From Clostridia bacterium (GTDB taxonomy: Bacteria; Bacillota; Clostridia; TANB77; CAG-508), in the NCBI GenBank assembly GCA_017524665.1, contig JAFXVF010000015.1:62001-126000 (forward strand): a stretch of 64,000 bases of DNA. The letters are read 5' to 3'. The notes beneath the pieces are model-generated. The model had not been told where the DNA came from, did no database searches, and worked only from the letters and a program-made list of their open reading frames with translations. Position numbers and translations under genes: made by a program. Positions 1-64,000 of the stretch are shown piece after piece (positions within the stretch are counted from its first letter, which is position 1; every line of letters begins with the position of its first letter).

Positions 1-1212
1 TGAAGATTTAAACAACTTCTTAGGACTAAGTTTAACTACTTTATCTGTTGCATCAATAGTATATATATTGGGTTCAACACCATACACGTATTTAATTGTA
101 GAAATATCATCTGATATTTCATTATAATTACGTTCAACATATTTTTTAAAACTCTTTAAATCATTTGTGCTAAGATTTGCAAGCATTTTTGAAATATACT
201 GTTCTTCTTTTATAGTTTCTGTATTTTCAGCATTATCTCCAGATGCACGCATAGCAAGTAATGTTCCAGCTATATCTGTTGTTTCTTGCATTATTGTAAG
301 CGGATATGAAGTAAGTGTTTCTTCTTGTATGCTATCAACATATGCCTGAAATCCATTTGAAACAGATTGCACAAGTGCAATTCCGATAATCCCTATAGAG
401 CCAGCAAATGCTACTAAAACAGTTCTTCCCTTTTTAGTAAGTAAGTTATTCAAGCTAAGCCTAAATGCTGTCCAAAAACTCATAGCAGTTCTGCCTATGC
501 TAGAAGTATCTTTTGTATATTCTACTTCTTCGCCAATTATAGGGTTTGAATCCTCTGTAATAACACCATCTAATATTTTAATAATTCTGTTTGAATATTG
601 TTTTGCAAGGTCTGGATTATGTGTTACCATTATAATCAATTTGTCTTTAGAAATCTTTTTTAATATTTCCATTACTTGAACGCTAGTTTTGGTATCAAGC
701 GCTCCTGTTGGCTCGTCTGCAAGAATTATATCTGGATTATTTACTAAAGCTCTTGCAATAGCAACTCTTTGCATTTGTCCACCTGAAAGCTGATTTGGCT
801 TTTTATGTATTTGGTCAATTAATCCAACTTCTTCTAATGCTTTTAGCGCTCTTTCTCTTCTTTCTCTTTTGGAAATACCGCCAATCGTTAAGGCAAGCTC
901 TACATTTGATAAAACAGTTTGATGAGTTATTAAATTATAGCTTTGGAACACAAATCCAATTTTATAATTTCTATATGCATCCCAATCTCTATCTTTAAAA
1001 TTCTTTGTGGATTTACCGTTAATAATTAAGTCACCTGAAGTATATCTATCAAGGCCTCCTATGATGTTAAGCAAAGTTGTTTTACCACAACCACTTTGGC
1101 CTAAAATAGAAACGAACTCTGCTTCCCTAAATTTTAAGTTTATTCCTTTAAGTGCTTCTACTTTATCGTCTCCACTTACATATGTTTTCTTTATATTTTT
1201 TAATTCGAGCAT
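1..1212 (-). CDS. ABC transporter, fused ATPase-permease (MacB/FtsX type), 3' end outside window
   Basis: The frame is open from an ATG at 1212 to the window edge (404 codons), so the C-terminal part is missing. Residues 1 to about 225 are an ABC ATPase: Walker A GQSGCGKT at 38-45, then the Q-loop, the LSGGQ signature and a Walker B ending ILADEPTGALD. This is the LolD/MacB subfamily. A linker leads to one membrane segment near residues 275-295 and the start of an extracytoplasmic domain, as in one-polypeptide ATPase-FtsX exporters of Bacillota. Such proteins export peptides or lipids or carry signals through the membrane; the substrate cannot be read here. AGGAGAG precedes the ATG at good spacing. 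It is probably monocistronic, with its own promoter at 1261-1289. Confidence 0.85.
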   Translation of the reverse strand, partial: MLELKNIKKTYVSGDDKVEALKGINLKFREAEFVSILGQSGCGKTTLLNIIGGLDRYTSGDLIINGKSTKNFKDRDWDAYRNYKIGFVFQSYNLITHQTVLSNVELALTIGGISKRERRERALKALEEVGLIDQIHKKPNQLSGGQMQRVAIARALVNNPDIILADEPTGALDTKTSVQVMEILKKISKDKLIIMVTHNPDLAKQYSNRIIKILDGVITEDSNPIIGEEVEYTKDTSSIGRTAMSFWTAFRLSLNNLLTKKGRTVLVAFAGSIGIIGIALVQSVSNGFQAYVDSIQEETLTSYPLTIMQETTDIAGTLLAMRASGDNAENTETIKEEQYISKMLANLSTNDLKSFKKYVERNYNEISDDISTIKYVYGVEPNIYTIDATDKVVKLSPKKLFKSS

Positions 1213-1260
1213 CTTAACTCTCCTTAATTGTAATTCACATTTACAAAAATTTCAGTAAAT

Positions 1261-1289
1261 AATATATCACAAAAGCTTATATTTATCAA
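1261..1289 (-). promoter_or_regulatory. Sigma-A-type promoter of the ABC transporter gene
   Basis: Read on the minus strand, TTGATA (1284-1289) and TATATT (1261-1266) are separated by 17 bases, about 50 bases before the ATG at 1212. Confidence 0.5.
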
Positions 1290-1308
1290 TCATTATATAT
1301 AAAAAAAT

Positions 1309-1337
1309 GAAACGTTTGGGATGGTTTCAAACGTTTT
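1309..1337 (-). terminator. Second rho-independent terminator downstream of the M41 fusion gene
   Basis: Arms AAACGTTTG and CAAACGTTT with a 9-base loop are followed in the minus-strand transcript by CA and seven U residues. It lies beyond the first terminator of the M41 gene, so it is either a backup or the older terminator that stood here before that gene arrived. Confidence 0.6.
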
Positions 1338-1346
1338 ACTTAAAAA

Positions 1347-1370
1347 ACCCCGCGGTATTACCCGCGGAGT
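1347..1370 (-). terminator. Rho-independent terminator of the AAA+/M41 gene
   Basis: GC-rich hairpin with arms pairing around CCGCGG (about 9 bp counting G-U pairs) and a 6-base loop, followed by a U6 tract in the minus-strand transcript. It begins 14 bases after the stop codon. The GC-rich stem contrasts with the AT-rich terminators of the neighbouring host genes. Confidence 0.85.
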
Positions 1371-1383
1371 TTTGAGTTGGTAT

Positions 1384-3387
1384 TCACTTCTTGCGCTTCA
1401 AGTGTCTCTGCCAGAGGCTTTCAACCTGGTCAGCGCTCATGATGTGGTTCTTCAGGAGTGCACGGACCAAAATGTCCAGGAAGTCCTTATGCTCATCAAT
1501 GATAGCTTCTGCTCTCGCATAAGCAAGATCAATAAGCTTTTGAACCTCTTCTACAACATGGTCTTTCGTCTTCTCGGAGAACATTGGATATTTGTCAGAA
1601 TTCAGGAATACAGTGTTTCTGTCTTCGCCGTCTGCCGTCATACCATAGCGTGTAATCACCTCAAACGCGACGCGAGTCGCATTGTTTAAGTCAACACACG
1701 CACCACTGGTAATCTCTTTCCTGAACAGCTTTTCGGCGACACGTCCGCCAAGGTCTAATGCCAAAAGGTCAATAAAGTACTGCTTGCTCGTAAAAGGAAC
1801 CACATCCCTCTTGTACTCAAAGCAAGTAATACCCAAGTAGCCTTCTGCAGGCATTATAGAGATTGCAAGCAGCCTGTGCTTTATCAATCTCTCAGAAAAC
1901 CTTGCTACAATGTAGTGACCCGCCTCGTGGTATGCAGTTTCTTTCCGTGTTTCCTCGCCCATTCCATCAAACGTGTCAAACTGAATTTGGAAATTGGCAA
2001 GTACACATTCTTTGTCAACAGTCTTCTTTCCTCTTCGATAGGCAGTCACCATGCTTCTGTCAATCAAATCCAAAGTCTTATCCGGATTTTTCTTTTCAAA
2101 AGCAAAGCAGTTAGCTATCATGATGATATACTCGACCATTGTCTTGGTAATCCTTACACCGTGGAACTTTGACAATGCTTTTATCTTGTTCACGATCATA
2201 GGATACACTTCACTCACCAACGGTTCTTCGACGTCAACTCTCTCGAAACGTCTGGACAGAGCAGCATCAGAGGAAAAATATCTGTTATACTCCTCTTCAG
2301 TTGTTGCACCAATCACGATGGTGTCTCCCCGCGCCAGAATAGGTTTCAATGCATTTGCAAGGTCCATTTCACCTTCGTAGCATGCTCCTGCTCCAAGTAA
2401 CATGTGCACCTCGTCGATGAACAACATCACCTTATCGTGCTCTTGCAGAAATACAATTAGGTCTTGGCTTCTTTTTTCTGCATCGCCTCTGAACTTTGTA
2501 CCTGCAATAAAGCTATTGACATCAAGGCTCATCACGAGGAAATCTTTGAACGTTTCGGGACAAGTCCCTGTAACAATCTGGTATACAATTTTCTCAATGA
2601 TAGCTGTTTTGCCAACGCCAGCCTCTCCAACAATCACCGTATTGCGCTTGTTTTTCTTGAGAGAAATGTTCCAAATCTGTTCGGTTTCCTTTTCTCTCAT
2701 CAAGATTTCACAGGGTTTGCTTGGGTCAACTCTGTCGTTTAGGCATGTCAAGAAACTAGAAAGAGCAACTGGAATTTTAGCAGCCTCTGCAAGACAAGCA
2801 AATGTGAACATCTTTTTTGCTTCTCTGTAGCTTGCATTTGTTTCAATGAAAAGCTGCTTCAAAACCGGAATGTCTTCGTCAAACATGACTGCCAGAATGT
2901 GTTCAGGTTCTGCACAAGTTGTGTTATTTTCCTTGCACATTATCGCAAGTTTTCCAAACACCATACCTACGCCCTGAGCAACAGGATACTTGTGTTTTTT
3001 TCCAGATTGGTCAGTGAGTATCAGGTCACCGTCATGTTCTGATTTGTACCGTTTAGGCCGTTCTGCTACTTCTTTCGTTGCATCACCTTTCTCCTCTGTG
3101 TTACCCTGTTTGTTTTCTCCGTTTTCGCTGCATTCCTCCTTATCCTTGATTTCAAGTTCCGTCTGCTTATCACTGAGAAGCATCAGCACAAGCCCTTCGA
3201 CATCAGCTACTGATTCAATGGTGTCATCATCAATGAGGCAGTCTGCAAGTTGGGAATCGTCGCATACCGCAAGTTGATACAGAAGAATAGGTAAATTGAT
3301 AGCATCAAAGTGCCACAACACCATTTCTTCCATGCACTTGTCTAGTATCTTGATGGTCCGCTCTGACATTTGAACCTTGAAGCTCAT
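1384..3387 (-). CDS. ClpA/ClpB-type AAA+ module fused to FtsH-type M41 zinc metallopeptidase
   Basis: 667 residues with an unusual domain order. Residues 1-200 include two short Clp-N-like helical stretches around a charged linker. Residues 225-450 are a Clp D1-type AAA+ domain: Walker A GEAGVGKT 254-261, pore loop AGTKFRG 295-301, Walker B FIDEVH 323-328, sensor GATT 360-363, arginine finger SRRFE 378-382. Residues 480-667 are an M41 peptidase with HEAGH 487-491 and the likely third zinc ligand D566. No membrane segment is seen, so unlike FtsH it should be a soluble ATP-driven protease. True FtsH has its own AAA type (GPPGTGKT). The start is set by AAGGAGGT seven bases before the ATG. Base composition is GC-richer than neighbours, and CGG encodes R10, R110, R113, R353 and R481, a codon absent from intact AT-rich genes here. 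Transfer is inferred; the donor is unknown. Confidence 0.9.
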   Translation of the reverse strand: MSFKVQMSERTIKILDKCMEEMVLWHFDAINLPILLYQLAVCDDSQLADCLIDDDTIESVADVEGLVLMLLSDKQTELEIKDKEECSENGENKQGNTEEKGDATKEVAERPKRYKSEHDGDLILTDQSGKKHKYPVAQGVGMVFGKLAIMCKENNTTCAEPEHILAVMFDEDIPVLKQLFIETNASYREAKKMFTFACLAEAAKIPVALSSFLTCLNDRVDPSKPCEILMREKETEQIWNISLKKNKRNTVIVGEAGVGKTAIIEKIVYQIVTGTCPETFKDFLVMSLDVNSFIAGTKFRGDAEKRSQDLIVFLQEHDKVMLFIDEVHMLLGAGACYEGEMDLANALKPILARGDTIVIGATTEEEYNRYFSSDAALSRRFERVDVEEPLVSEVYPMIVNKIKALSKFHGVRITKTMVEYIIMIANCFAFEKKNPDKTLDLIDRSMVTAYRRGKKTVDKECVLANFQIQFDTFDGMGEETRKETAYHEAGHYIVARFSERLIKHRLLAISIMPAEGYLGITCFEYKRDVVPFTSKQYFIDLLALDLGGRVAEKLFRKEITSGACVDLNNATRVAFEVITRYGMTADGEDRNTVFLNSDKYPMFSEKTKDHVVEEVQKLIDLAYARAEAIIDEHKDFLDILVRALLKNHIMSADQVESLWQRHLKRKK

Positions 3388-3421
3388 GTGGAATACCTCC
3401 TTCTATAATAGAATTGCCTAG

Positions 3422-3450
3422 ATTATATCATTGCATTCGCATTTTGTAAA
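3422..3450 (-). promoter_or_regulatory. Sigma-A-type promoter of the AAA+/M41 gene
   Basis: TTTACA (3445-3450 on the minus strand), a 17-base spacer, then TATAAT (3422-3427). The start codon lies about 35 bases downstream, so the leader is short. Confidence 0.7.
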
Positions 3451-3483
3451 TACATTATGTGTATTTGTTTTTTTATAAAAATG

Positions 3484-3512
3484 TTGATAATTAATTCTTT
3501 TTTTTATATAAT
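3484..3512 (+). promoter_or_regulatory. Sigma-A-type promoter of deoD
   Basis: TTGATA at 3484-3489, a 17-base spacer and TATAAT at 3507-3512, followed by AAGGAGAG at 3521-3528 and the ATG at 3538. It diverges from the M41 gene promoter. Confidence 0.75.
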
Positions 3513-3537
3513 GCTTTTATAAGGAGAGTGATTTTAT

Positions 3538-4263
3538 ATGTCAACACCACATAATGATGCTAAAGTTGGCGAAATTGCTAAAACAGTGATAATGCCAGGC
3601 GATCCATTTAGAGCAAAATTTATTGCAGAAAATTTTCTAGAGGATTATAAACTTGTAAACTCTGTTCGTGGTATGTACACATATACTGGAAAATATAATG
3701 GTAAACTAGTTTCAGTTATGCCACATGGAATGGGAAATCCAAGTATTGGCATTTATTGCTATGAACTATACAAAATATACAATGTTGAAAACATTATACG
3801 TGTAGGATCCTGCGGAGCTTATTCTAAGGATTTAAAACTTTTTGATATTATTCTTTCAAAAAATGTTTTTTCAGAAAGCAATTTTGCATTAACAATGAAT
3901 AATGAAGATTGTCATCAAGTTCCTTCATCACATGAATTAAATAATATTATAGAAAAAACAGCTAATGAAATTGGAATAAAAATTGATTTAGGAAATACCG
4001 TTTGTACAGATTGTTTTGATTTATATATGACAGATGTAAATCAATTTTTGTCAAGAATACCAAGTGGATTTAATCCATTGGCTGTAGAAATGGAAGCATT
4101 TGCTCTATTTTATACTGCAAAAGTTTTAAATAAAAAAGCTGCTTGCCTAATGAGTGTTGTAGATTCAAAATATATTACTGAAGTTGCCACATCTGAGCAA
4201 AGGCAAACAGGTTTAACAAATATGATTAAAGTTGCTTTAGAAGCAGCAACAAGACTTGATTAA
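3538..4263 (+). CDS. deoD: Purine nucleoside phosphorylase, DeoD type
   Basis: 241 residues, normal for hexameric DeoD. It catalyses phosphorolysis of purine (deoxy)nucleosides to free base and (deoxy)ribose 1-phosphate in the cytoplasm. Landmarks are GDP at 21-23, GMGN 64-67, RVGSCG 88-93, EMEA 184-187 (ribose binding) and D209 at the catalytic aspartate position. It is one of two AT-rich plus-strand genes in the window and is monocistronic, with its own promoter and a palindrome (4279-4335) at its 3' end facing mtnN. With mtnN it forms a convergent pair in purine salvage. Confidence 0.95.
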   Translation: MSTPHNDAKVGEIAKTVIMPGDPFRAKFIAENFLEDYKLVNSVRGMYTYTGKYNGKLVSVMPHGMGNPSIGIYCYELYKIYNVENIIRVGSCGAYSKDLKLFDIILSKNVFSESNFALTMNNEDCHQVPSSHELNNIIEKTANEIGIKIDLGNTVCTDCFDLYMTDVNQFLSRIPSGFNPLAVEMEAFALFYTAKVLNKKAACLMSVVDSKYITEVATSEQRQTGLTNMIKVALEAATRLD

Positions 4264-4278
4264 TTAAGTTAGACATAA

Positions 4279-4335
4279 GGACGCGTCTAAAAATTTCCAC
4301 AGATGGTAATTTTTAGACGCGTCCCTAAAATTATC
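4279..4335. repeat. Dispersed palindromic repeat, copy 1, between convergent deoD and mtnN
   Basis: Arms 4279-4298 and 4305-4324 pair over 20 bases with one mismatch around a 6-base loop. The right arm continues to 4335 in a form almost identical to copy 2 at 46246-46276 (31 bases, two differences). It probably acts as a bidirectional terminator, because T-rich and A-rich segments lie within the arms. The left outer arm is shorter than in copy 2. It overlaps the mtnN stop codon. Confidence 0.8.
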
Positions 4336-5014
4336 CTAAAAATTTATATAAGAATTCTACTGCCTGTTTTGCTGCGATATTGCAATATGTATAATAGTCT
4401 ATTTTATTGTTATCATTTGGTGTATCAGATATTCCTCTAATAATTAAAAATGGAATATTATCTAGCATGCACACTTGTGCAATCGCCGCCCCCTCCATTT
4501 CCACACATTCAGCGCCAAAATCATTGCGAATTTGCTCTGCTTTTTCTTTATCAGAACAAAAATAATCTGCTGACGCTATTGTGCCTATTTTAACATTGCA
4601 ATTATTTATTCCTTTTAACGTATCTTTGCAAAGTGAAACTAGATTTTCATCTGCTTTTATAAATCTTCCAACTCCAGGTATATCTCCTACTTCTTTGTCA
4701 TCAAGTGATGATATATCAAAATCATATTGAACAAGTTTATCTGCAATAACAATGTCTGCTATTTTAAGTTCTTTATTAACTGCACCTGCTGCTCCAATAT
4801 TAATTATTTTATCTACATTAAATTTGTCTATCATAATCTGCGTTGTTCTTGCAGAATGTACTTTGCCTATTCCACATTTAGTAAGTACAATTTCTGTTGA
4901 ATTAATTTTTCCTCTATAAAATGATAAATCAAATATTTGTGTTTTTTGGGCATCTTTTATTGTTTCCAATAATGCAGATAGCTCTTGCTCTGTTGCAACA
5001 ATTATTCCTGTCAT
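4331..5014 (-). CDS. mtnN: 5'-methylthioadenosine/S-adenosylhomocysteine nucleosidase
   Basis: 227 residues, usual family length. It hydrolyses methylthioadenosine and S-adenosylhomocysteine to adenine plus methylthioribose or ribosylhomocysteine, clearing inhibitors of SAM-dependent reactions. E11 corresponds to the family's catalytic N-terminal glutamate, GAAGA is at 74-78, MEGAA at 173-177 (ribose-binding E174) and the catalytic aspartate at D197 in ISDTPND. It lies 16 bases after pyk and is probably co-transcribed with it. Its stop codon is embedded in a palindromic repeat shared with 46210-46276. Confidence 0.93.
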   Translation of the reverse strand: MTGIIVATEQELSALLETIKDAQKTQIFDLSFYRGKINSTEIVLTKCGIGKVHSARTTQIMIDKFNVDKIINIGAAGAVNKELKIADIVIADKLVQYDFDISSLDDKEVGDIPGVGRFIKADENLVSLCKDTLKGINNCNVKIGTIASADYFCSDKEKAEQIRNDFGAECVEMEGAAIAQVCMLDNIPFLIIRGISDTPNDNNKIDYYTYCNIAAKQAVEFLYKFLG

Positions 5015-5030
5015 TTATGCTCAACTCCCT

Positions 5031-6470
5031 TTATACTTTTAAAACTCCACCAATTATTCTGTTCATAGTTTCTCCTCGGCTTAGACTTGGAATAACATTA
5101 GAACCTCCTGCAATAACAATGTCATCCCCATCTTTTAGCTGTCCTTCTGCTTTAATCTTTTGTACAGCCTCAATTAGAAGCTCATTTATAGTGTTCTTTT
5201 GTTCTAAAATGATAGGATAAACATTCCATGAAAGTGCAAGCTGTTTATATGTTCTTTCATTTGTTGTAACTGCATATATAGGACATTTTGGCGTAAAGCT
5301 CGATATCATCCTTGGAGTGTTTCCAGCTTCTGTATACGTAACAATCGCCGCTGCATTCATGTTCATTGCAGTGTCACATATAGAATGGTTTATATTAAAT
5401 TCATAATTTGCAGTTGTAAAGTCAGTTTCTCTATTTTTAAATCTAACCCAATATCTTATCGATTCTTCGATTGTTGAAGCAATATTATCCATGGTTTTTA
5501 CGCATTCTACAGGATATTTACCTGTTGCAGTTTCTCCTGATAACATTATTGCACTGCTCATGTCAAAAATTGCATTGGCAACATCACTTACTTCTGCTCT
5601 AGTAGGTCTAGGGTTATTTATCATTGATTCAAGCATTTGTGTCGCTGTAATTACAAGTTTCCCAGCATTAAAACATTTTTTAATAAATTGTTTTTGCCAG
5701 ATTGGAACTTCAGCCATTGGAATTTCAACGCTTAGGTCTCCACGTGCAACCATAATACCATCAGAGACTGCTAAAATTTCGTCAAAGTTGTCTATACCTT
5801 CTCTATTTTCAATTTTTGATATAATTTTTACATCACTTCCGCCATTCTCATCTAGTAATTTTCTTATATCATATACATCTTGTGCTCTTCTAACAAAAGA
5901 AGCTGCAATATAGTCTATTCCAGCAGCAATTCCGCCTTTTATGTCATTAATGTCTTTTTCTGAAAGCCCTGGTAGGTTCAATTTTGCCCCTGGTACATTT
6001 ACACTCTTTCTGTTGCACAGTTTTCCTCCATGTGTAACTCTACAAACAATATTAGTATTGTCAATGTACTCAACTACTGTTTCAATTTTTCCATCATCAA
6101 TTAATATTTTAGCTCCTTGTCCAACTTCTTTATATAATTCTTTATAGCTTACTGTAACTGCATTTTTGTTTCCAAGTATTTCGTCAGTAACAAATGTAAA
6201 AGTCTCTCCATCTTCAAGCATTACCATATCATTTTCTACTTTCCCTGTTCTAATTTCAGGTCCTTTTGTATCAAGCATTAGCGCAACAGGCATATTAAGC
6301 TCGCTTCTTGCTATTTTAACATTTTCAATTTTTTCTCCATTTTCTTCTATACCACCATGTGAAAAATTGATTCTAGCAACATTCATTCCTGCTTTTATTA
6401 ATTCTTTAATAGTTTCAACACTACTACTAGATGGTCCAATAGTACATACAATTTTTGTTTTTCTCATCAT
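5031..6470 (-). CDS. pyk: Pyruvate kinase
   Basis: About 479 residues, with no extra C-terminal phosphotransferase-like domain. It converts phosphoenolpyruvate and ADP to pyruvate and ATP, the last step of glycolysis. It opens with the family N-terminus TKIVCTIGPSS, has the active-site block SKIEN followed by DGIMVARGDL, and a full regulatory C-domain. Three starts are possible: GTG at 6476, ATG at 6470 and ATG at 6467. AAGGAAA sits only two bases before the GTG but about eight before the ATG at 6470, so I prefer 6470. mtnN follows after 16 bases. Confidence 0.94.
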   Translation of the reverse strand: MMRKTKIVCTIGPSSSSVETIKELIKAGMNVARINFSHGGIEENGEKIENVKIARSELNMPVALMLDTKGPEIRTGKVENDMVMLEDGETFTFVTDEILGNKNAVTVSYKELYKEVGQGAKILIDDGKIETVVEYIDNTNIVCRVTHGGKLCNRKSVNVPGAKLNLPGLSEKDINDIKGGIAAGIDYIAASFVRRAQDVYDIRKLLDENGGSDVKIISKIENREGIDNFDEILAVSDGIMVARGDLSVEIPMAEVPIWQKQFIKKCFNAGKLVITATQMLESMINNPRPTRAEVSDVANAIFDMSSAIMLSGETATGKYPVECVKTMDNIASTIEESIRYWVRFKNRETDFTTANYEFNINHSICDTAMNMNAAAIVTYTEAGNTPRMISSFTPKCPIYAVTTNERTYKQLALSWNVYPIILEQKNTINELLIEAVQKIKAEGQLKDGDDIVIAGGSNVIPSLSRGETMNRIIGGVLKV

Positions 6471-6561
6471 TTTCACTTTCCTTTTCTTAAATAATATATG
6501 AGATTATATCATAACAATTTTTTATTTAAAACATTTTTTTAAAATTGATTACATTTTAAAA

Positions 6562-6591
6562 AAGGATATTCCTAAAGTACAGAATATCCTT
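6562..6591 (-). terminator. Rho-independent terminator of glgP
   Basis: Arms AAGGATATTC (6562-6571) and GAATATCCTT (6582-6591) with a 10-base loop, followed by a U-run in the minus-strand transcript. It separates glgP from pyk. Confidence 0.75.
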
Positions 6592-6597
6592 ATTTAC

Positions 6598-9159
6598 TTA
6601 TTTTGTTATCCACTTTACTAAATTCATGTTTTCGCTGTCTATTAGCATTGGATGTTTTGGCATAACTCTAAATGTATAGCCATAGTTTCCTCCAGAATTT
6701 AGTTCAATTTTTGCTGCGAATGTGTAGTTTCTTTCTGCATCATCGCTATTAACTAAATTCATAGGTATGATACTTATGTTTTCAATTGTTCCACCATCGC
6801 CAATTCTTCCATAATATACTTGAGCTTCAATGTTTTCTACATTTATTTTAGGTAATTTTACACTGCACATTACATCAATGTTATTTCCAGCATCTATTGA
6901 AATATTGTCTAGATTGTTTAGTTGTGTTATTTCAATATCATTCCAGTTATCATAGATTGATTTTTTCCATGATTCAAATTCATTAACAGTATCAATATTG
7001 CTAAAATATTCTTTTGAAAGTTCGCATAGTGGCATATAAAGACGAGTTGTATACTCTGCAACCATTCTTGATGTACTAAACTCAGCACCTGTACTCATTA
7101 TTGATTCTTTCATTAATTTTAGCCATTCTGCAGATAAACCATTTTTGTCTTTGTTGTAATAAGCAGGTATTATATAGTTTTCTAGAGTATAGTAAATGCT
7201 TTCGCTGTCTGCTTTATCCTGAGCCTCATATGATTCATATTCTTCATTTGTTCCTATAGCCCATCCATTTTTCTTATTATATCCTTCTGCCCACCAGCCA
7301 TCTAGTACACTAAAGTTTACGACTCCGTTTATTGAAGCTTTTTGTCCACTTGTTCCAGATGCTTCCATAGGACGTCTTGGGTTATTTAACCATACATCTA
7401 CTCCGCTTACCAAATGCCTTGCAACTGCAATATTGTAATCTTCAAGTAGGAAAACTTTGCCTTTAAATTGTGGCATCATTGATACTTCATGTATATATTT
7501 AATTAGTTCCTGTCCGTCTTTATCTGCAGGGTGAGCTTTACCTGCAAATATAAGTTGAACTGGTCTTTCTTCATCATTTAATATCTTTGTAATACGCTCT
7601 AAATCTTTAAAGATTAAAGTTGCTCTTTTATATGTTGCAAATCTTCTTGCAAATCCAATTGTTAAAATATCAGATCTTAGGCTTGGTACTAAATCTTTAG
7701 TATCTGTATGTGTTCCTTTAAATCTGTTAACAATATTGCTTCTAACTAATTCAAGAAGTTTTTCTTTTCTGCTGTTATGTTCCTTCCAAAGTTTTTCATT
7801 TGGAATATTATCAATTTTTTTCCATGTTGAAGGTTCATAAATTGAATCTTGCCAATATGGAATTAGGTATTTATTATATAATTGCTTTATATTTGGAGCA
7901 AGCCATGAACAAGTATGGACTCCATTTGTTACATATGTTATAGGTGATTCATTTGCTGCAATATCAGGCCATATTTCTCCAAATAATTCTCTTGAAACTG
8001 CACCATGAAGTTTACTTACACCATTTTTCTTTCCTGCAATTTTAAGTGCAAGGAATCCCATGTTAAAGCCTTTTTCGAGTTCTCCATCTTTTGTCTTCAT
8101 TCCTAAATGTAAGAACTGCTCTCTATCAAGATTTAATCTTGGCCAGAAATTTTTAAAATACTTTTCAACTAATTCCGTATCAAAAATATCATTTCCTGCT
8201 GGTACCGGTGTATGTGTTGTAAATACAGTTTTTGATGTGATTATTTCTTTTGCAGCTTCAAATGATGCTCCTTGATCGGCCATTATGTCTTTTATAAGCT
8301 CTAATGTAGCAAAAGCAGAGTGTCCCTCATTCATATGATAAATTGTAGGTTTAAGTCCTAATGTTTTAAGTAATCTTACTCCTCCCATTCCTAATACGAT
8401 TTCTTGTTGAATTCTCATTTCTCTGTCTCCACCGTATAGTTTAAGAGTAACGTTTCTGTAGTCATCTGTATTCTGTGGGATGTCAGAATCTAGTAAATAA
8501 AGTGTAACACGTCCAACATTAATTTTCCAAACCTTTAAAAATATTTTCTTTCTTGGGAATCTAACATCAATAATCAAATCTTCATCGTTTTCATCTTTTA
8601 CAGGCAAAATCGGTAAATTATATAAATCTATATTTTTATATTCTTGTTCTTGTACTCCGTATCCATTAATCCTTTGATGAAAATATCCATTTTTGTATAG
8701 TAGTCCAACAGCAACAAAAGGTAAACCTAAATCGCTTGCTGATTTAACATGGTCACCTGATAAAATTCCTAGCCCTCCAGAATAAATTGGTAGCGTTTCG
8801 TCAAGGCCATATTCTGCTGAAAAATAAGCTATCAAAGTGTCTTCATCTTTTGGGTATGTTTTCTTAAACCATGTACTATGGCTTTTCATATATCCATCAA
8901 AGTTTTCAACAACTTCATCATATTCAGTTAAAAAATCTAAATTTTTTGCTGCTTCTTCGATTTTAGATTGTTCTACAGTTTTTAGAAACTTTACAGGATT
9001 TTTCCCACATTTTTCCCATGTGTCTAAATCTATTATCTTGAATAGCTTTAAAAATTCTGTATTCCAAGACCACCACAAATTATTTGCAATCTCCGATAGT
9101 CTAGATATTCTCTTTGGTAATTGTGGATTTACAGTTATACGGTTAAATACGTAATTCAT
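6598..9159 (-). CDS. glgP: Alpha-glucan (glycogen) phosphorylase, DUF3417 type
   Basis: 853 residues. It releases glucose 1-phosphate from alpha-1,4-glucans by phosphorolysis. The N-terminus IANNLWWSWN is the DUF3417 signature of the short bacterial/archaeal phosphorylase subfamily. The cofactor lysine lies in EASGTSGQKASINGV, where pyridoxal phosphate binds, followed by the conserved SVLDGWW. The last ~120 residues form a beta-rich extra domain seen in this subfamily. It is monocistronic, with a terminator directly after it. It supplies glucose phosphate upstream of the neighbouring pyruvate kinase. Confidence 0.94.
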   Translation of the reverse strand: MNYVFNRITVNPQLPKRISRLSEIANNLWWSWNTEFLKLFKIIDLDTWEKCGKNPVKFLKTVEQSKIEEAAKNLDFLTEYDEVVENFDGYMKSHSTWFKKTYPKDEDTLIAYFSAEYGLDETLPIYSGGLGILSGDHVKSASDLGLPFVAVGLLYKNGYFHQRINGYGVQEQEYKNIDLYNLPILPVKDENDEDLIIDVRFPRKKIFLKVWKINVGRVTLYLLDSDIPQNTDDYRNVTLKLYGGDREMRIQQEIVLGMGGVRLLKTLGLKPTIYHMNEGHSAFATLELIKDIMADQGASFEAAKEIITSKTVFTTHTPVPAGNDIFDTELVEKYFKNFWPRLNLDREQFLHLGMKTKDGELEKGFNMGFLALKIAGKKNGVSKLHGAVSRELFGEIWPDIAANESPITYVTNGVHTCSWLAPNIKQLYNKYLIPYWQDSIYEPSTWKKIDNIPNEKLWKEHNSRKEKLLELVRSNIVNRFKGTHTDTKDLVPSLRSDILTIGFARRFATYKRATLIFKDLERITKILNDEERPVQLIFAGKAHPADKDGQELIKYIHEVSMMPQFKGKVFLLEDYNIAVARHLVSGVDVWLNNPRRPMEASGTSGQKASINGVVNFSVLDGWWAEGYNKKNGWAIGTNEEYESYEAQDKADSESIYYTLENYIIPAYYNKDKNGLSAEWLKLMKESIMSTGAEFSTSRMVAEYTTRLYMPLCELSKEYFSNIDTVNEFESWKKSIYDNWNDIEITQLNNLDNISIDAGNNIDVMCSVKLPKINVENIEAQVYYGRIGDGGTIENISIIPMNLVNSDDAERNYTFAAKIELNSGGNYGYTFRVMPKHPMLIDSENMNLVKWITK

Positions 9160-9198
9160 ATGTACCTCCTTGAATTTTATCTCTTGTTTATATATATT

Positions 9199-9951
9199 TT
9201 ATTCTTCCTTGTTTTCTTCCTCTTCATCTACATCTTCATCATCAACATCAATACTCTTTTTTCCACCGAAAAAAGCCATAAACACAAGTACAATAACCAT
9301 TATAACTAATAATGCTGTAACAGCTATAAGCATATATGTTTTAAAAGATGTTGGTTTTTCTTCTATTTCATCAAAAGTAATGGTATTAACAATTTTCTTT
9401 AAATCTTCATTTTTTGCTGATCCATCTGAGCTATTTAAAGATAGAGTAATACTTTTACCATTTACTATTGTATAGTATTGATAAATAGTAGTAGTTCCTT
9501 TTTTCATTTCTGTGTGTACAAATGTCATATCTCCTAAAACATAAGTATCTTGGGCAGTAACTACCATATTTTGCGCTTTTATTGTTTTGGTTATCTCATC
9601 TTTAACCTCTGCAAGTTGTTTATCCTCTGCTGAAGACAAATGAAAAATAGATTGTGTAAGTTTGTTTTCTGCATAAGATAAGTATATTTCATTTGCCATA
9701 TCTTTGCTTATACCATTATATAGTATGGAATTAGCAGCATATTCACTTTTTAAAGCTTCTTTAGATGTACTCATTAAAGCAACATAATAGTCCATTTTTT
9801 TGTCATCTTGTTCTAGCCCTTTTGTAAGGTTATAATATGTTTCTGGTAATTCAATTTCCATCTTAATGATATCATATTGTGCAGCAAAAGTTTTATTCAT
9901 GCATGTTAATACTAATAATACTATAAAAATACAACTAATTATTTTTTTCAT
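9199..9951 (-). CDS. Secreted, membrane-anchored protein of unknown function
   Basis: 250 residues. A signal peptide covers residues 1-23 (Lys-Lys start, hydrophobic core, cleavage near FAA). An extracellular mixed alpha/beta region follows. A single membrane helix near 205-230 leads into a very acidic Asp/Glu-rich cytoplasmic tail (about 20 residues). This layout resembles membrane-anchored lipase/PsbP-like proteins of clostridia, but I recognise no family. It stands alone between hemW and glgP. Confidence 0.75.
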   Translation of the reverse strand: MKKIISCIFIVLLVLTCMNKTFAAQYDIIKMEIELPETYYNLTKGLEQDDKKMDYYVALMSTSKEALKSEYAANSILYNGISKDMANEIYLSYAENKLTQSIFHLSSAEDKQLAEVKDEITKTIKAQNMVVTAQDTYVLGDMTFVHTEMKKGTTTIYQYYTIVNGKSITLSLNSSDGSAKNEDLKKIVNTITFDEIEEKPTSFKTYMLIAVTALLVIMVIVLVFMAFFGGKKSIDVDDEDVDEEEENKEE

Positions 9952-10038
9952 ATGTTACTACTTCCTTTTTTTCATTTATTATCGATTATAAATTTTATCA
10001 CAATGAAAAATTTGTATCAAGTATTTTTAACCATTTTA

Positions 10039-11181
10039 TTATACAAATTCTTCCCATACAATATTTGCTAAATCTAGCCCTTTATCTGTAAGCTTAATAT
10101 GTGTTTTCGTGTTTTCAATTAGATCAAGTTTTTCCAGTTTTTCAATTTCACTTTTAAATCCTTTTTCAAGGTCGTATTTAAATTTTTTATAGAACTCGTC
10201 TTTATTACAACCCTCTAACGTTCGTAAGCTAAGCATTATAAATTCTTTTGCCATCGCTGTTTTGTCTTGTTTTTCATGAATTATTATGCTATCCTCTTGT
10301 CTATTTTCTTCATAGCATTTAATGTATTCTTTAACGTTAGAAACATTAGAATATCTTATTCCATCTGTATAAGAATGTGCACCTGGGCCAAAACCTATGT
10401 ATTCTTTTTGATGCCAGCAGTCCAAATTATGTTTAGACTCATATCCGGGTTTTGAGAAATTTGAAATTTCATATTGTTTGTACCCATTTGATTCTAAATA
10501 TCGTTTTGTTTCCCAGTACATTGCTCTTTCTTTATCTTCATCTGGTAAAAGTTCTTTGTTTTCGTTTACCATTGCTTCCATTCTTGTTCCCTCTTCAATA
10601 ATTAGGGAATAAACAGATATATGTTCTGGATTAAGTATAGAAATTTCTTTTATTGTATTCTTTACGTCATCCTTTGTTTGCATTGGCAAACCAATCATAC
10701 AGTCAACATTTATGTTATTAAATCCAACCTCTCTTGCAAATTTATAGCATTCTACAAAATCCGCCCATGAGTGAATTCTTCCAATTTCTTTTAAAAGAGT
10801 ATCATTTGCACTTTGCATTCCTATGCTTAGTCTATTAATTCCTGAATCCTTATAGCTTTTGAGTTTGTTTTCAGTAACAGTACCAGGATTTACCTCAATA
10901 GTTATCTCTGGAGAATCTATTAATTTAAAACTGCTATATATTGTTTTCATTATATTTGTAATGTATTTGTCGTCAATAATAGATGGTGTTCCTCCACCTA
11001 TATATACCGTCTTTACAATTAAGTTTTCTGATGACATTCCCACTTCTTCAATTTCTTGTTGTAATGTTTTAAAATAGCTGTCAATCAATTCAGAGTCTAC
11101 ATCACAAATTGAATAAAAATCACAATAATGACATTTTCTCTTGCAAAATGGAATGTGAATATATAATCCTACTTCTTTCAT
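10039..11181 (-). CDS. hemW: HemW-type radical SAM protein (heme chaperone family)
   Basis: 380 residues. The 4Fe-4S/SAM motif is C13-x3-C17-x2-C20 followed by DF, then GGGTPS at 62-67 and the C-terminal HemN-like domain. HemW inserts or carries heme and was long misannotated as coproporphyrinogen III dehydrogenase. The CxYCDF form rather than the CxFCGC of HemN, and the length below 400, favour HemW. It overlaps the end of whiA by 4 bases (ATGA), so it is translationally coupled in the prmC-whiA-hemW operon. Confidence 0.88.
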   Translation of the reverse strand: MKEVGLYIHIPFCKRKCHYCDFYSICDVDSELIDSYFKTLQQEIEEVGMSSENLIVKTVYIGGGTPSIIDDKYITNIMKTIYSSFKLIDSPEITIEVNPGTVTENKLKSYKDSGINRLSIGMQSANDTLLKEIGRIHSWADFVECYKFAREVGFNNINVDCMIGLPMQTKDDVKNTIKEISILNPEHISVYSLIIEEGTRMEAMVNENKELLPDEDKERAMYWETKRYLESNGYKQYEISNFSKPGYESKHNLDCWHQKEYIGFGPGAHSYTDGIRYSNVSNVKEYIKCYEENRQEDSIIIHEKQDKTAMAKEFIMLSLRTLEGCNKDEFYKKFKYDLEKGFKSEIEKLEKLDLIENTKTHIKLTDKGLDLANIVWEEFV

Positions 11182-11822
11182 TTTTCTCCTATCTCATTTG
11201 CAATTTCTATTATTTTTCTTAACCTATGGTTTGCTCCTGATTTGCTAATTGGAGGGTTAAGTTTTTTACCAAGGGCCTCTATACTTAATTCTGGGTTTTC
11301 AAGTCTTAACTCTGCAATCTCTTTTACACCAACATCTAATTCTTTCCAATATTTTGTTTTTTTAACTTTATTTATTGCATTCACTTGTTCATAAGATGCA
11401 TTAACAGTTTTTGTTAAATTGGCTGTTTCACAGTTTACTTTACGATTTACTTGGTTTCTCATTTCTCTCATTACTCTAATTTCTTCAAATCGTAAAACTG
11501 AGCTACTAGCCCCAATAAATGCTAAGCAGTTAGATATATCTTCTCCTTCTTTAATATATACAATATGCTTTTCTCTTCTTTTTATTTGTTTTGCATTTAT
11601 TCCATTAGAATTTAATATTTGCATTATCTCTTTTGCTTTTTTTAACGTTCCAAGTGAAAATTCAAGATGATATACTTTATTAGGATCACTTATTGAACCA
11701 TTTTGTAAAAAAGCTTCTCTAACACATACTCTTGCAATTTGGTCTTCTTGTTTTAAATTGCTCTTGTTGTCCCATACTTTGAGCTTTTCAATTTCTCCTC
11801 TTACTTCACTAGAAAACGACAT
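11178..11822 (-). CDS. whiA: WhiA, unusually short form lacking the first half of the LAGLIDADG-like domain
   Basis: 214 residues against about 300-330 for usual Bacillota WhiA. The N-terminus MSFSSEVRGEI matches the family. It then jumps almost directly to the second half of the homing-endonuclease-like region (REAFLQNGSISDPNKVYHLE). The second half, the NCETANLTKTVNA linker and the C-terminal helix-turn-helix (ELRLENPELS, SKSGANHRLRK) are intact. WhiA is a DNA-binding regulator of sporulation or cell division. The reading frame is uninterrupted and prmC ends two bases before the ATG, so this is an internal deletion rather than a missed start. It overlaps hemW by 4 bases. Confidence 0.9.
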   Translation of the reverse strand: MSFSSEVRGEIEKLKVWDNKSNLKQEDQIARVCVREAFLQNGSISDPNKVYHLEFSLGTLKKAKEIMQILNSNGINAKQIKRREKHIVYIKEGEDISNCLAFIGASSSVLRFEEIRVMREMRNQVNRKVNCETANLTKTVNASYEQVNAINKVKKTKYWKELDVGVKEIAELRLENPELSIEALGKKLNPPISKSGANHRLRKIIEIANEIGEK

Positions 11823-11823
11823 C

Positions 11824-12651
11824 TTAACACCTCGCTAAAATAACCCTATTATTTTGGTTTAAATCTTTAATTATTTCTATATTTAAATATTTTTCTTGTT
11901 TTTTTAAAAGTTCTAAAACAGCATCTGCTTGATTATATCCTATTTCCAAAGCTAGTAGTCCTTTAGGTTTTAGGTAATATAACGCATTTGCTATTATTCT
12001 CTTATAAAAGTCAAGTCCGTCTAATCCACCATCTAACGCAATTATTGGTTCTTGTTGCACGTCTTTGTTTAAAGTTTTTATTGTGTTGGTCTCTATATAT
12101 GGAGGATTCGATACAATTACATCAAATTTTTTGTTTTGTAGGCTTTCAAATAAATCTGATTTAATAAAAGTAATGTCTACTTCATTTTTTTTAGCATTTG
12201 TTCTTGCTACATTTAAAGCTCCTTCGCTTATGTCACTAGCTGTTACATTTGCTCCTTTTAGATATTTGGCTAAACTAATAGCAATTGCACCACTTCCTGT
12301 GCATAAATCTAAAATATCTCCTGTTTTGATTCTTTTTATTACTTCTTCTACTAGTATTTCAGTATCCGGTCTTGGTATTAAAACATTTTCATCAACATAA
12401 AAGTCTAATTTCATGAACTCTTTTTTGTGTGTAATATATTCTAAAGGCACATTATTTTTAAGCTTATCTATTGCATTCCAAAAAGCTAGTTCTTTTGCAA
12501 TATCAATTTCTTCATCAAAATGAACAACCAAATATTCTTTTGATACATTTAATACATGTGAAAGAACAAGCCTTGTTTTAAGGCTTGCTTCTTCTACTTC
12601 AGATTGATTCAATTGTGTTATAGCTTTTTCTTGTAATTGTTTAATAGTCAT
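11824..12651 (-). CDS. prmC: Release factor glutamine methyltransferase
   Basis: 275 residues. It methylates the GGQ glutamine of peptide chain release factors. SAM-binding motif DLCTGSGA is at 115-122 and the catalytic NPPY at 182-185, with the helical N-terminal domain that recognises the release factor. It is first in the prmC-whiA-hemW operon, with a 1-base gap to whiA. PrmC usually sits near prfA, which is not in this window. Confidence 0.93.
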   Translation of the reverse strand: MTIKQLQEKAITQLNQSEVEEASLKTRLVLSHVLNVSKEYLVVHFDEEIDIAKELAFWNAIDKLKNNVPLEYITHKKEFMKLDFYVDENVLIPRPDTEILVEEVIKRIKTGDILDLCTGSGAIAISLAKYLKGANVTASDISEGALNVARTNAKKNEVDITFIKSDLFESLQNKKFDVIVSNPPYIETNTIKTLNKDVQQEPIIALDGGLDGLDFYKRIIANALYYLKPKGLLALEIGYNQADAVLELLKKQEKYLNIEIIKDLNQNNRVILARC

Positions 12652-12669
12652 TTATATACCTCAAATATT

Positions 12670-14121
12670 TTAGTAATCAATATAATATATTTCTCCATTA
12701 TTTGCTTCAGCTAAATCTCTATTAGTATAGATTAGGCTAGTAGGAATAGATACAACAGGACGCACGCAAAGATTAGTTTCCCATCCAACTCCATATGCAC
12801 TTAGCGCCCCAATTTTACCATCATTTGTAACAAACATAATGCTTACATAATAATTACTGTTGTTTCCTATTGAAGGAGATGCTAATAAATATCCATTGCA
12901 ACCGTCTTTAGGTGAATCATATGGGAAATACACTGGATTTCTGTTTGTGCCCGTATGTCCATTTTTAGTTAAATTGTCTACGTCGAATTCCATTCCTAAA
13001 TTATTTGTTGATTCACCAATACCATATCCCCATGCATATGCTGTATCCCCGTATACAGACCAGTATAATTTATCATATCCTCTTTGTTCCCAGCTAGCAG
13101 CCCATAACTCAATTGTTGGTGTTCCCACAGCCTGTATTCCTTGCTCAGCTCCATTAGGTATTATAAAATCACTCCATGATGTTGAGTCTAATAATAATGC
13201 TACAGCTTTGTGTTTATTTGAAGCTAAATTTCCTGTTGTTGTATTGCCATTTGTTGTTTCTTGATACCAGCTTGAAAAGTTTGTTGCAACTCTATTATTG
13301 TTTGTTATTAATCGTGTAGATGTTACTGTCGCTGTCGGATAACTTGATAATGTTCCAGCAACATCTCTCCATACCACATTATAAATATATGCGCTTGTAG
13401 GAGTTTGTGTTAGTCCTGCCCTTCCAGCTGTACCTGATGTTTCTGTTGTTATAATGTTTCTTGGTACATAGTCTGCTGCAATTAGATAAGTACAACCATT
13501 TGGGTCTATATTTCCATTTATATCTAAATCTTCATAAAAAACTACCCAGTCGTCATCAACACTATCTGTTGATCCAATTTCTAAGTTTTTATTATAGTGT
13601 ACATATTCTCCTATATTTCCAGCATATGAATCAGTTCTAAACTCAACAGCTGTTTCAATTGCTGACGATTCATTGCCTGAAGCATCTACGCTTTTTGCTA
13701 TTAAAGTATAATCTGTTGCTTTAGATAGTCCCCTTAAAGAATATTCATTCTCACTTGGCACTGCATCTGACCATGTTGTTCCATTGTCCAAACTGTATTT
13801 ATAAAGTACAGTATTGCTATTGTCTGTACCTCCCATAGCTTGTACGTTTGCTTTGGTTCCTTTTATTTTTGATACTATAATCTCTGTTGGTGGTGTTGGA
13901 GCTTCTGTATCAAAATAGGTGTTATCCATAAGGTCTAACACATTAGCAAGTGAATTACTTTCTTCGTTAGTTTTATCATTCCATTTTTCAACTGCGTTAT
14001 TGGTTTTTTCAAATAGGTTTTCTTCACTTAGTACTGATGTAATTACCGTTGCAGATATAATAAGCAATACTATTATGGTAATTACTAATGCAACCAAAGT
14101 AATACCTTTCATATTTTTCAT
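12670..14121 (-). CDS. Pseudopilin-like surface protein with fibronectin-like domain
   Basis: 483 residues. The N-terminus (KGITLVALVITIIVLLII) is a type IV prepilin-like signal: short basic leader, Gly before the cleavage point, then a hydrophobic helix. The usual Glu at +5 is not obvious. A coiled region follows, then a fibronectin type III-like domain (about residues 75-165) and a larger C-terminal domain with many Trp/Tyr/Asn and GYLLASPSIG-like motifs seen in secreted proteins of gut clostridia. GGAG lies seven bases before the ATG. No pilus assembly genes are adjacent. The role, perhaps surface display or adhesion, is inferred. Confidence 0.75.
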   Translation of the reverse strand: MKNMKGITLVALVITIIVLLIISATVITSVLSEENLFEKTNNAVEKWNDKTNEESNSLANVLDLMDNTYFDTEAPTPPTEIIVSKIKGTKANVQAMGGTDNSNTVLYKYSLDNGTTWSDAVPSENEYSLRGLSKATDYTLIAKSVDASGNESSAIETAVEFRTDSYAGNIGEYVHYNKNLEIGSTDSVDDDWVVFYEDLDINGNIDPNGCTYLIAADYVPRNIITTETSGTAGRAGLTQTPTSAYIYNVVWRDVAGTLSSYPTATVTSTRLITNNNRVATNFSSWYQETTNGNTTTGNLASNKHKAVALLLDSTSWSDFIIPNGAEQGIQAVGTPTIELWAASWEQRGYDKLYWSVYGDTAYAWGYGIGESTNNLGMEFDVDNLTKNGHTGTNRNPVYFPYDSPKDGCNGYLLASPSIGNNSNYYVSIMFVTNDGKIGALSAYGVGWETNLCVRPVVSIPTSLIYTNRDLAEANNGEIYYIDY

Positions 14122-14180
14122 ATTTTTTCTCCTCTGCTTTTAGTCTTATGTGTCAATTGATACTTTTCAAAAAGTTTCGT

Positions 14181-16550
14181 TTATCTTTTACTTCTTTCTT
14201 TTTTTATTTTTTGAAACGTTATTACACGTCCCAAACGTTTCAGAAAGTAATTAAATAATAAATATAATGCTTCTGACATAGCAATTAGTGCAATTAAAAT
14301 TAGTATTTGCTGCTTGTTAAACATAACTATATAGAAAATGTCACTTAATAAGAATATTTGGCTTAAGAATAGTGCTACTACAAACACAAGCAAAGCACAT
14401 CTTAATAAGTTAAATGGTCTACATAGTTTTACAAGTAAAGTAAATCCTGTTAATGTTGTAAGAATTACACAATAAGTTGCATATGTTAAATCATCATATC
14501 CAAACCAGCAGCTAAATAATGCTGCTAATATAATGTTACAAACTACTGTTAATGATGTTGGAAAAGCCCTTGATAATATATTTTTTAAGAACTTTCCTTT
14601 TACTCTTGCTTTATTTGGTTGTAGTGCTAAAACAAATGATGGTATGCCTATAGTTACCACATTAATAAGCGAAAATTGTATTGGTTTAAATGGATATGGC
14701 ATTGTTATAATTGCAAACAATACTGCTAGAATACTTGCATATATTGTTTTTGTTAAGAAGAGCTCTGAAGATCTCTCTATATTGTTTATTGTACGTCTTC
14801 CTTCTGCAACAATTTTGGGCATTGAGCTAAAGTTCGAATTTAATAGTACAAGTTGTGAAACGTTTCTTGCTGCATCACTTCCAGTTGCTATTGCAATGCT
14901 ACAGTCTGCTTCTTTTAATGCTAAAACATCATTTACTCCGTCTCCTGTCATTGCAACAGTATGTCCATTTTCTTTTATTGCTTTAATAAGCTCTTGTTTT
15001 TGCGTTGGAGATACTCTTCCAAATATAGTATAATTACTAGCAATATTCTTAATATCATCTAGTTTTGCAGTGCTCATGTCAATGAATTTATCAAAGCATT
15101 CTACACCTGCTCTTTTAGCGATGTTTGATACTGTTATTGGGTTGTCTCCAGATATTATTTTTATCTCGACACCTTGCTCTTTAAAATATTTTAATGTGTC
15201 CCCAGCTTCTTTTCTAATAACGTCTTGTAGAAGTATAAATCCACATACTTTTAATTCTTTTTGTAATTGTTTGTCCTCAAAATTATTTATACTATGTGCT
15301 AGTACAAGCACTCTACATTCTTTTGAACATTCTCTCAAAAGTTCATTATATTGTTCATATTTTTCTCCTAATACAAACTCTGGTGCTCCTAATATATAAC
15401 TTCCTTCATTTTCAAAAGTTACTCCTGACCATTTCCTTTGAGATGAAAATGGGACAATGCTTATTGTTTTCCAATTTGATTTCATAGAGTATTTTTGTCT
15501 AATTGCATCCATTGTTGGATTTGTATCATCAATTGAACTTGCAAATTCATTTAATACATTTCCTATTTTTTCTTTATCATATTCTTCTGGTATAATTTCT
15601 TTTACTTCCATTCTGCCTTCGGTAATTGTACCTGTTTTGTCTAGGCATAGTGTATCAACTCTTGCTAACGCTTCAATACAATATAATTCTTGTATTAAAA
15701 CTTTCGACCTAGAAAGTCTAATACTGCTTACAGCAAGTACAGTACTTGTTAAAAGTATTAGCCCTTCAGGTATCATTCCAACAAGTGCTGCTACAGTTTG
15801 TAATACAGCATGGTCGATACTTGCACCCATTACTTTAACTTGATTGTACAATAATAAAAGTCCAATTGGTAAAATAAAAAATGATACTGTTTTTATTATT
15901 TTGTTAAGTGCTATCATTATTTCTGATTTTGCCATTTTTATTTGTTTAGCATCATGTCCAATTTTAGCTGTATAATTATCTCCAGCAATATGTTCAACTT
16001 TTGCTATACAACTTCCGCTTACAATAAAACTTCCAGAAAGTAATGTGTCCCCATTTTTTTTGTAAACAGAATCTGACTCACCAGTAATAAAAGATTCGTT
16101 TACCTCAACCTCACCATCACAAATAACACAATCAGTTATTACTTGATTTCCAGTTTTAAATTTAACTATATCATCAAGTACTATTTCGTTTATCCCTATT
16201 TTTTCTTCTTTTCCATCTCTTATAACTGTTGTTTTCGTAGCAGAAATTACAGCTAATTTGTCAATAACTCTTTTAGAGTGTAGCTCTTGGTATGTACTTA
16301 TAATTGTGTTGCATGTAATTATTACAAGAAATAGAAGATTTTTGTATGAGCCTGTAAAAAACACTGCAACACCAAGTATAAGGTTTAGTAAATTGAAAAT
16401 TGTAAATACGTTACCAGCTATAATTGCCTTAATACTTTTTGTAGGCACAGTTGTGTCAAAGTTTACAAGTCCCTCTTTTTTTCTCTCTTCTATTTCTATA
16501 CTACTTAATCCGTCGTGTATATTGGGATTATATCTTTTTGTTTCTTGCAT
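14181..16550 (-). CDS. P-type cation ATPase, CtpE-like (probable calcium transporter)
   Basis: 789 residues. Actuator motif TGES is at 156-159, the ion-path PEGL at 261-264 and the phosphorylation motif DKTGT at 304-308, followed by the HAD hinge GDGVND. About ten membrane helices are visible. The PEGL and the sequence just after it (LILLTST..AVSSIRLSRSKVLIQEL) resemble the CtpE/MgtA-like group that moves divalent cations. CtpE of mycobacteria is a calcium importer, so calcium is the best guess. No adjacent regulator suggests another metal. It stands alone upstream of the pseudopilin-like gene. Confidence 0.85.
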   Translation of the reverse strand: MQETKRYNPNIHDGLSSIEIEERKKEGLVNFDTTVPTKSIKAIIAGNVFTIFNLLNLILGVAVFFTGSYKNLLFLVIITCNTIISTYQELHSKRVIDKLAVISATKTTVIRDGKEEKIGINEIVLDDIVKFKTGNQVITDCVICDGEVEVNESFITGESDSVYKKNGDTLLSGSFIVSGSCIAKVEHIAGDNYTAKIGHDAKQIKMAKSEIMIALNKIIKTVSFFILPIGLLLLYNQVKVMGASIDHAVLQTVAALVGMIPEGLILLTSTVLAVSSIRLSRSKVLIQELYCIEALARVDTLCLDKTGTITEGRMEVKEIIPEEYDKEKIGNVLNEFASSIDDTNPTMDAIRQKYSMKSNWKTISIVPFSSQRKWSGVTFENEGSYILGAPEFVLGEKYEQYNELLRECSKECRVLVLAHSINNFEDKQLQKELKVCGFILLQDVIRKEAGDTLKYFKEQGVEIKIISGDNPITVSNIAKRAGVECFDKFIDMSTAKLDDIKNIASNYTIFGRVSPTQKQELIKAIKENGHTVAMTGDGVNDVLALKEADCSIAIATGSDAARNVSQLVLLNSNFSSMPKIVAEGRRTINNIERSSELFLTKTIYASILAVLFAIITMPYPFKPIQFSLINVVTIGIPSFVLALQPNKARVKGKFLKNILSRAFPTSLTVVCNIILAALFSCWFGYDDLTYATYCVILTTLTGFTLLVKLCRPFNLLRCALLVFVVALFLSQIFLLSDIFYIVMFNKQQILILIALIAMSEALYLLFNYFLKRLGRVITFQKIKKERSKR

Positions 16551-16580
16551 TTATTTTCCTCTCTATTGTCGCGTTAATTT

Positions 16581-17585
16581 TTAACTATGTTTTTCAATAT
16601 AGTTCCATGAATCCTTGCACATGTCTTCGATTGTTAATTCTGCTGACCATCCTAATTCATCTTTTGCTTTTTGAGGATTTGCATAACACATAGCAATATC
16701 TCCTGGTCTTCTATCTACTATTTTATATGCAACCTTCTTGCCTGTTGATGTTTCAAAAGCTTTTACCATGTCAAGAACACTATAGCCTGTTCCAGTTCCA
16801 AGGTTATATATGTAAAGACCTTTCTGTTCTTTATCAAGTTTTTCCAATGCCTTTATATGTCCTTTTGCAAGATCAACAACATGTATGTAATCTCTTACGC
16901 CTGTTCCATCTGGTGTGTTGTAATCATTTCCGTAAACAGATAATTCATCTAATATTCCTGCTGCAACTCTTGCAACAAAAGGCATTAGGTTGTTTGGTCT
17001 TCCTTTTGGTTCTTCTCCTATTAGTCCGCTCTTATGTGCTCCTACTGGGTTAAAGTATCTAAGAATAGCAATATCCCAGCTATTATCTGAAGCATATATG
17101 TCTTTTAGTATTTGCTCAATAAATAATTTAGTTGTACCATAAGGATTTGTTGTTCCTCCAGTTGGGCAATCTTCTGATATAGGAATTGTTTGTGGATCTC
17201 CATAAACTGTTGCAGAAGAACTAAATACAAATTTCTTTACATTATATTTTCTCATTGTATCTAGTAATACTAGAGCTCCTGATACATTGTTTATATAGTA
17301 TTCAATTGGTTTTGCAGTTGACTCTCCCACAGCTTTAAAACCTGCAAAATTTAATACAGAATCAATTTTGTTTTCTTCAAACACTTTTTCAAGCTTTTCT
17401 CTATCTAGGTAATTCATTTCATAAAATTTAAAGTCCTTACCTGTAATTTTTTTAATTGCCTCTAATGCTTCAGGTTTGCTATTAGAAAAGTCGTCTATTA
17501 TAACTATCTCCCTTCCGCTATTAAGCAATTCAACACATGTGTGGCTTCCTATATAGCCAGCTCCTCCTGTAACTAAAACTGCCAT
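16581..17585 (-). CDS. galE: UDP-glucose 4-epimerase
   Basis: 334 residues, normal length. It interconverts UDP-glucose and UDP-galactose using bound NAD. Rossmann motif GGAGYIG 7-13, SSSAT 122-126 with the catalytic Ser/Thr region, and the Y149-x3-K153 pair. It probably feeds UDP-galactose to the envelope polysaccharide locus downstream in the window. It lies 15 bases after the lytic transglycosylase gene and may be co-transcribed with it. Confidence 0.95.
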
Positions 17586-17600
17586 TTTGATTCCTCCTTT

Positions 17601-18167
17601 TTATTTATATATTTCCTGATAAATTTGATAGTCTCTTAATATTTTTCTAACATAAGTATTGGTTTCTTTAAATGGTATATTTTCAATGTCTGATCCATCT
17701 GCCTGAATAATTCCATTTGCTATCCATTTACTAACATTCCCAATTCCAGCATTATATGCTGTAAGAGCCATAGAAATATTTCCATTATAATATTCCACTA
17801 AATTTGAGAAATATTTAGTTCCTAGCATAATATTAACATCCGGCTCGTATAACGTTTCTTTGGTATATTCATTAAATTCAATTTGAGATGCAATTTCCTT
17901 AGCCGTATTTTCCATAAGTTGCATGAGTCCAATTGCTCCACTGTTCGAAACGATATTAGGGTCGAAGTTGCTTTCAGCCTTTATAATTGCATAAACTAGT
18001 AATTTATCTAGATTATATTCATTAGCATATTTATCAACATATTCAGAATATTTTATAGGATATATCCATTTTAAAACTATGTTTTGTATATTAAATACTT
18101 TAAATACAAATAGTAGCATTATAAAAATGATAGCAATTAAAATAATTGTCTTGTTAGCCTTTTTCAA
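17601..18167 (-). CDS. Lytic transglycosylase, SLT domain, membrane-anchored
   Basis: 188 residues. An N-terminal membrane anchor (about 7-28) is followed by an SLT/goose-lysozyme-like domain: catalytic E65 in AIIKAESNF, GLMQ 80-83 and AYNAG near residue 140. It cleaves peptidoglycan glycan strands to form anhydro-muramyl ends. The family member is close to YjbJ/Slt-type enzymes of Bacillota. It lies 20 bases downstream of polA. Confidence 0.9.
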   Translation of the reverse strand: MKKANKTIILIAIIFIMLLFVFKVFNIQNIVLKWIYPIKYSEYVDKYANEYNLDKLLVYAIIKAESNFDPNIVSNSGAIGLMQLMENTAKEIASQIEFNEYTKETLYEPDVNIMLGTKYFSNLVEYYNGNISMALTAYNAGIGNVSKWIANGIIQADGSDIENIPFKETNTYVRKILRDYQIYQEIYK

Positions 18168-18187
18168 TTGTTTTCTCCTTTGTATAT

Positions 18188-19432
18188 CTATTTTGCATCA
18201 TACCATGTTTTGCCTTCTCCAATTTCTGCTATTAGCGGTACTTTAAGTTTTATAACGTTTTCCATGCAATTTTTAAGTATTTGTTTAACTATATTTTTTT
18301 CTTCTTCATATGTTTCTATCAGAAGTTCATCATGGACTTGCAAAATTAATTTTGATTTTAAATTATTCTTTTTTAATTCGTCATATACTCTTATCATTGC
18401 AATTTTTATTATGTCTGCTGCGGTTCCTTGTATAGGTGTATTCATTGCAACTCTGTTTCCAAATTGCCTAACCATATAATTGCTTGAAGAAAGTTCTGGT
18501 ACATATCTTCTTCTGTTAAACAGAGTTTCTACATAACCTTTTTCTTTTGCTTTAGATTCTATATCTGACATATAATTTTTTATTCCATTATACTTATTCA
18601 AATATTGTTCTATATAGCCTTTTGCTACCTTTACAGGCACATCTAATTGTTCAGAAAGACCATAATCACTTATTCCATAAACAATTCCAAAGTTTACTGC
18701 CTTAGCATTTGAACGCATTTTCTTTGTAACTTCTTCAATAGGAACATTAAACACCATTGATGCAGCTTGCTTGTGAATATCTTCACCTGCATTGAAGGCA
18801 TTTATCATATTTTCGTCCTCTGCAATATGTGCAAGAACTCTAAGTTCAATTTGCGAGTAGTCTGCATCAAGTAAAATTGTTCCTTCCTTTTGAGCCATAA
18901 AAGCTTTTCTTAAGTTCTGTCCTAATTCCATTCTTGTTGGAATGTTTTGAAGATTAGGATCTGTACTGCTAATTCTTCCTGTTGCTGTTACTGTTTGATG
19001 AAAGTGCGAATGTATTCTATTCGTGGTCTCATTAATACAAGGTAAAAGTCCTTCTACAAATGTAGAATTAAGTTTTGAAATTTGCCTAAATTCAAGTATT
19101 TTTTCAATAGCAGGATGTTTTTTCTTTAATTTTTCTAGAACATCACCATCTGTTGAATAACCACTTTTGGTCTTTTTTAAAACAGGGAGTCCTAGTTTTT
19201 CAAATAAGACTTCTCCTAATTGCTTAGGTGAATTTATATTAAATTCCATCCCGCACATTTCATATATTTCTGCTTTTAGTTTTTCTATTTGTCCTTGAAG
19301 TTCTAAACCAAATGATTTTAACTCTTCTTTATCTACATACATACCTGTATATTCCATGTCTGCTAAAACTTCTACTAAAGGCATTTCTATTTCATTAAAT
19401 AGTTTCCATGCACCTGTTTCTTCTAATTTACC
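18188..19432 (-). CDS. polA: DNA polymerase I, polymerase domain (third frame segment of polA)
   Basis: This segment, 414 residues from the +1 shift at 19433, carries the whole family A polymerase domain: motif A (DADYSQIELR), motif B around KAVNFGIVYG, and motif C (VHDE). Its first possible ATG (19384) has no ribosome binding site and would cut off the first residues, so independent translation is unlikely. Reading GGT at 19430-19432 as glycine after the preceding AAA joins it to the middle segment. The three segments together give 890 residues, the normal length of Pol I. The polymerase extends primers during repair and Okazaki fragment processing. Confidence 0.85.
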   Translation of the reverse strand, partial: GKLEETGAWKLFNEIEMPLVEVLADMEYTGMYVDKEELKSFGLELQGQIEKLKAEIYEMCGMEFNINSPKQLGEVLFEKLGLPVLKKTKSGYSTDGDVLEKLKKKHPAIEKILEFRQISKLNSTFVEGLLPCINETTNRIHSHFHQTVTATGRISSTDPNLQNIPTRMELGQNLRKAFMAQKEGTILLDADYSQIELRVLAHIAEDENMINAFNAGEDIHKQAASMVFNVPIEEVTKKMRSNAKAVNFGIVYGISDYGLSEQLDVPVKVAKGYIEQYLNKYNGIKNYMSDIESKAKEKGYVETLFNRRRYVPELSSSNYMVRQFGNRVAMNTPIQGTAADIIKIAMIRVYDELKKNNLKSKLILQVHDELLIETYEEEKNIVKQILKNCMENVIKLKVPLIAEIGEGKTWYDAK

Positions 19433-19979
19433 GTTTTAAAATATCGTATAGCTTGTATATTACAAAAACATAAGCACATTTACGCTCATCTAGTTTTTGT
19501 ACTTCAGTTTCAAATAGGTTCATTTGGTCATTTGCGTTATTGTCATTATTATATGTTAAAATATCAAAGTTTAAGTATTCTTGGCTTAGGTTTTCCAAGT
19601 TGTACTTACCTTTTGTTGAATCAAGTAAATAAGCTGCTACATGTACATCAAACATCATGTTTTTTGCATTTATCCCGCTTTCTTTTAAAGCTCTCCAGTC
19701 TTCTTTTAAATGCGTACCGCATTTTAGAATTGTTTCATCTTCAAAAATCGGTTTAAAATACTCTATTAATATTTCATCGTTTAAACGAATATATGCTATT
19801 TTGTTGTTTTTTTCGTTAAATATATAAATCGCATTTATATTCTTTTCATTTTTTAAGTCAAGAAAATAAAACATTCTTTTAGAATTATTTACTTTCTCTA
19901 CTATTCTTAAATAGTCTTCTTTAAGTTCTTCAAATTCAAAACTATATGAAGGATTTGCTTCTACTTGAGCATTTTCTCC
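19428..19979 (-). CDS. polA: DNA polymerase I, central 3'-5' exonuclease-like segment (second frame)
   Basis: 182 residues between two frame breaks. It corresponds to the 3'-5' exonuclease-like domain, which is degenerate in many Bacillota Pol I proteins: catalytic acidic residues are not evident here. It ends in frame at CGG (19431-19433) followed at once by TAA (19428-19430). Its upstream boundary is CGG at 19978-19980 in the previous frame. No internal ATG has a ribosome binding site, so this is a piece of one protein, not a separate gene. It either marks a broken gene, two sequencing errors, or +1 translational frameshifting at CGG. Confidence 0.7.
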   Translation of the reverse strand, partial: GENAQVEANPSYSFEFEELKEDYLRIVEKVNNSKRMFYFLDLKNEKNINAIYIFNEKNNKIAYIRLNDEILIEYFKPIFEDETILKCGTHLKEDWRALKESGINAKNMMFDVHVAAYLLDSTKGKYNLENLSQEYLNFDILTYNNDNNANDQMNLFETEVQKLDERKCAYVFVIYKLYDILKR

Positions 19980-20862
19980 GCAGATTAAATCTTTCTATAT
20001 ACTTGTTAAATCTTAAATTTTTAAATATTTCATAAACTGCTTGTCTATTCCAATCTTTAGTTCTAATAAGCTCTAAGTCGCTTAAAATTGGTGCATGTAT
20101 ATCAATAGTTCCAAGTGTTCTCGAAAGCTCAGCTAAGTCTTTGTTCTGGGCAATTTTTTCTCTTAGTTTTCCTTTTATGTTGTCTTCATTTTTTTCGATT
20201 TTATTATATATGTTTTCTATTGATCCATATTCTTGTATTAGGCTTATTGCTGTTTTTTCTCCAATACCTGGTACTCCAGGAATATTGTCTGATGCATCGC
20301 CCATAAGCCCCTTAACTTCTATTAGTTTAAGGGGCTCTATTCCATATTCTTCTTTGATTTTCTCTTCTGTATAGTCTTCTTCTTCAGTCTTCCCCATTTT
20401 TGTTCGAGGTATTCTTACTTTAATATTTTTCTCAACAAGTTGGAATGCGTCTCTGTCTCCGGTTAATATTGTTACATCAAGGTTATTAGCTTTGCCAAGT
20501 TTAGCAAGAGTTCCTAAAATATCATCTGCTTCATATCCTTCTTGCTCAATTATGGTAATATTCATTGCTTTAAGTACATCTTTTAAAATTGGCATTTGCT
20601 GAGCCAATTCTTCTGGCATTCCTTTTCTTGTTCCTTTATAGTCTTTATACATCAAATGTCTTTTGGTAGGTGCTTTAAGGTCAAATGCAATTGCTACATA
20701 CTCTGGTTTAATGTCTTCCATTATTTTAAAATATATAGCTAAAAAGCCATATATTCCATTTGTATAAACACCATCTGCTGACATAAGTGCCTTAGTACTC
20801 ATAATTCCGTAGAAAGCTCGGTTTACAATACTGTTACCATCTATTAAAACAAGCTTATTCAA
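19942..20862 (-). CDS. polA: DNA polymerase I, 5' nuclease domain (first frame segment of polA)
   Basis: The reading frame from the ATG at 20862 encodes the complete 5'-3' exonuclease/flap endonuclease domain: LVLIDGNSIVNRAF start, YEADDILGT, TGDRDAFQL, GLMGDASDNIPGVPGIGEKTA. After CTG (19981-19983) the frame meets CGG (19978-19980) and ends 11 codons later at TAG. If the ribosome did not shift, a 306-residue stand-alone 5' nuclease would be made. With a +1 shift at CGG, the frame continues into the central and polymerase domains. It is 13 bases downstream of tcdA. Confidence 0.88.
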   Translation of the reverse strand: MNKLVLIDGNSIVNRAFYGIMSTKALMSADGVYTNGIYGFLAIYFKIMEDIKPEYVAIAFDLKAPTKRHLMYKDYKGTRKGMPEELAQQMPILKDVLKAMNITIIEQEGYEADDILGTLAKLGKANNLDVTILTGDRDAFQLVEKNIKVRIPRTKMGKTEEEDYTEEKIKEEYGIEPLKLIEVKGLMGDASDNIPGVPGIGEKTAISLIQEYGSIENIYNKIEKNEDNIKGKLREKIAQNKDLAELSRTLGTIDIHAPILSDLELIRTKDWNRQAVYEIFKNLRFNKYIERFNLRRKCSSRSKSFI

Positions 20863-20875
20863 TATTGCTTTCCTC

Positions 20876-21595
20876 CTACATTTTAATTAAATCTTTTATT
20901 ACCTCACCTGCTATTATTAATCCTGCTACTGAAGGAACAAAAGAAACACTACCAGGAACATGCTTTTTATTGTTGTTTTCTTCTTGGCAGTTTTGAAAAG
21001 ATTCTTCATCAATTGGAATAGGTTCTTCCTTTGAATAAACAACTTTAAGCTTTTCTATTCCTCGTGCTTTCAGTTCTTTTCTCATTACTTTTGCAAGTGG
21101 GCATACCTTAGTACTATATATATCTGCTACTTCAAATCTTGTAGGATCTAATTTATTGCCAGTTCCCATACATGATATTACAGGAATATTCATCTCGTTT
21201 GCTCTTTTAATTATCTCAATTTTCGCAGTTACAGTATCCACTGCATCAACAACATAATCAATTGTGTTATCTATAATTTGTTCACTTTGTGCTGTGAAAA
21301 ATTCTTTATATACATCTACTTCTGCTTTAGGATTAATGTCTAAAATTCTTTCTTTTTCGACATTAACTTTATCATGTCCTATAGTTTTTGTAGTTGCAAT
21401 TAGCTGTCTATTTAAATTTGTAAGGCTTACTTGGTCATTGTCGATTAACATGAATTTACCAATTCCTGCTCTTGCAAGTCCTTCTACGACATATGTTCCT
21501 ACTCCGCCTATTCCAAATATTGCAACTTTTGAATTGTTTAATTTTTTTACAGCATCTTTGCCTATAATTAATTCTGTTCTAGAAAACTGATTCAA
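20876..21595 (-). CDS. tcdA: tRNA threonylcarbamoyladenosine dehydratase (ThiF/E1-like)
   Basis: 239 residues. ATP-dependent cyclisation of t6A37 to cyclic t6A in tRNAs decoding ANN codons. The nucleotide-binding GIGGVG is at 28-33, followed by LIDNDQVSLTNLNRQ, typical of ThiF/MoeB/E1 folds. The catalytic Cys region (CPLAKVMRKELK) is present. The TcdA/CsdL assignment rests on length and the C-terminal GSVSFVPSVAGLIIAGEV. It lies directly upstream of polA. Confidence 0.9.
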   Translation of the reverse strand: MNQFSRTELIIGKDAVKKLNNSKVAIFGIGGVGTYVVEGLARAGIGKFMLIDNDQVSLTNLNRQLIATTKTIGHDKVNVEKERILDINPKAEVDVYKEFFTAQSEQIIDNTIDYVVDAVDTVTAKIEIIKRANEMNIPVISCMGTGNKLDPTRFEVADIYSTKVCPLAKVMRKELKARGIEKLKVVYSKEEPIPIDEESFQNCQEENNNKKHVPGSVSFVPSVAGLIIAGEVIKDLIKM

Positions 21596-21623
21596 TATTA
21601 TTCCTCCAATACTATAGAATATC

Positions 21624-22085
21624 TTAGTCTACAAGTTCCGAATCTTGGAGCACTATGATATTTCCGTAATTTTGGTGAATATGTTTTAAAACTTCATTGT
21701 CATCATCTACCAAAACAATTTGCTTATCAGTTTTAACATCTTTCAAAAAGTCAGTTTTAATATCTTTTGCTGATTTCCAATCTTGACTTGCTCTAGAAAT
21801 AATATTTCTATTTTCTTTTTTGAAAAAAGGTGCATTTGCATCTAGCCATACATTTTTATCTTCTATTTGTGAGTCTTCTCTGCAAACAGAAAGAATGCAA
21901 ACTTCTACATTTTCAAGTTCAGATACTTCTTTTATATTAGCAATGTTTTGAGTAAGGGGCCTTTTGTGCAAAAAGTCAAAAGGATTTTTCCCTATATCGT
22001 ATGATGCTATAACTCCATCCATATCAATAAAAAGTATTAAATCATTTTTACTTGCCATTTCTTTAATTAAATTATAAAAATACAT
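21624..22085 (-). CDS. HAD-superfamily phosphatase-like protein, linked to the zeta toxin gene
   Basis: 153 residues from the ATG at 22085. A TTG twelve bases upstream is in frame but overlaps the GGAGGT ribosome binding site, so the ATG is the real start. HAD motif I is DMDGV at 21-25, and DDD near the C-terminus matches motif IV; the compact size resembles 5'-nucleotidase or deoxyribonucleotidase-like HAD proteins. Its ATG overlaps the zeta toxin stop codon by one base (TAATG), which implies translational coupling. A role dephosphorylating a product related to the zeta kinase is possible but inferred. Confidence 0.8.
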   Translation of the reverse strand: MYFYNLIKEMASKNDLILFIDMDGVIASYDIGKNPFDFLHKRPLTQNIANIKEVSELENVEVCILSVCREDSQIEDKNVWLDANAPFFKKENRNIISRASQDWKSAKDIKTDFLKDVKTDKQIVLVDDDNEVLKHIHQNYGNIIVLQDSELVD

Positions 22086-23056
22086 TAGTACCTCCAATTT
22101 GTCCTGTTTGAACGTCTTGTTTGTTCCATTGTAAGCAATTCTTCTAATGCATCAAGTCGCTTCACTAAGGACTCATTTCCTTTTCCTTCAATTTTTCTTC
22201 GTAAATCAGCTATTCTAGCCAAATATAATTCTGGTCTTCTAAATAGTTCTACTTCTTGCATTGCTCTTTCATTGCGAATTGCTTCAGCAACACTTGGGTA
22301 TCTTGGGTCTCCTGCTGAATAGATTAATTGTGGAGGAGATTGTTCGATATATCCCCTTCTAAATACTCTCATTTGGTCAAATAGTCCTCGGTTTTCGACT
22401 ATGCCAATTGTCTCTAGCATTCTGTCGTATGCTCTATCATGATTCTCTATAGTAACAGCTCTTGGAGGTAATCCTTTTTCCATAAAGAATTCTTCTCTTT
22501 CGAAGCATGATAATAGGCTTTCAAATCTGTTTACAGCTAAAATGTTTATATCTATTTCATATCCGCCTTCAATAGTTCTTTGCTCTCTTAGTCCATCACT
22601 TCCTATTCTTCCAATCGGAGCCGTTCCACCATTTTTTTGGAACTCTAAAATGTCTATATATGCAGCAGTACTAGCAAATGTTCCCTCTTGCATCATATCA
22701 CATCTTACATCTATGGCACGTCTTCTTAAGTATTCATCAAGTGCTCGTCCAGTAAACTTCTGAAGGATTCTATATGCATGGTCAGGGTGTTTTGCAATTA
22801 CTTCACTATAATGTTTATGGTGTAATGCAATTTTGTCTGGGTTAAACTCTAAAAATTTTAAAAATCCACCACTTCTTTGAGCTTCACTTACGAGATATGT
22901 TCTCAATGCCGTTTTTCCAGCTCCAGGTTGAGCTACAACAAAAATCGATCTCGGATGTTCTACACTTTGTGCCTCCAAAAAGATGTCTTGCTCAGCTCTT
23001 AAAAGGCATTCTTGATATTCTTCTTCTGTTAAGTCATACATACTAAAGTCGTCCAT
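22085..23056 (-). CDS. Zeta-toxin-family P-loop kinase
   Basis: 323 residues. Zeta toxins phosphorylate UDP-N-acetylglucosamine or related nucleotide sugars and block peptidoglycan synthesis. Walker A QPGAGKT at 43-49, D74 in FNPDK, and EGTF 124-127 (a conserved zeta motif) match. A ~100-residue C-terminal helical extension goes beyond the canonical zeta. AAGGAGGT lies before the ATG. The gene before it (23067-23261) encodes a small helical protein in the antitoxin position and the HAD gene follows with a one-base overlap. Chromosomal zeta-like kinases without toxic activity also exist, so toxicity is not assured. Confidence 0.85.
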   Translation of the reverse strand: MDDFSMYDLTEEEYQECLLRAEQDIFLEAQSVEHPRSIFVVAQPGAGKTALRTYLVSEAQRSGGFLKFLEFNPDKIALHHKHYSEVIAKHPDHAYRILQKFTGRALDEYLRRRAIDVRCDMMQEGTFASTAAYIDILEFQKNGGTAPIGRIGSDGLREQRTIEGGYEIDINILAVNRFESLLSCFEREEFFMEKGLPPRAVTIENHDRAYDRMLETIGIVENRGLFDQMRVFRRGYIEQSPPQLIYSAGDPRYPSVAEAIRNERAMQEVELFRRPELYLARIADLRRKIEGKGNESLVKRLDALEELLTMEQTRRSNRTNWRY

Positions 23057-23066
23057 AATTACCTCC

Positions 23067-23261
23067 TTAATCTTTCTTTACGTATTCCGTGAGCACTTTG
23101 TTAATTGTTTCTTCATCATTTTGGTAAACAAGTTCTTTTTCTTTTTTTAGTTTTAATACTTTTTCTTTAAATTCCGCATAATCTTTCGTTTTATTGTTTT
23201 TTATTGTTTCAGCAATTTTTAAATCAATTGCATACAATGCTGCATCAATTTTGTAATCCAT
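23067..23261 (-). CDS. Small helical protein, candidate antitoxin of the zeta kinase
   Basis: 64 residues from the ATG at 23261, chosen because AAAGGAGGA sits six bases before it; an upstream ATG at 23288 has no such site. It is predicted mostly helical, with charged Lys/Glu-rich stretches and no recognised domain. It ends 10 bases before the zeta-like kinase, the position where epsilon antitoxins are found. Epsilon proteins are about 90-residue three-helix bundles and I see no clear sequence match, so the antitoxin role is inferred from position and size. Confidence 0.65.
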   Translation of the reverse strand: MDYKIDAALYAIDLKIAETIKNNKTKDYAEFKEKVLKLKKEKELVYQNDEETINKVLTEYVKKD

Positions 23262-23382
23262 TAAAACTCCTCCTTTATGCATAATCAATCGTTGAATGGC
23301 CTATAAAAATTTATATGGCATTCTATAATTTTGTGTTATTATATCATATAAAAAAATTTTTTTCTACAAATATATTGATAAA

Positions 23383-23410
23383 AAGGATATAACATTTTTG
23401 TTATATCCTT
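23383..23410 (-). terminator. Terminator of the polysaccharide operon
   Basis: Arms AAGGATATAACA (23383-23394) and TGTTATATCCTT (23399-23410) with a 4-base loop and runs of A and T on both sides. It follows the last polysaccharide gene by 7 bases and precedes the small protein/zeta operon. Confidence 0.85.
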
Positions 23411-23417
23411 TTTTATT

Positions 23418-23927
23418 TTAATTTGTTTTTTTGTCTTTATTTTTTTCTTTTCTAAATATAAATAATTTACTGAAAACAAAGTTCAAAATTATTACCATTA
23501 TGTTTGATATGATTTTCATAAGTAATGAGTTAAACTTTAGATAGTCTATCGTTATATTTAAAAGGATTGTTTCTAAAACTAGCGTAAATACTCTCGCTCC
23601 TATAAAAGAAATAAATTCAATAAATAATTCTTTAGATGTATTAGATTTTGACTCAAATACACACCATTTATTACTTAAATAAGCAAATATTACAGCTGTA
23701 ACCCAAGCTATAATGTTATTAACTGTTGTAGAAAAATCCCATAGTGTTTCGCATAGCCAGAATGTAAAGATGTTTACAACTGTGGCTAGAAAACCAAAAA
23801 TAAGATATCTCATTCCTTCTTTATGTTTTATATACCATTCTGCTAGACTATTCAATCTAACAAGCCTTAATAACTTAAGGAAAAGGTTTTCAAAAAAATC
23901 AACTACTTTGCAAAAAATCTTTTTCAT
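23418..23927 (-). CDS. GtrA family membrane protein
   Basis: 169 residues with four predicted membrane helices after a basic N-terminus (about 40 residues). GtrA proteins are thought to move undecaprenyl-linked sugars across the membrane. The conserved RYLIFGFLATVVNI and NYVFSKLFIF-like C-terminus fit the family. It is the last gene in the polysaccharide locus, next to a mutase-like flavoprotein and a GT2 enzyme with which it probably acts. A second GtrA lies at 29247-29645. Confidence 0.85.
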   Translation of the reverse strand: MKKIFCKVVDFFENLFLKLLRLVRLNSLAEWYIKHKEGMRYLIFGFLATVVNIFTFWLCETLWDFSTTVNNIIAWVTAVIFAYLSNKWCVFESKSNTSKELFIEFISFIGARVFTLVLETILLNITIDYLKFNSLLMKIISNIMVIILNFVFSKLFIFRKEKNKDKKTN

Positions 23928-23954
23928 AAATTAGCCCTTTCGTTTTTATAATAA

Positions 23955-25511
23955 CTATTTGCTTTTTGCTTCATGATAAGTTTTTTCGGTATTTACACTC
24001 CATACGTTATCTTTGCTTGTAATGCCATTAGTTATATTATTAACTGCTTCTATTGCTGTTAACATTGAATGGTCCATATTGTTATATCTATGTTGTCCAT
24101 TTCTTCCTATGCAGTATAAATTTTCAAATTTATTCAAGTACTGTACTAGCTCGTCTATTCTATCATAAGTATCAAAATATGCAGGATATGCTTTTTTGAT
24201 TTTCTCTCTATGAGTATCAAGTACATCTTCTTTATCTATTATTCCAATTTTAGCTAACTCACTTACAGCTAGTTCTGTAAATTCTTTATCATCCATATTC
24301 CAATATTCGTCGTTTTCTAAACAAGTATACTCTAGTCCCATCCATACTGTATGCTCTGGATCTTTTACTAAGTATGGAGACCAGTTATTAAATATTTGAA
24401 ATCTTAACATTTTAACATCTGGATCTTGCACGTATACCCAGCAGTCTGGTACGATATTAGATAAAGTTTTTAATTCTGTTTCATTTTTAATTTTTAGCTT
24501 ATTTACTAATACTCCAACTGTTTGGAAATCTAAGTATGGTAGTCCTTGTGCTATCTCTAATATATCAGCTGGTACATTTTGTCCTTTTAGGCCACTAACC
24601 AAATCTTTTACAGGCATTGATGAAATAAATATGTCAGCTTTCATTTCAACATTTTCTCCGTTTACATTACAAATAACAGAAGAAATTTTATCGTTTTCCA
24701 TTACTAGGTTTACAACCTTATGGTTTTTAAGTATCTTACCACCATTGTTTTCAACATTGCTAGCCAATGTTTCCCAGAACTGTCCTGGACCATATTTAGG
24801 ATACCAGAACTCCTCTATTAATGATGTTTCTGTTTCTGTTGCATCTTTCTTTTTACGTTTTTTTGAAATCATATCTTTAAGTACTGCTTTAATTGAAAGG
24901 CCTTTTACTCTTTGAGCTCCCCAATCAGCAGAAATTTGGCTTGGGTGTCTTCCCCAAAGCTTTTCAGTGTATTTTTCAAAAAACATATTATAAAGTACTT
25001 TTCCAAACCTATTTATGTAAAAGTCTTCTAATGAATTTTCTTTTCTTTTATAGAAAATAGTTTTTAAATAACTAAATCCCGCTTGTATTGTTCTTTTTAA
25101 ACCCATATTAGTGAATGTCTGTTTTTTCATAGATATTGGATAATCAAAAAACTTGTGTAAATAATAAATTCTAGAAACTCTGTTTCTTAAAAGCATAACC
25201 CTATCTTCTGTTTCCGGGTCAGGTCCACCAGATACAAGTTTCTTTTCTCTTGAAAGTATTTTATCGTCAATAGAATCATGACCTTGTATAGGCATTATAG
25301 TTTTCCAATAATTTGAAATCATTTCATTTTTTGAAAAGAATCTATGTCCGCCAATGTCCATTCTATTTCCGTTGTATCTAACAGTTTTAGATATTCCACC
25401 TACATCATTTGATTCTTCCAAAACAATCACTTCATAGTCTTTGTTTTTCGTTAGTTCATTTGCTGCTGTTAAACCTGCAGGTCCTGCTCCTATTACAATT
25501 ACTTTCTTCAT
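23955..25511 (-). CDS. FAD-dependent amine-oxidase/UDP-galactopyranose-mutase-like protein
   Basis: 518 residues. N-terminal dinucleotide-binding motif GAGPAG at 8-13 followed by the GGISKTV and MDIGGHRFF stretches of the protoporphyrinogen-oxidase/UGM-like superfamily. The C-terminus (RNGQHRYNNMDHSML) is typical of a clostridial group found next to GT2 and GtrA genes. It likely modifies a sugar or lipid-linked sugar by redox or isomerisation chemistry. It is longer than classic UDP-galactopyranose mutase (about 370-390), so substrate remains open. Confidence 0.8.
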   Translation of the reverse strand: MKKVIVIGAGPAGLTAANELTKNKDYEVIVLEESNDVGGISKTVRYNGNRMDIGGHRFFSKNEMISNYWKTIMPIQGHDSIDDKILSREKKLVSGGPDPETEDRVMLLRNRVSRIYYLHKFFDYPISMKKQTFTNMGLKRTIQAGFSYLKTIFYKRKENSLEDFYINRFGKVLYNMFFEKYTEKLWGRHPSQISADWGAQRVKGLSIKAVLKDMISKKRKKKDATETETSLIEEFWYPKYGPGQFWETLASNVENNGGKILKNHKVVNLVMENDKISSVICNVNGENVEMKADIFISSMPVKDLVSGLKGQNVPADILEIAQGLPYLDFQTVGVLVNKLKIKNETELKTLSNIVPDCWVYVQDPDVKMLRFQIFNNWSPYLVKDPEHTVWMGLEYTCLENDEYWNMDDKEFTELAVSELAKIGIIDKEDVLDTHREKIKKAYPAYFDTYDRIDELVQYLNKFENLYCIGRNGQHRYNNMDHSMLTAIEAVNNITNGITSKDNVWSVNTEKTYHEAKSK

Positions 25512-25546
25512 ATTTTCCTCCTAAAATTTATTACAAAAATATTTCA

Positions 25547-26500
25547 TTAATTTGAACTATCAAAGTTTATTCTTTCTTCTTCAACTACAAGTGGTCTATT
25601 CATTGTTCTAGAATTAATTGCTAAAATATATTCTCCTAAGAATCCTATAAAGAATATTTGGAGTGCACCTAAGAAAAACATTCCGATAAGAATTGGTGCC
25701 ATACCTGCACTAAATCTATCCCAATAGATTAATTTTAAAACTAAATAAACCATTCCTATGATAAAGCAAATAATAGAAATTATAATTCCAGAAAATGTTG
25801 CTAGTCGTAATCCCATCTTTGTATATGATGTAAAGCTTAACATTGCCGCATCATATAGCTTGTAGAAGTTGTTGTGTGTTTTGCCTGCCTTTCTTTTTGC
25901 TTGCTCATACATTATTTCTTTTCTTTTAAAGCCAAGTTCAGCAACTATACCTCTTAAAAATGGCGTATGTTCGTTTAAGTTTCTAAGCACATTAATAAAA
26001 TCTTTATCGTATAACCCGAAACCTGTAAAATGCTCTATTTGTTCAACGTCAGATAATTTTTTTATGACCTTATAATAAATGCTTCTTAGAAAATACATTA
26101 TTTTGCTTTCTTTGCTTTTATTTTTAATTCCTATTACTATCTTATATCCGTTTTCCCATTCTTTTACGAATTTTGTAATCATTTCAACAGGATCCTGAAA
26201 ATCTGCGCAAAGTAATATCGTACAATCACCTGTAGTTTGTAATAAACCATAATATGGTGAATTAAACTGTCCAAAATTTCTTGAATTAAAAATAGCTTTT
26301 ATCTTTTTGTTATTATTGCACATTTCTCTTATATAGTCTCGAGTTTTGTCTGTTGAATTATTGTCAATAAATACTAATTCGTAGTCATACTCTGATAAAT
26401 TTGTCTCAATTTCTTTTCTAACAGCCTCTGCAATTTCTCTAACATTTGCTTCTTCATTATAGCATGGAATTAATATGCTTATTTTTTTCACTTTTAACAT
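25547..26500 (-). CDS. Family 2 glycosyltransferase, GtrB/DPM1-like
   Basis: 317 residues. GT-A fold with IPCYNEE at 11-17, a DNNSTD block and CADFQDP near residue 100 (metal-binding D-x-D equivalent). Two membrane helices at the C-terminus (about 230-300) are those of the bactoprenol-glucosyltransferase group. It probably loads a sugar onto undecaprenyl phosphate, the partner activity of the GtrA proteins in this cluster. Confidence 0.88.
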   Translation of the reverse strand: MLKVKKISILIPCYNEEANVREIAEAVRKEIETNLSEYDYELVFIDNNSTDKTRDYIREMCNNNKKIKAIFNSRNFGQFNSPYYGLLQTTGDCTILLCADFQDPVEMITKFVKEWENGYKIVIGIKNKSKESKIMYFLRSIYYKVIKKLSDVEQIEHFTGFGLYDKDFINVLRNLNEHTPFLRGIVAELGFKRKEIMYEQAKRKAGKTHNNFYKLYDAAMLSFTSYTKMGLRLATFSGIIISIICFIIGMVYLVLKLIYWDRFSAGMAPILIGMFFLGALQIFFIGFLGEYILAINSRTMNRPLVVEEERINFDSSN

Positions 26501-26513
26501 TCCCTTCCTACAT

Positions 26514-27434
26514 TTATTTATTGTAATTTTTATACCATTCTATTGTTCTTTTAATTCCTTCTTTAAAGTCAATTTCAGGTACAAAGCCAGTATCTTGGGT
26601 TAATGCATTAATATCTGCACACAGGTTCATTACTTGATTTTTTGAATATTCTTTAAATCCTAATTTCAACTCTATATTATCATTTATTTGTTTTTTTATT
26701 TCTTCAATATATTCATACAAAGGCTTTTGTTTACCACTTCCACATGGATATATAGAATTATTTTTTCCTTTTAGCCCTATAAGATATAATGCTTTTGCCA
26801 TATCATCTACATACAGGTAATCCCAATTTTGTTCAGCTTTTGTATATTCTGGTGATTCATTATTCTCTAACATATTCTTTATACTAGACATTATCATTGT
26901 ATTTTCTGCATCATTAGGCCCATAAATACTTAAAATTCTTAACCAAATATGTTTTATATCTAATTGATTAGCAAGTATTCTGCTTAAGTTTCCAGCACAA
27001 TATTTTGCATTTCCATATGCAGTTTCTGGGTTAACTGGTGTTTTTGATGAAATCAGTCCCTCAACTCTTCCATATTCAGCTTGTGAGCCAGTACCAATAA
27101 AACATTTGCAATTTAATTTTTTAGCAAGTTTAACTGCATCAATTGTATATTTTATATTACGATTTTGTATGTCAACATTGTCTCTGTCTTCTCCTCTGGT
27201 TCCTTCCCATGCAAGATAATACATAGCATCAAAATCATTATCTTTGATTTGTAGGTTTTCAAGATTGTCTAAGTCACATTCAACAATTTTAATTCTATCA
27301 TTCTTAGGCAATAGTTTTAATCTTGTTGAATTTTTTCTTGCTATTACAACTACTTCTATATCTTTATTTATTAAGTAATTAGTGAGTGCAAGGCCTATCA
27401 TTCCTGTTGCTCCTATAATTATCACTTTTTTCAT
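26514..27434 (-). CDS. NAD-dependent epimerase/dehydratase, nucleotide-sugar reductase-like
   Basis: 306 residues. Extended short-chain dehydrogenase with GATGMIG at 8-14, GTGSQAEYG as the active-site Ser region and Y-x3-K in ETAYGNAKYCAG. In loci with rfbF, rfbG and rfbH, an enzyme of this type (CDP-abequose or paratose synthase, RfbJ-like) reduces the C4 keto group of the CDP-3,6-dideoxyhexose. That role is inferred from context; a different nucleotide sugar is possible. Confidence 0.8.
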   Translation of the reverse strand: MKKVIIIGATGMIGLALTNYLINKDIEVVVIARKNSTRLKLLPKNDRIKIVECDLDNLENLQIKDNDFDAMYYLAWEGTRGEDRDNVDIQNRNIKYTIDAVKLAKKLNCKCFIGTGSQAEYGRVEGLISSKTPVNPETAYGNAKYCAGNLSRILANQLDIKHIWLRILSIYGPNDAENTMIMSSIKNMLENNESPEYTKAEQNWDYLYVDDMAKALYLIGLKGKNNSIYPCGSGKQKPLYEYIEEIKKQINDNIELKLGFKEYSKNQVMNLCADINALTQDTGFVPEIDFKEGIKRTIEWYKNYNK

Positions 27435-27467
27435 TTTTAATTATTACCTTTCTATGTTTAATTTTGC

Positions 27468-28388
27468 TTAATGGTTATATACACTAATTATCCTTTCTTC
27501 AATTTCCTTTGCTGACATTTTATATTGTTCTCTTAGATAATTTTGTTTTCCTACAATTGATGTATATTCATCGTTTAAGCCTATCCTTAGTAATTTTGAA
27601 TTGTGTGGCACCTCTGACATTACTTCAGCAACAGCTCCTCCAAAACCACCCATAATATTATGTTCTTCAATAGTAATTATTAATTTACTTTCATTAATGC
27701 ATCTTAGTATTGTTTGCTTATCTATTGGTTTTATCATTGGGAAACTATACAGGCCAACGGCAAAGCCTTTTTCTTTAAGTTCTTCACATGCTTTTTTGGC
27801 TTCATACAATATATTTCCCGTTGAAAAAATTGCTATGTCATTTCCGTCATTCATTTTGATAGCACTTTTCACGTCTAATTTTTCATTTTCACCGTGTATT
27901 ATTTCTTCGTTTCCTCTATTTAGTCTAAGGTAGCAGGTTCCTTTTTGTTTAAGCATTTCTTCTGTGCATGCAATTGCTTCTAATGGATCAGCAGGAGAAA
28001 AAACTTTAACATTTGGGAGTGCTCTCATCATTGCAATATCTTCAGTTGCATGATGAGTCATTCCAAGTGTCCCATATGCAAATCCACCACCAACACTTAC
28101 TATTTTTACATCTGCATTGTTGTATGCACAATCATTTCTTATTTGTTCAATACATCTTAATGTAGTGAAATTGCCTATTGAATATACAACGACAGTTTTT
28201 CCCTCTTTTGCCATTCCTGCTGCAACTCCCATCATGTTTTGTTCAGCAATTCCTGCATTAATAAATCTATCTGGGAAATTCTCAATGAATAAATCTAATG
28301 CATTGTAGCCTAGATCCCCAGTAATTAAAATAATGTCTTCCCTATCTTTCGCAATTTCAACAAGCTTTTTTACAAACGAATTTCTCAT
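27468..28388 (-). CDS. Transketolase C-terminal subunit (split transketolase)
   Basis: 306 residues covering the pyrimidine-binding and C-terminal domains of a transketolase: ITGDLGYNA start, FINAGIAEQNMMGVAAGMA with the catalytic Glu of TPP activation, and the TIEEHNIMGGFGG C-terminal signature. Its ATG overlaps the stop of the N-terminal subunit by one base. As an alpha2beta2-type split enzyme inside a sugar locus, it probably transfers a two-carbon unit in making a special sugar and is unlikely to be the central pentose-phosphate enzyme. Confidence 0.92.
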   Translation of the reverse strand: MRNSFVKKLVEIAKDREDIILITGDLGYNALDLFIENFPDRFINAGIAEQNMMGVAAGMAKEGKTVVVYSIGNFTTLRCIEQIRNDCAYNNADVKIVSVGGGFAYGTLGMTHHATEDIAMMRALPNVKVFSPADPLEAIACTEEMLKQKGTCYLRLNRGNEEIIHGENEKLDVKSAIKMNDGNDIAIFSTGNILYEAKKACEELKEKGFAVGLYSFPMIKPIDKQTILRCINESKLIITIEEHNIMGGFGGAVAEVMSEVPHNSKLLRIGLNDEYTSIVGKQNYLREQYKMSAKEIEERIISVYNH

Positions 28389-29209
28389 TATTGTTTTGCC
28401 TCCAATTCCTCAATTGCATTTTTAAAGTCGTCTCCTTGCGGTGATTTGTAATGCCAAACTAGGTTGTTTTCCATAAAAGAAATACCTTTTCCTTTTATGG
28501 TATTTGCTATTATTACATTAGGTTTTCCGTTTTTTTCAATTTTCAAAAAAGTATTTCTTAATTCTTCATGATTGTTTCCATCTATTTCATATACATTCCA
28601 TCCAAAACTTTTCCATTTTTCATTAAATGGATTTAGCGATATAATATCATCACAATTTCCCATCGCTTGCATTTTGTTTGAATCAACAATTACAATTAAA
28701 TTGTCTAGTTTGTATTGTCTTGAGAAAAGCGCACATTCCCATATTGTGCCTTCATCACATTCTCCATCTCCTATTATTACATACGTATTAAATTTCTTAT
28801 GATCAATTTTAGCAGATAAAGCAATACCTGCACCAACTGGCATGCCATGTCCCAATGAGCCGGTCGAAAATTCAACACCTGGGACATTTTTTTGTGACAC
28901 ATGTCCAGATAAAATGCTTCCGTTTTGGCAATATGTGTATAATTCGTCTTTATTAAAAAAACCTTCCTCAGCAAGTGCTGCATATATTGCACTTCCCGCA
29001 TGACCTTTGCTAAGTATAATTCTATCTCTGTTTTCATCTTGAGGATTGTTTATATCATACTGTGCAATTTGCGAATATAACACAGCAACAATATCAGTAA
29101 CAGATAATGCAGAAGCAATATGTGAAGAATTTGCAATGTTAGACATTTCTGTAATATCTTTTCTTATTTTAAAAGCTAATTCTTCTGAACTTGTTACCTT
29201 TTTTTCCAT
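28388..29209 (-). CDS. Transketolase N-terminal subunit (split transketolase)
   Basis: 273 residues with the TPP-binding domain: SKGHAGSAIYAAL, STGSLGHGMPVGAGIA and the metal/TPP motif GDGECDEGTIWE, ending with the conserved KGKGISFMEN and HYKSP. It couples to the C-terminal subunit by overlapping TAATG. The pair sits between an RfbH/GtrA pair and an epimerase, so I infer use in a branched or elongated sugar. Confidence 0.92.
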   Translation of the reverse strand: MEKKVTSSEELAFKIRKDITEMSNIANSSHIASALSVTDIVAVLYSQIAQYDINNPQDENRDRIILSKGHAGSAIYAALAEEGFFNKDELYTYCQNGSILSGHVSQKNVPGVEFSTGSLGHGMPVGAGIALSAKIDHKKFNTYVIIGDGECDEGTIWECALFSRQYKLDNLIVIVDSNKMQAMGNCDDIISLNPFNEKWKSFGWNVYEIDGNNHEELRNTFLKIEKNGKPNVIIANTIKGKGISFMENNLVWHYKSPQGDDFKNAIEELEAKQ

Positions 29210-29246
29210 AAAACAACTATCCTTTCTTTGGCCAATTCTAGTAATA

Positions 29247-29645
29247 TTATTTTTTATATACCCAAAATTTATTTAAAATGAAATTTAATGGTACAGTTAT
29301 AACTAAATTAACAAAAGTAGCAATATAATGATCTATTCCCATTTGTTGTTCTTCTATATATAGCAATAGCGCTGTTAAAAATAACCCTGTTATTGCATAA
29401 GAAATATAGACTTTTATTAAGGTCTTCACAGATTTTTTTTGTTCTTTTTCCTTACCAAATACATATTTGCTATTTAAAACAAATGAAATAAACACTGTAA
29501 TAGTAAACGCAATAATATTACAAATCTGCTCATGCAAATGCAAACAATAGTATCCAGCATTTGTAATAGCATAAGATAAGATTGTATTTATTGCTCCTAC
29601 AATTCCAAATTTTATAAACTGAATAATGGTATCTTTCGTTTTCAT
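29247..29645 (-). CDS. GtrA family membrane protein
   Basis: 132 residues with four membrane helices; starts with FIKFGIVGAINTILSYAITNAGYY and ends VNLVITVPLNF. Compact GtrA, a putative flippase for lipid-linked sugars. It overlaps rfbH upstream by 4 bases (ATGA), showing translational coupling. Confidence 0.85.
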   Translation of the reverse strand: MKTKDTIIQFIKFGIVGAINTILSYAITNAGYYCLHLHEQICNIIAFTITVFISFVLNSKYVFGKEKEQKKSVKTLIKVYISYAITGLFLTALLLYIEEQQMGIDHYIATFVNLVITVPLNFILNKFWVYKK

Positions 29646-30973
29646 TTTACAGCTTCTTTCAACATTTTTATCATATAATCAATTTTTTCGTTTGTCATGC
29701 CTGGATATACTCCAATCCAAAATGTTTTCTCCATTATCTTGTCTGTATTTGTTAATTCACCAACAACTCTATATCCTGTTTTACTATTTCTCATTTCATC
29801 AAAACATGGGTGTTTCGTTAGATTGCCAGCAAAAAGATTTCTTGTTTGTACTCCATGTTGCTCTAAATATGTAGTAATTTTAGTTCTTTCAACATTTTCT
29901 TTGCAAGTTATACAAAATCCAAACCAGCTTGGAGAAGAATTCGTGCAAGCTTCTGGCAATATTAGCTTATCTTCTAATCCTTTTAATCCTTCTTTAAGTC
30001 TGTTAAAGTTTTGTTTTCTTTTTTCTACGAAAGATGGGAATTTTTTTAATTGTGCTACACCAATAGCTGCTTGCATATCAGTAGCTTTTAAATTATATCC
30101 AAAATGTGAATAAACATATTTATGGTCATATCCAACTGGAAGTAGTCCGTATTGCTTGTCAAATCTATGTCCACATAAATTGTCAACACCAGACGGGCAC
30201 GAGCAATCTCTTCCCCAATCTCTAAATGATCTAATAATTTTGTTTAATAACGGATTATCTGTATAAACCGCTCCACCTTCTCCCATTGTCATATGGTGTG
30301 GTGGGTAAAAGCTTGATGTTCCAATATCTCCTATTGTTCCTGTTAATTTTTCTTCTCCATTAATTTTATATGTAGAGCCTAATGCATCACAATTATCTTC
30401 AACGAGCCATAAATTATGTTTTGTGCAAAATTCTTTTACTGCACTTAGGTCAAAAGGATTTCCTAATGTATGAGCTATCATTACAGCTTTTGTTTTATCT
30501 GAATATGCTTTCTCTAGCATATTAACATCTATGTTGTATTGTGGAATTGTAACATCTACAAATACAGGTACAGCACCATACTGTACAATTGGTGATACAG
30601 TTGTAGGAAATCCTGCTGCAACTGTAATTACTTCATCACCTCTATTAATTTTTCTGTCGCCTAAAAGTGGTGAAGTAAGTGCCATAAAAGCTAATAAATT
30701 AGCAGAAGATCCAGAATTTACCAAGCTACAAAATTTTACACCTAAATATTTTGCAAAGTTCTCTTCAAATTCTCTTGTATATCTTCCAGATGTTAGCCAG
30801 AAATCCAAGCAGCTATCAACTAAATTGCACATTTCCTCGCTATCATACACTCTTGAAGCATATGTAATTCTATCTCCTTCTTTGAATTTCTTATTTTGGT
30901 TATGATACCTATTACAATATTCTTTTACTTCATTTAATATTTTTTCTCTTTCTTGTTTTTCTGTATCTTCCAT
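29642..30973 (-). CDS. rfbH: CDP-4-keto-6-deoxy-D-glucose-3-dehydrase, RfbH/DdhC type
   Basis: 443 residues. PLP-fold enzyme using pyridoxamine phosphate and a [2Fe-2S] cluster to remove the C3 hydroxyl of CDP-4-keto-6-deoxyglucose. As in E1/DdhC, the usual PLP lysine is replaced by histidine: HHMTMGEGG puts H227 at that place. Cysteines C195, C257, C259 and C267 fit the cluster-binding pattern. With rfbF and rfbG upstream it makes CDP-4-keto-3,6-dideoxyglucose. E1 needs a ferredoxin-type reductase (E3), which I do not see in this window. Confidence 0.92.
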   Translation of the reverse strand: MEDTEKQEREKILNEVKEYCNRYHNQNKKFKEGDRITYASRVYDSEEMCNLVDSCLDFWLTSGRYTREFEENFAKYLGVKFCSLVNSGSSANLLAFMALTSPLLGDRKINRGDEVITVAAGFPTTVSPIVQYGAVPVFVDVTIPQYNIDVNMLEKAYSDKTKAVMIAHTLGNPFDLSAVKEFCTKHNLWLVEDNCDALGSTYKINGEEKLTGTIGDIGTSSFYPPHHMTMGEGGAVYTDNPLLNKIIRSFRDWGRDCSCPSGVDNLCGHRFDKQYGLLPVGYDHKYVYSHFGYNLKATDMQAAIGVAQLKKFPSFVEKRKQNFNRLKEGLKGLEDKLILPEACTNSSPSWFGFCITCKENVERTKITTYLEQHGVQTRNLFAGNLTKHPCFDEMRNSKTGYRVVGELTNTDKIMEKTFWIGVYPGMTNEKIDYMIKMLKEAVK

Positions 30974-30985
30974 AATATTCCCCTT

Positions 30986-31843
30986 TCATTTGTAAATTGA
31001 AATTTCTTCAATTTGTTTTGCTTTTTCATTAAGTTCATTTGGTACAATTAAAATAAAATCATATGTTTCATATAATGTATAATCTGTATATATATTTTCT
31101 TTAAATCTTTCATGGAATTTATTTTCTATTTTCAAATATGTTTTTTTATCAATTAGTAAAGCCTTTTTATTTAGCTTTAAAAAGTCTATAATTTTTGTAG
31201 TATCTTCATAGCTAAACATATCGATAAATCCATTCATCTTTTTGGTATCTGCTTTATCTAAGGTACTATATAAAAGCGACTCAAAATTCGTTAATAATTC
31301 AATATCCCCTATTTTTTGTTCTATACTATTTATTAAATTTCTTTGTTCGTAAAGTCTCTTGTTATTTTCTACATAGCTTTTATCTAAAGTATATATCTCT
31401 CCATTTTTATTTACTAAGAAAGCATATAGGGCAGTTGCTCCAGAATTTACTAATAATATTGTTAATAATAATGGGAAAAAAACTTTAGTGATATTTTTTT
31501 TCCAATTATTATCTATTAAATTTCTATCAACTATAATAGTAATCAGCATTATAGCTGGATATAAAACAGCTGAAAGCGTCTCCCAATGGCTTCTGCCTTG
31601 ATAATAATGGAATATTCCCATTCCTAAAATTGTTAAAACAAATAATGGAACATTTTTCTCAAAATCTGCTGTATTATTTTTATCGTACATTCTTAATCTC
31701 TTCAAAGATATTGCCAAGCATGTTGCATATAAAATAATAACTAATATCCATGGAGCAAATAATTCCATTTTTATCATATTAAAACCTTGACCTAAAAATA
31801 TAGCTTGGCCAAAAAGCAAATTTTTTACTTGCATTATTTGTCC
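30986..31843 (-). CDS. Large membrane protein of the polysaccharide locus, second frame segment
   Basis: 285 residues when read from GGA at 31841-31843. It contains several membrane helices and then a soluble C-terminal domain (about 130 residues). Its only early ATG (31834) has no ribosome binding site and lies inside the overlapping upstream frame. Joined to the 402 codons before the CGG at 31842-31844 by skipping the C, it yields a 687-residue polytopic protein. Such proteins in this context are GT-C-type glycosyltransferases or oligosaccharide polymerases; the exact family is not recognised. Confidence 0.7.
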   Translation of the reverse strand, partial: GQIMQVKNLLFGQAIFLGQGFNMIKMELFAPWILVIILYATCLAISLKRLRMYDKNNTADFEKNVPLFVLTILGMGIFHYYQGRSHWETLSAVLYPAIMLITIIVDRNLIDNNWKKNITKVFFPLLLTILLVNSGATALYAFLVNKNGEIYTLDKSYVENNKRLYEQRNLINSIEQKIGDIELLTNFESLLYSTLDKADTKKMNGFIDMFSYEDTTKIIDFLKLNKKALLIDKKTYLKIENKFHERFKENIYTDYTLYETYDFILIVPNELNEKAKQIEEISIYK

Positions 31844-33050
31844 GGGTTCTTATATATGATATGCCCTCAACTATAATTACATAAACTACTATACTTAAAA
31901 CGAGCATAGCTGTATGTATTAATATTTGAATATAAGTTTTTTTGTCTTTAAATGAATTAAAGTACAGGTTTTCATAGCATAAGAACAAATACCATAGTCC
32001 CGCTGTTACCAGCCCCGTTTCTAAGTTCCAAAATAAAGCTATTGCTGATATTATAAAACCTACAATTTGCAAAACTATTTTGGGGAATTTTGTTTTATAT
32101 TTTAGGTATATTGTAATATATAATAACATAATACTTAAAAAAATTATTCTATGTGGTACATATTGAAAATAAAGTGAATTATTTACTAATACTGGCCTTG
32201 TTACACTATAATAAAGTATTGATAGCATTCCAGCTAAAACTAAGAATTTGTTTTTTACAAATTTGCTTAGAAAAACTGAGTAATTAATAAATGCTATTAA
32301 TGCAGTTATTGATACTAGCCAACTAAATATATATATTTTATCTCCATTTTGAAATAAAGACAAAATAGCACTATATACATATGCATAATATCCATATATG
32401 CAATTAAAATCAATCCCAATTGTTAGTCCACTAAGCGTTTTATATACCGGATAATAATATGCGTCAAAATGATGTGCCATATAATAATCTTGTTCAAAAT
32501 TTGGTAAAACAAATAAGTATGCAAATATGAAAAACAAGCTATACATCAATCCATATACAATTATATCAGTAATTTTACTCTTATATTTTATATATGATTG
32601 AAACAGAATTACAAACATCGCATATGAAAAAACAAAAGCTATAAAATTATGATTAGCAATATAGCAATTTATTCCCGGTGCAAAATTTCCGCATATAATT
32701 ATTGCTAAAATTATAAGTCCGAGCACAACCATAATCATAGAATTCATTATATTATTAATTACATTTAATTTACTGGTTTTGCTGTATGTCACCTTGTTTA
32801 TTATTTTATAGGAAATCATGAATAATATTGGAAAAGATATTGTTAATACAATATACTGCAATAGTTCTGATTTTTCACTTACAAAAAGTGATGAATCTGG
32901 CAAAAAATTTTCTTCTATAAATTCCTTGTCAATAGAACCTGGTAAAAAACTTATAATAGCTCCTAAGCAAATAATAATTAATAGCGTAATTATCATTGAG
33001 AATTTAAACGATATTTTTTCTTTAAGTATATTATCGTCTTGAGTATTCAT
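31779..33050 (-). CDS. Large membrane protein of the polysaccharide locus, first frame segment
   Basis: Frame from the ATG at 33050; about ten predicted membrane helices. After ACC (31845-31847) it meets an in-frame CGG (31842-31844) and then runs 20 codons of low-complexity sequence to a stop inside the next segment. The true product is probably the fused 687-residue protein. The ATG overlaps the end of rfbG by 20 bases. The extracytoplasmic loops with Asp/His residues near EQDYYMAHHFDAYYYP suggest a GT-C enzyme, with the motif spaced as a possible catalytic Asp; this is a weak inference. Confidence 0.75.
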   Translation of the reverse strand: MNTQDDNILKEKISFKFSMIITLLIIICLGAIISFLPGSIDKEFIEENFLPDSSLFVSEKSELLQYIVLTISFPILFMISYKIINKVTYSKTSKLNVINNIMNSMIMVVLGLIILAIIICGNFAPGINCYIANHNFIAFVFSYAMFVILFQSYIKYKSKITDIIVYGLMYSLFFIFAYLFVLPNFEQDYYMAHHFDAYYYPVYKTLSGLTIGIDFNCIYGYYAYVYSAILSLFQNGDKIYIFSWLVSITALIAFINYSVFLSKFVKNKFLVLAGMLSILYYSVTRPVLVNNSLYFQYVPHRIIFLSIMLLYITIYLKYKTKFPKIVLQIVGFIISAIALFWNLETGLVTAGLWYLFLCYENLYFNSFKDKKTYIQILIHTAMLVLSIVVYVIIVEGISYIRTRTNNASKKFAFWPSYIFRSRF

Positions 33051-34083
33051 TTATTTCCAACTCCATTTCACGCATTATCGATTTTTCATTCATATCAAGT
33101 TTTGAAAATATTACTGTTTTATCAATTGTTTCTTCTATATTCCATTTAGGTTTCCAATCTAATTCATTTTTAATTTTTGAGCAATCGAGTTTTAAAAAAT
33201 TTGCTTCATGTGGGCCACCAAGGTTTTTACACTCAATTTGAAGACCATCTCCCCATTTTTTTGCAAATAAATTAACCAATTTTTCAACTGTTACACAGTT
33301 TTCATCGTTAGGTCCCACGTTATATGAGTCTTCATATTTTTTATCTTCATATTGTTTTTGTGCAATTAAGAGATATGCAAATAGTGGTTCTAAAACATGC
33401 TGAAATGGTCTTGTTGAATTTGGATTTCTAATTATTATGCTTTCATTGCTTCTCGCTGCTCTTACACAGTCTGGAATTATTCTGTCTTTTGCAAAGTCTC
33501 CTCCGCCTATTACATTTCCAGCTCTTGCAGTTGAGATTGCAATGTTTCTTTCATTAAAAAAACATCTTTTATATGTCTGTGTTATAAGTTCTGAACAAGA
33601 CTTACTGTTTGAGTAAGGGTCATGTCCATCTAAAATTTCATTTTCTCTATATCCCCAATTCCATTCGTTGTTTTTATAAACCTTATCAGTTGTTACATTT
33701 AAAAATGATTTAACGCTATCACAATTTCTGATACATTCTAAAATATTTACTGTTCCCATAACATTTGTTTCATAGGTGTATACTGGTTTTTCATAAGATG
33801 TTCGTACTATTGGCTGAGCTGCTAAATGAAATACAATTTCTGGCTTAGCATTGTCTATTGCAGTTTGTAAAGATTTTAAATCTCTAATGTCTCCAATTAT
33901 ATGAGTTATCTCTTTTTCAATTCCAGAAATAGTAAATAAATTTGGATTTGTTTCAGGTTCTAGCGCATATCCTGTAACTTCTGCTCCTGCAAGAAGTAAT
34001 ATCTTGCATAGCCATGTTCCTTTAAATCCAGTGTGGCCTGTTACAAAAACTTTTTTGCCTTTATAAAAATCTAAACCATTCAT
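33031..34083 (-). CDS. rfbG: CDP-glucose 4,6-dehydratase
   Basis: 350 residues from the ATG at 34083, preceded by GGGAGGATTA; an ATG at 34113 lies inside rfbF without a good site. Short-chain dehydrogenase with GHTGFKG at 16-22, the family mark of CDP-glucose 4,6-dehydratase, and a Y-x3-K pair in DPYSNSKSC. It converts CDP-glucose to CDP-4-keto-6-deoxyglucose. It follows rfbF after one base and precedes the membrane protein by overlap. Confidence 0.94.
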   Translation of the reverse strand: MNGLDFYKGKKVFVTGHTGFKGTWLCKILLLAGAEVTGYALEPETNPNLFTISGIEKEITHIIGDIRDLKSLQTAIDNAKPEIVFHLAAQPIVRTSYEKPVYTYETNVMGTVNILECIRNCDSVKSFLNVTTDKVYKNNEWNWGYRENEILDGHDPYSNSKSCSELITQTYKRCFFNERNIAISTARAGNVIGGGDFAKDRIIPDCVRAARSNESIIIRNPNSTRPFQHVLEPLFAYLLIAQKQYEDKKYEDSYNVGPNDENCVTVEKLVNLFAKKWGDGLQIECKNLGGPHEANFLKLDCSKIKNELDWKPKWNIEETIDKTVIFSKLDMNEKSIMREMELEINEYSRR

Positions 34084-34084
34084 A

Positions 34085-34864
34085 TTAATCCTCCCACACT
34101 TTCCATGGAGCATTGCCAGTTTTCCATATAGCCTCTAGTTTCATTTTATCTCTTTGTGTATCCATACATTGCCAGAATCCTTGGTGTCTATATGCTACAA
34201 GTTGTCCATCTTTTGCTAAATTCTCTAATGGTTCTTTTTCAAAAACAGTAGCATCCCCATTTTTTATGTAGTCAAAAACTTCTGGATTTAAAACCATGTA
34301 TCCTCCATTTATCCATGAGCCATCAGAATCTTCTTTTTCTCTAAACGATTCAACTACATTTTCATTATTCATATCAAGCACTCCAAATTTTTGTCCAATA
34401 TTTACTGCCGTTATAGTTGCAATTTTATTATGTGATTTATGGAATTCTACTAATTTTTTTATATCAACATCACATAACCCATCACCGTATGTTAGCATAA
34501 ATGGTTCATTCCCAACATATTTTTGTATTCTCTTAATACGTCCTCCAGTCATTGTTTCAAGGCCAGTATCAATTAGTGTAACCTTCCATGGTTCAGCATA
34601 GTTGCAATGTACATCCATTTTGTTATTTGCTAAATCGAATGTTACATCTGATGTATGTAAGAAATAGTCGGCAAAATACTCTTTTATTACATACCCTTTA
34701 TATCCAAGGCAGATTATAAACTCATTAAATCCATATTTTGAGTATTCCTTCATAATGTGCCAAAGTATTGGTCTTTCACAGATTTCGATCATAGGTTTCG
34801 GCTTTAAATGGCTCTCTTCCGATATTCTTGTTCCAAATCCACCTGCTAAAATTACAACTTTCAT
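34085..34864 (-). CDS. rfbF: Glucose-1-phosphate cytidylyltransferase
   Basis: 259 residues. It makes CDP-glucose from CTP and glucose 1-phosphate, the entry to CDP-dideoxyhexoses. Nucleotidyltransferase start LAGGFGTR (6-13), ESHLKPKPM 17-25 and LTYGDGLCDVD (metal-binding aspartates) match the RfbF family well. It is coupled to rfbG with the stop and ATG one base apart. Confidence 0.95.
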   Translation of the reverse strand: MKVVILAGGFGTRISEESHLKPKPMIEICERPILWHIMKEYSKYGFNEFIICLGYKGYVIKEYFADYFLHTSDVTFDLANNKMDVHCNYAEPWKVTLIDTGLETMTGGRIKRIQKYVGNEPFMLTYGDGLCDVDIKKLVEFHKSHNKIATITAVNIGQKFGVLDMNNENVVESFREKEDSDGSWINGGYMVLNPEVFDYIKNGDATVFEKEPLENLAKDGQLVAYRHQGFWQCMDTQRDKMKLEAIWKTGNAPWKVWED

Positions 34865-34885
34865 ATTAATCTCCCTTTCATTTTA

Positions 34886-36337
34886 TTATTTAGATATATA
34901 TTTAAACAGCCCTTCATCCGGACTCATAAAGTTTTTATATTCTTTTATTTCCTTATCAGTAAACGTTACTATTTTGTCTGCCACTGCATTAATCCTACCT
35001 GTTTGCAAAATTGTATAAAAAGCTCTTGAGTATTCGATTATAGGTGTAATACACCCTAATGCAAATATAATAATTAATATAGTGTTTTTGATTGATTTTG
35101 TATCAATGTTTAACATATATTCAATTAAATAATAAGTGATTATTAATAAAGAAGGAATGGACGCTCTCATCGCAAAATCTCGGTCTAGTCCCAACCTAAA
35201 TAAAGGTATAAATAATAAACTTATTGTAGCAGTCCAAAAAAGCTCATTTTTCATATTTTTCTTTGCTAGAAAAATTGCATAAATTCCAACTTCCAAAAAA
35301 TAAAAAATTGCTAAGTACACCATCCCATATGTTGTTAATATGTCTGTATCTACTCTAAACCTCCCAGACGATCCTATTGCAGAATTGCTACAATAGTATA
35401 AATAATATATAGGTAAAATCGTTATCAAAGCCAATATGTTTTGAATAGAAAACATTTCTTTTATAAACTCTAATATGTTTTTCTCTTTTATTTTTTCAAT
35501 TAGATATTTCACGCCCCTTACAGCGAATAACGGAATTAGGCCTATCATTGGTAAAGGAGCATACGGCAAACACAATAAGAATAAAAGGAAATAATTATTA
35601 ATTTTCTTTTCACCAATAAACATTAACACTATTAGCCATGCTGCGACACATTGATTGTACACCCAGAAAAGCTGCGTTATTATTGAACTGAATTGGAAAT
35701 ATCCTGCCCACCATTCAATATGTAGCGACCTAATTATTTCCATTTCATTCATTAATAAAATCCCTATAATGTCAAGTCCACTAAATCCAAAAAATACTAC
35801 AAGCATAATCAAAAGCTTTTTCTTTGTATCAACTTTTAATAATTTTATAATCCATAATATACACAATGATACACCTATCGAGCACCAAATTAGTGTAGTA
35901 ATATTGGCAATAAACCATGATGTTGTTTCACCAAATATAAGGCATATTTTTCCAATCACAGCTGGTAATAGCCAAAATCCTGTGTAATAAGTCAATGTTG
36001 CATTTGTATTGTCATAGTGTACTGGCCATTCCATATTTATTAAATCTCTAAATATAGCATTTCGCCAATGCCAGTCATCGCTTTGATAGAACAGATTTCC
36101 TTGTCCAGCTGTAATACAAATTAAAAAAACAAAAACCAAAATTAACAATAGCCTTTTTTTGTTTATAAAAATTTCGTCGTCAGCATCTTTGTCTTTAACG
36201 CATTTAATTATTAATATTATTACTAAGGCTATTGAGGCCGGTATAGATATGATTGGTTTTAACCAGCCTAATGCAAAAATAATAATTGGTAGTATTAAAT
36301 ATATATATGAGATAATACTTAATTGTTTTTTATTCAT
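34886..36337 (-). CDS. Polytopic membrane protein, probable glycosyltransferase or flippase-like
   Basis: 483 residues from the ATG at 36337, chosen because GAGGAG sits just before it; an ATG at 36376 lacks a site and would add a very basic leader. About 12 membrane helices are visible. Conserved-looking loops are QSDDDWHWR and YYTGFWLLP, so a GT-C-like enzyme with an acidic first loop is plausible. It is the first gene of the polysaccharide locus, upstream of rfbF. Confidence 0.7.
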   Translation of the reverse strand: MNKKQLSIISYIYLILPIIIFALGWLKPIISIPASIALVIILIIKCVKDKDADDEIFINKKRLLLILVFVFLICITAGQGNLFYQSDDWHWRNAIFRDLINMEWPVHYDNTNATLTYYTGFWLLPAVIGKICLIFGETTSWFIANITTLIWCSIGVSLCILWIIKLLKVDTKKKLLIMLVVFFGFSGLDIIGILLMNEMEIIRSLHIEWWAGYFQFSSIITQLFWVYNQCVAAWLIVLMFIGEKKINNYFLLFLLCLPYAPLPMIGLIPLFAVRGVKYLIEKIKEKNILEFIKEMFSIQNILALITILPIYYLYYCSNSAIGSSGRFRVDTDILTTYGMVYLAIFYFLEVGIYAIFLAKKNMKNELFWTATISLLFIPLFRLGLDRDFAMRASIPSLLIITYYLIEYMLNIDTKSIKNTILIIIFALGCITPIIEYSRAFYTILQTGRINAVADKIVTFTDKEIKEYKNFMSPDEGLFKYISK

Positions 36338-36678
36338 TTTTCTCCTCTTTTGCCTTAGAATATTTTTTTTTTGCATATTTTCTTTTTTAGATAGATGCCA
36401 TCAACTCTAAAGATTTTTTATTTAATAATTTATTTTTCACATTCTATCATAATAACATCTTTTTTTCTACATAATATTTAATAGAACTTTATGACCATAA
36501 TTTCATTTATAATCTTAATTGAATCTTTATCTAGCCTTTTTTTCATTTGTTGGAATTCTAGATTGTCAATTAAATTGACAATCTAGAACACTTACATCAG
36601 CAAAATCAGCACTTTTGATTATATTATTTAATTGTATTGCTATTAAATAATGTATTACATATGTGACAGTTTTACTGC
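36338..36678. other. AT-rich intergenic region upstream of the polysaccharide locus
   Basis: About 340 bases without a supportable gene. It should hold the promoter of the minus-strand polysaccharide operon near 36340-36450, but no pair of boxes stands out in the long T and A runs. It also holds the perfect inverted repeat at 36556-36588 and the 3' end of the 1472-residue surface protein transcript. No tRNA or conserved ncRNA shape is seen. Confidence 0.5.
36556..36588. repeat. Perfect 15-base inverted repeat with 3-base centre
   Basis: Arms TTCTAGATTGTCAAT (36556-36570) and ATTGACAATCTAGAA (36574-36588) match perfectly around TAA. There is no T-run after it on either strand, so it is not a standard terminator. 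It lies between the surface protein gene and the polysaccharide locus. It could be a recognition site or an RNA hairpin. Confidence 0.85.
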
Positions 36679-39600
36679 TTATATTGCTACTCCATTTTTA
36701 ATGTTATATTTTGTCCCATTATATACTATTACACCTGTGTAATTCTTTTGCAGTATGCTATTTTTTAGGTAATACCATGTTCCACTTATCTTTGTTAGGC
36801 CGTTTACTCCTACTATTAGCACACCACTTTGAACATAATATTTTCCTCCATTATATTCTACTAGTCCTGTGTAGTTCTTTTGCAATATGCTATTTTTTAG
36901 ATAATACCATGTTCCATTTATCTTTGTTAGGCCGTTTACTCCTACTATTAACACGCCATTTTGAACATAATATTTTGCTCCATTATATTCTACTAAACCT
37001 GTATAATTATCTTGTAATGTATTGTTTAAATAATAATACCATGTTCCATTTACTCTTGTTAGACCATCAGGATAATAAATTGATGCTTCAATGCTTGTAA
37101 CACCACTATCAGCATGATTAAAGTCGCCGATAACTTTATAATACAACATATAACTTCCTACTTCTTTTGCTTGTGGTATGTTTTCGCTATAGTTTACATT
37201 ATCCGATGAATATAAAACTGTTCCTTCGTCTGATCCTTCTGATGTAATTAAATCTTGATTTTGTCCATTATATGCTAATCTATTGCCAGTAATTCTTTTA
37301 GCTCTAGCAATAGGCTTTGTATAAGGTGTTTCAAATACTTTGTAAGAATTATTGTTTTCAGCCACATAAACTACATTTGGTTCTCCTGATTCTGTATTTG
37401 CTCCTGAAAGCTTTTCTGTTGCAAAAGAAGGAGCTTTGTTTAATGCCATACTTATATCAGCTTCAGTTGCTAAAGATGTGGCTCTTATTAATACACATTC
37501 ATTTATTACGAAATTTCTATCGCTATAAATACCATAGCTTTTAGATTGATTATATGTATTTGTTCCATTATTTTGTGGTACTGCACCACCTTTTGCCAAT
37601 ACTGTTCCGTTGTTTATAATAACGTCGCCATAGTCTTCTCCATAATAACTTGCACCTTCTGTTGAAATTGCGATGCTCGCAAATTGCGTATTTCCTGAGA
37701 ATACGTCAATATATCCATTATTAATTATTACATTTTTTCCATGCAATCCTTCTGCATAGTATGAGCCATCTGGGCAATTAACTTCTACTGTTCCTGTGGA
37801 ATTAATAACTAGATCGTCAGCAGCACATATTCCATAACAATATGTACTGTTTCCTGCAGAAACTGTAAGAGTTCCTTTTCCATTTATTGCTACATTTCCA
37901 CCATCTTGCCACATGCAAATTCCATAACTTGCTGGATATGTAAGTCCTTCTACATTTCCTCCTTGTATTGCCAATGATGAATTTTCATTAACAGTTATAA
38001 TTAAGCTTGCAGTATTTGTAGACATTGGATATTGGCCTATATCGCTTCCCGTTAATATTCCTGCAGAGCCTACTGTTCTTGAACCAGTATCACATATCAC
38101 ATTAGTTCCATTTGCTATAATATATAAATCTGTATTTCCTTGATATTTTATACCATATCCTTGTTCGTCATCTCCATAGCCATTTATTGTTGCATTATTT
38201 AATGTTAAAGTATTTGTTTCAACATTATATACTACACTACCTCCATCTTTTAATACGTCATTTGCATCAATACTTCTTACTCTAGTGCTACCAATCCATA
38301 AATCATATTCTACTGTCCATACTGCTGTATATGATCTGTCACCAGTTGAACCAGTTGGAATTACAAATCTCACTGTTGGCTCTGGGCAATCCGTTCCAAC
38401 CCAACCAGCAAATACAAAGCCATCTTTTGTTGGGCTTCCTAAAGTAATATCACTGTTTTGCACTGTATATTGCACTGGATTAGCAAAATATGGAGGAGTT
38501 CCACCATCCAAATCATATGTAATATTATATAAAATAGGTTGCCATGTTGCCTTAATTAAGTAATTTTGAGATATGCTAATTGAATTTCCCGGGTTTCTAT
38601 ATATTCCATTACTTTCTCCTACTGGAATTATTTGCCAACTGCTAAATACACATCCATTTGGTTCAGTAAATGCACATTCTGGCAAGGTATATGCTGTTCC
38701 ATCTCCAATGACAACTGCATCCATTGTTCCTGTTCCGCCATTTGCTTCAAAAGTTAAAGTATATTGAGGTATTTCTTCAAATATTGCTTCAATTTCTACA
38801 TTTGATGTTCCCATTGTAAATCTTGAATTTGCAACAGTTATGCCACCAGAAATCACATTCCACTCTTTAAATCTGTATGTTGTTGGATCTGTAACTGTGT
38901 TTTGTAAATAGATTACAGTGCCACTTATTGCTTTTGCTTTGTCAGCAACTGCTGTTCCATGTTCATCATATGTTATAGTAACTGTATATTCTGTAGCTAG
39001 CATTACTTCGTTATTAGAATCCTTAATAATAGCTATATTTTCGGTATCACTTGTAAAAAATTGTGTAGGATTTTTCCCACTATTGTAAGTGTTATAGCCA
39101 CTAGTTACAGTTAAATTACTGTCTCCAACTACTCTCCAAGGTGTTATGCCGATTTGTGTTCCATTAGTTAATACACCTGCAATATTAATAATTCGACCTT
39201 TAGTTGTATTAGATAATACTACATTACTGTTTTCACCGTTTTTCATATTTCCGGAGATTTTTAAATTGCCGGAGATATTTAAGTCACCATTATATATATA
39301 TAGTCCGCCAAGGCAACTTCCATCCGAACTATTTGTATAGTTTCCAGTTATTTTTCCAGCACTCATGGTAAAAGCTGTAGAATTGCCTTGAGTATCGAAA
39401 ACTCCAACTCCTCCAACAACTGTATTTCCATCACCATAAACAGCCTCATTACCACAAATTGCCCCGCCATTCATAGTAACTAGAGAATGCCTTACAAGTA
39501 CTCCTCCTGCATTTCCAGTATTAGAAGTACCTGTTACTTTATTTCCAACAATTGTACCACCACTTATTGTTCCTGAAGCCCATTTGTAATATATTCCACC

Positions 39601-41097
39601 ACTGTTATTTTGAGAGTATCCTCCAGTTATAATTCCACCTGTAACTATAACATCTTCATTTGTAACTAAATCTCTATATGTTACATTTGGCGAATGCTCT
39701 GCATTAGGTCTGCTATCTATAATTGTAAGGTTAGAACCTTCATCAGCCCATATTACTTCTCCATTTAAAGTTGCAGTATCTAAGTTTCTGTTAATAATAT
39801 ATCCATTTAAATCCAATGTTACAGTTGAATTTACAGTTAAAACACTATCATTTGGTCCTGCTGTAAGGTCTTGCGTAAGTTTAACTGTTCCACCAGCATT
39901 CAGCGCGGTTTGTAGTTCACTCCAAGATTTAATTTCATTTGGAATTAAATATTCTACCATTTGGCTATAATTTTGTTTTGAAAAAACAAGAGATTTGTCA
40001 TTATCTGCTCCTGTATAAACAACATACTGATTAGCTCCTATTTTAAAAGTTGCGAATTTTGTATGATTAGATAAAATAGGCGTAGTTGCAGTTATGTCTT
40101 CAACTAATGCTCCATTTTGATAAAATAATAAAGAATTGTTATTCATTGCTGCATAGTATACTCTATTATATTGGTCAAGTGTCATGTCTGCAGTTGTAAT
40201 TGTAAAAGCTTTCTCTGAATCTGTAATTTTTTCATTACCATCTATAACAAAATATTTTCCATCTTGGCTAACTAGAGTGTACTTGTGATCTCCAGCTTTA
40301 GCCACTTCGATTATTCTTCCTCCACTATTAGTGCGCAATGATTGTTCAGTATCACTTCTAAAATAAAAATTATATTCATTGTAAGCTCCAGAGTTTGTCC
40401 AATCATATATATGAGTTGCATATGATATTAATGATCCTTCACTATCTATTGCTATTTTAAGTGTTCCAAGCATTTCTGTATAGTTTTTTCCCCAAGAATC
40501 CCCATATCCTGTACAATTTACTAGAACAGTTTTAACAAACGATCCTGATGCATTTGTTGCACACATAGCATCTGCTTTTTTATAAGTATCATCCCCGGCT
40601 CCGTCATTGTCAATATAAACAATATAGGCTTTTCCAATACTATCAACAGCTATGTCAACATTATATAATGTGTTAGCTCTATCATCCCCATTAGCATCAT
40701 TAGATGTTATAAACACAGTATCTGACCAGCCTGTATCCGTTTGATAAGTATATCCGATTAGGTCATTTTCTGTGACATAAGCAACATATGCTTTATCATT
40801 ATATAAAGCAAGTGCAGCTTCTTTTGGTTCTACTGCTCCTCCAACACGAGTTTCTGTCCAACTATTGTTGCTCGGATTATAAATGCCTAAATATAGCCTT
40901 CCGCCACTTGTTATATTATTAGTAGACGATCCACCTTTAATAAATAGGACTGCTATATTATTGTCTGACATTAATTCTGCATCCATCAAGTATCTCGCAT
41001 TATTATCGTTAGCTGATACCATGGTACTAAATAGCAATAATGCCATTAGTGTCATGGTCATTAAAAAGATAAGTTTTTTAAAAAATTTGCTTATCAT
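36679..41097 (-). CDS. Large secreted repeat protein, putative cell-surface adhesin or carbohydrate binding protein
   Basis: 1472 residues. A signal peptide covers 1-29 (cleavage near VSA). Residues 30-390 show repeated FxKxxDAK/VYYV-like blades, consistent with a beta-propeller. 390-700 is a polymorphic right-handed beta-helix-like region rich in GGxITG motifs. Three Listeria-Bacteroides-type (Flg_new/InlB B) repeats follow at about 740-960 (ITYDEHGTAV, LTFEANGGTG, ITYDLDGGTP). A second beta-helix-like region precedes three C-terminal 44-residue Gly/Tyr/Trp repeats (1344-1472) that resemble cell-wall binding repeats. No LPXTG is seen, so attachment probably uses the C-terminal repeats. Its 3' repeats are the DNA repeat at 36682-37068. 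Role in adhesion is inferred. Confidence 0.8.
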   Translation of the reverse strand: MISKFFKKLIFLMTMTLMALLLFSTMVSANDNNARYLMDAELMSDNNIAVLFIKGGSSTNNITSGGRLYLGIYNPSNNSWTETRVGGAVEPKEAALALYNDKAYVAYVTENDLIGYTYQTDTGWSDTVFITSNDANGDDRANTLYNVDIAVDSIGKAYIVYIDNDGAGDDTYKKADAMCATNASGSFVKTVLVNCTGYGDSWGKNYTEMLGTLKIAIDSEGSLISYATHIYDWTNSGAYNEYNFYFRSDTEQSLRTNSGGRIIEVAKAGDHKYTLVSQDGKYFVIDGNEKITDSEKAFTITTADMTLDQYNRVYYAAMNNNSLLFYQNGALVEDITATTPILSNHTKFATFKIGANQYVVYTGADNDKSLVFSKQNYSQMVEYLIPNEIKSWSELQTALNAGGTVKLTQDLTAGPNDSVLTVNSTVTLDLNGYIINRNLDTATLNGEVIWADEGSNLTIIDSRPNAEHSPNVTYRDLVTNEDVIVTGGIITGGYSQNNSGGIYYKWASGTISGGTIVGNKVTGTSNTGNAGGVLVRHSLVTMNGGAICGNEAVYGDGNTVVGGVGVFDTQGNSTAFTMSAGKITGNYTNSSDGSCLGGLYIYNGDLNISGNLKISGNMKNGENSNVVLSNTTKGRIINIAGVLTNGTQIGITPWRVVGDSNLTVTSGYNTYNSGKNPTQFFTSDTENIAIIKDSNNEVMLATEYTVTITYDEHGTAVADKAKAISGTVIYLQNTVTDPTTYRFKEWNVISGGITVANSRFTMGTSNVEIEAIFEEIPQYTLTFEANGGTGTMDAVVIGDGTAYTLPECAFTEPNGCVFSSWQIIPVGESNGIYRNPGNSISISQNYLIKATWQPILYNITYDLDGGTPPYFANPVQYTVQNSDITLGSPTKDGFVFAGWVGTDCPEPTVRFVIPTGSTGDRSYTAVWTVEYDLWIGSTRVRSIDANDVLKDGGSVVYNVETNTLTLNNATINGYGDDEQGYGIKYQGNTDLYIIANGTNVICDTGSRTVGSAGILTGSDIGQYPMSTNTASLIITVNENSSLAIQGGNVEGLTYPASYGICMWQDGGNVAINGKGTLTVSAGNSTYCYGICAADDLVINSTGTVEVNCPDGSYYAEGLHGKNVIINNGYIDVFSGNTQFASIAISTEGASYYGEDYGDVIINNGTVLAKGGAVPQNNGTNTYNQSKSYGIYSDRNFVINECVLIRATSLATEADISMALNKAPSFATEKLSGANTESGEPNVVYVAENNNSYKVFETPYTKPIARAKRITGNRLAYNGQNQDLITSEGSDEGTVLYSSDNVNYSENIPQAKEVGSYMLYYKVIGDFNHADSGVTSIEASIYYPDGLTRVNGTWYYYLNNTLQDNYTGLVEYNGAKYYVQNGVLIVGVNGLTKINGTWYYLKNSILQKNYTGLVEYNGGKYYVQSGVLIVGVNGLTKISGTWYYLKNSILQKNYTGVIVYNGTKYNIKNGVAI
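36682..37068 (-). repeat. Three tandem 132-base coding repeats at the surface protein C-terminus
   Basis: Each unit encodes about 44 residues with the pattern GLTKINGTWYYLKN, ILQKNYTGLVEY and KYYVQSGVL. Units two and three are closest. Repeats this similar invite copy-number change by recombination. Confidence 0.8.
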
Positions 41098-41142
41098 ATT
41101 TTCCCTCCTTAAAATAATATAATATATAAATTTTTATATATT

Positions 41143-41703
41143 CTATGTATTTCGTTTATTTTTACGTTCTTCTCTTTGTTTCTCTGCTTCAAATTCACTA
41201 AAAACGCAGCCGCAATATTTTTGCATATACAATCCAATTTCTTTTGCCTTATTATGTCCTTCCCAGAATCCTTCTCTAAAATCTCTATAAACAAATTCGA
41301 TGTCATATTTTTTGCTTAAATCTTCACAAAGACTTTTAATATAGTCATGATTTTGATAAATGCTATATAAAAGTGTAGTAGATACAGCATCAAATCCATT
41401 TTCCTTTGCATATATAAATGTTTGTTCCATTCTTACCGGATAGCAATAATTTTTGCATCTTTCTGATAAATTATCTATTACATTTTTACAGAATTCATCC
41501 AGTCCATAATTATCGTCAAATATGGCTTTTATGCCAATCATTTCTGCATATTGTTTTAAGCAGTCTCTTCTTGATTTGTACTCTGTATATGGGTGAATAT
41601 TAGGGTTAAACCAGTATAGTGTTGGTTCAATTTCTTCTTTTCTTAATGTATCGATGCAGTACACACTACAAGGTGCACAGCAGGTATGTAAAAGTAGTTT
41701 CAT
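41143..41703 (-). CDS. queH: Epoxyqueuosine reductase QueH
   Basis: 186 residues. QueH reduces epoxyqueuosine to queuosine in tRNA using an Fe-S cluster, and is unrelated to QueG. The N-terminal HTCCAPC (C8, C9, C12), plus ERCKNYCYP and KYCGC further on, provide the family cysteines. It is the last gene of the ruvB operon, starting 22 bases after the repeat protein. In Bacillota, ruvB often neighbours queuosine genes (queA, tgt), so placement here is natural. Confidence 0.92.
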   Translation of the reverse strand: MKLLLHTCCAPCSVYCIDTLRKEEIEPTLYWFNPNIHPYTEYKSRRDCLKQYAEMIGIKAIFDDNYGLDEFCKNVIDNLSERCKNYCYPVRMEQTFIYAKENGFDAVSTTLLYSIYQNHDYIKSLCEDLSKKYDIEFVYRDFREGFWEGHNKAKEIGLYMQKYCGCVFSEFEAEKQREERKNKRNT

Positions 41704-41725
41704 TTACTATCATTCCTTATAAAGT

Positions 41726-43561
41726 TTAGTTTTCTCCATCATTTCTTGTTACGCCTTCATTTGTGTGTTCATGAGTAATCTCTTCTAGTACTTTGCTCGC
41801 TTCTACTGCTTCAGCCAATGGGACATCTTGTATAACACTTGTTAGTTCGCTAGCTTGTCTCATTCTTTCTACTCTTTGTCTATATCTTTTTTTATCCATT
41901 CCAAATATAGGGTTGAATTTTCCTTCTGGTGTAACTAATTCTTCTCCTGATTGTACTATAAATTGCTCTCTTGCTTGTATTTCTTCTAATGAGTTTTTTA
42001 GGATTGATGCACTGCCCTTTAAAACTTCTAATAATCCTTTTTCTCTTAGGTATGGTAATGCTTTCTTTAGCGTTCCTATATCTTTTCCAACAATAAGTGG
42101 TAAAACATAATCGCTTCCAAATTCTCCTCTTACATAATCTATGGCTGCTGTTAAGTTGGCTGGTGACCTTAAAAACATTGAGCCCACTATTGTTAGGTTA
42201 TTCTTTTTACAAATTTCTATTGTTGCTTCAATCTCTTTTATATTTCTTATAAACATGGTCCCTGTTGGCTCTATATTATGTTTTTTACATAGTTCTAATA
42301 CTTGGACTATTTCTTTTCCAGTTCTGTGAAATAATGATTTTGCAGGTTCTATATTATGTTCTCTACAAACTTTTACTATATCTTCTATTTCTTCAGCTGT
42401 TCTTAGGAATACAGAACCTGATGGTTCTAAATTATGTCTTTTGCATACATCTAAAACTTTCTCTAATTCTTCTCCTGTTCTTTGAAATACGGATCCCGTT
42501 ATTGGTAAATTATTTTTTTTGCATACATCTATTATTCTCTCTACTTCTTTGGAACTTTGTATGAACATAGTAGCAAAAGGTTCAATATTATGCCTTTTAC
42601 ATGTTTCTATTATTCTCTCTATTTCTTCAATATTTTTTAGAAATACGTTTCCTTTCGGGTCTACATTATTTCTTCTGCATAATTCTATTATCTGCTCAAG
42701 TTCTTCTCCAGACCTACTAAACACTGTTCCCGTTGGTTCTACATTTTGTTTATGGCATATCTCAACAATTTGGTCTATTTCTTCTCCTGTTCTAGTAAAC
42801 ATTACTCCTTCTGGTTTTATTCCATGTCTTTGGCATGCCTCTATAACTTTCTCTAATTCTTCTCCTGTTCTATGAAAGACTGCTCCAGTAATTTTTATGT
42901 CATTTCTTTTGCATATTTCTATTATTTGCTCTATTTCTTGCCCAGTTCTTAAAAACACCGCTCCTGTCAATGGTATGTTATTGTCCTTACATATTTGTAT
43001 AATTTGTTTTATTTCTTTGCCTATTCTATGAAAGACTGCGCCTGTAATTTCAACGTTATTCTCTTTGCATATTCCTATTATTTCTTGTATTTCTTCCATA
43101 CTTCTTTGTGATATTGCCGCTTGAATTATTGGCAATTTATCAGGCCACTGATGCATTCTCTCAATCTCTTGAATTCTCTCAACATCAACATTTAATATTG
43201 TAGTTAGTCTGTTTAAGTATTCTTTTCCATAGTTGGCAGAAATATATTCATAAGTTCTTTTAAGTTGCTCAGGATCAGCTGTTAATACATGTAAACAAGA
43301 TTCAATATTTTCCTCATTTATACCTTTTCCTGTTAAATACTCATAATTTTGTCTTATATTTCCTGTTCCCATACACAAAATACTTACACACTTTTCTATG
43401 TTTCTTCCATCTACGTTTAATTCCCCTCTTAAGAAGTCTAATACATAAATAATATTTTCTTCAATTCCATATTCTAGAATATTCGGATTTGCTTGAATTA
43501 ATTTGTTTCCATCTATATTATGTTCTCTACAAATTTGTATTAGTCTTTCTTCATCTATCAT
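41726..43561 (-). CDS. Alpha-solenoid protein with twelve 26-residue repeats
   Basis: 611 residues. I do not recognise a named family. Residues 152-463 are twelve gap-free 26-residue units, with a degenerate thirteenth to 489. Each unit reads like a helix (EELEKIIEICKRHNI) plus a short turn-helix (PTGTVFHRTG). Position 14 is Cys and position 26 is Phe in all twelve. The N-terminal 150 residues contain looser helical repeats of the mTERF-like look (NEENIESCLHVL, DPEQLKRTYEYI). The C-terminus is charged. mTERF proteins bind nucleic acid, so a role near RuvB and tRNA modification is conceivable but unproven. It is in an operon ruvB - 157 aa - 90 aa - this gene - queH. Confidence 0.8.
   Translation of the reverse strand: MIDEERLIQICREHNIDGNKLIQANPNILEYGIEENIIYVLDFLRGELNVDGRNIEKCVSILCMGTGNIRQNYEYLTGKGINEENIESCLHVLTADPEQLKRTYEYISANYGKEYLNRLTTILNVDVERIQEIERMHQWPDKLPIIQAAISQRSMEEIQEIIGICKENNVEITGAVFHRIGKEIKQIIQICKDNNIPLTGAVFLRTGQEIEQIIEICKRNDIKITGAVFHRTGEELEKVIEACQRHGIKPEGVMFTRTGEEIDQIVEICHKQNVEPTGTVFSRSGEELEQIIELCRRNNVDPKGNVFLKNIEEIERIIETCKRHNIEPFATMFIQSSKEVERIIDVCKKNNLPITGSVFQRTGEELEKVLDVCKRHNLEPSGSVFLRTAEEIEDIVKVCREHNIEPAKSLFHRTGKEIVQVLELCKKHNIEPTGTMFIRNIKEIEATIEICKKNNLTIVGSMFLRSPANLTAAIDYVRGEFGSDYVLPLIVGKDIGTLKKALPYLREKGLLEVLKGSASILKNSLEEIQAREQFIVQSGEELVTPEGKFNPIFGMDKKRYRQRVERMRQASELTSVIQDVPLAEAVEASKVLEEITHEHTNEGVTRNDGEN
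42173..43108 (-). repeat. Twelve tandem 78-base coding repeats
   Basis: This stretch encodes the twelve 26-residue units of the solenoid protein. The units are diverged at the DNA level, which implies an old array under protein-level constraint, unlike a recent expansion. Confidence 0.85.
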
Positions 43562-43589
43562 ACCTTAGGCACCCCTTAAAATTATTATT

Positions 43590-43862
43590 TTATAATATCT
43601 TATCCATATAACTCATATCGTTTTCTATTACATCTACATAGTTTGGTCCAACTTCTTTTATTAATTCTTCCATTTTATTTTTAAAGTTATTAGGAAAGAA
43701 TAGAAAAGAATCAATGTTTTTCTCAAGTAAATCTTCAACATCATCAAAGCCTAATTCTTGCATTGTTTTCACATTTGCTTCTATGATATCAATATTTTCA
43801 TTTATAACGTCTAATATCTCATCTCCGTATATTTCTTTTAAATTTTCAAAATTAATATTCAT
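43590..43862 (-). CDS. Small helical protein of the ruvB operon, solenoid-like
   Basis: 90 residues, all predicted helical and acidic. Its pattern (ENIDIIEANVKTMQELGF, DVEDLLEKN, LIKEVGPNYVDVIENDM) resembles the looser N-terminal repeats of the downstream solenoid protein. The two are probably related by domain duplication. It starts 17 bases after the previous gene and ends 28 bases before the solenoid gene. Function unknown. Confidence 0.7.
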   Translation of the reverse strand: MNINFENLKEIYGDEILDVINENIDIIEANVKTMQELGFDDVEDLLEKNIDSFLFFPNNFKNKMEELIKEVGPNYVDVIENDMSYMDKIL

Positions 43863-43879
43863 TTATTTTTCCTCCTAAT

Positions 43880-44353
43880 CTATTGGCCAAATAAAAAATT
43901 TTTAATTCTTACAAAAAACTTTTTAATTGGCGACTCTTTGCGCAATGATGTTTCTGTTGTTTCTATAGATTTTGCAGTATCATCTTTTGCATATTCTGTT
44001 TTAAATAAATCGTTTGCGTCATACTTCTTTTTCTTTTCATCTTCTATTTTGTTTTGTTCTGTTATCTCATGTTGAATTAATTTTAATCTCTCTTCTTCAG
44101 ATATTAAATATTTTTTTGACAGATTATATAAAATTGCTTTTGTCTCATCCATAAAGTTCCAGCGGTCAAATTGCAAGCTTTTATCATATTCATATTTATA
44201 TGCTTGGTCTTTATTCTCTTTGATTTTATTTATTATTTCTTTAGGAATTTTATTGTAGTCTTCAATGTTTAAGCAATCTAAAACTGCTTCAACTTCTACA
44301 AGAGCTTTTTTATAATTACTGTCTATTACCATAATTTCTTTATTCTCCTTCAT
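43880..44353 (-). CDS. Conserved hypothetical protein of the ruvB operon
   Basis: 157 residues. The first ~90 form a helical domain with IPKEIINKIKENKDQAYKY and ETKAILYNLSKKYLIS, a pattern I associate with a widespread small clostridial family of unknown function. The rest is charged and low-complexity, ending in a basic-hydrophobic tail (KKFFVRIKNFLFG) that might touch the membrane. It starts 15 bases after ruvB, so it is probably co-expressed. Confidence 0.75.
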   Translation of the reverse strand: MKENKEIMVIDSNYKKALVEVEAVLDCLNIEDYNKIPKEIINKIKENKDQAYKYEYDKSLQFDRWNFMDETKAILYNLSKKYLISEEERLKLIQHEITEQNKIEDEKKKKYDANDLFKTEYAKDDTAKSIETTETSLRKESPIKKFFVRIKNFLFGQ

Positions 44354-44368
44354 TTGTATGGTTTTATC

Positions 44369-45373
44369 TTATTCTCCTTTATACGGTAAGCCTAAATGGG
44401 CATACGCATTTGGTGTAGCCATTCGTCCTCTTGGAGTTCTTGCTAAAAAACCTATTTGCATTAAATATGGCTCATATACATCTTCAATTGTTTCCGTTTC
44501 TTCTCCAATTGTAGCTGCTAGGTTCTCAATTCCGACTGGCCTTCCTGAATATTTTAAAATAATTGTTTCTAGTAATTTTCTGTCGATGTTATCAAGGCCT
44601 AATTCATCTATTTCTAACTTTTCTAATGCAATTCGTGTTATATTTAAATCAATATTTCCATCACCTAGTACTAATGCATAATCTCTAACTCTTTTTAACA
44701 ATCTGTTGGCAATTCTAGGTGTACCTCTTGAACGTCTTGCAATTTCTTGTGCACCTTTTTTATCAATTTTAATTTCTAATATATCAGCTGATCTTTCTAC
44801 AATTGTTGTCAGTTCTTCCGGTGTATATAGTTCTAATCTATGAACTATGCCGAATCTGTCGCGTAGTGGTGTAGATAAGCTTCCAGCTCTTGTTGTTGCT
44901 CCAATTAATGTAAATTTAGGTAAATCAAGTCTTATAGATCTGGCACTAGGGCCTTTGCCAATAATTATATCGAGGCTATAGTCTTCTAGGGCTGGATAAA
45001 GAATTTCTTCAACGCTACGATTAAGTCTGTGTATCTCATCTATAAACAAAATATCGTTTTCTGAAAGGTTTGTTAGTAATGCAGCAAGATCTCCTGGCTT
45101 TTCAATTGCAGGGCCGGATGTAATTCTAATATTAGAATTCATCTCTGTTGCAATAATATTAGAAAGTGTAGTTTTGCCAAGTCCTGGAGGTCCATATAAA
45201 AGAACATGATCAAGAGGCTCTCCTCTTTTCTTGGCAGCCTCGATATATACTTTCATATTTTCTTTTACTTTTTCTTGTCCAACATATTCGTCCAAAGTTT
45301 TAGGTCTAAGTGAGTTCTCAAATTTGGCTTCTCCATCGTCTTTAATGCTTGGCACTAATAAATTATCTTCCAT
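44369..45373 (-). CDS. ruvB: Holliday junction branch migration ATPase RuvB
   Basis: 334 residues. Hexameric AAA+ motor that drives branch migration with RuvA. Walker A GPPGLGKT 61-68, Walker B DEIHRLN 112-118, the sensor GATTRAG, and the C-terminal winged helix with [13 protein letters not shown]. It heads the five-gene operon down to queH and has a promoter at 45404-45432. ruvA is not in this window. Confidence 0.95.
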
Positions 45374-45403
45374 AGTTTACCTCTTACCTTTTAATTCAAG
45401 ATT

Positions 45404-45432
45404 ATTATATATTTTGTCACTAAATTACGCAA
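45404..45432 (-). promoter_or_regulatory. Sigma-A-type promoter of the ruvB operon
   Basis: TTGCGT (45427-45432 on the minus strand), a 17-base spacer, and TATAAT (45404-45409). The ATG is about 30 bases downstream. It diverges from the pgt promoter at 45451-45479. Confidence 0.65.
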
Positions 45433-45450
45433 TAGTTTTTCTAATAATAT

Positions 45451-45479
45451 TTGATGTTATTTTTTATATGGTGTATAAT
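45451..45479 (+). promoter_or_regulatory. Sigma-A-type promoter of the GT51 transglycosylase gene
   Basis: TTGATG 45451-45456, 17-base spacer, TATAAT 45474-45479, followed by AAAGGG and the ATG at 45513. Confidence 0.65.
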
Positions 45480-45512
45480 AAATTTGTCCTAAAAAATGAA
45501 AGGGAAAAAAAT

Positions 45513-46211
45513 ATGAAAAAATTTTTAAAATTGCTTTTAATGCTTTTAACTATTGCTATAATAATTGGACTATCTGTGTTTATTTTCTTTATGTATCAAG
45601 CAAATGAAATATATCAAAAAGCTTTAGCTGAATCTAGCATTGAAGAAAGAGTTAAAAAAATACAGTCTGACGATGATTATACAAAAATAGATGATGTTTC
45701 AAGTGATTTTAAATATGCAATAATAGCTATAGAAGATCATCGTTTTGAAGATCATGGAGCAGTTGATTTTATCTCCATTGGCAGAGCAATTTATAGAAAC
45801 ATCACAAGTAGAAGTTTATCAGAAGGCGGAAGTACGATTACTCAGCAGTTAGCTAAAAACATCATTTTTTCACAGGAGCAGTCATTGACGAGAAAAATAG
45901 CTGAGATACTTGCTGCTGTTGATATAGAAAAAAAATACTCCAAGGATGAAATTATTGAATTATATGTAAATATAATCTACTACGGCGATGGATATTATGG
46001 TATACATGATGCAAGTTATGGTTACTTTAAAAAAGCACCATCTGAATTATCTTTTGATGAAGCAACACTTCTAGCTGGCATTCCAAATGCGCCAAGTGTT
46101 TATTCATTATCGAATAATCCCGATTTAGCAAGGCAAAGACAAAAATATGTAATACAAAGTATGATTGATTACGGTTTTGTAACCGAAGAATATGTAAATA
46201 GTGTAAAATGA
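45513..46211 (+). CDS. Monofunctional peptidoglycan glycosyltransferase (GT51)
   Basis: 232 residues from the ATG at 45513, which follows a good promoter and AAAGGG; an open frame upstream to 45231 overlaps ruvB and is not supported. One N-terminal membrane helix (about 5-28) anchors a GT51 domain with the catalytic E74 in EDHRF and GGSTITQQLAKN. It polymerises lipid II glycan strands outside the membrane. No transpeptidase domain is present. It is one of only two AT-rich plus-strand genes, and its stop codon enters the palindrome shared with copy 1. Confidence 0.9.
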   Translation: MKKFLKLLLMLLTIAIIIGLSVFIFFMYQANEIYQKALAESSIEERVKKIQSDDDYTKIDDVSSDFKYAIIAIEDHRFEDHGAVDFISIGRAIYRNITSRSLSEGGSTITQQLAKNIIFSQEQSLTRKIAEILAAVDIEKKYSKDEIIELYVNIIYYGDGYYGIHDASYGYFKKAPSELSFDEATLLAGIPNAPSVYSLSNNPDLARQRQKYVIQSMIDYGFVTEEYVNSVK

Positions 46212-46276
46212 TAATTTTAGGGACGTGTCTAAAAATTACCACAAAGGTAATTTTCAGACACGTCCCTAAAATTATC
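46210..46276. repeat. Dispersed palindromic repeat, copy 2, between convergent pgt and metG
   Basis: Arms 46210-46240 and 46246-46276 pair over 31 bases with one mismatch around a 5-base loop. The right arm differs at two positions from the arm at 4305-4335. It overlaps the pgt stop codon and lies 3 bases before the metG stop, the ideal site for a bidirectional terminator. Confidence 0.88.
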
Positions 46277-46279
46277 GTA

Positions 46280-47863
46280 TTATTTTTTCATTTCATCTTT
46301 AATGTATTCTATTTCTGCATCTTTGTCTAGTCTTACAAATAGTGGTTTTCCTACTTCTATTACAGTAACATTTCCAAGCTCCATATGGTATTCGTCTAAT
46401 GAATTCCATGTTTTGTATTCAGATTTTGTTAAACCAAGTTGCTCAAATATACTTTCAGCAGTTTCTGGCATAAATGGCTGTAGCAATACTGCTACAAATC
46501 TTATTGATTGTACTAAATGGTACATTACAGAATCTAATTTTTCTTTGTTTTCTTCTTTAGCTAAAATCCATGGTGTTGTTTCATCTATATATTTGTTGCA
46601 TCTTGATATTATTCCCCAAATTTCTCCTAATGCATTGCTAAATTGTAGTTCGTTCATTTTATTAACGAATTCATTTTTTTGGTTTATTGTTACTTTCTCT
46701 AAGTCTTTATCTTGTTCATTTTTATCACTGTTATATTTTGGTACATTTCCACCATAGTATTTATTTATCATTCCTACGGTTCTGTTTACAAGATTTCCAA
46801 GGTCATTACATAAGTCTATATTAAATCTTTCAACGAACTCTTCAGGTGTAAATAGTCCATCTTGAGAAACAGGCAAAGCCTTTAATAAGAAATACTTTGT
46901 TGCATCTAGTCCATATCTATTTATTAATAGTTCTGGATAAACTACATTTCCTTTAGATTTTGACATCTTGCCATCTTTCATCATTATCCAGTTGTGAACC
47001 ATAATTGTTTTAGGTGGTTCAAGTCCTAATGCCATTAAGAATATTGGCCAATAAATTAAGTGGAATCTTGCTATATCTTTACCAACTATTTGTACAGATG
47101 CAGGCCAATATTTTTGGAATAGATGATCGTCATCTGATTTGTAGCCTAGCGCTGTAATATAGTTAGTAAGTGCATCTAGCCAAACATATACAACGTGTTT
47201 TGGATCTTTTCTAACTTTTACACCCCAATCAAATGATGTTCTGCTTACGCATAAATCTTCTAGACCTGGTTTTATGAAGTTGTTTATCATCTCTGTTTTT
47301 CTGTAATCTGGTTTTACAAAGTCTGGGTGAGAATCATAATACTCTAAAAGCTTTTTCGCATATTTTTTCATGTTAAAGAAATATGCTTCCTCTTTCATTG
47401 GCTTTACTTCTCTACCACAGTCTGGGCATTTACCATCTACTAACTGTGTTTCTGTAAAGAAAGTCTCGCATGGAGTACAATATAATCCTTCATATTCTCC
47501 TTTATATATGTCGCCAGTATCCATAAAGTAATCAAATATTTCTTGTACAACTTTCATGTGTCTTTCTTCAGTTGTACGAATAAAATCATCATAGTTAATG
47601 TCCATTGTTTTCCATAGCCTTTTTGCTTCGTCAGCCATCTCATCAACATATTGCTGTGGCTCTTTGCCTTTTTCTCTTGCAACTGTTTCAATTTTTTGTC
47701 CATGTTCATCTAAGCCTGTTAACATATAAGCATCATATCCTTGTAATAGCTTATATCTTTTTAAAGCATCAGCAGCAACTGTTGTGTATGCTGTTCCAAT
47801 ATGAAACTTTCCACTTGGGTAATAAATAGGTGTTGTAATATAAAATGGTTTTCTTTCTTGCAT
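46280..47863 (-). CDS. metG: Methionyl-tRNA synthetase
   Basis: 527 residues, the short form without the C-terminal tRNA-binding extension of E. coli MetG. It charges tRNA-Met. HIGH-like HIGTAY near residue 21, a zinc knuckle with two C-x2-C pairs (CTPC and CPDC) in the connective peptide, and KMSKS. It is followed by the palindrome at 46210-46276. Confidence 0.95.
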   Translation of the reverse strand: MQERKPFYITTPIYYPSGKFHIGTAYTTVAADALKRYKLLQGYDAYMLTGLDEHGQKIETVAREKGKEPQQYVDEMADEAKRLWKTMDINYDDFIRTTEERHMKVVQEIFDYFMDTGDIYKGEYEGLYCTPCETFFTETQLVDGKCPDCGREVKPMKEEAYFFNMKKYAKKLLEYYDSHPDFVKPDYRKTEMINNFIKPGLEDLCVSRTSFDWGVKVRKDPKHVVYVWLDALTNYITALGYKSDDDHLFQKYWPASVQIVGKDIARFHLIYWPIFLMALGLEPPKTIMVHNWIMMKDGKMSKSKGNVVYPELLINRYGLDATKYFLLKALPVSQDGLFTPEEFVERFNIDLCNDLGNLVNRTVGMINKYYGGNVPKYNSDKNEQDKDLEKVTINQKNEFVNKMNELQFSNALGEIWGIISRCNKYIDETTPWILAKEENKEKLDSVMYHLVQSIRFVAVLLQPFMPETAESIFEQLGLTKSEYKTWNSLDEYHMELGNVTVIEVGKPLFVRLDKDAEIEYIKDEMKK

Positions 47864-47919
47864 TTAAAATCTTCCTTTCACTTATTAAATTATTATTTCT
47901 TTATATAATATATTTAAAC

Positions 47920-48594
47920 TTATTTTTCACTTTGTAATATGTTATTTTCTTTTTTTATTGTTACTATTTTGTTTGAAAAAATTTTGTCCATTCTAGAGTC
48001 TGGGTAGTATTTGTCTAAAAGCTCGTCAATATAATTTTTTGCAGGAATTTCTAAAACTCTTTCACTCTGTCTTCTACCTGCAGCCCATGATACTGTAATA
48101 TTAAATGCCATAAACACAATCACCATCGCTGTAAGAATCTTAAATTCCCATTTTGTATAGTTTGAAATGAATTTCATTATAACCGGGTATGCCATTGTAA
48201 TATAGAACACACCTGCTATTCCCCAGAAAATACAATGTATTAAATCCGTTCTTCCGTTTAAATTAATCGTAGCACTACTATAATCCCATGATATTGTGCC
48301 AAAAAATATTTCTTGAATATATGAGCATCCATATTCAACAATTCCACCAAGTGCCATGCTAGCTAAAAAAACTTTAAACGTGTCTTTTATGTTGCTAACA
48401 ATAAAGTAATACATGACTGCACCTATTCCGTAAACTGGTATAAATGGTCCATATATTAAGCCACGTCTAATATGTAGGTTTCCATCTATAAATATTTCTA
48501 AAGATGTTTCAACAATACTACCAAATATGCTCCCAATAATGAAAACCCAAAAAACTGTAATTAATTCTTTTTTTAATTTTTCCTTTGCTTCCAT
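47920..48594 (-). CDS. CmpB-family (PF06541-like) integral membrane protein, putative transporter permease
   Basis: 224 residues with about six membrane helices. The stretches FIIGSIFGSIVETSLEI and RRGLIYGPFIPVYGIGAV are characteristic of the family labelled as putative ABC-transporter type IV permease. No ATP-binding partner is adjacent, so the transport role is doubtful. It may act as a stand-alone membrane enzyme or scaffold. Confidence 0.85.
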   Translation of the reverse strand: MEAKEKLKKELITVFWVFIIGSIFGSIVETSLEIFIDGNLHIRRGLIYGPFIPVYGIGAVMYYFIVSNIKDTFKVFLASMALGGIVEYGCSYIQEIFFGTISWDYSSATINLNGRTDLIHCIFWGIAGVFYITMAYPVIMKFISNYTKWEFKILTAMVIVFMAFNITVSWAAGRRQSERVLEIPAKNYIDELLDKYYPDSRMDKIFSNKIVTIKKENNILQSEK

Positions 48595-48680
48595 TAATTC
48601 ATCCCTTTTATTTTTTACTAGAATATTGTATCACTTGCGTATGTTTATTGCAATAAAAGAACTTTAATTTCTTCATTTTT

Positions 48681-48727
48681 ACAAACAGCAAGAGACAGGA
48701 GATGTAAACCTGTCTCTCGCCGTTTGC
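48681..48727 (-). other. Long hairpin after the zinc-ribbon gene, without a U-tract
   Basis: Arms 48681-48699 and 48709-48727 pair along 19 positions counting G-U pairs, around a 9-base loop. The minus-strand transcript reads A-rich after it, so it does not look like a standard rho-independent terminator. It may be an RNA stability element or a processing site. Confidence 0.7.
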
Positions 48728-48743
48728 AAAGATTCATCTTCTC

Positions 48744-49235
48744 TTAGTGGAAGTCCGTCGAATAGTTGACTGCGTCGTATTTTTCCTTTGCCTTGGCAAG
48801 AACCTGCTGGGGATCTTTCCAATAGCTATCGCAAAAGAACGGGTGAATCGTAAATCCGAAATGCTCATATTGCCATTCAACATGGTACCACCAACCAGAT
48901 TCGGGAATTCTGGTGGCAATGACGTCAAAGTCATAATACCAGTCGCTATGGAATTCTGCAAGAAGCCTCTCGTATCCGTTCCTGTACCGAGCAGGATCAT
49001 ATATCGTATATTCACTTCTTCCAAAATCCACGATATATTTCCTGCCACATTCACTGCATGTAACATTTTCCAGCATAGTTTCCGTCGTCCGAGTGTAGTC
49101 TTCTCTTTGTATCACCTTCTCGGCAATTATGTTGTTAGCTCTGTCGAGAACATGTCTGCATTTACAGAACGGGCAATAGACGCAAATCTGTCCTTTTCTG
49201 TCCAAATACACAAAACATCCACTCATTTGCCTCAT
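48744..49235 (-). CDS. Zinc-ribbon protein of unknown function, GC-richer single-gene cassette
   Basis: 163 residues, not recognised. Cysteines at 18, 21, 24 and 26 with H28, then C60 and C63 (C-x2-C pairs 36 residues apart), suggest a zinc ribbon. The second half is aromatic-rich (many Trp and Tyr) with no motif I know. AAGGAGAG eight bases before the ATG sets the start. Base composition is GC-richer than neighbours. CGG encodes arginine at R49 and at the Arg of DPARY, a codon not used in intact AT-rich genes here. It lies just downstream of tRNA-Leu(CAA). Confidence 0.85.
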   Translation of the reverse strand: MRQMSGCFVYLDRKGQICVYCPFCKCRHVLDRANNIIAEKVIQREDYTRTTETMLENVTCSECGRKYIVDFGRSEYTIYDPARYRNGYERLLAEFHSDWYYDFDVIATRIPESGWWYHVEWQYEHFGFTIHPFFCDSYWKDPQQVLAKAKEKYDAVNYSTDFH

Positions 49236-49386
49236 TGCTTTTCTCTCCTTTCAGTCCGTTCATTATGTATGTCATTGAAAAGCTCTTTGCAATTTCTCCC
49301 TCCCATATTTGTTGGTTTCATTAGCTGGCTTTTATGCCAGTTGATAAAGGGATTAGTATCAGCAGCACATTTGCTGTGTAAGTAAT

Positions 49387-49415
49387 ATAATATACTAATT
49401 AACATAAAATGTCAA
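49387..49415 (-). promoter_or_regulatory. Strong sigma-A-type promoter of the zinc-ribbon cassette
   Basis: Consensus TTGACA (49410-49415 on the minus strand), 17-base spacer, TATTAT (49387-49392). The leader to the ATG at 49235 is about 145 bases. It contains two short hairpins, one with CTGGC/GCCAG arms around 49326-49341, so leader regulation is possible. Confidence 0.8.
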
Positions 49416-49460
49416 TAAAGAAGCACGTTCTTTTCGAGTCCCTCAATTCAAACACAAAAA

Positions 49461-49487
49461 AATAACCACAGTTATACTGTGGTTATT
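49461..49487 (-). terminator. Rho-independent terminator of tRNA-Leu(CAA)
   Basis: Arms AATAACCACA (49461-49470) and TGTGGTTATT (49478-49487) with a 7-base loop, followed by a U-run in the minus-strand transcript. Confidence 0.85.
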
Positions 49488-49491
49488 TTTT

Positions 49492-49574
49492 TGGTGCCCA
49501 AAGTGGGACTCGAACCCACATGGTTTCCCGCACGATTTTGAGTCGTGTGCGTCTGCCAGTTCCGCCATTCGGGC
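49492..49574 (-). tRNA. tRNA-Leu (anticodon CAA)
   Basis: 83 bases including an encoded CCA. Seven-base acceptor stem GCCCGAA pairing with TTTGGGC (one G-U), the anticodon loop CTCAAAA flanked by CACGA/TCGTG, a type II variable arm, and a T-arm with TTCGAGT. It reads UUG codons. The zinc-ribbon cassette begins 50-100 bases downstream. Confidence 0.97.
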
Positions 49575-49656
49575 ATATGTGCATAGGCATTTTTAACCTA
49601 CTATTGTATATTAGCATATTTTTTGTAAATTGTCTATGCTTTTTTATTATTTGACT

Positions 49657-50481
49657 TTAATATTCATCAAGGAAGTGATGTTCTTTTCCATCTTTAACAT
49701 AAGAAATTAAAGTGTCTAAGTTTACATTTTGGGCACTCCTAAATATGTTTACATCAACATTTGGATTTATCTTGCGAAGCTTTTTAATTAATTGTTTCAT
49801 TTCTTCTCTTTTAGAATTAGATCCATCTTCATCTGATATTGTACAATTTTCTGTAAATCTACATGCGCAGTTAATAAATGTTAAGTTGTTCTTTTTCTTC
49901 CATGCAAGAATGTCTTCTTCTTTTACTAAATACATTGGCCTTATTAGTTCCATCCCCGGATGATTTGTGCTTCTTATCTTAGGCATCATTGTTCTCATTT
50001 GTGCTCCATAAAGCATACTCATTAATACGGTTTCAATTACATCGTCAAAGTGATGCCCTAAAGCAATTTTGTTGCAACCAAGCTTTTTCGCATTTTCATA
50101 TAAGTATCCTCTCCTCATTCTCGCACATAAATAACAAGGGCTATCTTCTATATGCTCTACTCTATTGAATATATCTGTTTCAAACATATTTATAGGAATA
50201 TCCAAAAGCTTAGCATTATCTAATATTTTTTTCTTATTTTCTTCATTGTATCCAGGGTTCATGCACATATATACAACTTCAAAATTTTGCTTGCCGTGTT
50301 TTCTTAGTTCTTGAAAACATTTTGCCATAAGCATTGAATCTTTTCCTCCAGACATGCATACAGCAATTTTGTCTCCATCTTGTATCATGTCATAATCTCC
50401 AATGCTTTTAACAAAATTCCTCCATATTTCTTTTCTAAATGTTGTGATTATACTTCTTTCTACTTCTTCGTTTTTTGTCAT
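49657..50481 (-). CDS. ttcA: tRNA 2-thiocytidine biosynthesis protein, TtcA family
   Basis: 274 residues. PP-loop ATP pyrophosphatase that thiolates C32 in tRNA. SGGKDS at 44-49 is the ATP site. C116 and C119 (CYLC) plus the CAC pair further on hold the [4Fe-4S] cluster. TtcA proper and other PP-loop tRNA thiolases (TtuA-like) are close; the cysteine spacing favours TtcA. It lies directly upstream of tRNA-Leu(CAA), separated by about 80 bases. Confidence 0.88.
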   Translation of the reverse strand: MTKNEEVERSIITTFRKEIWRNFVKSIGDYDMIQDGDKIAVCMSGGKDSMLMAKCFQELRKHGKQNFEVVYMCMNPGYNEENKKKILDNAKLLDIPINMFETDIFNRVEHIEDSPCYLCARMRRGYLYENAKKLGCNKIALGHHFDDVIETVLMSMLYGAQMRTMMPKIRSTNHPGMELIRPMYLVKEEDILAWKKKNNLTFINCACRFTENCTISDEDGSNSKREEMKQLIKKLRKINPNVDVNIFRSAQNVNLDTLISYVKDGKEHHFLDEY

Positions 50482-50492
50482 TTATTTCTCTC

Positions 50493-51023
50493 CTAAACTA
50501 TTTTATTTATTAGCACTTCAAATGCAGCTAAAGTTTCTTTAGCTATACACCTATTAATTTCTTTTTCATTATTTAAATATTTTTCTAAAAACGGTTTAAA
50601 CTCTTTGCATGATATGTATTTTAGTTTAAAATTATGGCCTTTTTCTTCCTCTGTTAAGTTTGTATTAAATATGTTTGGCATGTCATCAGTTCTAATCAAA
50701 AAATAAAAAACATTAGAAATTACGTTTTTAGAAGTATTAAAATAATTTTTTATGTAATGGCTTACTTCAAAAAATGGTTCAGACACATCTTCTTTTGATA
50801 TATTAATTCCCGCTTCTTCTAAAATTTCTCTTTTAACAGTATCTACTTGTTGTTCTCCATCTTCGACATGTCCGCCAATAAGTTGGACTCCTCCATTGGA
50901 CATTGCAACAAGAATCTCATTTTTATTATTTATAATAAATGCTTTTACTCGTACAACTTCTTCATCTATTTCTTCATCTTTTAATTTGCTCTCGTTAAAT
51001 ATTATTTTATCAATTATCTTCAT
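50493..51023 (-). CDS. Nudix hydrolase
   Basis: 176 residues. Nudix box GGHVEDGEQQVDTVKREILEEAGI-like in order G-x5-E-x7-REILEEAG is complete at about residues 50-75. It hydrolyses nucleoside diphosphates linked to another group; the substrate is unknown. It follows the GNAT gene (51083) and precedes ttcA with an 11-base gap, possibly in the same transcript as ttcA. Confidence 0.85.
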   Translation of the reverse strand: MKIIDKIIFNESKLKDEEIDEEVVRVKAFIINNKNEILVAMSNGGVQLIGGHVEDGEQQVDTVKREILEEAGINISKEDVSEPFFEVSHYIKNYFNTSKNVISNVFYFLIRTDDMPNIFNTNLTEEEKGHNFKLKYISCKEFKPFLEKYLNNEKEINRCIAKETLAAFEVLINKIV

Positions 51024-51082
51024 ATTAAAACACCTTTTATTTTAGTCCTTCCTAATATTCCTTATAATTTTTAGGAAATCTA

Positions 51083-51892
51083 CTATTTACTACAACTAAA
51101 ATTAATTAATATTCCTGTATCTTCATACCCTGCATTTATGTACGCTTTATTTGATGGTATGTAGTTATAGTCTGTATACAATAGTGGTACTAACCCTTTA
51201 TCCAACAATTTGTTAGTAACTAAGTATATTAAATTAGCAGCATATCCTTTTTTTCTTTCTTCTACAGGCGTATACACATGATTTAATTTTGCCTGATTTT
51301 CAACAATTCCATAGCCTACCATACAAACAATTTTATTAGTGTTATTCCTTAAAACATAAAATTTATCATCTTTTATAAATTCATCTACGTCTTTTTTTGC
51401 TTGTTCCATCGTTATAGGTTCAATACCATTCATCTCAATATTATCATCATACCAGTATTGTTCAAGTATTTTTCTATCCGCTTCTGTAGGTCTTGATAAG
51501 ACACCATCACATAATTTAGGTTCTTTTGTTCTACGGCAAATCAAAAAGCCCATTTCAAAATAGTCGTCTTTATTTATATGGTCAAAGTTTCTGTCTCTTA
51601 ATAAATCATATAATTCTTTTTTGCATGTAAATTTGTCCTTGTCATTATCTGTTAAATATCTTGTTATTAATTCTTCAATCTCACCAATAACAGATTTATC
51701 AAAATTATCCTTAGTCCATATCCATGTTGGCCATTTTTTAGAACCTCTACAAATTATATAGTTTTCTTCGTCGCTATATAGTTCCAATTCTGGACTTGGT
51801 AAATTTTTAAGTATTATATAAAACTTATATTTATCATTTTGAAATTCTTTACTATTAAATATTTCATTATCTGGTTTTATTTCTTTAATCAT
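51083..51892 (-). CDS. GNAT-family N-acetyltransferase
   Basis: 269 residues from the ATG at 51892, preceded by AAGGAGA; an ATG at 51919 lies upstream without a good site. The C-terminal half has the GNAT fold, with acetyl-CoA-binding VEERKKGYAANLIYLV and HVYTP just before it. The N-terminal half is a divergent GNAT-like domain. Substrate unknown. It stands next to Nudix and hydrolase genes in an accessory run. Confidence 0.8.
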   Translation of the reverse strand: MIKEIKPDNEIFNSKEFQNDKYKFYIILKNLPSPELELYSDEENYIICRGSKKWPTWIWTKDNFDKSVIGEIEELITRYLTDNDKDKFTCKKELYDLLRDRNFDHINKDDYFEMGFLICRRTKEPKLCDGVLSRPTEADRKILEQYWYDDNIEMNGIEPITMEQAKKDVDEFIKDDKFYVLRNNTNKIVCMVGYGIVENQAKLNHVYTPVEERKKGYAANLIYLVTNKLLDKGLVPLLYTDYNYIPSNKAYINAGYEDTGILINFSCSK

Positions 51893-51930
51893 ACATATTC
51901 TCCTTTTCATTAATCTCAATACCTATAATT

Positions 51931-52623
51931 TTATTTAACAATTCCATCTACCCAGTTTTTATAACACTCTAATTGTTCTTTTGTATGGAAATAATGTTCT
52001 CCATTATCTAATATAGATAATTTGCAATTAAATCTAATAGAAAAATCTTGGATTATATCTTGTCCTTGCATATTATCTTTATTGCCATACAATATGTGTG
52101 TATCTTTATTCCAATTTACTATTGGATTTTCCTTTACATATTTGTAGTAATCCCAATATAAAATTTGACCAAAATCTGTTTTGATTTCTTGTTTTTCTTT
52201 CAGTTCCTTTTCAGTTGTATTATTCCATAGCATCATATTATCAATAATTATCTTCATGTTAACTACTGGAGATAAAAATAAACACTTTCTGATGTTTTCA
52301 TCTTTATATGCTAGCAGGCTAAAATACGCTCCCATACTACAAGCCCATAAATTTAATTCATTATAATTTGCTTTTGCATATTCTATAACTTGTTTTAAAT
52401 CGTTTACACAATTTTGAACCTTGCATAAATATTCTTTGTTGTCTTTTCTTTCTCCATGTTCTGGCAAATCAAAACTTAATAATTGATAGCCTTTTGATAC
52501 AACTTTTTCTGCTAATATTTTTATTACTTCATCTTCTTTATTAGACATATTTCCATGTACTGCTATAAAAACTTTATTACTTCTTTCACCCCATATAATT
52601 GAAGGAATATTATTTATTCTCAT
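51931..52623 (-). CDS. Alpha/beta hydrolase
   Basis: 230 residues. Nucleophile elbow ACSMGAY around residue 95-101 (A in place of the first Gly), catalytic Asp near YGNKDN, and a C-terminal His in GEHYFHT complete a serine-hydrolase triad. The N-terminal HGNMSNK forms the oxyanion region. Small cytoplasmic esterase or peptidase-like hydrolase; substrate unknown. Confidence 0.82.
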   Translation of the reverse strand: MRINNIPSIIWGERSNKVFIAVHGNMSNKEDEVIKILAEKVVSKGYQLLSFDLPEHGERKDNKEYLCKVQNCVNDLKQVIEYAKANYNELNLWACSMGAYFSLLAYKDENIRKCLFLSPVVNMKIIIDNMMLWNNTTEKELKEKQEIKTDFGQILYWDYYKYVKENPIVNWNKDTHILYGNKDNMQGQDIIQDFSIRFNCKLSILDNGEHYFHTKEQLECYKNWVDGIVK

Positions 52624-52662
52624 TCTTTCTATTTTAATTTTATCACTCCTAACTCTATTGCT

Positions 52663-52716
52663 CTATGTCTTCCCGCTTCTGCTTAATTACTATGTCTTCC
52701 CGCTTCTGCTTAATTA
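52663..52716. repeat. Perfect 27-base tandem duplication
   Basis: Units 52663-52689 and 52690-52716 are identical, with four further bases matching the next unit start. They lie just after the stop codon of the 68-residue protein gene and before the hydrolase gene. Probably a slippage duplication. Confidence 0.9.
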
Positions 52717-52923
52717 CTATTTCTTTCTAATTATGCACACCCATTTTTCTTTTAAAGAAAGTTTTTTAAACTCATAGCCATAATCTAGTAATTCTTTTTT
52801 ATAAGTTAAAAATGCATGGTCAAAATCAAAACCCGTTATTTTTTTAACCTCTTCAAATGATAACTTATACTCTTCTTTATTATTTTCTTTTACATATTTC
52901 CATAATGGTTCATACTTGCTCAT
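52717..52923 (-). CDS. Small conserved protein of unknown function
   Basis: 68 residues. Opens with SKYEPLWKYVKENNKEEYKLSFEEVKKI and has the tryptophan-ended LKEKWVC; predicted alpha/beta and basic. I recall similar short proteins in clostridia without a function. Its stop adjoins the 27-base tandem duplication. It sits in the run of small accessory genes. Confidence 0.7.
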   Translation of the reverse strand: MSKYEPLWKYVKENNKEEYKLSFEEVKKITGFDFDHAFLTYKKELLDYGYEFKKLSLKEKWVCIIRKK

Positions 52924-52960
52924 GTTTTATCCCTCTTATATCTCGATTTCTTGTTTCTTT

Positions 52961-53386
52961 TTAATACTTTCCAAGTCCTGTTCCATTTTTCAAAAATAGT
53001 TTTATTTGTGTTATTATATGAGGAATATTGTAATTCCCACCAAATCTATCATTATTAAGCAATTCATCATTAAGTTCTACCCATTCTAATTTGTTCTTCT
53101 CTTCAACTAAATTCACATCATGTTTTAAAATACCATAATATACTTGCAGATTATTCTCATATTTAAGATAATTCAAGTCCATAAAGTGGTCTAGTTCAAT
53201 ATCTTCTTTACTTATTCCTGTTTCTTCAAATAACTCTCTATATGCTGCTTCATCATTAGTTTCATTTTCTTCAACTTTACCACCAACAAAATTATACTTT
53301 CCTTTGTACGGTTCTTTAGCTCTTATACAGAAAAGTCCTTCACTTAAATCCTCATTAAAAACAACAATTGAATTTAATTTTCTCAT
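52961..53386 (-). CDS. Nudix hydrolase
   Basis: 141 residues. Nudix box GGKVEENETNDEAAYRELFEETGI-like in order G-x5-E-x7-RELFEETG at about residues 35-58. MutT-like small enzyme; substrate unknown. The second Nudix gene in this accessory run. It begins 17 bases after the HAD gene upstream. Confidence 0.85.
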   Translation of the reverse strand: MRKLNSIVVFNEDLSEGLFCIRAKEPYKGKYNFVGGKVEENETNDEAAYRELFEETGISKEDIELDHFMDLNYLKYENNLQVYYGILKHDVNLVEEKNKLEWVELNDELLNNDRFGGNYNIPHIITQIKLFLKNGTGLGKY

Positions 53387-53402
53387 TTTTACTCCTTATT
53401 TA

Positions 53403-54110
53403 TTACAATTCAATATTAAGTAGTTCTTTTAAACTTTTTATTTCTTTAACATTATTATTGTTTTCTTTGTTCTTTCTGTTTAGCCATATTGCATCTATTC
53501 CAATTTCATGACATGGTAAAACATCCTTTTCAACTTGGTCCCCAATCATTAGCATTTTGTTTTTATCAATTCCAAATCTTGCTACAATAGATTCATATAA
53601 TTGAGGATCGGGCTTTGAATACTCATATTCAGATGATGTTGTAACAATTTCAAAGAATTTTAATATTCCAGTCCTTCTTAATTTATCTGTTTGTTGTTCC
53701 AAGTCGCCATTGCTTATTACTCCTAATACATATCCCTGTTCATATAATCTTTTTATCACATCATAGACATCATCAAATAAGCACCAATTGTCTTCGAATG
53801 ATTTTAGATAAATTGCATATATTTCCTTTGGAGTTTTATCCATTTCCATGTTATAGGCTTTAAACAAATCTATTATTCTTCTGTTTCTTTGTTCTTCATA
53901 AGATATTTCTTTTCTAGTATAAAATGCGTAATGATAATCTGTTAATTCATCCCATTTTTTTATAAATGACTCTAAATCAGTCTTTCCTTTAAAATTATAA
54001 ATATTATATAAGTCCTCAATAGCTGCGTATTGGGCCTTTTTAATATCTATTAAAGTAATGTCCAAATCAAAGAAAATCCATTTTTTATTTACCTTTATCT
54101 CTTTTTCCAT
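53403..54110 (-). CDS. HAD-family hydrolase, YjjG-like
   Basis: 235 residues. Motif I DLDITL at about 15-20, with the usual DxDxT pattern, motif II ISNGD, Lys in SKPDPQL, and motif IV MIGDQVEKD. The helical cap and length resemble YjjG/pyrimidine 5'-nucleotidase-type house-cleaning phosphatases. AAGGAGATA precedes the ATG. Its leader overlaps a methyltransferase-like remnant at 54116-54190. Confidence 0.85.
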   Translation of the reverse strand: MEKEIKVNKKWIFFDLDITLIDIKKAQYAAIEDLYNIYNFKGKTDLESFIKKWDELTDYHYAFYTRKEISYEEQRNRRIIDLFKAYNMEMDKTPKEIYAIYLKSFEDNWCLFDDVYDVIKRLYEQGYVLGVISNGDLEQQTDKLRRTGILKFFEIVTTSSEYEYSKPDPQLYESIVARFGIDKNKMLMIGDQVEKDVLPCHEIGIDAIWLNRKNKENNNNVKEIKSLKELLNIEL

Positions 54111-54115
54111 AATTC

Positions 54116-54190
54116 TTATCTCCTTTCAAGAATCGTGATTGATTCGCAATGGGCTGTATCAGTGTCAGTGCTAAGTGCTCTAACCTTGTT
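54116..54190 (-). pseudogene. Possible remnant of an RNA methyltransferase C-terminus
   Basis: About 24 codons ending in TAA at 54116-54118 read NKVRALSTDTDTAHCESITILERR. The last part resembles the C-terminus of the neighbouring RlmD (SHCESVCVLERK). Stop codons close this frame just upstream, and no start is available. It may be what is left of a second RlmD-like gene; the match is short, so confidence is low. Confidence 0.35.
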
Positions 54191-54262
54191 TCAGTATCAG
54201 GAATATTTCCTAGATATGAAACTACCCCAGTTGTATGCGTATCAGTACTAAGTATAGATTGT

Positions 54263-55021
54263 CTATAAATCTAATACACTAATAACCATAAAATGATCTG
54301 ATAATAATTTTAAAACTTTGCTTGAATAATTGACTTTATCTTTATGAATCAATATGTCATCTAATTTTTTACCCTCAACTGTTGTAACCTTATCTACAGT
54401 TCTTATATAACTAATTTTTGCATTATTCATTAATGACATTATATCTTCTACATTAAAATCTCCTGTAATAATATCAGGGTTGTTGTTATTAATTACTTCG
54501 TCAAAGAATTCAAATACTTGAATATTTTCTTCTGCTGTAGAATCAAAAGTTCCATATGGAAATCCATGATGTGTTAATAACTTAATTTTATTATCATCTA
54601 TCATTATATTTACAATCATATACCCTTTGTCAAACAAGTAGTAAGTTTTCCCTGAACTAGTTGTCTTTGTTAAACCTGGATTTGGAAACAATTCTTTCTT
54701 TATTACTTCTAATGGATATTTTGAAAGAACTGCTATACCACAATTTGTATCTTTAACAATATTATTTTTACTTAATTCATAAGAATCATAATATTTTAAT
54801 TTTGTACTTTTACAAATTGACTCTATATATTGAATTCTTTCTGTTGTAATTATTTCTTGAAAACATATTACATCAATATTTTCGTTATTTATTGTTTCTA
54901 TAATTTGTTTTAATAATCTATCATCTACATTTGTAGCACTTTCTTTATCTAAATATTCTGTTTTATCTTCATCATTATAAAAACCACCACTTATATTATA
55001 ACTTGCTATTTTTAATTTCAT
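54263..55021 (-). CDS. Endonuclease/exonuclease/phosphatase-family protein
   Basis: 252 residues. EEP-fold metal-dependent hydrolase: catalytic Glu in ICFQEI, GDFN motif (ITGDFNVED), and SDHFMV at the C-terminus. It could be a nuclease or a phosphatase such as those acting on lipids or small nucleotides. It lies 12 bases after rlmD. Confidence 0.85.
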   Translation of the reverse strand: MKLKIASYNISGGFYNDEDKTEYLDKESATNVDDRLLKQIIETINNENIDVICFQEIITTERIQYIESICKSTKLKYYDSYELSKNNIVKDTNCGIAVLSKYPLEVIKKELFPNPGLTKTTSSGKTYYLFDKGYMIVNIMIDDNKIKLLTHHGFPYGTFDSTAEENIQVFEFFDEVINNNNPDIITGDFNVEDIMSLMNNAKISYIRTVDKVTTVEGKKLDDILIHKDKVNYSSKVLKLLSDHFMVISVLDL

Positions 55022-55033
55022 TTTATTTACTCC

Positions 55034-56383
55034 TTATTTTCTCTCTAATACACAGACACTCTCGCAATGGCTTGTATATGGAAACATGTCTACTGGTTGC
55101 ACTTCTTTTATTTCATATTTATTGCATAATATGCTTAAGTCTCTTGCAAGTGTTGCCGGATTGCAGCTTATATAAACTATTTTCTTTGGTTTAACCTCAA
55201 GCAATGTTTCAAGTACAGTCTTTTCACATCCTTTTCTTGGAGGATCAATAAATACTACATCCGCTTCTTCTTTTTTAACTAAATCCGGTAAAAGTTCTTC
55301 TACTTCTCCTACTAAAAATTCACTATTTTTTACATTGTTGAGTTTTGCATTTTCTTTAGCATTTTCAATAGCCTCTGGTATTACTTCTATACCGCATATT
55401 TTTTTTGCTTTGTCTGAAGCAAATATTCCTATTGTTCCAATTCCACAATATAAATCAAATATAGTTTCAATTCCTGTTAGTTCTGCATATTCAACTGCCT
55501 TACTATAAAGAACTTCTGTCTGTATTGGGTTTACTTGATAGAATGAAACCGGAGAAATCTTAAATTTATAGTCTCCTAAGTAATCTTCTATGTATCCGCT
55601 TCCATAAAGTATTTTCGTTTTGTCTCCTAAAATAACATTTGTATTTTTTGAATTAATGTTTTGTGCTATTGTTTTTATACTTTCATATTCATTGGTTAAT
55701 TTGTCTACAAGTGTTTCTATTTCTTTAACATTCTCTGTATTTGTTACAATTGTAACCATAACCTCATTTGTTTTTTTGCCTTTTCTAATAATTAAATGTC
55801 GGATGTCTCCTGTTCTTGAAGATTCATTATATGGTTTAATATTTAATTCAACCATCAACTTAAAAAAGCAATTTGCAATTTGTTGGCTTTCTTCATCTTG
55901 TATAAGACATTCCTTCGTTTCAATAATTTCATGAGTTCTATTAGCATAAACTCCCATTACAGGATTTCCTAAATTATCCACACCAATTGGGTATTGTAGC
56001 TTGTTTCTGTAATATAAAGGAGATTCCATTCCAATACAGTCATTTACTATAGGTATATAATTCAAAGCCTTTTTTAGACAATTTTTAACCATTTCCGTTT
56101 TAATTTCTAATGTCTTTTTGTAATCAATATGTCTTAAAGAGCATCCTCCGCATCTTTTATATGTAACACAATCCGATTCTCTTCTAAACTCTGACTTTTC
56201 TTTTATTTCAAGTATTTTTCCATAAGCATAAGATGATAATACTTTTGTAATTACTATATTTACCTTCTCACCTTTTATTGCACCATTAATAAATATCGTA
56301 AATCCATCTATCTTTGCTATTCCCTGTCCTTCAATCCCTTGATCTATTATATCAACTGTATGTTTTTCGTTTTTCTTAATCAT
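55034..56383 (-). CDS. rlmD: 23S rRNA (uracil-5-)-methyltransferase, RlmD/RlmCD type
   Basis: 449 residues. An N-terminal TRAM RNA-binding domain (about 1-60) is followed by an Fe-S-type cysteine cluster (CVTYKRCGGCSLRH), a Rossmann methyltransferase with DLYCGIGTIG, and the catalytic Cys in ISCNPATL. It makes 5-methyluridine in 23S rRNA. In Bacillota one enzyme often does both U747 and U1939. It ends with SHCESVCVLERK, echoed by the remnant at 54116. Confidence 0.93.
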   Translation of the reverse strand: MIKKNEKHTVDIIDQGIEGQGIAKIDGFTIFINGAIKGEKVNIVITKVLSSYAYGKILEIKEKSEFRRESDCVTYKRCGGCSLRHIDYKKTLEIKTEMVKNCLKKALNYIPIVNDCIGMESPLYYRNKLQYPIGVDNLGNPVMGVYANRTHEIIETKECLIQDEESQQIANCFFKLMVELNIKPYNESSRTGDIRHLIIRKGKKTNEVMVTIVTNTENVKEIETLVDKLTNEYESIKTIAQNINSKNTNVILGDKTKILYGSGYIEDYLGDYKFKISPVSFYQVNPIQTEVLYSKAVEYAELTGIETIFDLYCGIGTIGIFASDKAKKICGIEVIPEAIENAKENAKLNNVKNSEFLVGEVEELLPDLVKKEEADVVFIDPPRKGCEKTVLETLLEVKPKKIVYISCNPATLARDLSILCNKYEIKEVQPVDMFPYTSHCESVCVLERK

Positions 56384-56440
56384 TTTATTCTCCTTAACGC
56401 TATTAATTATATCATCTTTGGTTTAATTTGTACATAAAAA

Positions 56441-56463
56441 AAGACAGGCAAAAAGCCTGTCTT
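56441..56463 (-). terminator. Terminator of the zinc-uptake operon
   Basis: Arms AAGACAGGC (56441-56449) and GCCTGTCTT (56455-56463) with a 5-base loop and a U-run after it on the minus strand. It follows the last znu-operon gene by 7 bases. Confidence 0.85.
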
Positions 56464-56469
56464 TTTCAT

Positions 56470-57084
56470 TTAATTGTTAACAGTATCTTGTCCTCTTTCA
56501 TTCATTACCTCAATGGATTTTGCGTCAATATAATAATACTCGCCATATTCATCAGATCCTTGTGTTAAAATACCCTTTATCTTTAGCCATTGTATTTCAT
56601 CTATTAAATTAGGTATTTTTTCCCCTTTCCATTCATATTCAAAATATGAATATCCTTGAGGGCAATACTGGCAAAGGTTTGATGTTGAATATCTTCCGAC
56701 AAATGTATATGGTGCATTTATCATATACATTCCTTCTATTTCTATTGTTTTGCCTTCATATGTTGAAAAGTTTAAGTTAATATCAGACAATTGGGTATCG
56801 AACAAGTTGTCTCCTATAACTATATCAACTTTCTCTAAACCATTTTCTACTGTATATAGAGTTCCATCACTTTGTTGAGTTATAGTAGTTCCTTTTGTTT
56901 CAGTATTTGTAGTTTGTTTTTTTTCTGCAACTGTATTTGTAGTTACTTTATTGCCTAAATTCACCTCAGTATTAGCAATCTTATCTCTGTTTTCTGTAGC
57001 ACCATTAAAGAATACAATTAATCCTATAATTCCGGCTATTGCAACAATTAGCAACACAATATAAATAACTTTTTTATTTTTCAT
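56470..57084 (-). CDS. Membrane-anchored protein with DUF1980-like domain, zinc-operon member
   Basis: 204 residues. One N-terminal membrane helix (about 5-27) and a Thr/Asn-rich linker lead to a domain with YEGKTIEIEGMYMINAP and LCQYCPQGYSY. This resembles the C-terminal part of DUF1980 (YcgQ-type) proteins linked to zinc uptake, which carry a Cys pair after a similar beta-rich stretch. It is the last gene of the znu operon, 11 bases after znuB. Zinc delivery or sensing at the membrane is inferred. Confidence 0.7.
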   Translation of the reverse strand: MKNKKVIYIVLLIVAIAGIIGLIVFFNGATENRDKIANTEVNLGNKVTTNTVAEKKQTTNTETKGTTITQQSDGTLYTVENGLEKVDIVIGDNLFDTQLSDINLNFSTYEGKTIEIEGMYMINAPYTFVGRYSTSNLCQYCPQGYSYFEYEWKGEKIPNLIDEIQWLKIKGILTQGSDEYGEYYYIDAKSIEVMNERGQDTVNN

Positions 57085-57094
57085 ATTATTTCAC

Positions 57095-57913
57095 CTATTC
57101 CTTTATAATTTTACCTAGTATGGTAAATAAAATAAACATTATTAAGTTAACCATTACAATCATAGCACCTGTACTAATGTTATATAAGTATGATAAGAAT
57201 ATACCTATTAGAAAACATACTACACTTATAATTCCTGAACTTATTACTACACTCTTAAATGATTTAAATATTCTCATCGATGTAAGTGCTGGGAAGATTA
57301 TAATACTACTAATAAGCATTGTTCCCATCATTCTCATTCCGACTACAATTAATACTGCTGTTAAAATTGCAATTAAGTTAGTATATCTTGCGGTTTTTAA
57401 CCCAATTGCTTTTGAGAAATCTTCATCAAACGTAACTGCAAATAGCTTTCTATAGTATATTACAAAAAGTATTAGTACTATAATGCTTACAACAATGCTT
57501 ATAATTACGTCTTCCATGCTCATTGCAAGTATACTTCCAAACATAAAATTACATACGTCTGTATTTAATCCTGTAGTAGCTGATGTTACAGCAACACCTA
57601 TTGCTAATGCACTTGCTGATATAAGAGCAATTGCACTATCGCTTTTTATTCTGTGGTTATTACCTACTTTAAGCAATATTACTGCAACAACTATTACACC
57701 AGGTATTGCAATTGGAAGTGGCGCTAAGCCAAATGCTGTTGCTATTGTTGTTATTCCAAATGCTACATGAGAAAGTCCATCACCTATATTTGAATATCTT
57801 TTTAATACTAAGCTTACTCCAAGTAATGCAGCACACAAGCTTACTAATGTTCCAACTAGAAGTGCTCTATTTATAAATGCAAAACTTAACATTTCTTGTA
57901 TAGTTTCAATCAT
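57095..57913 (-). CDS. znuB: Zinc ABC transporter permease ZnuB
   Basis: 272 residues, about eight membrane helices; ABC-3 family with SLVLKRYSNIGDGLSHVAFG and GMRMMGTMLISSIIIFPALT. It forms the membrane channel for zinc, possibly also manganese. It overlaps znuC by 4 bases. Confidence 0.92.
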   Translation of the reverse strand: MIETIQEMLSFAFINRALLVGTLVSLCAALLGVSLVLKRYSNIGDGLSHVAFGITTIATAFGLAPLPIAIPGVIVVAVILLKVGNNHRIKSDSAIALISASALAIGVAVTSATTGLNTDVCNFMFGSILAMSMEDVIISIVVSIIVLILFVIYYRKLFAVTFDEDFSKAIGLKTARYTNLIAILTAVLIVVGMRMMGTMLISSIIIFPALTSMRIFKSFKSVVISSGIISVVCFLIGIFLSYLYNISTGAMIVMVNLIMFILFTILGKIIKE

Positions 57914-58584
57914 TTGCTTGCACCCCCTGTTCCATATTCAGAAGCTGCTATGTCTTTGGTAACTTGTCCATTCTTTATTTCTATTACTCTGGTTGCATAT
58001 TGAACTGCTCTTTCGACATCATGTGATACCATTACTATTGTTATACCATGTTCCCTATTTAATTTTTGTAATAATTCATATATTTCTATTACAATTTTTG
58101 GATCAAGACCATTTACTGGTTCGTCAAGTAAAATTATTTTATCTGTTGCACAAAGGCTTCTTGCTATTAATACTCTTTGTTTTTGTCCTCCTGATAATTC
58201 GTAAAAGCATTTTTTTCTCATTTCATACAGTTGTAATTTTTCCATTGTTTCTTTTGCTTTTTGTTTATCTTCTTTGGTATAGAAAATTCGTTTTATATTA
58301 TCTGGAAGAGTTCCACTTAATACAATTTCTTCTATTGTTGCAGGAAAATTGTTTTGTACTTCTGTCATTTGTGGAAGGTATCCAATTCTTCCATTTACAT
58401 TTATTTCACCTTTAGTAACTTTGTTTAACCCAAGTATACATTTTATAAGAGTACTTTTTCCAGATCCATTTTCTCCAACGATACAGAGAAAGTCACCTTC
58501 TTTTACCTGCATATTAACGTTTTTTAAGACATCGTGTTCGCTAAAATATCCAAATGACAAGTTTTTTATATCGATTACATTCAT
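57910..58584 (-). CDS. znuC: Zinc ABC transporter ATP-binding protein ZnuC
   Basis: 224 residues. Walker A GENGSGKS at 38-45, signature LSGGQKQRV and Walker B IILLDEP followed by the H-loop MVSHD. It powers the ZnuB channel. It overlaps znuB by 4 bases and starts 21 bases after znuA. Confidence 0.93.
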   Translation of the reverse strand: MNVIDIKNLSFGYFSEHDVLKNVNMQVKEGDFLCIVGENGSGKSTLIKCILGLNKVTKGEINVNGRIGYLPQMTEVQNNFPATIEEIVLSGTLPDNIKRIFYTKEDKQKAKETMEKLQLYEMRKKCFYELSGGQKQRVLIARSLCATDKIILLDEPVNGLDPKIVIEIYELLQKLNREHGITIVMVSHDVERAVQYATRVIEIKNGQVTKDIAASEYGTGGASK

Positions 58585-58605
58585 TTTTATGCCTTTCTTT
58601 ATAAA

Positions 58606-59565
58606 TTATTGAAGTGCTTTTTTTAATATCTCTAGATTTCTTTCCATAAGGCTAACATAGGTTTCCCCTTTTTGAAAATCATCTTTGCTTATATTATGCA
58701 ATGTTTGTATTTGCAATGCTTCAGTTCCAGTTTCATCTGCTATTGATTTTGCAGTTTTACCAGTGCTCAATTCAATATATAGTACAACAGGAATGTTTTC
58801 TTCTCTTACTTTATTTACCAAGTATGTTATTGTTTTTGCGCTTGGCTCAGTTTCTGTACTACATCCACTAAATGCCGCACTTGCTTTTAGTCCATATTCA
58901 TTTAAGAAATACTGCATTGGCATTTTATCTCCAAATACAAGTCTATCACGTTTTTTATTGTCAACTATTTTTTTTATTGCTGCTTGAACTTTCTTCACTT
59001 CTTCTATATATTTTTGTGTATTTTTATTATATGTTTCTTTGTTTTCAGAATCAAGCTCACCAAATTTTTTATTTAAATATTCTAGCATTTTTATTGCATT
59101 ATTAGGTGAAGTCCAAATGTGCTCATCAAAAGCTCCTTCTTCCTCTTCTTCGTCTTCAGCTTCTGCTCCGTCTACTTCTGCTTCTTCGATTGTGTCTACA
59201 ATGTCTGTTACTTTTAATACTACTGTTTTACTTATATCAAGTGTGTTAGATTCAAATACCTTATTTGTCCAACTTTCCATTTCTCCACCTATGTATATGA
59301 ACACATCAGCGTTTTGGATTTTAACTAGATCTGCTGCACTAGGTTCATAGCTGTGGGCATCTACTCCAGGGCCTAACAAATACGTAACATTTGCTTTGTC
59401 TCCCGCAATTTGTCTTGCGAAGTCATATGTTGAAAAGGTTGTTGTAACAATGTTTAGTTTTCCATCTTTATCATTATTTTTATTGCTGCTTAATGCAAAA
59501 GCAACTCCAACTATAGCTATAATGATAGCCATTGCAAAAATTATAATTTTAATATTTCTATTCAT
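58606..59565 (-). CDS. znuA: Zinc-binding lipoprotein-like ABC transporter component ZnuA
   Basis: 319 residues. N-terminal signal/anchor helix, then the cluster A-I fold. Metal ligands are probably H in AHSYEPSA, H in EHIWTSP, and the Glu/Asp late in the protein. The His-rich loop of other ZnuA proteins is replaced here by a long acidic run (EEAEVDGAEAEDEEEEEG). No lipobox Cys is plain, so anchoring is by the N-terminal helix. It captures zinc outside the cell for ZnuBC. Confidence 0.9.
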   Translation of the reverse strand: MNRNIKIIIFAMAIIIAIVGVAFALSSNKNNDKDGKLNIVTTTFSTYDFARQIAGDKANVTYLLGPGVDAHSYEPSAADLVKIQNADVFIYIGGEMESWTNKVFESNTLDISKTVVLKVTDIVDTIEEAEVDGAEAEDEEEEEGAFDEHIWTSPNNAIKMLEYLNKKFGELDSENKETYNKNTQKYIEEVKKVQAAIKKIVDNKKRDRLVFGDKMPMQYFLNEYGLKASAAFSGCSTETEPSAKTITYLVNKVREENIPVVLYIELSTGKTAKSIADETGTEALQIQTLHNISKDDFQKGETYVSLMERNLEILKKALQ

Positions 59566-59573
59566 AAAATCCT

Positions 59574-59599
59574 CCTATATTTAAATTTCAAAATATAGG
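59574..59599 (-). promoter_or_regulatory. Hairpin overlapping the znuA ribosome binding site
   Basis: Arms CCTATATTT (59574-59582) and AAATATAGG (59591-59599) with an 8-base loop. In the transcript the hairpin's 3' arm ends in the first bases of the AGGAGG site of znuA, so folding could reduce znuA translation. Without a T-run it is not a terminator. Confidence 0.4.
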
Positions 59600-59604
59600 T
59601 TATT

Positions 59605-59907
59605 TTATTCATTTAATTGTACCTTTTGAAATACGAGAGATTTTGATATATTAATGTAATTATAAGCATGTATTTTTGCTAATATGTTTACAATGCAATA
59701 TGACGTTAATGTTACATTTATTATAATTGCTAAAATTCTTATCAATAATTCTTGTGCAATATGAATTATACTGCAATATTCACAATCATTTTCACAGCAT
59801 GTATCAATATGATGTCTGTCTTGCGCTATCGTAAAAGATATAAGAATAGAAGCCACTAATAACAGGCTTGCGATTATAAATATAAACTTTGTAAGTTTTC
59901 TCTTCAT
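59605..59907 (-). CDS. Small membrane protein with Cys-rich loop, first gene of the zinc operon
   Basis: 100 residues from the ATG at 59907. Two membrane helices flank an extracellular loop HHIDTCCENDCEYCSIIH with two His and four Cys. This is a likely metal-binding patch. Such small proteins next to znuA occur in clostridia, but I know no function. A possible zinc sensor or capture role is inferred. AAAGGAAG lies upstream of the ATG. Confidence 0.7.
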   Translation of the reverse strand: MKRKLTKFIFIIASLLLVASILISFTIAQDRHHIDTCCENDCEYCSIIHIAQELLIRILAIIINVTLTSYCIVNILAKIHAYNYINISKSLVFQKVQLNE

Positions 59908-59945
59908 TATTAGTCTGCTTCCTTTCAAATAATTATCTAGTTTAA

Positions 59946-59974
59946 AGTATAATACTTAAAGAAGATTATTTCAA
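59946..59974 (-). promoter_or_regulatory. Promoter of the zinc operon with a dyad over the -10 box
   Basis: TTGAAA (59969-59974 on the minus strand), 17-base spacer, TATACT (59946-59951). The 13-base palindrome AAGTATAATACTT (59945-59957) overlaps the -10 and extends to an imperfect 10-1-10 dyad, the shape expected for a Fur/Zur-family operator. No Zur gene is in this window. Confidence 0.5.
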
Positions 59975-60019
59975 GCAATTACGCATCAATTTTACACACT
60001 TTGCACAAAAAATAATGAA

Positions 60020-60051
60020 AGGCAGAGATAGCCGCAAAGCTTTCTCTGCCT
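60020..60051 (-). terminator. 3' hairpin of the 82-residue protein cassette
   Basis: Arms GGCAGAGA (60021-60028) and TCTCTGCC (60043-60050), extended by one pair, with a 14-base loop that can pair partly. A U-rich stretch follows on the minus strand, so it probably ends the cassette transcript. Confidence 0.65.
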
Positions 60052-60073
60052 CCAATTGCTTTACCCAAAGGCT

Positions 60074-60096
60074 TTCTGGAAAAGGTGTTTCCAGAA
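60074..60096 (-). other. Second hairpin in the 3' region of the 82-residue protein cassette
   Basis: Arms TTCTGGAAA (60074-60082) and TTTCCAGAA (60088-60096) with a 5-base loop, no U-tract. It lies between the stop codon and the terminator-like hairpin. Confidence 0.6.
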
Positions 60097-60154
60097 GCTA
60101 TGGCGTTTGCTACTGGCAGTTGAATCGTTGTGTTGTACAGTTATTTTGCCGATG

Positions 60155-60403
60155 TCATGAAATGGTCAATCTGATGCATTTTCCATCATCAGATATTTCT
60201 GATTGGATAGTACTCACGACAATACTGGTTATCTCACCACTCATAATCTTATGCGCAATGTATGCTTGATACAGCTCTATCGGCTCTCTGTCAACATCAG
60301 TGAGGACACCACCATCATTCCGGTAGAAGTAGAACTGATTCTTGTTCTCGGTTTCTTGCAAGGTGAATGTTCCATCAGTTACTGCTTGGAATACATCTGC
60401 CAT
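60155..60403 (-). CDS. 82-residue protein of unknown function, GC-richer single-gene cassette
   Basis: 82 residues, not recognised. Predicted beta-alpha-beta, no Cys pair, one TM-free soluble domain. AAGGAGGAA precedes the ATG. Composition is GC-richer than the flanks, and CGG encodes R28 in FYFYRND, a codon absent from intact AT-rich genes here. It stands alone with its own promoter and hairpins, just downstream of tRNA-Leu(UAG). About 100 bases of non-coding 3' region follow. Third of three such cassettes in the window. Confidence 0.75.
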   Translation of the reverse strand: MADVFQAVTDGTFTLQETENKNQFYFYRNDGGVLTDVDREPIELYQAYIAHKIMSGEITSIVVSTIQSEISDDGKCIRLTIS

Positions 60404-60488
60404 CTTACTTTCCTCCTTAACAATCGTTTTGGGGAATGTGTTGCATTGCTATTCTTATTTAATTCGTATAGCTACGAATGATAGACGT

Positions 60489-60516
60489 ATTATATCATAT
60501 TTTATGTTAATTTCAA
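60489..60516 (-). promoter_or_regulatory. Sigma-A-type promoter of the 82-residue protein cassette
   Basis: TTGAAA (60511-60516 on the minus strand), 16-base spacer, TATAAT (60489-60494). The leader holds a small dyad around ATTCGTA/TATACGAAT near 60460-60478. Confidence 0.7.
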
Positions 60517-60540
60517 GCTCTCTCCGCCTTTTTCTTGCAT

Positions 60541-60569
60541 AAAAAATAGCACCTTAGGTGCTATTTTTT
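60541..60569 (-). terminator. Rho-independent terminator of tRNA-Leu(UAG)
   Basis: Nearly perfect palindrome with arms AAAAAATAGCACCT and AGGTGCTATTTTTT; flanking A/T runs make it bidirectional. It lies directly after the tRNA 3' end. Confidence 0.8.
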
Positions 60570-60572
60570 TAT

Positions 60573-60655
60573 TGGTGCGGCAGAGAGGACTTGAACCCCC
60601 ACGGTTTCCCACTAGATCCTAAGTCTAGCGCGTCTGCCAGTTCCGCCACTGCCGC
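60573..60655 (-). tRNA. tRNA-Leu (anticodon UAG)
   Basis: 83 bases including an encoded CCA. Acceptor GCGGCAG pairs perfectly with CTGCCGC; anticodon loop CTTAGGA between CTAGA and TCTAG; type II variable arm; T-loop TTCAAGT. It reads CUA and other CUN codons. The 82-residue protein cassette follows its terminator. Confidence 0.97.
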
Positions 60656-60729
60656 GTTTTTGTTTGAACATTATTAATATTAGCATAAAATACGGCTATT
60701 TGTCAATATTTATTTTAAAAAATTACAAT

Positions 60730-61578
60730 TTAAACTATAACATCTCTTTTTAATAGTTTATTTTTTATTACACCTAACCCTATAAATTTATCATTGTTAT
60801 AGATTCTATATACTCCATCTAGTTTATCATTATTTATTAATACGCCATTTAGAAAAGCACTAAGTTCTTTTTGTTCTAAATTAATACTATGAGCAGTTTT
60901 AAAAATATCTTCAATTGTTACTATGTTAAAGTCACCTGCTTCTAGTTTTTCAAGTGTTACTGAATCGTCTATTATAAATTCATCTACTCTTGTTCTTATT
61001 AGCTCTTTCATAAATCCTATTGTTCCATTTTTTTGCGCGATATCTTCACATAAGCTACGTATATATGTTCCTTTTGAGCATGTAACTTCAAATACTATTT
61101 GATTTAATTCTTTTTCCCATTTTAATAATTTTATTTCATATATGAATATTTCTCTAGGCTCTATTTCTATACTTTGCCCAAGTCTAGCATATTCATAAAG
61201 TTTTTTGCCATCTTTCTTTATAGCCGAATACATTGGCGGAGTTTGCATGCTTTCACCTTTAAATTTTAATAGTGTATTACAAATCTGTTTTTCATCTAAT
61301 ACAGGCACATCTCGGTTTTCTATAATATCTCCTTCGCTGTCTGCAGTTGAGGTTTTTACGCCTAACTGTATTGTTGCAATGTATGTTTTATCATGTTCTA
61401 CAAGGTATTTAGAAATCTTTGTACCTTGGCCAACAAGTATTGGTAGCACTCCTGTAGCTAATGGATCTAGAGTGCCACAATGTCCAACTTGCTTAATATT
61501 TAAGGCTTTTCTTACTTTTTGTACAACACCATTTGAAGTTATGTTTTTCGGTTTATTAATTACAATTACTCCGTCCAT
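60730..61578 (-). CDS. truB: tRNA pseudouridine 55 synthase
   Basis: 282 residues. Makes pseudouridine at position 55 in the T-loop. Catalytic D38 in GTLDPLATGVLPI, and the KGTYIRSL motif. It follows nrnA after about 57 bases that hold an inverted repeat (61601-61627). The infB-rbfA-nrnA-truB order is a classic Bacillota cluster. Confidence 0.94.
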   Translation of the reverse strand: MDGVIVINKPKNITSNGVVQKVRKALNIKQVGHCGTLDPLATGVLPILVGQGTKISKYLVEHDKTYIATIQLGVKTSTADSEGDIIENRDVPVLDEKQICNTLLKFKGESMQTPPMYSAIKKDGKKLYEYARLGQSIEIEPREIFIYEIKLLKWEKELNQIVFEVTCSKGTYIRSLCEDIAQKNGTIGFMKELIRTRVDEFIIDDSVTLEKLEAGDFNIVTIEDIFKTAHSINLEQKELSAFLNGVLINNDKLDGVYRIYNNDKFIGLGVIKNKLLKRDVIV

Positions 61579-61600
61579 TTTTCTCCTTTATTAGGTCAAA

Positions 61601-61627
61601 GGGACGGACTCATATGAAGTCCATCCC
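61601..61627. repeat. Inverted repeat between nrnA and truB
   Basis: Arms GGGACGGACT (61601-61610) and AGTCCATCCC (61618-61627) with a 7-base loop and one non-standard pair. It has no T-run, so it may attenuate or protect the message between nrnA and truB. Confidence 0.7.
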
Positions 61628-61635
61628 AATAGTTT

Positions 61636-62589
61636 CTATTTTAAATATTTTTTTGTTTCAGATACTAGTTTTTCTTTAGATTGTTCAAGTGGAAGATTAA
61701 TATTGCATCCTGCAGCTTTTGGATGACCTCCGCCACCAAATAATAAGCATATGTCTGATACGTTCACATACTCATTAGAACGGAAAGATGCTTTGTATCC
61801 GCCATCAGGTAATTCACGTAAGAAAATTGAAACTTCTACGCCTTCTACGTCTCTTCCGAATTCAACTATACCTTCATGGTCTCCTACTCCAATTCCTAGC
61901 TCTTCTTGCTCCTTTTTAGTTATATATGTAAAAGCAATTTTTCCATCTTCTAAAAATTCCATTCTGTTTAATGCAATTCTTCTAATTTCAAATTGTCTCA
62001 TTGAAGTAATCTGCATTACCCTACGGTAAATACTAGAAATATTTACTCCTTTTTTTAGAAGTTCAGCTGTAAATTCAAATGTTTCAGGCTTAATTGTGCT
62101 ATGTCTAAATCCACCTGTGTCTGTAATAATTCCAGTAGCAATACATGCTCCTATGCCTTTATTTATTTCAATTCCCATATATTCTAATACTGTTACTAAT
62201 ATTTGGCATGCTGCTGGTGAATCGGGATTTACAAAGTTGAAATCTCCAAACATTGTATTTGAGCCGTGGTGGTCAATTACTATTTTTGTTTTTGCAGTTT
62301 CAAAATATTTTGCGAATCCGTTTAGTCTTTTAATATCAGAACAGTCAAGGGCTATAGCTAAACTATATTTTTCTTCTTTTCCTTCTTTTCTTATTTCCTC
62401 ATACCATGGCAGAAAATTAAATATTTCAGGACATTCTGGTATTATTACATCAGCTTTTTTGCCCATGCTTTTCAAAGCTCCATAAAGTGCTAGGCTACTT
62501 CCTATGGCGTCACCATCAGGTGTTTCATGAGTTAATATAACAATATCTTCTGCTTTATTAATCTCTTCTAAAATATTATCTAGTATCAT
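61636..62589 (-). CDS. nrnA: DHH-family phosphoesterase, NrnA type (nanoRNase/pAp phosphatase)
   Basis: 317 residues. Degrades short oligoribonucleotides and dephosphorylates pAp. DHH motif VIDHHGSN, preceded by ETPDGDAIGSS and DCSDIKR metal ligands, and the C-terminal DHHA1 domain ending GGGGHPKAAG. It overlaps the neighbourhood of rbfA with a 2-base gap, consistent with the infB cluster. Confidence 0.92.
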   Translation of the reverse strand: MILDNILEEINKAEDIVILTHETPDGDAIGSSLALYGALKSMGKKADVIIPECPEIFNFLPWYEEIRKEGKEEKYSLAIALDCSDIKRLNGFAKYFETAKTKIVIDHHGSNTMFGDFNFVNPDSPAACQILVTVLEYMGIEINKGIGACIATGIITDTGGFRHSTIKPETFEFTAELLKKGVNISSIYRRVMQITSMRQFEIRRIALNRMEFLEDGKIAFTYITKKEQEELGIGVGDHEGIVEFGRDVEGVEVSIFLRELPDGGYKASFRSNEYVNVSDICLLFGGGGHPKAAGCNINLPLEQSKEKLVSETKKYLK

Positions 62590-62591
62590 TT

Positions 62592-62975
62592 TTAGGTATC
62601 CTTTCCGTCTTCCTTTTTTACATCTTTCATAATTTCATTTAAAATAGTGTCTATCCTTTCGCCGTATTCCATTGTGTCATCAAATTCGAATACTAGCTCT
62701 GGTGTGATTCTCATGTTTATGTTATGTGCAATTTCGCTTCTGATATATCCAGAAGATTGTTTTAGTCCTAATAGTGTATCTTTTTTATTTTTGCAATTTA
62801 ATACACTAATCCAAACTCTTGCATAACGTAAATCAGGAGTAACTTTAACTTTTGTAATACTTATCATTCCAGTTACTTTGGAATTTTTAAGTTTATAATT
62901 AATTATATTACTAATCTCGCGTTTTAATTCTTCATTAACACGATCTAGTTTATGTGAGCTATTCTGTCTTTGCAT
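62592..62975 (-). CDS. rbfA: Ribosome-binding factor A
   Basis: 127 residues. KH-like 30S maturation and cold-shock factor. VNEELKREISNIINYKLK start, KVTPDLRYARVWISVL and the C-terminal MRITPELVFEFDDTMEYGERI are typical. It lies between infB and nrnA. Confidence 0.93.
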   Translation of the reverse strand: MQRQNSSHKLDRVNEELKREISNIINYKLKNSKVTGMISITKVKVTPDLRYARVWISVLNCKNKKDTLLGLKQSSGYIRSEIAHNINMRITPELVFEFDDTMEYGERIDTILNEIMKDVKKEDGKDT

Positions 62976-63068
62976 TTTCTCTCCTTTTTCTAGAAATCAG
63001 ACGTCAGCATTGAGCATTTGGCATTTAATATTTAAAAAACATAATACTAAATGCTAATATCTAACTTC

Positions 63069-64000
63069 CTATTTACTTACTTCTTCCATAATGTGAGCTT
63101 CAATGATGTCTCCTTCTTTTATGTCGTTGTAGTCTTCTATTTGTATACCACATTCATATCCTTTAGCAACTTCTTTAGCATCATCTTTAAATCTCTTCAA
63201 TGAAACAAGTTTGCCTTCAAATACAACAATATTATCACGGATTACTCTAACTCCAGAATTTCTAGCAATTTTTCCATCCGTTACATAGCATCCTGCAATC
63301 GTTCCAACATTAGATACTTTAAATGTTTGACGAACTTCTGCAGTTCCTATTACAACTTCTTTAAATACTGGGTCTAGCATTCCTTTCATAGCAGCTTCAA
63401 TGTCTTCAATTGCATTGTATATTACTGAATACATCTTAATTTCAACATTGTCTTTTTCTGCTGCACTCTTTGCAAGAGCATCTGGTCTTACGTTAAATGC
63501 AATTATTATAGCATTAGATACTTTTGCAAGTGTTACGTCAGTTTCGTTAACAGCACCTACATTTGCATGTATTACTTTAACTTTAACTTCATCATTGCTT
63601 AATTTTTCAACTGCTTGTTTTACAGCTTCTACAGATCCTTGTACATCTGCTTTTACAATTAAGTTAAGTTGTTTTAAGTTTCCTTTTTCAATTTGAGAGA
63701 ATAAATCGTCTAAAGAAACTGCTGATGTTGCATTCATAGCTTTTTCTCTTGCTTGACGTTTTCTTCTTTCAATTAAGTGTTTTGCAGCCTTTTCATCTTT
63801 AACTTCGTAGAATGTTTCTCCAGCTTCTGGAACTTCTGTTAAACCAGAAATTTCAACTGGTGTTGAAGGACCTGCTTTTCTAACATTTTGTCCTTTGTCA
63901 TTCTTCATGTTACGGATTCTTCCTATAACTGAACCAACAACGATTGTGTCTCCAACATCAAGGCATCCGCGTTGAACAAGCATTGTTGCAATAGGACCTT
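63069..64000 (-). CDS. infB: Translation initiation factor IF-2, C-terminal part (5' end outside window)
   Basis: The frame is open from the window edge (64000) to a stop at 63069, about 310 codons. It covers the end of domain II, domain III and the C-terminal fMet-tRNA-binding domain ([29 protein letters not shown] and [18 protein letters not shown]). The GTPase domain lies beyond the window. 93 bases follow before rbfA, with a weak hairpin of GCATTTA-type arms around 63030-63055. Confidence 0.95.

Follow-up and report, generated by a model that had tools for sequence, protein, structure and literature searches.

The window, meaning the whole 64,000-nucleotide stretch analyzed, carries at positions 1384-3387 of the minus strand a single intact ORF of 667 aa, with an ATG start and 0 internal stops. 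Its neighbours on either side are genes for an ABC transporter (1-1212) and a deoD-like product (3538-4263). The features of this gene and its product are given below, with the basis of each assignment in parentheses.

1384..3387, minus strand: Clp-N / Clp-D1 AAA+ / peptidase M41 fusion protein, 667 aa (ORF, Pfam, NCBIfam, model)
3422..3450, minus strand: promoter-like TTTACA-17-TATAAT (11/12) of the fusion gene (sequence)
3396-3400, minus strand: GGAGG ribosome-binding site of the fusion gene (sequence)
2773..3387, minus strand: N-terminal region, residues 1-205, two Clp-N-like helical repeats (hhalign of the family against the ClpC N-domain profile)
3058-3141, minus strand: acidic disordered linker between the Clp-N-like repeats, residues 83-110 (pLDDT below 50)
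2218..2772, minus strand: Clp-type D1 AAA+ core, residues 206-390 (Pfam, NCBIfam, PDB, Foldseek to ClpC1 D1)
2605..2628, minus strand: Walker A GEAGVGKT, residues 254-261 (sequence and family alignment)
2485..2496, minus strand: Clp-type pore loop KFRG, aromatic, residues 298-301 (sequence and family alignment)
2410..2430, minus strand: Walker B VMLFIDE, residues 320-326 (sequence and family alignment)
2248..2253, minus strand: arginine fingers R379/R380 (sequence and family alignment)
2020..2217, minus strand: AAA lid of Clp D1 type, AAA_lid_9, residues 391-456 (Pfam)
1414..1959, minus strand: peptidase M41 domain, residues 477-658 (Pfam, E 2.1e-34)
1915..1929, minus strand: zinc-binding HEAGH, residues 487-491 (HExxH invariant in 37/37 members)
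1690..1692, minus strand: third zinc ligand D566 (invariant in 37/37 members)
1342..1367, minus strand: G+C-rich intrinsic terminator CCGCGGGTAATACCGCGG-GGTTTTTT of the fusion gene (sequence)

The first-pass annotation had read this ORF as a soluble fusion of a Clp D1-type motor with an M41 peptidase, and Pfam, NCBIfam, PDB, hydropathy and fold matches all bore this out. Pfam placed AAA at residues 252-383, AAA_lid_9 at 397-456 and Peptidase_M41 at 477-658, and the Pfam scan returned no other confident domain. The best NCBIfam model was ClpA (residues 203-447, E 1.8e-63; below the curated cut-off), and the match to FtsH_fam was confined to the M41 part (474-655, E 1.7e-31; far below cut-off), so that no FtsH-type AAA module was found by NCBIfam in the window protein. 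Consistently, a PDB sequence search matched ClpA/ClpC D1 at residues 209-449 (1e-51) and FtsH M41 at 477-656. Every motor motif named beforehand was recovered (among them GEAGVGKT, the AGTKFRG pore loop, GATTEEEY and DAALSRRFE), the FIDE of Walker B was present too, and the M41 domain was complete, with HEAGH and D566 in place, as had been claimed. No membrane helix was found in the window protein, whose maximal 19-residue hydropathy was 1.45, whereas the genome's own pair of ordinary FtsH proteins reached 2.76 and 3.27; by hydropathy, 0 of 37 family members carried a membrane helix.

An AlphaFold2 model of the window protein, built on the family alignment, reached a mean pLDDT of 81 and a pTM of 0.62 and left the placement of the N-domain loose. 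In Foldseek searches, its D1 matched ClpC1, ClpA and ClpB at ~37% identity and ~3 A, and its AAA+M41 unit matched human AFG3L2 (6nyy) over 495 columns with a TM score of 0.69 normalized by the target. ClpA and ClpC dock ClpP through their D2 ring. Both Pfam and the model lacked a second AAA ring with a ClpP-binding loop, the D1 lid running straight into M41; since M41 occupies the place that D2 has in ClpC, the ClpP-docking ring is absent by anatomy. Compared with ClpA, ClpC and ClpE, the protein shares a D1 with its lid (37% identity over D1) and probably a diverged Clp N-domain, but it has no D2 ring and hence no ClpP-docking loop, and its peptidase is a covalently attached zinc enzyme rather than the serine peptidase ClpP. 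With FtsH and the m-AAA and i-AAA proteases (MEROPS M41) it has in common a complete M41 domain C-terminal to one AAA+ module, while differing from them in the missing transmembrane anchor, the Clp D1-type AAA with KFRG instead of an FVG pore loop, the N-terminal Clp-N-like domain and an M41 clade of its own.

The N-terminal region was less readily classified. Clp-N-like helices had been proposed in front of the motor, and the family profile supported this: pooled from 22 members and aligned by hhalign with a ClpC-type N-domain profile made from related genomes, the N region matched with a probability of 97% (E 1.1e-11) over 140 columns, both repeats in order. For the window subgroup alone, the probability was 24%, and Pfam reported no Clp_N in the window protein at E<=1. 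Because the pooled profile matches with both repeats in order, we take the region of ~200 aa to be a probable diverged Clp N-domain that carries an acidic, disordered insert, an assignment for which only the pooled profile of the family gives a clear signal.

Full or near-full-length relatives of the fusion were found in 15 genomes in a search of 95 relatives, and the sister genome (G002) carries a copy at the same locus with 78% identity. A search with the profile A1 recovered the one-ORF fusion in ~44 of 287 sampled genomes of the order, one of which carries a C-terminal fragment only and some of which hold two copies, and no split genes were found in relatives. The same profile, at E<=1e-85, detected the fusion in 0 of 391 genomes of the class and 0 of 299 of the phylum outside the order. 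Recurrence of the same one-ORF fusion in dozens of genomes shows that it is neither chance nor an assembly artefact. The family has two named records, both of them Clostridia MAGs and one from roe deer omasum.

In a D1 tree, 27 fusion D1s lay on one side of a branch with an SH-aLRT of 100, outside ClpC, ClpE, ClpB and viral Clp, and in an M41 tree 37 fusion M41s grouped as a single clade (SH-aLRT 99), separate from the 30 FtsH proteins included from this order; both were quick trees with some long branches. Since each domain forms one clade, a single origin of the fusion fits, and the simplest reading of these trees is that it arose once, in one uncultivated Clostridia order. A viral origin was rejected, as IMG/VR, phage tblastn and a BFVD fold search gave separate Clp or FtsH and no fusion among the matches listed. 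So was a plasmid origin: no plasmid record covered 80% of the protein, and clpK/ftsH-like neighbours were found instead (H41-H45). No described family with the order Clp-N / D1 / M41 was found in Pfam, NCBIfam, PDB or the literature searched. The architecture is real, conserved and, as far as found, undescribed, the kind of machine (an AAA+ protease) being already known.

Within the family, HExxH and the Asp zinc ligand were kept in 37/37 members, and 31 of the 37, the window protein included, kept the full ATPase set of Walker A, Walker B and arginine finger. Among the 37 members, the N region averaged 14.5% pairwise identity, D1 42.7% and M41 32.7%; between the window protein and its relative at L037, the respective values were 34%, 75% and 58%. 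As the zinc ligands are always kept and the ATPase set mostly so, the peptidase would be the conserved business end, with a motor that is usually needed and an N region that varies most. Because the N-domain changes fastest, different family copies probably select different substrates through it.

In the remaining 6 of the 37, Walker A/B or the arginine fingers have degenerated next to intact M41 ligands, and at least four changes from an intact to a degenerate motor are required on the M41 tree. As at least six members have lost motor motifs, ATP-driven threading would not be needed in all relatives, and one may ask whether the D1 ring mainly assembles and gates the M41 ring, which would then cut unfolded or specific substrates with no processive threading. 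We regard this as distinctly unlikely: the ATPase set is complete in the window protein, as it is in 30 further members, and D1 is the best conserved domain.

Between the window and sister copies, dN was 0.13 and dS 1.36, similar to neighbouring genes; the fusion gene is thus under purifying selection in this pair. This bears on whether the protein could be a functionless remnant of ClpC or FtsH that decayed and became fused accidentally, as might be suggested by a D1 half of ClpC only and by the degenerate members. We judge such decay to be highly improbable, given the purifying selection, the invariant catalytic residues, the gene's own promoter and terminator, the dozens of intact relatives and a deep single origin.

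The flanks of eight further family copies, inspected by eye, resembled those in the window, with a stand-alone promoter and terminator, and the fusion appears from its sequence context to be an accessory, autonomously transcribed single gene. Its GC3 is 0.47 versus 0.19 (sd 0.03) for 24 other window genes, and that of the sister copy is 0.43. The two orthologues (window 1384-3387 and L036:9157-11160) are both of high GC3 at a dS of ~1.4, among neighbours of GC3 0.13-0.19. Recent transfer does not explain everything, since the sister copy is GC-rich too although synonymous sites are saturated, and a simple recent foreign acquisition as the sole cause of the high GC3 is doubtful. The earlier suggestion that the protease could be cassette-borne found partial support in the codon use, which looks foreign, and in the stand-alone transcription unit; the flanks, read by eye, showed promoter and terminator only, with no sign of a recombinase, att site or repeat, and the cassette status of the gene is unproven. 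An empty site was sought in three genomes of the same genus (G001, G003 and G004), in which deoD has other surroundings than it has in the window. A defence-island setting was not seen, the inspected neighbours reading as housekeeping genes from their sequences, and PADLOC gave the fusion no match beyond the generic P-loop (weak hits, best E 5.5e-4).

Two further single genes of the window, at 48744-49235 and 60155-60403 of the minus strand, are likewise GC3-rich (0.48 and 0.42) and contain no known domain. Each lies directly downstream of a tRNA-Leu gene (49492-49574 and 60573-60655, respectively) and has its own promoter-like and terminator-like sequence; possibly, these two represent a pool of mobile single genes. 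More GC3-rich genes on the same contig encode an alpha-amylase-like protein (L269:9487-11382), an SH3-domain protein (L262:11448-12182) and a WG-repeat protein (L270:15856-16464).

A TTHA0252 / CPSF73-type protein (~470 aa, with MBL, beta-CASP and RMMBL domains) was encoded within ~6 kb of the fusion in 11 of 36 loci, and in 9 of the 36 its gene lay 60-279 bp away, often head to head. The paired loci come from several genera, five of them being one syntenic site in one genus. Using genome lists compiled by hand from search tables, we counted accessory beta-CASP copies in 31/44 fusion genomes versus 76/243 others (Fisher p 2e-6, uncorrected for relatedness). The accessory TTHA0252-type family (L038:5088-6497 and 10 similar loci) is found stand-alone or adjoining the fusion gene, is distinct from the housekeeping copy of most genomes of the order, and is sometimes in tandem (L206, L208).

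These data raise the question of whether the fusion is half of a two-gene accessory system, for example a protease releasing, removing or co-controlled with an RNA nuclease in stress or phage conflict. Such a system is unlikely in our estimate, for all the proximity and co-occurrence described above: 25 of the 36 loci have no such neighbour, the nuclease is often alone, several paired loci are a single syntenic site, and no association was seen inside genus g46 (10/13 versus 11/15, hand count). PADLOC matches were weak, to P-loops and MBL folds. In one genome (G457), the same site holds the beta-CASP nuclease without the protease. In the window genome, no accessory beta-CASP nuclease was found but a housekeeping beta-CASP protein only, and obligate pairing was therefore rejected for this genome. 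The association between the fusion and the nuclease is non-obligate.

Two described arrangements come close to the fusion. Genes for ClpK and FtsH adjoin each other on plasmids and tLST-like islands (PMC8290217, PMC8407380); a Clp ATPase and an FtsH protease are together there as well, but side by side (H41-H45), the AAA family ATPase and the annotated FtsH being distinct proteins, with no fusion. The FtsH-containing MoxR-vWA conflict systems include unusual FtsH-type AAA proteins, one AAA copy being inactive (PMC7159879). They share with the fusion unusual M41/FtsH-related AAA proteins in an accessory setting; its motor, however, is a Clp D1 and not of FtsH type, and a MoxR or vWA partner was not seen adjoining the window gene.

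The order also holds other membrane-free M41 proteins. Two are 467-488 aa long, with an FtsH-like AAA module (L259:5517-6983, minus strand; L260:5197-6600, plus strand); the module lacks a clear Walker B acid pair, and both are encoded by stand-alone genes of GC3 ~0.5. A third (genome G061, L258:2848-8265, plus strand) is a protein of 1805 aa in which a C-terminal M41 is combined with three SpoVK/CbbX-like AAA modules (AAA_lid_6 type). From these, M41 appears to have been fused with several motors within the order.

Taken together, we consider it probable, at roughly three chances in four, that the window gene encodes a soluble, self-contained, accessory ATP-dependent zinc protease that would work as a Clp-like hexamer, with a variable N-domain selecting its substrates. 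In the homohexamer, a D1 ring would sit above the M41 disc in place of the AAA ring of FtsH; substrates or adaptors would be captured by the N-domain, threaded by the pore loops and cut in the M41 chamber. This enzymatic mechanism is one that we infer from the intact motifs. The hypervariable N-domain would fit the further suggestion that the protease may be directed against particular host proteins. To our knowledge, AAA+ proteases are few and textbook-stable, the motors of ClpAP, ClpCP, ClpXP, FtsH and Lon each keeping their own peptidase, and we know of no precedent for a single D1-type AAA ring driving a fused peptidase, so that the coupling of motor and peptidase is putative.

More tentatively, the family may be a clade of soluble degraders in a gut Clostridia order, in which M41 received a Clp D1 ring as its new motor, together with a hypervariable recognition domain of Clp-N type, and which spread as stand-alone single genes, lost the motor several times and often joined a beta-CASP nuclease as a conflict or stress module. 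A natural, selected and diversified swap of this kind would indicate that the interface between motor and peptidase can be exchanged during evolution. The fusion would serve as a soluble, single-chain model of M41 proteolysis that is free of a membrane anchor, as well as a scaffold with a variable recognition domain, and the loss of the motor with retention of the peptidase asks whether M41 needs ATP-driven threading.
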